Virus record (IMG/VR): IMGVR_UViG_3300017748_000154
Span: 1-22,902 of that record
Origin: a virus
Strand: one strand, 5' to 3'
DNA: 22,902 nucleotides
A program made the translations under genes and the position numbers. The notes beneath the pieces were generated by a model, which had not been told where the DNA came from, did not search any database, and saw nothing but the letters and a program-made list of their open reading frames with translations. Shown in pieces: positions 1-22,902 of the stretch (the stretch's first letter is position 1; the number at the start of each line of letters is the position of its first letter).

Positions 1-605
1 CCCATCCATCTCGGAATGCCCAACTTGAACTCTTGTTCTTCCCAGAAGGCTTCAACATCATCAAGTGAATGTTGGGCATGGTACATGGGGCAGATTGGTG
101 ATTCAGCAGCCCTGTCACCCTTCATGCGATGCACTCTGTGTGGCTCGTCATATCTCAAGCCAATTGCATTTTCCCAATATTCAAACCCTTGATCAACGCA
201 ATATGCAGCTGAGGCCCTGATCTTGAGATTGACTGTGCAGATCCTGGCAACCGGATTGGGAAGATATTTTTTCTTCTCAATCAAGACACTGAATGGTTCA
301 CCCTTCCTTGACGCTGTTTCATAGTTGACAACCTTGTATCTCGACTCTGGGCAATACTCCACCCAAGTCACCGGTGTCCACCTTTTCTCAACCTCATGAA
401 CGAAATCAAGCGTTTTCTCATGCTCAAGGCCTGTGTTGGCAAAGACGACACGGCTTTCTTCTGGCAGTTCACCGCCCCATGCATCAATGATTTTCCTGAG
501 CATGAACCTAGATGTTGCACCACCTGAGAAGCTCACAATGAATGGAGTTTGCAATTTGTATGGGTTGCTCACAGCTGTGACCTTTCCTTTGTTCTGCTGA
601 CCCAT
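1..605 (-). CDS. CysH-like (PAPS reductase family) PP-loop protein, C-terminus missing
   Basis: The frame is open from an ATG at 605 to the window edge, giving 201 residues. Residues 27-32 read SGGATS, the SGGxxS pyrophosphate-binding loop of the ATP-pyrophosphatase/PAPS reductase fold. Further on come FANTGLEHEKTLDFV, then RICTVNLKIRA and AIGLRYDEPHRVHRMK, the typical order in phage CysH-like proteins. Family members bind adenylated sulfur compounds or activate a substrate with ATP. In phages their role (sulfate assimilation, DNA or RNA sulfur modification, nucleotide metabolism) is usually unknown. The start overlaps the end of the replication-like gene by 37 bases, with a modest AGAGG upstream, so this is the next gene of the left operon. 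The C-terminal part, where a catalytic CGxH motif could lie, is outside the window. The family call is firm; the reaction is not. Confidence 0.8.
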   Translation of the reverse strand, partial: MGQQNKGKVTAVSNPYKLQTPFIVSFSGGATSRFMLRKIIDAWGGELPEESRVVFANTGLEHEKTLDFVHEVEKRWTPVTWVEYCPESRYKVVNYETASRKGEPFSVLIEKKKYLPNPVARICTVNLKIRASAAYCVDQGFEYWENAIGLRYDEPHRVHRMKGDRAAESPICPMYHAQHSLDDVEAFWEEQEFKLGIPRWM

Positions 606-1333
606 GACTCGTCAGCCTCTTCCCATGCTTCTTCTTCAAACCATCTTCTGGGTGATCGCCAGAATTCAGACCTGCCTTCCTGGCTCTGATAGTAGTCTTG
701 GATCCTGCCTGAAAGGTATTCAGTGGCATCATTCTCATGAAGGTTCAATCCTAGCTTCTCAAGGGCAATCCCAATCTGCACCCTTGTGGCTGCTGGTTGC
801 TTCCTCTTGGCTGCTGGAATTGACTTGAACACCTCATCAACACCAATCATTGATTTGTATTTCTTAACATCAGAAGATGAAAGTGAAGATGAAGTTGAAG
901 AAGAAGAAGAAGAAGAAGACCCATCCAAACCTTTGGGCCGACCTTTGAGAGATGGGTTGCCACCTCCTCTGATGCCAGCAGCACTGCATTTTTCTCTCTT
1001 GGATTCCTCAGCCACCATCCTCCTTGATTTGATGGCATTGATCTTGGAGCCACTTGAGGTGGTGACCTGCTCAAAGTCCATCACACCATTGTTGATCAAC
1101 TCACCCACCAGACAGGTGACAACCTCTTGATCAGCACCAACACATCTGGCAATGTGTTCATCATGCATTGCCACATCATTGGTGAGCATCAAAAATCCTC
1201 TGACAGGTGACTCATGCATGAGACACAAAAGGTCAATCCAAAGTCCTCGAGCAGGCAATGAGCATGATCTGAGTGAAGGGTCTTTCATCCAGTCACCTGG
1301 ATAGAACTGAAATGCTGGGAGTTTTTTAGGCAT
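569..1333 (-). CDS. Phage replication-initiation-like protein with poly-serine linker
   Basis: This 254-residue protein starts at an ATG preceded by GGAGG about six bases upstream, overlapping the previous gene by 8 bases. Residues 5-50 (LPAFQFYPGDWMKDPSLRSC, then ARGLWIDLLCLMHES) resemble the N-terminal domain of phage replisome-organiser or DUF1376-type proteins, which often bind the origin and help load the helicase. A basic, Gly-rich stretch (residues 100-136) leads into a nearly pure serine run (139-154), then a helical C-terminal domain (about 156-250) rich in Trp, Arg and Glu. That second part could play the helicase-contacting role of DnaD-like proteins. Its place in the operon beside an annealing protein fits DNA replication. 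No helicase or loader gene is visible, so the role is inferred from the N-terminal pattern and the context. Confidence 0.55.
   Translation of the reverse strand: MPKKLPAFQFYPGDWMKDPSLRSCSLPARGLWIDLLCLMHESPVRGFLMLTNDVAMHDEHIARCVGADQEVVTCLVGELINNGVMDFEQVTTSSGSKINAIKSRRMVAEESKREKCSAAGIRGGGNPSLKGRPKGLDGSSSSSSSSTSSSLSSSDVKKYKSMIGVDEVFKSIPAAKRKQPAATRVQIGIALEKLGLNLHENDATEYLSGRIQDYYQSQEGRSEFWRSPRRWFEEEAWEEADESWVSRTKERSQL
897..919. repeat. (GAA)7 trinucleotide repeat encoding poly-serine
   Basis: There are seven perfect GAA units on the plus strand plus a partial one. On the coding (minus) strand these are seven consecutive TCT serine codons inside the poly-Ser linker of the replication-like protein. 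Copy-number change would alter linker length by single residues without shifting the frame. Confidence 0.85.
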
Positions 1334-1508
1334 CAATGGCCTCCACATGAATCTTCATCAGTCCCATCTGGACCTCTCTTTCAATCTGATACAAGGCTTC
1401 ATCAATTTCAAGCCTGTCAATCTTGGTTTCTGTGTCTGCTAGTTGAACCCTCAACCGCTGCACCATCTCCTCAATATCTCTCAGAGTGGTCTTCAATGAC
1501 TTCCTCAT
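1326..1508 (-). CDS. Small coiled-coil protein, unknown function
   Basis: This 60-residue protein starts at an ATG with a strong AGGAGG nine bases upstream. The ATG overlaps the stop of the winged-helix gene in an ATGA junction, and its own stop overlaps the next gene by 8 bases. The sequence is highly charged and leucine-spaced (LRDIEEMVQRLRVQLADTETKIDRLEIDEALYQIEREV), so nearly all of it could form one amphipathic helix or coiled coil. Such short helical proteins between phage replication genes may be accessory or inhibitor proteins. I recognise no family. The good ribosome binding site and tight packing support a real gene. Confidence 0.65.
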   Translation of the reverse strand: MRKSLKTTLRDIEEMVQRLRVQLADTETKIDRLEIDEALYQIEREVQMGLMKIHVEAIDA

Positions 1509-1885
1509 CTGTCACCTCCTGTGTTGATGTTCCATTCCCTGAGTCCCTGTGAAGTTGGTTGACAAGTTCTGACCTGGCACCCAGATGGACCTGGCTTCTT
1601 TCCAACAACCTCAATCAATCCGGCCTTCCTGAGTTCAGCACACCTCTTGTGTCCTGTTGTGAGTCCAGCCCTGGATGCTGCTTCTTCATCACTCAATGCT
1701 TGCTCTGAAAGGCAGAATGCAGCAAGCAACTTGAACCTCTGAGAGCCTCGAGCAGCACCAAACTTGGTTGCTGCCTCCTTGCTTGTTGATGGGTCTGTTG
1801 CCCTGGCTGCAATCCTCTGGTGGTTCTGATCCCAATCAATCATCTTCTGAACTGGGAATGTTTTAGTCTTCCGGCTGGTCATCAT
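1505..1885 (-). CDS. Winged-helix DNA-binding domain protein
   Basis: This 126-residue protein starts at one of two adjacent ATGs (1885 or 1882). GAGGAGGG lies just upstream, and the start overlaps the previous gene by 23 bases. Residues from about 26 on (RATDPSTSKEAATKFGAARGSQRFKLLAAF, then ALSDEEAASRAGL, then KRCAELRKAGLIEVV) match a winged-helix pattern common in small phage proteins: an N-terminal helix, a helix-turn-helix with the DEEAA...AGL core, a recognition helix, and a wing around VVGKKPGPSG. Family members are usually called DNA-binding or putative replication/regulatory proteins. It lies between an acidic protein and a coiled-coil protein in the left operon. It might regulate the operator at 5487-5517 or act at a replication origin, but neither is shown. 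Confidence 0.6.
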   Translation of the reverse strand: MMTSRKTKTFPVQKMIDWDQNHQRIAARATDPSTSKEAATKFGAARGSQRFKLLAAFCLSEQALSDEEAASRAGLTTGHKRCAELRKAGLIEVVGKKPGPSGCQVRTCQPTSQGLREWNINTGGDR

Positions 1886-2168
1886 GGTCACCCTCCTCAA
1901 TCTCTTGTTCAACAGTCCTCTCAACCTCAAGGACAAGTTCTGAATCCTTGATCTTCACACCACCTCTGTCATGCAACTGGATGTCAAACAGCCTCAGAAT
2001 CTCTTGCCCTTCATCACCCATGGTGACACTGTTGCCACTGGTGTTGTCATGACCATGTGTTTCAAAGTCTCTTTCAATCAACACTGTTGCACCAGTTGAC
2101 ATCAGGATGATTGGTTCATGGTCATCAATGCACAGATGCAATTCAATTTTCTTTTCAATCTCAATCAT
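1863..2168 (-). CDS. Acidic hypothetical protein
   Basis: This 101-residue protein starts at an ATG preceded by the operon's recurrent GAGAGGAAAC leader, 10 bases after the Gp157-like stop. The N-terminal half is strand-forming (IEIEKKIELHLCIDDHEPIILMSTGATVLIERDF). The C-terminal third is very acidic (KDSELVLEVERTVEQEIEEGDHDDQPED). I do not recognise the family. The acidic tail and the position among replication genes would fit a small accessory or DNA-mimic-like protein, but nothing in the sequence decides this. Its last 23 bases overlap the winged-helix gene, suggesting translational coupling. Confidence 0.6.
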   Translation of the reverse strand: MIEIEKKIELHLCIDDHEPIILMSTGATVLIERDFETHGHDNTSGNSVTMGDEGQEILRLFDIQLHDRGGVKIKDSELVLEVERTVEQEIEEGDHDDQPED

Positions 2169-2178
2169 GTGTTTCCTC

Positions 2179-2688
2179 TCACTTGATTCTCAAATGTGTT
2201 CCACGATCACGATATCGTGCAAAGCCAAGTTCCTTGCCTTGTTCCAGTTCCTCTCTGATCCTGTCAGTGTCCAGAGTCTCAATCACCTTCTGCCCAAAGT
2301 ACCCTGATGGCAGTTTGTCATGGTCAATCTCAAGACCCTTTTTGCCACCATTTTTTGCAACTGTGATGGTGAACTCAGGTGACTCAATTGTTGTGATCTC
2401 TGTTTCTTTCATCTTCTGGTGCAAGTATTCCTTCAACCTCCTGGCATAGTTGTTGGCAATCTTTGCACGCTCCTCAAGCCTCTGGGCATGGAGGCTCCTT
2501 GCATCTGCCTTTGCTTCCAGTTCAGCAATCACAGCACAGATGTTCCTTGCTTTCTCTTCAAAGTCACCCTTGGCTTGCTCGAGGGATTCCATGACTTCAT
2601 CCTCAACCACACCATCATTGATGGTGGCTTGTGATTCCATCTTGTGCAACAGGCTCATGAACTCATCAGTGATTTCAAACAGGGTCAT
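2179..2688 (-). CDS. Siphovirus Gp157-family protein (left operon copy)
   Basis: This 169-residue protein starts at an ATG in an ATGA overlap with the annealing-protein gene, with GGAGGATAAAGC before it. The first 100 residues are a long helical, coiled-coil-like region (residues 20-85). It is followed by the family's usual ending: a YARRLKEYLHQKMKE helix, a small beta segment (TTIESPEFTITVAKNGGKKGLEI), then a conserved DxxxIREELEQGKEL turn and a final LRIK. This is the layout of Gp157 of Streptococcus thermophilus Sfi phages. The literature links that family to phage resistance of cells carrying it, but in phage genomes it usually sits beside recombination genes, as here. Its molecular activity is unknown. 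A second related protein is encoded at 5770-6345. Confidence 0.75.
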   Translation of the reverse strand: MTLFEITDEFMSLLHKMESQATINDGVVEDEVMESLEQAKGDFEEKARNICAVIAELEAKADARSLHAQRLEERAKIANNYARRLKEYLHQKMKETEITTIESPEFTITVAKNGGKKGLEIDHDKLPSGYFGQKVIETLDTDRIREELEQGKELGFARYRDRGTHLRIK

Positions 2689-3515
2689 GCTTTATCCTCC
2701 ACAAGTGAGATGTGCTTGCTGATTTCAGCGATGTTCCAGAACACCTGTCCAGAACTGTTGGTCTTCTTCTTGATCAACACATCTGCTGTGTCATTTGACA
2801 TGAACAAGTCACCAGCTGTGTCAGAAAATGTCTTTGAGAAGGTGCTGAATGTTCTTTCATCACCCTCAACCTGGATGTTCCACCACTTGTGTTCACCCTT
2901 TTCCATGGGTTGCACAAGGTCAATGTGCCTGCAAATGAGGCTCTGCTCATCCAATTCATCTGGTGGCTGGGCATCAATCTGCCTTGGCTTGCTCTTTGTG
3001 ACCTTCTTTCTGACCGGTTTCTTGGCAATGCCTTCTTGTGCATCACCAGTCTCAGCACCCTGAATGGTCTCAACCTCAAGTTCATCAAGCATTCCAAGCC
3101 CATAGAATGACAGGGTGACTCTTCTTTTCGCTTTGGTCACGGCCTTCATCATTGCATTGGCGAGGTTGTCACCGCCAAGGCCTTTGATCTGGACGGTTCC
3201 AATGTCTGAGTCAGTCCTTCCATCCTTGTCCAATGCAGAGGCTTTGGCGACATATATGTCATTCACCACCTCTGTTTGAACATCATTGATGCTCAATCCA
3301 TGCTTTGCTCTCAACTGGTCTGTGCAAGCCTTGGTTGCATACAACCTCTCTTTGCCATTGAGCCTCATGATTTCAAAGGGCTTGGCAAGTGGATCAAGTC
3401 CCAGCCTGTTGCAAAGGTGTTCAATGTATTGCAATCGCTGGGTTGAATCCAACCTTGCAATGTTGTTGTTGACAACGATTTCCTCGATCGCCTGGGGTGA
3501 AAGTTCCAGTGTCAT
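2685..3515 (-). CDS. Probable ssDNA-annealing/recombination protein with OB-fold-like C-terminus
   Basis: This 276-residue protein overlaps the gene before it and the one after it by ATGA. The N-terminal domain (residues 1-150) carries GLDPLAKPFEIMRLNGKERLYATKACTDQLR and, at 105-150, GTVQIKGLGGDNLANAMMKAVTKAKRRVTLSFYGLG. This pattern recurs in phage proteins annotated as RecT-like or ssDNA-binding. A basic, low-complexity linker (150-190) leads to a C-terminal domain (195-272). There WWNIQVEGDERTFSTFSKTF followed by alternating strands and FWNIAEI looks like an OB fold. The expected role is pairing or protecting single strands during phage replication and recombination, probably together with Gp157. 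No RecE/Exo-type exonuclease is visible nearby. The annealase assignment rests on recognised local motifs, and the OB fold is inferred. Confidence 0.6.
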   Translation of the reverse strand: MTLELSPQAIEEIVVNNNIARLDSTQRLQYIEHLCNRLGLDPLAKPFEIMRLNGKERLYATKACTDQLRAKHGLSINDVQTEVVNDIYVAKASALDKDGRTDSDIGTVQIKGLGGDNLANAMMKAVTKAKRRVTLSFYGLGMLDELEVETIQGAETGDAQEGIAKKPVRKKVTKSKPRQIDAQPPDELDEQSLICRHIDLVQPMEKGEHKWWNIQVEGDERTFSTFSKTFSDTAGDLFMSNDTADVLIKKKTNSSGQVFWNIAEISKHISLVEDKA

Positions 3516-3916
3516 TTGTGTTCTCCTGTGTGCTTCTTGTGAATTGAGGCAAGCATTGAATCCACAGCGCTAGCGCTGAAGGTGCTTGGTGTTGACGATT
3601 CCTTCTTTCTCTCCTGATCTGATGAAGTATCCAATGAGACTGCTGATGATTCCAAATCCAATGACGATGATGCAAGTTGCAACAGCCATGCTTTGCTCTC
3701 CTTTGTGAGGTTTGTGGTGCTTGGGTTTTCTCTTGTGAGTTCTCTGTTGAGAATAAGAAAGCGCACGCCGTCCTTGGCGAGGCTTTCGGCTCGTGCTTCC
3801 ATTATGACATTACAAGGTGAAATATGTTGTTTGCCTGTAATGATTGCAAGCACATTGAGTGACAAGCCATGCAACTGCCTGTCACAAATTATGATTGTGT
3901 CTTTGTCTTGGTTCAC
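3512..3916 (-). CDS. Small hypothetical protein, GTG start inside methyltransferase stop
   Basis: I place the start at a GTG (3916), giving 134 residues. GAGAGGAAACACA sits directly before it, the same leader used by two neighbours, and the GTG overlaps the methyltransferase stop as GTGA. A later ATG at 3802 has no ribosome binding site. The protein begins NQDKDTIIICDRQLHGLSLNVLAIITGKQ and contains RFLILNRELTRENPSTTN. It has a Ser-rich middle (SSSLDLESSAVSLDTSSDQ) and ends in a basic tail (SIHKKHTGEHK). I recognise no family. Lying between the methyltransferase and the annealing protein, and coupled to both, it probably acts in phage DNA metabolism or modification, but this is context only. 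Confidence 0.6.
   Translation of the reverse strand: MNQDKDTIIICDRQLHGLSLNVLAIITGKQHISPCNVIMEARAESLAKDGVRFLILNRELTRENPSTTNLTKESKAWLLQLASSSLDLESSAVSLDTSSDQERKKESSTPSTFSASAVDSMLASIHKKHTGEHK
3565..3578. repeat. 14-bp perfect palindrome in coding sequence
   Basis: CAGCGCTAGCGCTG is its own reverse complement and lies in the 3' part of the small GTG-started gene, encoding Ser-Ala-Ser-Ala. It may be only a by-product of the AGCGCT dicodon repeat, or a binding site. Confidence 0.6.
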
Positions 3917-4851
3917 TGTGTTTCCTCTCTGAGTTGTGTGAAAAGTGTTCTGAATGCAACTTCTGCTGTTGCAGGAACAACACCGTTGCCCAAAAGTCTC
4001 AATCTGTCCACTCTGAACCGAGCTTTGTCCATCCAACTGGAATCCCCATCAGTTGTTCGACCCAATCGGGGTTCAATTGTCCGGGGTTGCTCGTGGGGTC
4101 TCTGGGAACTGCCCTGCCCAGAAGGCCATTGGTCAACACATTTGGTGATGGGTTTGCTCCATCCTTCCAATCTCTTGTCGTTGGTGTCGGCCAGGCCCTT
4201 GTTGCATCTGTCAGGGTTGATCCCTTGTGCATCACTCCTGTCTTGGTCGTTCCTCTTGCTGAATCCCTTGAGTCGCCCACTGTCGCTGTTGGCCACTGCT
4301 GCAATGAAGACTCTGTTTCTTCTGTGTGGTGCTCCTGTTTCTTGCGCTGAGAACATGCCCCACGTTGCTGTGAAACCAAGGCTTTCCAGTTCTCCCAAGA
4401 CATGCAAGAGAACTGATGTGCCTTCTTGTCCTCTGAGCTTTGCTGTGATGATCCCTTCAACGTTTTCAAGGAAAACAAGCCTTGGTTGAACTTCTCTGAT
4501 GATGCGTTTGATTGTTGGGAACAAGTGCCTTGGGTCAGAGTCTGCCAAATGCTTTCCAGCTTGGCTGAAGGGTTGACATGGGAATCCACCTGACAAGACA
4601 TCCACCTTGCCACGATATGGTTTCCCATTAAATGTCCGAAGGTCCGACCAGACAGGTGCTGAATCCAACTTTCCCTGTTCCATCTTTTCAACCAAGTTTG
4701 CGATGGCGAAGGCTTCGATCTCCACATAAGTGATCGTTCGGCAAGTTGGGAGAACTCTTCTGATCCCAAGGTCAATGCCTGCATATCCTGTGCACAGGCT
4801 GAGATGGTTGATGGGATGATCCACATGGGTGTTCTCCATTTGTTGTGTCAT
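3913..4851 (-). CDS. DNA (cytosine-5-)-methyltransferase, orphan phage enzyme
   Basis: The 312-residue protein shows the C5-methyltransferase motifs in order: motif I as LSLCTGYAGIDLGIRR (residues 17-32, SAM binding), motif IV GGFPCQPFS (catalytic Cys92), motif VI FLENVEG (Glu129), motif VIII APHRRNRVF (175-182) and motif X LLGNGVVP (287-293). The target-recognition region (about 184-285) is short and hydrophilic. The VANSD...ADTNDKRLEGWS segment is typical of phage Dcm-like enzymes. It transfers a methyl group from SAM to C5 of cytosine at an unknown site. No cognate endonuclease is nearby, so it is likely an anti-restriction or regulatory methylase. I chose the ATG at 4851, 25 bases after the previous stop; its leader GAAAGAAAACCA is a weak ribosome binding site. 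The ATG at 4839 is the alternative. Confidence 0.9.
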   Translation of the reverse strand: MTQQMENTHVDHPINHLSLCTGYAGIDLGIRRVLPTCRTITYVEIEAFAIANLVEKMEQGKLDSAPVWSDLRTFNGKPYRGKVDVLSGGFPCQPFSQAGKHLADSDPRHLFPTIKRIIREVQPRLVFLENVEGIITAKLRGQEGTSVLLHVLGELESLGFTATWGMFSAQETGAPHRRNRVFIAAVANSDSGRLKGFSKRNDQDRSDAQGINPDRCNKGLADTNDKRLEGWSKPITKCVDQWPSGQGSSQRPHEQPRTIEPRLGRTTDGDSSWMDKARFRVDRLRLLGNGVVPATAEVAFRTLFTQLREETQ

Positions 4852-4876
4852 TGGTTTTCTTTCAGTGTGTGTTGGC

Positions 4877-5413
4877 TCACCAATCAATTGGTGTGCCAAC
4901 CATGTCCATGCTTCTCATTCCAGCAATGCATCTGACATCATCACCAAATTTTGATTGAATGTGATGCACTTGCAGTCTTTCCCATCTTGCTGTGCCTTCT
5001 TTGTCAGACAACTTGCACTGTCTTTTGTATGTTCTCCAATCACCACTTGGGGTGTCTTTGAGTTGAAACAGAATCTCAGTTCTGCCCCACTTCTTGATTT
5101 GATCAACCTCAGCCATCCTATCTGTTACCAAACCAACCCAAAGGTCAGCATCCATTTCAAGTTCTGTGCCTTCAAAATCATGTGGTGGCTTTTCCTTGCA
5201 CCATGCATGGAACTCAGCTTGTTCAACAAGGAGTTCATCAAGTTTGGGATTGATGAAATCAATCTGAAGTGGACCACCCCAACCATCATCAAAGATGGTG
5301 GCAACCTTCTTGGATTTTCCATCAGTGACTCGGTGAAGTGTTGCAGTGAATCCCTGCCCATCATGACCAGAGACATGCTTGTATGACTTGACGTTGTATT
5401 CAGTGTTGTTCAT
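4877..5413 (-). CDS. Hypothetical phage protein, first gene of the left operon
   Basis: This 178-residue protein starts at an ATG preceded by GAGAGGAAAC. The frame is open further upstream to a GTG at 5527, but that stretch contains the predicted promoter, so I treat it as leader. The N-terminus (VSGHDGQGFTATLHRVTDGKSKKVATIFDDGWGGPLQIDF) resembles a recurrent, uncharacterised phage domain with a small beta sheet. The rest is mixed and Trp/Lys-rich (KWGRTEILFQLKD, DWRTYKRQCKLSDKEG). No catalytic motif is obvious. As the first gene after the promoter it would be made early, ahead of the methyltransferase, annealase and replication genes. Takeover or anti-host roles are possible but unsupported. 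Confidence 0.65.
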   Translation of the reverse strand: MNNTEYNVKSYKHVSGHDGQGFTATLHRVTDGKSKKVATIFDDGWGGPLQIDFINPKLDELLVEQAEFHAWCKEKPPHDFEGTELEMDADLWVGLVTDRMAEVDQIKKWGRTEILFQLKDTPSGDWRTYKRQCKLSDKEGTARWERLQVHHIQSKFGDDVRCIAGMRSMDMVGTPIDW

Positions 5414-5469
5414 TTGGTTTCCTCTCAAATGATCTTGGTTGTGTGCTGGGGTGAATTCCCCATGTCCTG

Positions 5470-5498
5470 AATATAGCCTATCAGCACAAAGGTTGCAA
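5470..5498 (-). promoter_or_regulatory. Sigma70-like promoter of the left operon
   Basis: On the minus strand, TTGCAA (5498-5493, four of six consensus bases) is followed after exactly 17 bases by TATATT (5475-5470, five of six). A start near 5463 would give a leader of about 50 bases before the ATG at 5413. Position, spacing and the lack of another promoter in the gap support it. Confidence 0.55.
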
Positions 5499-5517
5499 AC
5501 CCTTGAATGAACCTTTG
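5487..5517. promoter_or_regulatory. Operator-like inverted repeat over the -35 region
   Basis: CAAAGGTT (5487-5494) and AACCTTTG (5510-5517) are perfect 8-bp inverted repeats 15 bases apart. They straddle the predicted -35 hexamer. This is the geometry of a dimeric repressor or activator site. The cognate regulator is not identified; the winged-helix protein at 1505-1885 is one candidate in the window. Confidence 0.4.
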
Positions 5518-5554
5518 AGATTTTCACCTCTCACCCTATAAAGGTGGGCAAGCT

Positions 5555-5639
5555 CCTGAGAGGCTCTCTGGGACCTTGGCCTGGTTCAAGGACTGGTGTT
5601 GCCTTTTGAGGCCTTAAGGGCTTCACAGGGCCTCTCAGG
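5555..5639. repeat. Long-range 10-bp inverted repeat in the control region
   Basis: CCTGAGAGGC (5555-5564) and GCCTCTCAGG (5630-5639) are exact reverse complements with 65 bases between them. The intervening DNA also repeats GAGGCC/GGGCCTC words. It could form a large stem in a transcript or be a paired protein site. Function unknown. Confidence 0.45.
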
Positions 5640-5708
5640 GCCTCGCAGAGATGCCATCTGAGATCCTCCTTCAGTGCTCAGGCATATGCCATTTCACTGG
5701 ACAAGGAG

Positions 5709-5743
5709 AAGGCCCCAGAGGAGAGGAATCACTCTGGGGCCTT
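5709..5743 (-). terminator. Hairpin terminator of the late operon
   Basis: A perfect 12-bp stem (AAGGCCCCAGAG with CTCTGGGGCCTT) encloses an 11-base loop. It begins 26 bases after the stop of the last late gene. On the minus strand it is followed by CTCCTTGTCC, pyrimidine-rich but without a clean T run, so termination may be partial or assisted by another factor. The stem is symmetrical, but no plus-strand genes would use it. Confidence 0.7.
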
Positions 5744-5769
5744 GCACACAAAGAGAGCCGGGGAATTGG

Positions 5770-6345
5770 TCAGACCATCCTGATGACCTTGGGCTTTTCA
5801 ACCTTGATGACACCTGGGATCTCAATACCATCCTCAATATCGGCTGCAATCTTTGTTTTGTCAACACCAAGGGTGCTCGTGACTGTCTTGTACATTTCTG
5901 GGACATCAGCCAGACTGGTGATTGCCCATGTGCTGACTGAGTGGTCAGTGATCAACTCAAAGGTTGCAATCCTAGTTTCAACCTTCTCAACACCTGTGGC
6001 GACCATCCTTTCATGGATTGCCTTTTTGATTGCACCAAGCACTGATGAAGCAACTTGGTTCTTGTCAGCCAATTCCCTTGCGAACTTTGTCCTGGCCTGC
6101 ATCCCACCAATGATCTCATGTTGGATCTCAAGCAACTGTGCATTGACTTCTTCATCGCCATCAACAACGCATTCAATGGTTTGCTTCAGTGCTTGGCTGA
6201 CAGCATCATCAACAATCTCTTGATGGCTCTGGGCTTCATCCTTCTTTGATTTCCTTGATTGCTCAAACAGGTTCCAACCGATCTGGCCACAGGCCAAATC
6301 TCTCAGAAGCATCAATTCAGGTGTTGTTGCATTTGTTTCCATCAT
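5770..6345 (-). CDS. Gp157-like protein at the end of the late operon
   Basis: This 191-residue protein starts at an ATG in an ATGA overlap with the jelly-roll tail gene (a second ATG follows at once). Its last 90 residues run parallel to the Gp157-family protein at 2179-2688. There is a helix (VLGAIKKAIHERMVATGVEKVETRI), a beta stretch, ADVPEMYKTVTSTLGVDKTKIAADIEDGIEIPG, then VIRMV, against LPSGYFGQKVIETLDTDRIREELEQGKEL and LRIK in the other copy. DK..I...I..G.EIPG near the end is the Gp157 signature. The N-terminal 80 residues are acidic and helical. As the last late gene, directly before the terminator, it is unlikely to be a virion core protein. Given the resistance reported for Gp157 in Streptococcus, superinfection exclusion is one hypothesis. 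Confidence 0.55.
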   Translation of the reverse strand: MMETNATTPELMLLRDLACGQIGWNLFEQSRKSKKDEAQSHQEIVDDAVSQALKQTIECVVDGDEEVNAQLLEIQHEIIGGMQARTKFARELADKNQVASSVLGAIKKAIHERMVATGVEKVETRIATFELITDHSVSTWAITSLADVPEMYKTVTSTLGVDKTKIAADIEDGIEIPGVIKVEKPKVIRMV

Positions 6346-7769
6346 GTCACCAGTGCATCATCAATGTTTTCACCACCAAGAATGTTGATGGGTGGCACAA
6401 TGCCATTGCCATGCATGTCAAAGAATCTGTCAAAGTAGTGGATGAATTCACCTTCACCATTGTTGGTGACATCAACTGTGAATTCATCACCTCTCACAAA
6501 GTCTGTTTCACCTGGAATGATTGTGAATGCCACACCTGCCTTGGCTGTGGGTGTCATTTCACTCAGCTGGATTGCATCAATCAAGATGTGGGCACCACTG
6601 GTGAATGCGGTTGATGTCTGGATCTGAAGATATATGGGGTCAGCAAGGTCCAAAGGTGCCCTGAATGTGTGTGTGAACAACACATATGAAGTTGTCATTG
6701 TGTGATCAGCGGCATCAAAGGTTGCGAATGTCCCAGATGAGTTGGCCAAGCCAACCCGCAAAACACCCGCACTTGGGTTGGTGTTGGCATATCTCACCAT
6801 GAAAGACAAGCAATACAACCCATCAGGCCTGACACTGTACAAGGATCCTGATTGCGGGTCACCAAGTTTCTGCCTGATCTTCAAGAGGGTTGAACCATCT
6901 GCCTGAAGCCTCAAGGCCTTTGTGCCTCGAGCGACATTGGAAGTCTCTTGGAATATGTTTGAACTTGCTGAACCTGTGACGATCTCCCAGTTGGCAGGTG
7001 CATCACCATTGTCAATGAAGCTCTCAAAGCTCGAGTTCCTCAAGATGTTGCGGCCAAACTTGCGGCCATCACTCTCAGCTGGGTTGACTGACTGGTATCT
7101 TCCAACAAAGCCAGACCCACCTGGCCACCTGTGGTCCATAGCTGAGAACTTCTGAGCACCTCTGACCTCAAAGAACTCAGCACCCTTTGCAATCTTCTTG
7201 TCCCTGCTGTCCTGGTAGCACTTGAAACGCAAAGTTTCCGTTCTTGACGTGGGCCATGCTGACATGGTTGCATGTTTGTCATTGTCAGGTTCTGCTGAAA
7301 CCACAACTGTTCCAGTCCCTGTGTTGCTGCCACCAGCTGCTGTTGATGCGATCGTGACTGTTGATCCATCAAGGGTCTTTGAGTTGGCAATCATCTGGTC
7401 ACGCAATTCATACAAGGCTTCATTGACAGTCTTCGCAGGCAACCCACTTGGTGGTGTTTCTCCTGCCAAGTCATCTGACATCATCTCAACCAGTGTGGTT
7501 TCTGCAACACGCTTTGCCCTGTGCAAGACAGGTGTTCCAGCATCACTGACAATGTTCTCAAGGTTGTTTGAGAATTGAGAGACATATTGCAGATCGGTGT
7601 TCGCGGTTGAACCTGCTGACGTGATATATTCATTGATCGCCTCTTGCAGAGACTGACTGGCATTTGTTCTCAGATCACTCTGAAATGCCGTCACGCGCTT
7701 GACGACACCAAACACCTTGCCCAGTCTCTTGAAGATTCCCGCCCCAGCAGTGTCAAAATCAACTGTCAT
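6342..7769 (-). CDS. Tail/baseplate protein with carbohydrate-binding-like jelly roll
   Basis: This 475-residue protein starts in an ATGA overlap. Residues 1-135 are helical and polar, possibly a trimerising attachment domain. A Gly/Ser/Thr-rich link (136-160) follows, then a domain at about 165-235. Residues 240-403 read NILRNSSFESFIDNGDAPANWEIVTG...ARGTKALRLQADG...CLSFMVRYANTNPSAGVLRVGL...YVLFTHTFRAP...ILIDAIQLSE. This is the run of a CBM4/9-like or galactose-binding jelly roll, as found in phage tail proteins that bind cell-surface sugars. A last beta domain (410-475) resembles an immunoglobulin-like module. It is probably a receptor-binding or baseplate component. I see no hydrolase motif. 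Confidence 0.65.
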   Translation of the reverse strand: MTVDFDTAGAGIFKRLGKVFGVVKRVTAFQSDLRTNASQSLQEAINEYITSAGSTANTDLQYVSQFSNNLENIVSDAGTPVLHRAKRVAETTLVEMMSDDLAGETPPSGLPAKTVNEALYELRDQMIANSKTLDGSTVTIASTAAGGSNTGTGTVVVSAEPDNDKHATMSAWPTSRTETLRFKCYQDSRDKKIAKGAEFFEVRGAQKFSAMDHRWPGGSGFVGRYQSVNPAESDGRKFGRNILRNSSFESFIDNGDAPANWEIVTGSASSNIFQETSNVARGTKALRLQADGSTLLKIRQKLGDPQSGSLYSVRPDGLYCLSFMVRYANTNPSAGVLRVGLANSSGTFATFDAADHTMTTSYVLFTHTFRAPLDLADPIYLQIQTSTAFTSGAHILIDAIQLSEMTPTAKAGVAFTIIPGETDFVRGDEFTVDVTNNGEGEFIHYFDRFFDMHGNGIVPPINILGGENIDDALVT

Positions 7770-8053
7770 TTTTCAGCCCTCTTCTTTTTGTATTCAGCAA
7801 GCGTCTGTTGAATGATGCCGCTAGCCTTGTTGAGTTTTTCTCTTCTCTTCTGACAGCCACCACATGGCTTGATCCCTGCCTTGTCGGTCAGGTTCTTGAT
7901 CCTGTCACCAAGGCCTCGAGCAGGCCCTGAATATCTTGAGCATGATGCACAAGCACCTGGCATCTCACTTGGCTCGGCGAGGCCAAGACCACATGATTGA
8001 ACACCAGAGGTTCCAGTTGCGAAAACACATGTTGATTTTTCAGAGTGACTCAA
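7766..8053 (-). CDS. Small cysteine-rich protein with CGGC zinc-ribbon-like motif
   Basis: The frame overlaps the following jelly-roll gene by ATGA. Its start is uncertain. I use a TTG at 8053 with AAAGGCGGA upstream (95 residues, 14-base overlap with the previous gene). ATGs at 8089 and 8137 lie deeper in that gene and lack good ribosome binding sites. Six cysteines fall in pairs: ACASC (35, 38), GIKPCGGCQKRREKLN (64, 67), and C9/C21. The GIKPCGGCxKRRExLN motif recurs in many small phage proteins of unknown function and looks like a metal knuckle. The end is a basic helix (EYKKKRAEK). It sits between two tail-tip genes, suggesting a structural or assembly role with bound metal. Confidence 0.6.
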   Translation of the reverse strand: MSHSEKSTCVFATGTSGVQSCGLGLAEPSEMPGACASCSRYSGPARGLGDRIKNLTDKAGIKPCGGCQKRREKLNKASGIIQQTLAEYKKKRAEK

Positions 8054-9599
8054 GCGTGATCCGCCTTTCAATTGTTTCACTGGTTGCATCACCACTACCA
8101 ACAAGCCACCCGATGGCTTTGCCCACATTCTGTTCATCGGTCAGATTGCCAAAGTATGCCACTGGGTCTGCTTGCTCCATCCAGATATCATCTTCTTTCG
8201 GCCACTCAATTGCCAATGTTTTTGGGTGTGATTTGTGATTGACCATGCATCCGATATTTGCTTGTGGAACACAGCAACCCGCATATGAACACATGCCATT
8301 GAGACCATCAACACCAGTGCCATCATCACAATTGCTTGAACAGATGTGGACTGGTGGGGAATATGGCCTTGCATCAGGGTCATCAATCCTTTCATGGCTC
8401 CACACGGTATCTGGGGCTGTTGGTGGGCAATTGCATCTCCCCACTTCAAGTTGATCACACCTGTTGAAACAGCCATGACCACACTGTGAAAGGCTGCATC
8501 CTTCATATACGTTTTGGTTGTTGATGTCACTGCAATTCGTGCTTCCCACTTCTCTGAGGCATCGACAAAAAGGGCTTGCACAATTGCCATCTTCTGAGGT
8601 CAAGCACTTCTCAACTGCAAGTTCACCAAGTGTCCCTTTGGAACATGGGCAAACATCATCAAGTGCAACGGGTCCACAGTCTTGAAACCCACAAGGGTTG
8701 TTCACGCCATTACCAAGGCTCAAGTTACTTCTGCACCCATTTCGTATCAATGTCGAGTTGAAAGGGTTTTCCACAGGAAATTGTGCAATCTTTGAGTACT
8801 GATCAGTGCAGCCAAACCATGCCCTGAACTTGTATCGCTGCCTTGTTCCATCATTCCAGCACTCGAGTTCCCATGAGCCGATGTTGTATGTTGCTTCGGT
8901 TTGAAAAGCATTCATATCACCAATGTTCTGCACTCTTGTGAATTGGTCGAATGCTTGGCCTGTTGGGTCACCATATGGTGGTCTGTGTGTATTCGCATTC
9001 CCCACAACGGCATCAAGTTCCTCTTCAAAATCCGGGCCATCACTGCTGACTGCAAATGCACTTGATGCGTTTGAGCTTCGGATATCAACAGACCTGTCAT
9101 TCTTGAATGTGTGCCATGATGGCCCTTGTCCGCCATCAAGGTATTCACTGGAAAATGGACCTGGGCAAAACCCACGATGAACATATCCCATATTCGGTTC
9201 ATCTGGGTCAGGTGTCCCAGTGCCAGTTTCATCATTGAGGTGACACCTCTGTGAATTGACAGGCTCCACAGTGAATGGTGGGAATGAAGCGTATCCTGTG
9301 ATGCAGCTGAGTGAACAATGATTCAGAAGACTGTTCAAGTCATATTTCCACCACTGGTCTTGATACCAGCCTTGTTCAACACATCTTGTTGAGCTTGTGA
9401 GAATGCCTTGCATAGGGTTCCAAGTGATGCTGTTTCTTTCTCGAGAGCCACGAAAAAAACTGCCATCAGGCAAGTCCTGATCAAACTTGAAACGCAGCCT
9501 TGGAAAGTTGACCATGTGGTCAAAGCAATCAGATGGCTCACCTGGTGGCTCATCTTCATTCCGGCAACAACATGCTGCTGCTCTCCTGAAGCTACCCAT
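8040..9599 (-). CDS. Very cysteine-rich tail-region protein, 33 Cys in 519 residues
   Basis: It starts at an ATG overlapping the previous stop by 8 bases. The N-terminus is MGSFRRAAACCCRN, with no signal peptide. The first half (20-290) is Trp/Tyr/Asn-rich with scattered Cys. From about residue 290 to 455 the protein is a dense array of short Cys loops (DCGPVALDDVCPCSKG, FCRCLREVG, CSLSQCGHGCFNRCDQ, RCNCPP, CSYAGCC), EGF- or knottin-like in spacing but without one strict repeat unit. The last 60 residues are Cys-poor (WPKEDDIWMEQADPVAYFGNLTDEQNVGKAIGWLVG). Its place among tail-tip genes suggests an adhesin or appendage stabilised after release by disulfides or metal. I know no family with certainty. 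Confidence 0.7.
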   Translation of the reverse strand: MGSFRRAAACCCRNEDEPPGEPSDCFDHMVNFPRLRFKFDQDLPDGSFFRGSRERNSITWNPMQGILTSSTRCVEQGWYQDQWWKYDLNSLLNHCSLSCITGYASFPPFTVEPVNSQRCHLNDETGTGTPDPDEPNMGYVHRGFCPGPFSSEYLDGGQGPSWHTFKNDRSVDIRSSNASSAFAVSSDGPDFEEELDAVVGNANTHRPPYGDPTGQAFDQFTRVQNIGDMNAFQTEATYNIGSWELECWNDGTRQRYKFRAWFGCTDQYSKIAQFPVENPFNSTLIRNGCRSNLSLGNGVNNPCGFQDCGPVALDDVCPCSKGTLGELAVEKCLTSEDGNCASPFCRCLREVGSTNCSDINNQNVYEGCSLSQCGHGCFNRCDQLEVGRCNCPPTAPDTVWSHERIDDPDARPYSPPVHICSSNCDDGTGVDGLNGMCSYAGCCVPQANIGCMVNHKSHPKTLAIEWPKEDDIWMEQADPVAYFGNLTDEQNVGKAIGWLVGSGDATSETIERRITLESL

Positions 9600-9954
9600 C
9601 AGACGGCCTCAAACCAAATCCAGTCAAAGTGACACCATCACCAGAGTTGAGTTGTGCATACAACACATCACCTGGGTCAATGATCAGCTTCATGTGAATC
9701 TCACTCAATCCAGTTGCTGACTTCTCTTTGATGTTTCCAACCCTGATGATGTTTGACACAGAAGGTGCTGCACCATTCTTCGCCAAATACAGCCTGTATG
9801 TGCTGCCAGCTGATGCCGTTGAATGAACACCAGCAGTCATGAAGGTCATCATGATCTGTCCTCGAGGATCACCTGTCAGAATCTCACTGGCAACAGCGAA
9901 GTTGGTCGATGCTGAAGTCAAGGCAACCTGAAACAACATTCCTGCAACACTCAT
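9592..9954 (-). CDS. Small structural protein, probably tail-tip or fibre associated
   Basis: This 120-residue protein begins at an ATG in an ATGA overlap. It is beta-rich: LFQVALTSASTNFAVASEILTGDPRGQIMMTFMTAGVHSTASAGSTYRLYLAKNG...SNIIRVGNIKEKSATGLSEIHMKLIIDPGDVLYAQLNSGDGVTLTGFGL. The strand pattern and the PGDVLYAQ-N-GDG-TLTGFG ending resemble small phage or viral structural proteins that expose a beta sandwich on tail or capsid. There are no cysteines, in contrast to the next gene. The function is inferred only from fold-like appearance and position. Confidence 0.6.
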   Translation of the reverse strand: MSVAGMLFQVALTSASTNFAVASEILTGDPRGQIMMTFMTAGVHSTASAGSTYRLYLAKNGAAPSVSNIIRVGNIKEKSATGLSEIHMKLIIDPGDVLYAQLNSGDGVTLTGFGLRPSDG

Positions 9955-10859
9955 TTGTTCATTTCCCCCGCAATTGACCCACTGAACTTGTCAACCTGTG
10001 TCGAATCACCAAGGACATTGCCCATGTTCTGACGGTACTCGTCAACTGATTTGTCAACTTCTGATTTCGCTGTGTCTGTTGCAGTGCTGTCACATGCACA
10101 TGTCACACATGAGTCATTTGCCAAGGTGAAGATTGAAAGGTCATCAGTCATCCTCTGACACACAACAAACATGCCATTGGGGATGCTTGCTGGGACCAGA
10201 TTGACATTGCATGAACTGCCAGACAGCTGACCACCCATGTTCCCACCTCTTTCAATCTCAGTGCCATTCACTGCTGTTGTGAACTCTCCTGTGCCGACGA
10301 AAGCCCCATTCTCAACCTTTTGGATTGCAACTTGGTATTGCTGGTCTTCAGGAACAGAACATCCTTCATTGCTTGTGACAATCTTTCCAATGAAGGTGTT
10401 GGATTGAATTGGTGTTTGGAAACCAAGAAAACTGCTGCCATCACTTGAGTTGAATGGGTGCAGCAGCACAAAACTGTTCACAAGTGATGAGTTCATTGAT
10501 GCACTTGTGCCACCAATCATGATTGCAGGACTGGCCTTCTGGCCCTCTTCAAGTTCCTCTTGCGGCACATACTTGTATGGCCCTTGGTTCCACCTGGTAC
10601 CAGCCCAAACCAGAGATTGCCAAGAGTACCCAATCAAGGGTTGCTGTTCTGGGTCCTCACCCTCTTCACCCTGACCAAGCAACCCTGTCAGCTGTGCTGG
10701 CATCGGGAACTGAGATGATGCACCACGCTGTCGTGACATGTGTGTGTTCGGTTGCTGCATGATTGCATCAATCGAGTTCACTTTGTCAATCAGGCCATTC
10801 AAGACCTCTGGGGTCAGCTTGCCAAACTTGCCATCAGAGAAGTGTGGAAATTCAGCCAT
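9951..10859 (-). CDS. Tail-region structural protein with Cys-rich C-terminus
   Basis: This 302-residue protein starts at an ATG two bases after the previous stop, with GAGGACTGAAC upstream. The N-terminal 70 residues (AEFPHFSDGKFGKLTPEVLNGLIDKVNSIDAIMQQ) are helical and could attach to the tail. The middle (75-215) is beta-rich and starts with LIGYSWQSLVWAGTRWNQGPYKYVP, an arrangement I associate with uncharacterised phage structural proteins. Near the end, five cysteines cluster (SSCNVNL, VVCQRM, DSCVTCACD), followed by a polar helical tail. Conserved placement just before the cysteine-rich adhesin-like gene suggests a shared appendage. No enzymatic motif is visible. Confidence 0.6.
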   Translation of the reverse strand: MAEFPHFSDGKFGKLTPEVLNGLIDKVNSIDAIMQQPNTHMSRQRGASSQFPMPAQLTGLLGQGEEGEDPEQQPLIGYSWQSLVWAGTRWNQGPYKYVPQEELEEGQKASPAIMIGGTSASMNSSLVNSFVLLHPFNSSDGSSFLGFQTPIQSNTFIGKIVTSNEGCSVPEDQQYQVAIQKVENGAFVGTGEFTTAVNGTEIERGGNMGGQLSGSSCNVNLVPASIPNGMFVVCQRMTDDLSIFTLANDSCVTCACDSTATDTAKSEVDKSVDEYRQNMGNVLGDSTQVDKFSGSIAGEMNK

Positions 10860-10861
10860 GT

Positions 10862-11242
10862 TCAGTCCTCGAGGATCTGGTATTGAATGTGACCATTGGA
10901 CCCAACGGCCTTGGCATATATCTGTTCACCAGCCAAGCGAGTGATGGCAAACTCACCACCTTTGAGTTCAAGGACATCATGAAACGTGCCACTGACAACA
11001 ATTCCAAGTTGAATTGATGCATCAGCGCTCGTGCCAATGTTCCTGAACCATGCATGTCCTTGATTGCCCACAGTCATTTCATTCATGACCAATGTTTCAT
11101 GTGAGCCTGTTGTCACTGCTTGAACACCACCAACAGCCTCAACACCTGCAACAGTCACATTCTGTGTGTCTGGTGTGAATGTCAGTTGGTGGTTGCTCTT
11201 GTCATACTGGATCGAAGCGGAAATTGTCAGTTCATTTGCCAT
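10862..11242 (-). CDS. Small beta-rich tail or fibre protein
   Basis: The 126-residue protein starts at an ATG overlapping the previous stop by one base (TGATG). It opens MANELTISASIQYDKSNHQLTFTPDTQNVTVAG and continues with MNEMTVGNQGHAWFRNIGTSADASIQLGIVVSGTFHDVLELKGGEFAITRLAG. This is a recurrent phage structural pattern in which a strand pair, an N-x-G turn and an LKxGEFAxxRL strand form a small beta sandwich. Comparable proteins are found among tail-tip genes of environmental phages. A virion role is likely; the exact site is unknown. Confidence 0.6.
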   Translation of the reverse strand: MANELTISASIQYDKSNHQLTFTPDTQNVTVAGVEAVGGVQAVTTGSHETLVMNEMTVGNQGHAWFRNIGTSADASIQLGIVVSGTFHDVLELKGGEFAITRLAGEQIYAKAVGSNGHIQYQILED

Positions 11243-12081
11243 CAGATGAGTCCCAATCCTGGAAGTGCTGAAAGTGAAAGTTCAAAAGGTTGCACCCAAC
11301 GCACTGTGTCAACTTTGCCATCATCATCAAGGTCACACTGACCGTGCGCATTGTATACAGGTGCCTGAATCGCGTGAGAAAATTCGTCATGGAGATACTT
11401 GTGCTGGACACGATATGATTCAATGCCGACACGTTGGATGGCTGCACCAAGGTACAACACTGAACCTGCTGGAAAGTCTGGGAATGACCCACGCTTTCCT
11501 GCTGCGGCACCGTATGTTCTGATGTTCTTGACAGCTTGTGCCTTCAGTGTCTGGCTGAACTGAATTTCATATTGTTGCCTGAACATCGTGACTGGCGCAC
11601 ACCCGGCATCAACTGGGTCACCACCAATGTCAGCACCAGATTCAACCGTCTCAGGTCTCACAGGGTTTGCGCGATATGCCATGTATGGCTTCGAGATCAC
11701 ATTGGCACTGAACTCTTGGAATCCAATGCCTTCAGGGCCTTGACTCAGATTTGAACCTGTGTTGGATTCTCTGAACCTGTTGTTCTGGTAATTCCAAGAA
11801 GCCCGCCAATGATTGATTGAACCTGGCACCTTGCTGATCTGGAAGTCAACTGCAATCAAGTTGGAAAACAGCGGGTGTGGATCACCAATCTTGGGCGTGA
11901 CAATCGTGGATGAGTCAGGGTTGGTGAATGGGTTTTGTCCGAACCCATCAAAGATGATTTCATCTTCACCTTGGAAGTCAATGAGCATGAACTCACGGGT
12001 TGCCGTAGCTTGCCCAGCCTTCACTGAGATTCCACGGCCTTCATTCGATTCAAGAATCTGTGCAGTTGCGAGAAGTGCCAT
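11242..12081 (-). CDS. Tail or baseplate protein with calcium-loop-like motif
   Basis: This 279-residue protein starts at an ATG overlapping the tape-measure stop by one base. It is beta-rich and begins ALLATAQILESNEGRGISVKAGQATATREFMLIDFQG. The middle carries NHWRASWNYQNNRFRESNTGS and a FRQQYEIQFSQTLK strand pair, a pattern suggesting a distal-tail or baseplate role. At residues 250-258, DLDDDGKVD has Asp at loop positions 1, 3, 5 and 9 with Gly at 6, as in EF-hand or dockerin loops, though position 12 is not Glu. Directly after the tape measure, this is where a distal tail protein is expected in siphoviruses. The assignment is by position, since I do not recognise the family. Confidence 0.6.
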   Translation of the reverse strand: MALLATAQILESNEGRGISVKAGQATATREFMLIDFQGEDEIIFDGFGQNPFTNPDSSTIVTPKIGDPHPLFSNLIAVDFQISKVPGSINHWRASWNYQNNRFRESNTGSNLSQGPEGIGFQEFSANVISKPYMAYRANPVRPETVESGADIGGDPVDAGCAPVTMFRQQYEIQFSQTLKAQAVKNIRTYGAAAGKRGSFPDFPAGSVLYLGAAIQRVGIESYRVQHKYLHDEFSHAIQAPVYNAHGQCDLDDDGKVDTVRWVQPFELSLSALPGLGLI

Positions 12082-13091
12082 CAGCTGAACCCCATTTTTG
12101 CATTGAGTTTCTCAAGAAGTGTCTGGATCACACCAGTCCTGTTGTCAATGCTTCGTTGAATGTCTCTTTGTTCTTGTTGGAGCACGTCAATTTTTGAACC
12201 AACATTCTGGTCAGCAAATGTGAAACTGCCAAGGGCCGTGTCACCTGTCTGTGTGAAACCACTCTTTTCACCCATTGTGCCAAATGCACCAAGGCCCAAG
12301 CGTTGCTTGATCTTGCCCAGCCTGCTTTGATCAACTCTCAATGCATCCTCTTGCACCTTCAGTGCCTTTTCATTTTGTTCTCTCTCTTTTTCAGCTTCCA
12401 ATTTTTGTGACCTTTTCAGGTTCAAAATGTCTTGCTGCATTCCATGCTCAATGGCAAGTTTGTTCAACAATGTGTCTTTGAACCTGGGGTCAATGTCCAT
12501 TGCCTTGATGTCTTTTTCTAGCTTTTTCGCATCTGCTCTGAGCTTGTTGTGGTCTCTTTCATGCTCGAGGATTGATCTTTTCTCATCATCTGCTTCATTC
12601 AGAATTTCCAATTCAGCAGCCAACGATTCCATTCTGGAATCAATTGCATCTTTTTGTGCCATGACAAGCTCACGACTCATTGCTCTTTCCTCGGCCTTGG
12701 CCAATTTGCGCATCGCATCATCAACCTCCAACACTTGATGAAGCAAGTTTTCAATTGCAGAAGCGACTGGGCCGATACCCATTGGAAGTTGCTTGATGGT
12801 CTCTGCCATTGACTCAAAGTGCCTGGCTGCTTCTGCTGAGTTTCCCTCTGACTCTGCTGACAAGGCTTCCATCAAAGACAGTCCAACAGATGCGCCTTTC
12901 GCTGCCACCTCGACTGCACCCATTGCAGCGAATACTTTGCCCATGTTCAGAGCCATTTTCGCACTTGGCGTGGCAAGGGTGCTGTCAATTGTCTTGCCTG
13001 TTTTTGCAAGTGTGCCAGCAATTTTGGACAACTCAGCCTCGAACTTGTCCATTCGTGCAACAACATCGACTTCAATTCTACCGACTGCCAT
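12081..13091 (-). CDS. Tape-measure-like protein, unusually short
   Basis: This 336-residue protein lies just after the tail chaperone pair, where the tape measure is expected. Its N-terminus GRIEVDVVARMDKFEAELSKIAGTLAKTGKTI matches the usual tape-measure opening. A hydrophobic Ala/Gly-rich stretch (46-77) could insert in a membrane. A long charged coiled coil follows (125-262), then a Gly-rich piece (265-300) and a terminal helix (302-333). Tape measures set tail length at roughly 0.15 nm per residue, so this one would give a tail near 50 nm, shorter than most siphoviruses (tape measures of 700 or more residues). It may be a minimal tape measure. The start overlaps the previous frame by 14 bases. 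Confidence 0.65.
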   Translation of the reverse strand: MAVGRIEVDVVARMDKFEAELSKIAGTLAKTGKTIDSTLATPSAKMALNMGKVFAAMGAVEVAAKGASVGLSLMEALSAESEGNSAEAARHFESMAETIKQLPMGIGPVASAIENLLHQVLEVDDAMRKLAKAEERAMSRELVMAQKDAIDSRMESLAAELEILNEADDEKRSILEHERDHNKLRADAKKLEKDIKAMDIDPRFKDTLLNKLAIEHGMQQDILNLKRSQKLEAEKEREQNEKALKVQEDALRVDQSRLGKIKQRLGLGAFGTMGEKSGFTQTGDTALGSFTFADQNVGSKIDVLQQEQRDIQRSIDNRTGVIQTLLEKLNAKMGFS

Positions 13092-13278
13092 TGAGTCTGC
13101 TCATTTCTCTCTCGACATGTTCCCTGTGGTTGGTCACTGGTTCACTTGGGCTGGTTCTTTTTGCAAGGGCCTCAACAATCCCTTTGAATGCACTCATGCT
13201 CAACAACAAAGGGTTTCCGATTCCAGGAATAATTTCGGCGACAGCTGCAACGTCCTGATATATGTTGCGCTGCCTCAC
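13078..13278 (-). CDS. Tail assembly chaperone C-terminal extension (GT-like), -1 frame
   Basis: This 66-codon frame begins at a GTG overlapping the chaperone stop by four bases and ends 14 bases inside the tape-measure gene. The frame is also entered directly from the upstream chaperone by a -1 shift at AAACCCT (13281-13287). The fused protein would continue ENP-SVRQRNIYQDVAAVAEIIPGIGNPLLLSMSAFKGIVEALAKR. Such overlapping G and G-T frames before the tape measure are conserved in long-tailed phages. The fusion recruits tail tube subunits to the tape measure. Independent initiation at the GTG cannot be excluded, but no ribosome binding site sits at the right distance. Confidence 0.6.
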   Translation of the reverse strand: MRQRNIYQDVAAVAEIIPGIGNPLLLSMSAFKGIVEALAKRTSPSEPVTNHREHVEREMSRLNGSR

Positions 13279-13679
13279 TGAGGGTTTTCAGGTTGTTCCT
13301 CTTTTTCACCATCGTCATCTTGATCAATTTCATCTTGATCGAAACCCAAGATTTCAAGTGCCAGATATACAACCTTCTCTGGTGTGCAATCACAGATGTT
13401 TTCAATCTTGTCTGGGTCAGCCTTGAACTCAATCACTTTTTTGGCACCAGGCAAGGTGAATGTACTTCTGACCAAGTCTGATGTGCTTCCTTTGCTTTCC
13501 CTGAGTTCTGACAAGGCCTTGATCTTTTCCTCACCAGTCACACCAGCTGCATCGAGATCCTCGAGCAATTCAGCACGCTTTTCTTTGTGCATCTCATCCA
13601 TGAGGTCAATGACATCCTGCACGGTTGCCTTTTCAAGATGAAATGTCTTGTCATCGCGCTTCACAACAATCTTGCTCAT
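13275..13679 (-). CDS. Tail assembly chaperone (lambda gpG-like)
   Basis: The 134-residue protein starts at an ATG in an ATGA overlap with the small gene upstream. It is mostly helical and acidic: KTFHLEKATVQDVIDLMDEMHKEKRAELLEDLDAAGVTGEEKIKALSELRESKGSTSDLV, then KKVIEFKADPDKIENICDCTPEKVVYLALEILGFDQDEIDQDDDG. The C-terminus is Glu/Asp-rich. Size, acidity, position between the tail tube and tape measure genes and an overlapping -1 frame all match the gpG family. These chaperones bind the tape measure during tail assembly and are absent from the virion. Sequence similarity in the family is low, so the call rests on context. Confidence 0.65.
   Translation of the reverse strand: MSKIVVKRDDKTFHLEKATVQDVIDLMDEMHKEKRAELLEDLDAAGVTGEEKIKALSELRESKGSTSDLVRSTFTLPGAKKVIEFKADPDKIENICDCTPEKVVYLALEILGFDQDEIDQDDDGEKEEQPENPQ
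13281..13287 (-). other. Probable -1 frameshift site AAACCCT
   Basis: On the minus strand the heptamer A AAC CCT (zero-frame codons) fits the X XXY YYZ slippery pattern and lies two codons before the chaperone stop. Slipping back one base leads into TCA GTG AGG CAG, the frame of the 13078-13278 extension. AGAGGAA lies about eight bases upstream and could act as a stimulatory Shine-Dalgarno-like element. This is the conserved location of the lambda-type G/GT shift. Confidence 0.5.
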
Positions 13680-13906
13680 GATTTGTCTCTTCTTCTTCTG
13701 ATGGTGATTTGGTCAACCTTGACAGCTTCCACATTGCACATGGTCAAGACTGCACTGATTGCACGCTCTTCTGAGACATCAGGTTGCACACCCTTCTTGA
13801 ATCTTCTGCCATCTGTCGCAACCACTGTGACAATCCAATCTTCAGGCGTGAATATCCTCATGCCTGTTGGTGTCACAATGTGTGATTGCTTTTTGGCACT
13901 GCTCAT
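13676..13906 (-). CDS. Small hypothetical protein in the tail module
   Basis: I start it at the ATG at 13906, which forms an ATGA overlap with the tail tube stop, giving 76 residues. A TTG five codons earlier is less likely. The sequence, MSSAKKQSHIVTPTGMRIFTPEDWIVTVVATDGRRFKKGVQPDVSEERAISAVLTMCNVEAVKVDQITIRRRRDKS, has beta strands around WIVTVVATDGRRFKKG and a very basic end. I do not recognise a family. Located between the tail tube and chaperone genes and coupled to both, it is probably a small tail assembly or structural protein. Confidence 0.6.
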   Translation of the reverse strand: MSSAKKQSHIVTPTGMRIFTPEDWIVTVVATDGRRFKKGVQPDVSEERAISAVLTMCNVEAVKVDQITIRRRRDKS

Positions 13907-14340
13907 CAAGATTCGTCCCAAGCCTCAGTCAGTCCTGCACCATCAGCAAGTTGAAAGTTCATCGTGACAGTGGTGTCGCCACCCATTGTCGAGCTTGCGG
14001 CCATGCTGTCAATGACCGCATGAAAAGTCCAAGTGCAGCCAGTGAAGAACTTGAGTTGAATATCATCAAAGACTTGCCCAGCGGCCTGCATCCCTGCACC
14101 TGCATCGAGTGAAAGGTTTGAATCGGAGTGGCTTGCAAATCCACCTGCTGACCCTGTGACATCCAGAAGGCCCAGAACCCTGCGCCTGCCAGTGTCACCA
14201 TACTTGGTCACATCATGCACAGTCCTGGTCACTGTTGCACTCCAAGTGTTGAACTGGATTGCATGCTTGTTTTCACCTGATCCGCTTGATGATCCAACGG
14301 TCACACCGCCATCAGTTCCTGAAATGAAAGTCTGTGCCAT
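13906..14340 (-). CDS. Major tail tube protein
   Basis: This 144-residue protein starts at an ATG three bases after the previous stop with a very strong AGGAGG upstream, fitting a highly made product. The opening AQTFISGTDGGVTVG and the segment NTWSATVTRTVHDVTKYGDTGRRRVLGLLDVTGSAGGFASHSD match the beta-sandwich tail tube pattern of siphoviruses. So does the later QLKFFTGCTWTFHAVIDSM...TVTMNFQLADGAGLTEAWDE strand set. Hexameric rings of it would form the tail tube. Position between the tail terminator and the chaperone genes agrees with this. Confidence 0.7.
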   Translation of the reverse strand: MAQTFISGTDGGVTVGSSSGSGENKHAIQFNTWSATVTRTVHDVTKYGDTGRRRVLGLLDVTGSAGGFASHSDSNLSLDAGAGMQAAGQVFDDIQLKFFTGCTWTFHAVIDSMAASSTMGGDTTVTMNFQLADGAGLTEAWDES

Positions 14341-14343
14341 TTT

Positions 14344-14769
14344 TCAAAGTCCTCCTGTTTGGACTGCTCTGGCTCTGAGGCCAATTGTTGCAACAAGGTG
14401 CTCATCATCTCGAGCGATTGTCGCCCCAGATGCAAGCTCGAAAATCACTCTGTCAAAGTTCGTGGCTGTCGTGAAGACTGGATTGCCAAACAACTCAACA
14501 ACAGCATCGGCAATATCACCGATTTCAGCAAGCCCATCTTCCCAACGCCCAACGATGCTGATGTCATATGTCTCATCATGATGCAGACTTGTACCACCGA
14601 AAGGTTGCATGGTCACACTTCCCATTTGCTCGAATGTGATCAATGGCAAGTCATCACCTGCATCACCATATGATGCTGAAATCCTGCCACTCACCAAGTC
14701 ATGAGCACTGCCATCACTGGTGTCTGCAATGAGCGTGGAATACAAGGCCTCATCAATTGCTTTGCTCAT
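14344..14769 (-). CDS. Tail terminator/completion protein (DUF3168-like)
   Basis: This 141-residue protein starts at an ATG in an ATGA overlap. It begins SKAIDEALYSTLIADTSDGSAHDLVSGRIS and shows PLITFEQMGSVTMQPFGG, TYDISIVGRWEDGLAEIGDIADAVVELFGNP and a final strand ATIGLRARAV. This layout (N-terminal helix, PlItfe strand, tydisi strand, then a helix of diaeav..lf type) is the usual one of phage tail terminator or minor tail proteins related to DUF3168. Such proteins cap the tail tube and join it to the head. Its place, after the gp10-like gene and before the tail tube, is the expected one. Confidence 0.65.
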   Translation of the reverse strand: MSKAIDEALYSTLIADTSDGSAHDLVSGRISASYGDAGDDLPLITFEQMGSVTMQPFGGTSLHHDETYDISIVGRWEDGLAEIGDIADAVVELFGNPVFTTATNFDRVIFELASGATIARDDEHLVATIGLRARAVQTGGL

Positions 14770-15290
14770 GTGATTGGGCCTTTTCTGTTGATGGCAGCAA
14801 GTTGTTTTTTGAAAACAAAGTCAAAGATTCTTGCCGCCTTGGGTGCAACAACGCGAACGGCTGGACTCACAAACTCTCTGTTGAGCTTTGGTGATGTTTC
14901 CAGAATGTACCCATATGTGACGGCGGCACCACCTGCTGACTTGCTTTGTGCATATGTGATTGTGATGCCTGACTTGCGGTTCTTCCTCTTCATGTTCTTC
15001 TTGCCTGCAACCATACTGTTCACAAGTCGTCCAGTTTGCGTGACTGGAAATTCACCAGTGGTGCTCGAGGTTGCCCGGTTGCCTGGATATAGCTTTCCTG
15101 ATCCTTCTTTGCTGAGGTTTGACTTGACACGCTTTTGCACAGAGAAGGCAACAACCAAGAGGCTGTCAGCAGCTGCATCCTGCACCATCTTTTTGACCTT
15201 GGGAACATTCATCACAAGTTTCATTTTGAGTTTCACAGGGAAACTCGGTGACCTTGGTGACACCCAGACGCCATTGATCAAAACACTCAT
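14766..15290 (-). CDS. HK97 gp10-like head-tail joining protein
   Basis: The 174-residue protein overlaps the head closure gene and the terminator gene by ATGA. It is basic and contains MKLVMNVPKVKKMVQDAAADSLLVVAFSVQKRVKSNLSKEGSGKLYPG, then TGEFPVTQTGRLVNSMVAGKKNMKR and AAVTYGYILETSPKLNREFVSPAVRVV. The order of an N-terminal helix with AFSVQKRVKSN, a P..tGrL..s element, strands with YG..lE.g and an FV.PA segment near the end is that of HK97 gp10-type proteins. These sit at the head-tail interface. Length and context agree. Confidence 0.7.
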   Translation of the reverse strand: MSVLINGVWVSPRSPSFPVKLKMKLVMNVPKVKKMVQDAAADSLLVVAFSVQKRVKSNLSKEGSGKLYPGNRATSSTTGEFPVTQTGRLVNSMVAGKKNMKRKNRKSGITITYAQSKSAGGAAVTYGYILETSPKLNREFVSPAVRVVAPKAARIFDFVFKKQLAAINRKGPIT

Positions 15291-15637
15291 GACACATCCT
15301 CATTGCTGCTTGCACTGATGATGTGATAAAACAATCGATCTCTGCTGGTGCGCATTCCTGGTGTTCTTTTTGAGTTCACTTCAAAGGTCTTGTTGTCAAT
15401 CTTGATTCTGTCAGTGATGTTGATGTCAGAACCACCTTGAACATACACGGTCACAGACTCAACAGCCCTCTGCCTGTTTCCATCAAAGGATTCATCCATT
15501 GACCTGGATGCAACATATCCTCTGACCTGAGGCCTTGCATGAAAGGTCTGCTTTCTCGAGCCAACAGAGTCACGCTTGAGAACAGGTCTCAAAACTTGCA
15601 TCTGCTGACCTTTGGTTTGGATCAAGGCTTTGATCAT
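15287..15637 (-). CDS. Head closure protein (SPP1 gp16-like)
   Basis: I start it at the ATG at 15637, which overlaps the connector stop by one base; a TTG one codon upstream is an alternative. The 116-residue protein is a small beta barrel candidate: MQVLRPVLKRDSVGSRKQTFHARPQVRGYVASRS..., then ESVTVYVQGGSDINITDRIKIDNKTFEVNSKRTPG and FYHIISAS. The TDRI...I..KTFEV segment is typical of phage head-tail joining (Phage_H_T_join) proteins. These close the portal channel and hold the tail. Position between connector and gp10-like genes is canonical. Confidence 0.65.
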   Translation of the reverse strand: MIKALIQTKGQQMQVLRPVLKRDSVGSRKQTFHARPQVRGYVASRSMDESFDGNRQRAVESVTVYVQGGSDINITDRIKIDNKTFEVNSKRTPGMRTSRDRLFYHIISASSNEDVS

Positions 15638-16497
15638 CAACGAACCCTCTTGAACGGACCCAGAAGCGTCTTGACGTTTTCAGACCACTCAGACCAAGCC
15701 CTCACTGTGTATGAATAGTCGCCAAGGCTCTCCTGGTTGATTGCCCTGTCTCGATCTCTTCCACGGTATGCATCTGAGATCAACTCAAATGCTGCTTGCA
15801 CCAGTGCATTGGGGATCGTCTCATATCCACCGACATATTGCACATACACGCTTTGGAACTGGTTCGGAAACCTGTTGTTGCGTCTGGTCTCATTGAACCT
15901 TGGGAATGCATCTGCTCTCAGGTGGATGAACCCTCTGTCATAGTCCACCCGATATTCACTCTCAGCATCGTCTGGGATTGTCAGATATGCATTGGTTGAG
16001 GTGACATCTCTGCCACCCATCTGGTGCATGTTCTTTGAAAGTGCATTGACAGACACTGTGGCATCGAACCCAGCGGTCACGTTTATCTGTGCCGCGAGTG
16101 TCGTGGTTGTCTTGTATGTTGAAAATGAGAGGTTGGTTGTCGTCTCTGTCCCATCTTCTTGCACGCGGTACAAACGGGCCTGGTCTGCTTCGATTGCGAT
16201 AGTTGCCGCAATATCAGAATCAACAGCACTCGAGACTGTGATGGCATCTTGCGTCCCGAAAGCGATGAGATCGACGCTGACAACAGGAGGGTTCTGAACA
16301 GCAATCGTGCGAGTTCCATATGCATCAAGATACTCCGTGAAAGACTGTGAAACAAATGACCTGTCACACCATCTCTCAATCTGGTCACTGACATTGTTGA
16401 CCATCGTTTCAATGAGGTCATCATCAGTGGATGTGGTCACACCCATGTACGTCTTCACTGCTGCCACTGTTGTCAGTGCGTTTGATGCCAATGCCAT
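15637..16497 (-). CDS. Head-tail connector/adaptor protein (HK97 gp6-like)
   Basis: This 286-residue protein starts at an ATG with GGAG seven bases upstream, 12 bases after the previous stop. The N-terminus, TTVAAVKTYMGVTTSTDDDLIETMVNNVSDQIERWCDRSFVSQSFTEYLDAYGTRTIAVQNPPVVSV, is a textbook gp6/gp15-type adaptor opening. The C-terminal helix set, VQYVGGYETIPNALVQAAFELISDAYRGRDRDRAINQESLGDYSYT, closes the fold. Between them lies an inserted beta-rich region (about 85-200) that makes it longer than the usual 100-220 residues. Twelve copies would form the ring under the portal. Confidence 0.8.
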   Translation of the reverse strand: MALASNALTTVAAVKTYMGVTTSTDDDLIETMVNNVSDQIERWCDRSFVSQSFTEYLDAYGTRTIAVQNPPVVSVDLIAFGTQDAITVSSAVDSDIAATIAIEADQARLYRVQEDGTETTTNLSFSTYKTTTTLAAQINVTAGFDATVSVNALSKNMHQMGGRDVTSTNAYLTIPDDAESEYRVDYDRGFIHLRADAFPRFNETRRNNRFPNQFQSVYVQYVGGYETIPNALVQAAFELISDAYRGRDRDRAINQESLGDYSYTVRAWSEWSENVKTLLGPFKRVR

Positions 16498-16509
16498 TCT
16501 GCTGCTCCG

Positions 16510-17040
16510 TTAGTTGGTCGCTCGATACACTGAGCCTTCTTCACCGTCGAACGCTGAACTTTGTGCTGGACTCGTGGACAGGCTTGCACCAAGAAGCAGG
16601 GCATTGGCTGCGATTCCAATATTCGATGCAGCACCGTTGATGACACGCACCTGAAAGAATCGCTTTCTGCTTGGCGTCAGTGGAATATAAAACGTCATCA
16701 CACTGTTGTCAGTGTCTGTGTCGATTCCACTTCCTGTTGCTGCTGTTCCATCAGCTTGCGCATCGACTAACGAGTTGCAACCGGGCACCGCGTTGTACCC
16801 TCCGGCTTGTGGATCAGCATCAATCACATCATCTTCATCGACTTGACACGCGAGGACGTTCGGCGCGTTTGCTTGATCGAACATGATGCTAATGATGAGA
16901 AGGCCACCAGCGAACCCGAAGGTGTCAACCGGGTTGAGGTTTGCAGTTGATGCGGTGTTGCCGACATCAATTGTGCCAGATGAGTTCAACTGCTTTCTGC
17001 CAACCATCAGCACTGGCTTGATTGAATCGAATTTATACAT
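16510..17040 (-). CDS. Decoration-like capsid protein, third copy of a tandem family
   Basis: The start is the ATG at 17040, one base after the previous stop, with AAGGAAGA upstream (176 residues). Shared landmarks with the two genes upstream are an aromatic-Gly core with alternating strands (NPVDTFGFAGGLLIISIMFD), a central acidic loop, TDTDNSVMTFYIPLTPSRKRFFQVRVINGAASN, then IAANALLLG. The matching stretch of the second copy is DVVFDVLLDPDRKRYFRLTYTAG, then SAILLG. The pattern suggests a beta sandwich of about 110 residues with a variable tail. Position directly after the major capsid gene points to a capsid decoration or spike protein. The family itself is not one I can name. Confidence 0.55.
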   Translation of the reverse strand: MYKFDSIKPVLMVGRKQLNSSGTIDVGNTASTANLNPVDTFGFAGGLLIISIMFDQANAPNVLACQVDEDDVIDADPQAGGYNAVPGCNSLVDAQADGTAATGSGIDTDTDNSVMTFYIPLTPSRKRFFQVRVINGAASNIGIAANALLLGASLSTSPAQSSAFDGEEGSVYRATN

Positions 17041-17041
17041 G

Positions 17042-17527
17042 CTATGATCTTCCTTTGCTTGTATACAACTTTGAATTGGCACGCTTTGTTGTGTTTGAAG
17101 TTGTGACCTTCTGTCCGTTTGTCCGACCAAGAAGTATTGCGCTGCATGAAATCATTGTGTTGAGCTTTCCACCTTCTGTTCCGGCGGTATATGTCAGACG
17201 GAAGTAACGTTTTCGATCAGGGTCAAGTAGAACATCGAAGACCACATCGCTGTGGTCGGTGTCTGCGTTTGGCTTCGTCCCAATGTTGCCGTCAATATCT
17301 CGGCTTGTGGCATTCATAAATTCTGACCATGCAGATCCATCATCAGATTCTTCCATGATGCAGGTGTCAGTCGATCTGGTCGTCACGCCAATCTGTAGGA
17401 TTACAACTAACCTGCCGCCATGAAATCCAGCAGAGTCAATCACTTCAGAGATTGATGCAGTGGCACCATTTCCAATTTGGATTGGTGAGATGTGGCCGAT
17501 GACTTGATATTGTTCGAAGTGCTTCAT
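17042..17527 (-). CDS. Decoration-like capsid protein, second copy of a tandem family
   Basis: The start is the ATG at 17527 with AAGG six bases upstream. The frame is open further 5', but that part overlaps the first copy and the hairpin. The 161-residue protein reads KHFEQYQVIGHISPIQIGNGATASISEVIDSAGFHGGRLVVILQIG, then a loop with ESDDGSAWSEF, then DVVFDVLLDPDRKRYFRLTYTAG and MISCSAILLGR. This is the same order as in its neighbours. The last 25 residues are basic and Thr/Asn/Ser-rich. The 49-base gap before it holds a strong hairpin. It is probably displayed on the capsid, though a minor structural or scaffold role is possible. Confidence 0.55.
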   Translation of the reverse strand: MKHFEQYQVIGHISPIQIGNGATASISEVIDSAGFHGGRLVVILQIGVTTRSTDTCIMEESDDGSAWSEFMNATSRDIDGNIGTKPNADTDHSDVVFDVLLDPDRKRYFRLTYTAGTEGGKLNTMISCSAILLGRTNGQKVTTSNTTKRANSKLYTSKGRS

Positions 17528-17544
17528 GTGTGCCTTTGAAATGC

Positions 17545-17570
17545 AGAGGCAGGGCTTGCACCCTGCCCCT
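17545..17570 (-). terminator. Strong hairpin between first and second decoration-like genes
   Basis: A 10-bp stem (AGGGGCAGGG with CCCTGCCTCT, one G-U pair) and a 6-base loop lie seven bases after the first copy's stop. No T run follows on the minus strand, so this may be a partial terminator or an RNA end-protecting or processing element that raises expression of the upstream genes (capsid and first copy) over the downstream ones. The terminator function is inferred. Confidence 0.5.
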
Positions 17571-17576
17571 ACTAAA

Positions 17577-18050
17577 TTATGCAGTCGAGTCGGGAAGACG
17601 AATGATCTGCTCTGCTCCACGATCAGCGGCAAGGTCAGAAACCCCGGCGTTGTTCTTGCGAGAGAGGAGTGCAACTGCTGAAGCGAACGTTCCGTTCGTA
17701 CCATTGCCAGCAGTGAAATTCATCTTGAGAAATCGCTCACGGTTGTGAAGCTCAAACTCGAAGACAGTGATGGTGTTGTCAGTGGTACTGGTCTGGCTCG
17801 AAGTTGAACCAGTATTGTTGTTGCTGGTCCCTGCGATGAGACCAGTGACATCAGTGAATGAACCACCAGATGTTGCACATTCTGTCACCTTGCAAAGTGC
17901 GCTCGCAATATCGGTCGCACCAAGAGTGAGGATGATTGTGCAGTAGTCGTACCCAAGAGTATCAATCTCAACCATCGTTGATGCAGCATTGTCTTTCCGC
18001 GCTTCAGGCGGAATGGCTGCGGCAACCTTGAAATTCTGTGCTTGAATCAT
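17577..18050 (-). CDS. Decoration-like capsid protein, first copy of a tandem family
   Basis: This 157-residue protein begins at an ATG 20 bases after the major capsid stop, with GGAA upstream. It reads IQAQNFKVAAAIPPEARKDNAASTMVEIDTLGYDYCTIILTLGATDIASALCKVTECATSGGSFTDVTGLIAGTS, then a Ser/Thr/Asn-rich loop, then TVFEFELHNRERFLKMNFTAGNGTNGTFASAVALLSR. Strands alternate as in a beta sandwich, and the RERFLKMNFTAG...AVALLSR ending is shared in pattern with the two following genes. Placement after the capsid gene and likely strong transcription suggest a capsid decoration protein. Confidence 0.6.
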   Translation of the reverse strand: MIQAQNFKVAAAIPPEARKDNAASTMVEIDTLGYDYCTIILTLGATDIASALCKVTECATSGGSFTDVTGLIAGTSNNNTGSTSSQTSTTDNTITVFEFELHNRERFLKMNFTAGNGTNGTFASAVALLSRKNNAGVSDLAADRGAEQIIRLPDSTA

Positions 18051-18070
18051 TTCAAATTCCTTTCGTTTGA

Positions 18071-19570
18071 TTACGAGGCCGGGCCGAGCTTCATTGCAAC
18101 AAGTGGGCCAGCTTCTGAACTGGTGCCAGGTGAGTGCAAGTTGAAGTCAAAACGCTCGGTTCCCCGAACAACAATCTCATCCTGCTCGAAAGCGTTCAGA
18201 GCCGAATCACTGAATGAGATGGTGTTGCTGCGGCGGTCACCGAAGCAAGTTGCAAGTGCCATGTCACCGAAGATGATTGGGTACTTCAGAGGCATAGCAG
18301 AGTCACCATCAGCAGTGGCGAAGGTAGGCATGACCTGCGTGAACTCGACAGGGTATCCGAACAGGTTCGGGCTGTACTTCTCGTTCAGCAGTTCGCCGCG
18401 AGTTGAACCACCAGCAGCAGTCACGAGCTTTTCTGCAACGCCATGGAAGATCGACTTGTGCATGTAGAACTTTGCACGAGGCGTGTCAGCGTATGCAGGA
18501 AGCAAAGCCATCAACGAATGCAGATCGCCGATACCGATTTCAGTGGTGTCGTCGGTTCCGGTTGCAGTCGTGAAGATGCCTGCATTGCTCGACACGTTGT
18601 TGATGCCGTTGATGATGCCAACAATGTTTCCGAACGTGCTTGATCCGTCACCGAGGAAGCCACATTCGTCTTCCTTGAGCGCGAAACTGTAAGCGACCTC
18701 GCCGGCCACAGAATCGCCAAGGTTGATCAACGAATCTTCGTTCAGTTCGTTGCTGATCGTGGTCAGCACCATGAGCTTCTTCGCAACAAGGTTGACCTGC
18801 TGGAACGTCTGGGTGGTCTCAGATCCAGCAGTTGCCTCACCCACGAATGATGCCGTGAGGGTTGCACTTCGCTTTGGAATGCGCTTGGTGTCAGAGGTCA
18901 TTGGCTCAATCTTCGCATTGCGACGAAGGACACCATACTCTTCACGAAGGCTGATGAGCGTGTCAGAGAACTGTTCAGGCACCAGGAATCCACCTGCTGA
19001 GTTCACACTTTCCAGATGTGCCTTGGTTTCGATGCCACGATCAGCGCACCAATCCATTGACTTCTTGTGTCCCATACAAGCAGCAGCCCAACGGCCAAAC
19101 TTATATGCCTCGAGTTCAGGGTCGCCACTTGCAACCTTGATCTGGCTCATGTGCTTGAGGCTACCCCATCGCACCATGCCTTCTCTTTCGTTGTCGATTC
19201 TCATGTCAAATCCTTTGCCTTTGACGGTGTTGTTCTTGTTCTTGTTTGCCAGTGCCTTTGCAACAGCCTTGTTGACAGCAGCATTGATGTCAGCTGACTT
19301 CTCAGCCTCTTCATCTTCTTCTGCCTTGTCTTCAGCTTCTTCATCGGCCATGGCCTTTTCATCTTCATTGTCCTCTTCCATCTTGTCTTCCTTTGCAGGA
19401 GCGATCTCGATGGACAGGTCAACGCTGTCTGGGTCGATTGGGTTGCCTTCAGCATCCATGATCTGAACGTCTTTCAGATACAGTGCCTTGGTGCGTGCGA
19501 AATCATCTTCACCCACCTCATTGAGCAAACCCTGAAGATCCTTCTGGATCTCTGAGATTGTTTTCTTCAT
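18071..19570 (-). CDS. Major capsid protein, HK97 fold, with acidic delta domain
   Basis: I start it at the ATG at 19570 (AGGAAACC upstream), 100 bases after the protease stop, giving 499 residues. The first 120 residues form a scaffold-like delta region: helix 1-35, then an extremely acidic tract (60-95, KEDKMEEDNEDEKAMADEEAEDKAEEDEE) and a helical NAAVNKAVAKALANK segment. The HK97 capsid part follows: GGFLVPEQFSDTLISLREEYGVLRRNAKIEPM (193-224), then ATLTASFVGEATAGSETTQTFQQVNLVAKKLMVLTTISNELNEDS, and FLGDGSSTFGNIVGIINGI. It closes with P-domain strands (YPIIFGDMALATCFGDRRSNTISFSD) and a FDFNLHSPG end. Cleavage by the upstream protease near residues 120-190 is expected. Its codons are richer in CG than those of most neighbouring genes. 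Confidence 0.9.
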   Translation of the reverse strand: MKKTISEIQKDLQGLLNEVGEDDFARTKALYLKDVQIMDAEGNPIDPDSVDLSIEIAPAKEDKMEEDNEDEKAMADEEAEDKAEEDEEAEKSADINAAVNKAVAKALANKNKNNTVKGKGFDMRIDNEREGMVRWGSLKHMSQIKVASGDPELEAYKFGRWAAACMGHKKSMDWCADRGIETKAHLESVNSAGGFLVPEQFSDTLISLREEYGVLRRNAKIEPMTSDTKRIPKRSATLTASFVGEATAGSETTQTFQQVNLVAKKLMVLTTISNELNEDSLINLGDSVAGEVAYSFALKEDECGFLGDGSSTFGNIVGIINGINNVSSNAGIFTTATGTDDTTEIGIGDLHSLMALLPAYADTPRAKFYMHKSIFHGVAEKLVTAAGGSTRGELLNEKYSPNLFGYPVEFTQVMPTFATADGDSAMPLKYPIIFGDMALATCFGDRRSNTISFSDSALNAFEQDEIVVRGTERFDFNLHSPGTSSEAGPLVAMKLGPAS

Positions 19571-19670
19571 TGCTTTGGTTTCCTGAAATTGTGAAATTGA
19601 CTCAACACTTGGCTTGTTGTCCTGGCTCATCCACTTGGCTGGTGCCGTTGGTTCGAGTGGCAAGCGCGTG

Positions 19671-20363
19671 TCACATGAATAGTTTTCCAGACTGCTTCGC
19701 AATCTGTTGTTTGACGGCATTCTCAATCAGGGCCTTGGTGTCCACTGGCCTTGTGAGCTTGATTCTGTGTGTGCTCTTGATCTTGACTTCTGATGTGGGT
19801 TCCTCAACCTCGAGGTTGCAGAACTTTTTGACCTGGGCAGTTGTGACAATGCCCTTGCCAACAGCGGTGATCAGAGCATCTTGATTGGCTGGGAGTGGTG
19901 CAATTGAGACCTCAAGCAGTTTCCACTTGTTGAAGACCTTCTTGATCTCATTTCCGAACTTGCTCTTGTCAGCCTTGGATGCAACCCGCGCACCACCCTG
20001 TTCAGGCACGAAGCCAACTGACACGCCCTTCACAATCCCTTGCTTGACCAGAGCTTCAACAAAGGATGGGAAGAAGTCACCCACGAAGTCCTTGGGCCTT
20101 TGTGCAAACTCGAGGTTGCCCATGACAGCACGATCAACCCTCTTGATGTTGGTGACCTTGCCGATGGGCTGGTCATATTCGTGATTGTAGAACAGCACAG
20201 GGTTCTTTTCATAGTCTTTGGCATTCATGCCCTGTGGCACGAGCACCTCACCATCACGGTCCACTGAATCAGTGGTCAGCTTGGCCACAATGGTGTTGCC
20301 TTTGCTTGCTTCAACTTGTGCTGTCAGGGTCTTCTTCAACATGCTTGTCACCTTGTCTCTCAT
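19671..20363 (-). CDS. HK97-family prohead protease
   Basis: The start is set at the ATG at 20363 because AAGGAG lies just before it, 29 bases after the minor head protein stop; an ATG at 20426 in the same frame lacks a ribosome binding site. The 230-residue protein shows the S78/U35 prohead protease layout: TAQVEASKGNTIVAKLTTDSVDRDGEVLVPQGM, LFYNHEYDQPIGKV with the catalytic His at residue 61, VKGVSVGFVP with the nucleophile Ser115, and WKLLEVSIAPLPANQDA (147-163). The C-terminus is basic and may be removed by self-cleavage. It trims the capsid delta domain during head maturation, in line with its place between portal and capsid genes. Confidence 0.85.
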   Translation of the reverse strand: MRDKVTSMLKKTLTAQVEASKGNTIVAKLTTDSVDRDGEVLVPQGMNAKDYEKNPVLFYNHEYDQPIGKVTNIKRVDRAVMGNLEFAQRPKDFVGDFFPSFVEALVKQGIVKGVSVGFVPEQGGARVASKADKSKFGNEIKKVFNKWKLLEVSIAPLPANQDALITAVGKGIVTTAQVKKFCNLEVEEPTSEVKIKSTHRIKLTRPVDTKALIENAVKQQIAKQSGKLFM

Positions 20364-20392
20364 CGGCTCCTTGCCGTGCAGATCAACATTGT

Positions 20393-21256
20393 TCACTTGA
20401 AAGAAATGATTGGCTTGAGTGTGCATCTGCAATTTGGGTGAAGAGGCGGGGACTTCACCGCACCATAGTCGAAATTCAATGTTCCGCCTTTGTCAACGTC
20501 CAGCCTGTCACCCTGATTGAAAAATGGCTGGTCAATGGGTTGTGTGATTCCTCTCTTGCCCATCTGCCTGCAAAAGTCACAAGGGTTTTGAGCCACTGAC
20601 CACTTCATCCTGGTCAACCCAGACTCTTTCCAAGCCTCAACCTGGCCCTCATTCAGTGCTCGAGATGATTCAGTCCTTGCGACTGTTCTGGCTCTCCACT
20701 TGATCTGCCTTTCAATGTCACCATTTTGCCTTGCCCACTGCTGAATTCTTTCACTCAACTCTGGGATTGTTTCACCACGCTCAAGGCCATCACCAACCAA
20801 AGACCTGAGTGAGGCCTCAAGGCCCTTGCCTGTCCCACGTTGGAGCCTTGCAACTTGTTCCTCAATCTGCTTGTCAATCGCTGAAGGCATGTTTGAGATT
20901 GGTGCTCTCATTCCTGGTGGCACTTGGGTCAATCCCATTTCAGCACCTGCCAAGGCTTGTCTGGCCAAGAATTCCTGAATGTACTGAGGCAACAACACCT
21001 TGTTGACTTGAAGCCTGCGTTGCATCTCAGCAATCATTGACTGTGCATTGGCAAATGAGCCGGGGTCAACATTCACGATTGATGACCTGAGCACCTCTCT
21101 GAAGTATGCTCTGACCTCTCTCTCAAACCGTGAAAAGGCTGTCACACTGGTGGTGACAGATGGGTCAGGTGTCTGTGCCTTGGTGTGAACAGAGGGTGTG
21201 CCAAAGTCCAACATGGACTGGTTCACAGTGATTGATTTGTTGCATGAGTTGCACAT
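20393..21256 (-). CDS. Minor head protein, Mu F / SPP1 gp7-like
   Basis: This 287-residue protein overlaps the portal stop by ATGA. The N-terminus (MCNSCNKS) has a CxxC pair. The C-terminal half is the Mu-F/SPP1-gp7 head morphogenesis domain: RTVARTESSRALNEGQVEAWKESGLTRMKWSVAQNPCDFCRQMG (191-233) and LHPNCRCTLKPI (272-283). The CDFC and CRC cysteines with the nearby His are the usual metal-binding set. A helical region (40-180) links the two ends. In SPP1 the counterpart binds the portal and is carried into the capsid with DNA. Its place between portal and protease genes is standard. Confidence 0.85.
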   Translation of the reverse strand: MCNSCNKSITVNQSMLDFGTPSVHTKAQTPDPSVTTSVTAFSRFEREVRAYFREVLRSSIVNVDPGSFANAQSMIAEMQRRLQVNKVLLPQYIQEFLARQALAGAEMGLTQVPPGMRAPISNMPSAIDKQIEEQVARLQRGTGKGLEASLRSLVGDGLERGETIPELSERIQQWARQNGDIERQIKWRARTVARTESSRALNEGQVEAWKESGLTRMKWSVAQNPCDFCRQMGKRGITQPIDQPFFNQGDRLDVDKGGTLNFDYGAVKSPPLHPNCRCTLKPIISFK

Positions 21257-22902
21257 CAGTCTTTTCTTGGGTGTCCTTCTGGAAGCAAGTCATTGTCGGT
21301 GACATACTTGGCACTCTCTGGCTTGCCATTCCTCACCAGATACAAGAAGGCATTGACTCGAGCCATTGACCACTGTTGCCTGCTCATGCCGGGCCTGTGT
21401 GAGGTTGAGAAGGCACCAGCACCACGCCGATACACTGCCTTGAGCATCCCCAGATCAACCTTCTTGCCCTTCTCATCGCCATGCTTCTCATTGTGCTCAT
21501 CGGCCTTGTTCTTGAGGCCCTCCTCTTGAGCTTCTGATATCTCAATCCCACCTCGAGTGTCTGAGGCTGTCCCTGGCTTGTTCTCATCAGAACCCTCAAC
21601 ACGCTCACTGGGCTTGGCTGGGGTGCTGCTCACTCTGTCACCTTGAGCCTTGGTCTCAGTCTCTCTCTCGATCTCCTCAAGCTTGCGATCTGCCCAGCCT
21701 GCACCTGCACCATCAGGGTCATTGGGATCACCGCCCCAGAGCAGCCATGCCACCACACCTGCTGATGGATAGTCTTCATGGCTTGGGTCAGCTGCTGGTG
21801 CATCAAGGTCAACCCTATGGCGCGCAAAGAATGAGGCCATGCGGCCAACAGTCTCAACTGAGAGGTTCTCACCATTCTTGATGTCTCTGGCCCTGGCAAC
21901 TCCAACCTCGGTGCCACCTCTGCCATGCTCCTCACGAAGCCTCAAGCCTCTCTCAGCCATTTCCCGCATCTCAGAGGTGGGTGAGAGGTCAATATCTTCA
22001 AGGGCCTTCTGGGCGTGTTCCAGCCCTGTCAGGTCAGTGTATTCAGACATCTCTGCACATGGCATGTAGAGCAGGCCATCAGGGCCTTCATGGGTGTGAA
22101 ATCCTTCACAGCCCATCTCTCTTGCTCTGGCCTCTGCTTCTTCCTGGGTGGCATACAGGTCAATCTGGGTGGCTCCAACCTGCTTCCTGTGGTGATCCAT
22201 TGCCAACACAGACTGTGAAAGCACCATTTCACGGGCATCAGCCTCAGTGACACCCATTGCCTTGCACAGCTGGATGCCAGCAGCACTGGCAATCTTGCAC
22301 TCAGCAACGTCATTCAGAATGCCCTTGAGGGCCATGAAATCAATGCTTTTCTCATCAGGCTCAATCTCCTGGATGGCATCAATCTCTTCAACCTCTGCCT
22401 CGATCACCTTCTCATCATCATCCTCTGTGCCATATGCGTTGAACCCAAAGTCAGGTTGTGCTTGTGAACCCAGAGCCTGGCCGCCAAACAGCAGTTCATC
22501 AGCAAGTGGGTTCTCATTTGGCTCAAGGCCCTGCTCAAGTCTGGCCTCATTCAGAGTCAGCCAGCCACCAGCCACAGCAGTCTGACGCTGCTGAAGGTCA
22601 AAGGCCTTGTCCTTGGGAACTGGGTTGTCATAGGCCAAGCAGGCATCACCCTCAATCCCGAACATGGGAAGCAGCACCTGGTTGAGGACATCCTCATCCA
22701 TTCTCAGCAATGGCAAGATGGTTGACTCACGCCACTGACCAAAGCCAGCTGTGGCACTTGCAAGGTTGGGGTCATTGGCCTTCAACATGCTGACAGGCAC
22801 ACCAAAAACAGCAGCGATCTCCTCAACAATCTCCTCACGCCCTCCAATGTCCTTGGGCGGGAAGTTCAGAGGCTCAAACTTGACATCACCTGAGACAGCA
22901 AG
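21256..22902 (-). CDS. Portal protein with composite C-terminal extension, N-terminus missing
   Basis: The frame is open to the right edge and shows the last 548 residues. Visible residues 1-150 match the HK97-type portal C-terminal core: AVSGDVKFEPLNFPPKDIGGREEIVEEIAAVFGVPVSML, then WRESTILPLLRMDEDVLNQVLLPMFG and LTLNEARLEQGLEP. The rest is an acidic linker and several small modules I have met fused to various phage head proteins: YATQEEAEARAREMGCEGFHTHEGPDGLLYMPC (249-282), VGVARARDIKNGENLSVETVGRMASFFARHRVD...WLLWGG (333-391), and a terminal LGMLKAVYRRGAGAFSTSHRPGMSRQQWSMARVNAFLYLV...NDLLP (484-540). The portal ring forms the DNA gate at one capsid vertex. The role of the extension, about 380 residues, is unknown. 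Confidence 0.8.
   Translation of the reverse strand, partial: LAVSGDVKFEPLNFPPKDIGGREEIVEEIAAVFGVPVSMLKANDPNLASATAGFGQWRESTILPLLRMDEDVLNQVLLPMFGIEGDACLAYDNPVPKDKAFDLQQRQTAVAGGWLTLNEARLEQGLEPNENPLADELLFGGQALGSQAQPDFGFNAYGTEDDDEKVIEAEVEEIDAIQEIEPDEKSIDFMALKGILNDVAECKIASAAGIQLCKAMGVTEADAREMVLSQSVLAMDHHRKQVGATQIDLYATQEEAEARAREMGCEGFHTHEGPDGLLYMPCAEMSEYTDLTGLEHAQKALEDIDLSPTSEMREMAERGLRLREEHGRGGTEVGVARARDIKNGENLSVETVGRMASFFARHRVDLDAPAADPSHEDYPSAGVVAWLLWGGDPNDPDGAGAGWADRKLEEIERETETKAQGDRVSSTPAKPSERVEGSDENKPGTASDTRGGIEISEAQEEGLKNKADEHNEKHGDEKGKKVDLGMLKAVYRRGAGAFSTSHRPGMSRQQWSMARVNAFLYLVRNGKPESAKYVTDNDLLPEGHPRKD

Follow-up and report, generated by a model that had tools for sequence, protein, structure and literature searches.

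The systems closest to the locus described here are phages with cement or decoration proteins on their capsids. The cement protein of BPP-1 is described as dimerising at two-fold axes, both local and icosahedral, by way of beta-sheet pairing, and as needed for infectious phage (PMC3863775). Pectobacterium phage PhiM1 carries alpha-claw and alpha-paw (34.55% identity in the shared motif), related homodimers that share two-fold and quasi-two-fold sites 5:2 according to their closeness to the pentamers (PMC11440229), and Sf14 bears two decoration proteins, gp33 and gp20, on one capsid (PMC11821841). The Bbp16-type cement is annotated as one gene after the capsid gene in three records (BPP-1, epsilon15 and Carin1), all of them podovirus-type genomes. 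The present locus resembles Bbp16, Carin1 gp42 and epsilon15 gp8 in encoding a small protein right after the capsid gene, with profile homology over about 110 columns and a compatible beta-sandwich model, and differs from them in having up to three divergent copies among siphovirus-type connector and tail genes. With PhiM1 it would share the presence of related decoration proteins within one phage, whereas alpha-claw and alpha-paw have an unrelated, helical fold and are two proteins, not three; optional or swapped slots are not mentioned in the available portion of PMC11440229. Sf14 also has more than one decoration protein, but its gp33 and gp20 have unrelated folds (beta-tulip, Hoc-like) and are not paralogues.

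The DNA that we have analysed (the window) is the whole of a 22,902-base virus record, derives from a virus of bacteria known solely from environmental DNA, and has all its head genes on the minus strand. Pfam and PHROG searches gave the gene order portal end with fused domains, Mu-F-like protein, S78 protease, HK97-type major capsid protein (MCP), X1, X2, X3 and gp6-like connector, followed by a head-completion protein (below the Pfam cut-off; PHROG Hc1) and the tail genes. The MCP gene (18071..19726, minus strand) matches PF05065 (Phage_capsid, E 1.4e-44) and phrog_10 (major head protein, E 1.1e-49). After it come X1 (17577..18050, 157 aa), X2 (17042..17527, 161 aa) and X3 (16510..17040, 176 aa), all on the minus strand and referred to by their position as slots 1, 2 and 3, and the right-hand boundary of this cassette is the head-tail connector gene (15637..16497, minus strand; PF05135 E 1.9e-6; phrog_442, head-tail adaptor, E 8.8e-26). 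X1 is separated from X2 by a gap of 49 bases, and the stop of X2 from the start of X3 by a single base. The original prediction had placed three open reading frames of 157, 161 and 176 residues 3' of the major capsid gene; coordinates, lengths and strand agree, the upstream neighbour is indeed the Phage_capsid match, and all the motifs that it quoted are present in the three proteins. Elsewhere in the window, the C-terminus of the portal lies in one frame with DUF3721 and DUF5824 domains (21256-22800, minus strand), an unusual fusion. A C-5 cytosine DNA methyltransferase (3913-4899, minus strand; Pfam E 7.4e-34) and, in the tail region, a cysteine-rich protein of 519 aa without Pfam or PHROG match (8040-9599, minus strand) are also encoded.

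X1, X2 and X3 had been claimed to share one pattern and to have diverged too far for a recent duplication, and both statements agree with the comparisons that we have made. BLASTP related X1 to X2 (E 3e-8, 23% identity), X2 to X3 (E 3e-10, 29%) and X1 to X3 (E 6e-4, 27%), and the local alignment scores exceeded those of shuffled sequences with z values of 11.0, 15.9 and 6.5, respectively. None of the 2000 shuffles per pair reached the real score, the best shuffle for X1-X3 (70) being one point away from the real value (71). The profile comparison of the three proteins, proposed together with the prediction as a check, was significant for every pair of slots at E 1e-6 or better (6e-12 for slots 1 and 2, 1e-15 for slots 2 and 3, 1e-6 for slots 1 and 3). 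A family of unknown function, phrog_5707, takes in X1 (E 1.8e-11), X2 (E 9.9e-7) and 15 of the 18 members tested and leaves X3 outside. At E <= 1 none of the three had a Pfam match and X3 had no PHROG match either, so that the family membership of X3 rests on the pairwise and profile comparisons. X1, X2 and X3 are, on this evidence, ancient paralogues. The genes of the family are also under purifying selection, with a dN/dS of about 0.07-0.27 in the five of seven pairs that had a usable dS (the other two gave saturated dS and no ratio).

A possible role for these proteins was indicated by two faint signals. Of 18 members, two weakly matched the Pfam entry for the BPP-1 cement protein (Bbp16, PF21190; best E 0.0091), and a profile search of the PDB, run with the alignment of slot 1, gave three matches with the Carin1 capsid decoration protein (8cjz) at the top (E 0.058); searching PDB sequences with the alignment of X3 and X2 found nothing. 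Because of these two matches a direct profile test was run, with a Bbp16 profile whose relatives were taken from 15 named phages. The profile of slots 2 and 3 (plus slot 1 of L015) matched Bbp16 with a probability of 92.9% (E 3.8e-7, 111 columns) and that of all 24 members with 89.1% (E 2.2e-6, 106 columns), that is, the combined profiles showed homology across most of the domain. The real profiles scored 42-47, whereas none of 60 column-shuffled nulls exceeded 22.8, and six control families from the same genomes (capsid, protease, connector, head-completion, gp10-like and tail-tube) gave at most 0.4% each. Single-slot profiles were weak (20.8% for slot 1, over 17 columns, 46.8% for slot 2 and 12.4% for slot 3), none of X1-X3 reached the gathering score of PF21190 and the structural comparisons (see below) were mixed, and therefore we regard these proteins as distantly related to the BPP-1 cement and place them outside PF21190. 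At that level, a distant relationship of X1-X3 to the beta-jelly-roll cement protein of BPP-1 and Carin1 is well supported by the profiles. In BPP-1-like phages, among them BPP-1, epsilon15 and Carin1, the cement gene also comes immediately downstream of the capsid gene, and a member of our family is so placed in S-CBS1. The proposed decoration-like character is well supported by the distant cement homology together with the gene position, and the predicted cement role and fold of X1-X3 are supported by that distant homology. The homology between the family and Bbp16 appears to be a new link between things already known.

AlphaFold models of X1 and X3 (mean pLDDT 69 and 65), built from alignments that had no sequence in common, are both nearly all-beta and have most strands in the same order, at moderate confidence. 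The X1 model (pLDDT 69) superposed on the BPP-1 cement protein 3j4u with Z 7.7 (3.0 A over 108 residues, 18% identity) and on Carin1 8cjz with Z 7.2, and the Bacillus prophage proteins YomS and XepA fitted it better (Z 9.9) than the BPP-1 cement. Modelling and structural searches had been suggested as a way of checking the original prediction. The top 50 neighbours of the X3 model by Z include no cement protein. Foldseek against the PDB gave no match at E <= 0.001 for either model, and against BFVD the matches of the X3 model were above all uncharacterised phage proteins.

To see how constant this arrangement is, relatives were collected by a capsid-protein scan of 2.9 million viral contigs, of whose 365 relatives the best 80 were kept. 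In 74 of these 80 loci a gene of the family comes immediately behind the capsid gene, and the remaining six contigs end at most 127 bases past the capsid gene; among the best 80, therefore, slot 1 is never missing where the contig reaches far enough. A copy-number table that took in loci found through the family was set aside as biased. The unbiased count, restricted to the best 80 of 365, gives 57 loci with a connector, namely 36 with one copy, 17 with two and three with three, plus L053. The apparent four copies of L053 were rejected, since a frame shift has cut its X2 in two and the number is three. X2 is frame-shifted in one member of each of the closely similar pairs L053/L054 and L028/L029, either a sequencing error or a broken gene. 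The 42 non-redundant loci with both capsid gene and connector, which include some found through the family itself, comprise 28 with one copy, nine with two and five with three (the window, L014, L015, L023 and L054). The MCPs of the other three-copy loci are 59-86% identical to that of the window, and that of the single-copy L032 is 65% identical. Among described phages, tblastn of X1, X2 and X3 against 50,697 phage records gave no match, and only a distant single-copy member used as query found gp05 of S-CBS1 (33% identity, E 1e-4), which makes this cultured phage, through a distant match, a carrier of one copy. Genome contigs yielded 14 pattern matches to the slot-1 alignment, none of them a relative, and two MAG loci with the capsid alignment, both without the family, so no host was identified.

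The space between the cement genes and the connector holds other genes in some relatives. In L033 (7022-7519) and L068 (about 1.1-1.6 kb past the capsid gene) the third place before the connector, in the gap after X2, is taken by another small protein, which starts with MRQYL; its identification as a diverged X3 was considered and dropped (hhalign at most 1.1%). Between cement and connector, L074, L079, L096, L102, L107, L108, L115, L117, L120, L123 and L126 encode a protein of about 370-390 aa; the product is methyltransferase-like in L107 (Pfam E 8e-8) and weakly glycosyltransferase-2-like in L117 (E 0.005), and that of L079 has no Pfam match. L034 encodes a sulfotransferase in the same place (1661-2341, E 4.5e-11). 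These products may be capsid-modifying enzymes.

A way to follow the history of the individual slots is the tree of the family, which was built with 74 of 122 sequences (L021, L053, anything under 125 aa and copies with 92% identity or more were left out) on a short alignment, with many forks lacking resolution. The X3 sequences form a clade (100/99) that takes in the second gene of L063, and the X2 sequences another (98/96, or 96/90 once the second genes of L052, L055, L056 and L057 join). Both clades fall inside a group of 23 rows (100/99), the rest of which are the slot-1 genes of L015, L052, L055-L059 and L062. X1 of the window is placed outside that group, with L063 and L054, and a third kind, close to L032, occupies slot 1 in L014 and L023. 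From these placements, no fewer than three old lineages supply slot 1 to capsids that are closely related. For example, the capsid protein of L052 is 79% identical to that of the window and its slot 1 just 31%. X1 of the window is 70% identical to that of L063 (capsid 68%) and 56% identical to that of L054 (capsid 86%). The combinations vary too, L063 having X1 and X3 without X2, and L055 and L056 slot 1 and X2 without X3. Discordance is also seen for X3. Between L014 and L023 the identity is 90% for both the capsid fragment and X1, 92% for X2 and 98% for the connector, but only 45% for X3, whereas the window and L014, which share 66% in the capsid fragment, 31% in X1, 53% in X2 and 67% in the connector, are 95% identical in X3. 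The changes in identity at the DNA level coincide with the ends of X3, and an AU test rejects the grouping of L014 with L023 in X3 (p 0.0007). These sequence comparisons show that X1 and X3 have been swapped individually between phages.

Another conserved element of the cassette is an RNA hairpin with a 13-bp stem located between X1 and X2 in the window (17543..17572, minus strand; MFE -29.3 kcal/mol for 70 nt, z about -4.7), which leaves slot 1 on the capsid-gene side and X2 and X3 beyond. In 46 of 50 loci slot 1 is directly followed by a strong hairpin (MFE <= -20 kcal/mol), and the region after slot 1 has z <= -2 in 39 of the 50. Three of the four exceptions (L066, L108 and L112) have the hairpin after slot 2 instead; in all, it is found after slot 2 in 5/19 cases, with z <= -2 in those same three, and after slot 3 in 1/5. 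That last one is a second strong hairpin, between X3 and the connector of L015, alone among the five three-copy loci. After the connector, z <= -2 was reached in one of 39 cases (60-base windows). The sequence of the hairpin varies among loci and its place is constant. A plain intrinsic terminator was considered and appears unlikely for most hairpins, since only 11 of 46 are followed by at least four T within the next eight bases and the one in the window lacks a run of four T. Its role may lie in the processing or protection of RNA or in partial termination.

The explanation that we favour, and consider reasonably likely, is that X1-X3 are paralogous capsid cement proteins, with slot 1 as the core protein and X2 and X3 as optional ones, acting as homodimers at different classes of two-fold sites. 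Slot 1 is taken as the core because it is never missing where the contig reaches it and is followed by the hairpin. X1 would be made with the capsid protein from one stretch of message ending in the hairpin, and X2 and X3, past it, would be optional additions. We infer that the proteins would be present on virions, each paralogue most likely as a homodimer that clamps adjacent capsid subunits on icosahedral or quasi-two-fold sites, and that the paralogues may share out the site classes by analogy with alpha-claw and alpha-paw of PhiM1. Neither proteomics nor microscopy of any family member was found. By similar analogies, X2 and X3 might instead provide extra surface functions. A stronger version of this alternative, which we regard as possible but doubtful, is that only slot 1 is cement and that X2 and X3, with the fold retained, are surface proteins in low copy number that bind host or particles, comparable to Hoc or alpha-paw. 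Such a role would account for their swapping, and it fits with X2 and X3 being optional and located beyond the hairpin and with the exchange of alleles at X3; but slot 1 is exchanged too (X1 of the window against L063 and L054), lengths of 161 and 176 aa leave no space for a large extra domain, and the profile that best matches the cement is precisely that of X2/X3 (slots 2 and 3 plus slot 1 of L015).

The original prediction had favoured a heteromeric coat, and its obligate form, a hetero-oligomer (e.g. a heterotrimer) of X1, X2 and X3 covering the capsid, seems to us improbable. The fixed order of three ancient paralogues in five non-redundant three-copy loci, and the one-base spacing of X2 and X3, which suggests coupled translation, speak for it. 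However, the subunits are not always encoded together: 28 of the 42 non-redundant loci have one copy and nine have two, as X1 with X3 or slot 1 with X2, and relatives that live with one or two genes make an obligate three-part complex unlikely. Moreover, X3 has been replaced by a 45%-identical allele between neighbours that stay 90-98% identical, and the hairpin parts X1 from X2. Tail-tube-like or connector-region beta-sandwich proteins, suggested by the matches of 3/18 members to phrog_3884 ('major tail protein', best E 2.4e-4) and by the mixed structural neighbours, are a very improbable identity for X1-X3, as neither slot 1 nor slots 2 and 3 nor Bbp16 could be linked to the family of the window's own major tail protein (0.1-0.3%), the genes sit before the connector, and the profile homology is to cement.

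Returning to paralogous cement proteins with a core slot, a more specific and clearly more tentative proposal is a combinatorial coat, in which one to three homologous jelly-roll cements would each address their own class of quasi-equivalent two-fold on a single capsid lattice, the slots would be exchanged singly, and the hairpin would set the dose of slot 1 relative to the optional slots. The claim that no described family has this triplet arrangement held only partly. Neither the triplet nor a three-slot exchangeable cement cassette was found in the open-access literature searched, but phrog_5707 exists (with no function assigned) and PhiM1 has a related pair. The putative three-slot exchangeable cement cassette is a variant of the known decoration-protein theme.

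The most immediate consequence is that phrog_5707, a PHROG of unknown function, gains a likely one, and the cassette-like exchange together with the positional hairpin is useful for annotating uncultured phages. More generally, these phages provide a natural series of one, two or three putative cement paralogues on closely related capsid proteins. With this series one could test a long-standing question, how capsid subunits that are identical but differently surrounded steer each partner to its own kind of site, and also ask whether added cement genes give strength, size or surface variety. If the combinatorial coat were true, one gene family would yield a site-addressed, mix-and-match outer coat.
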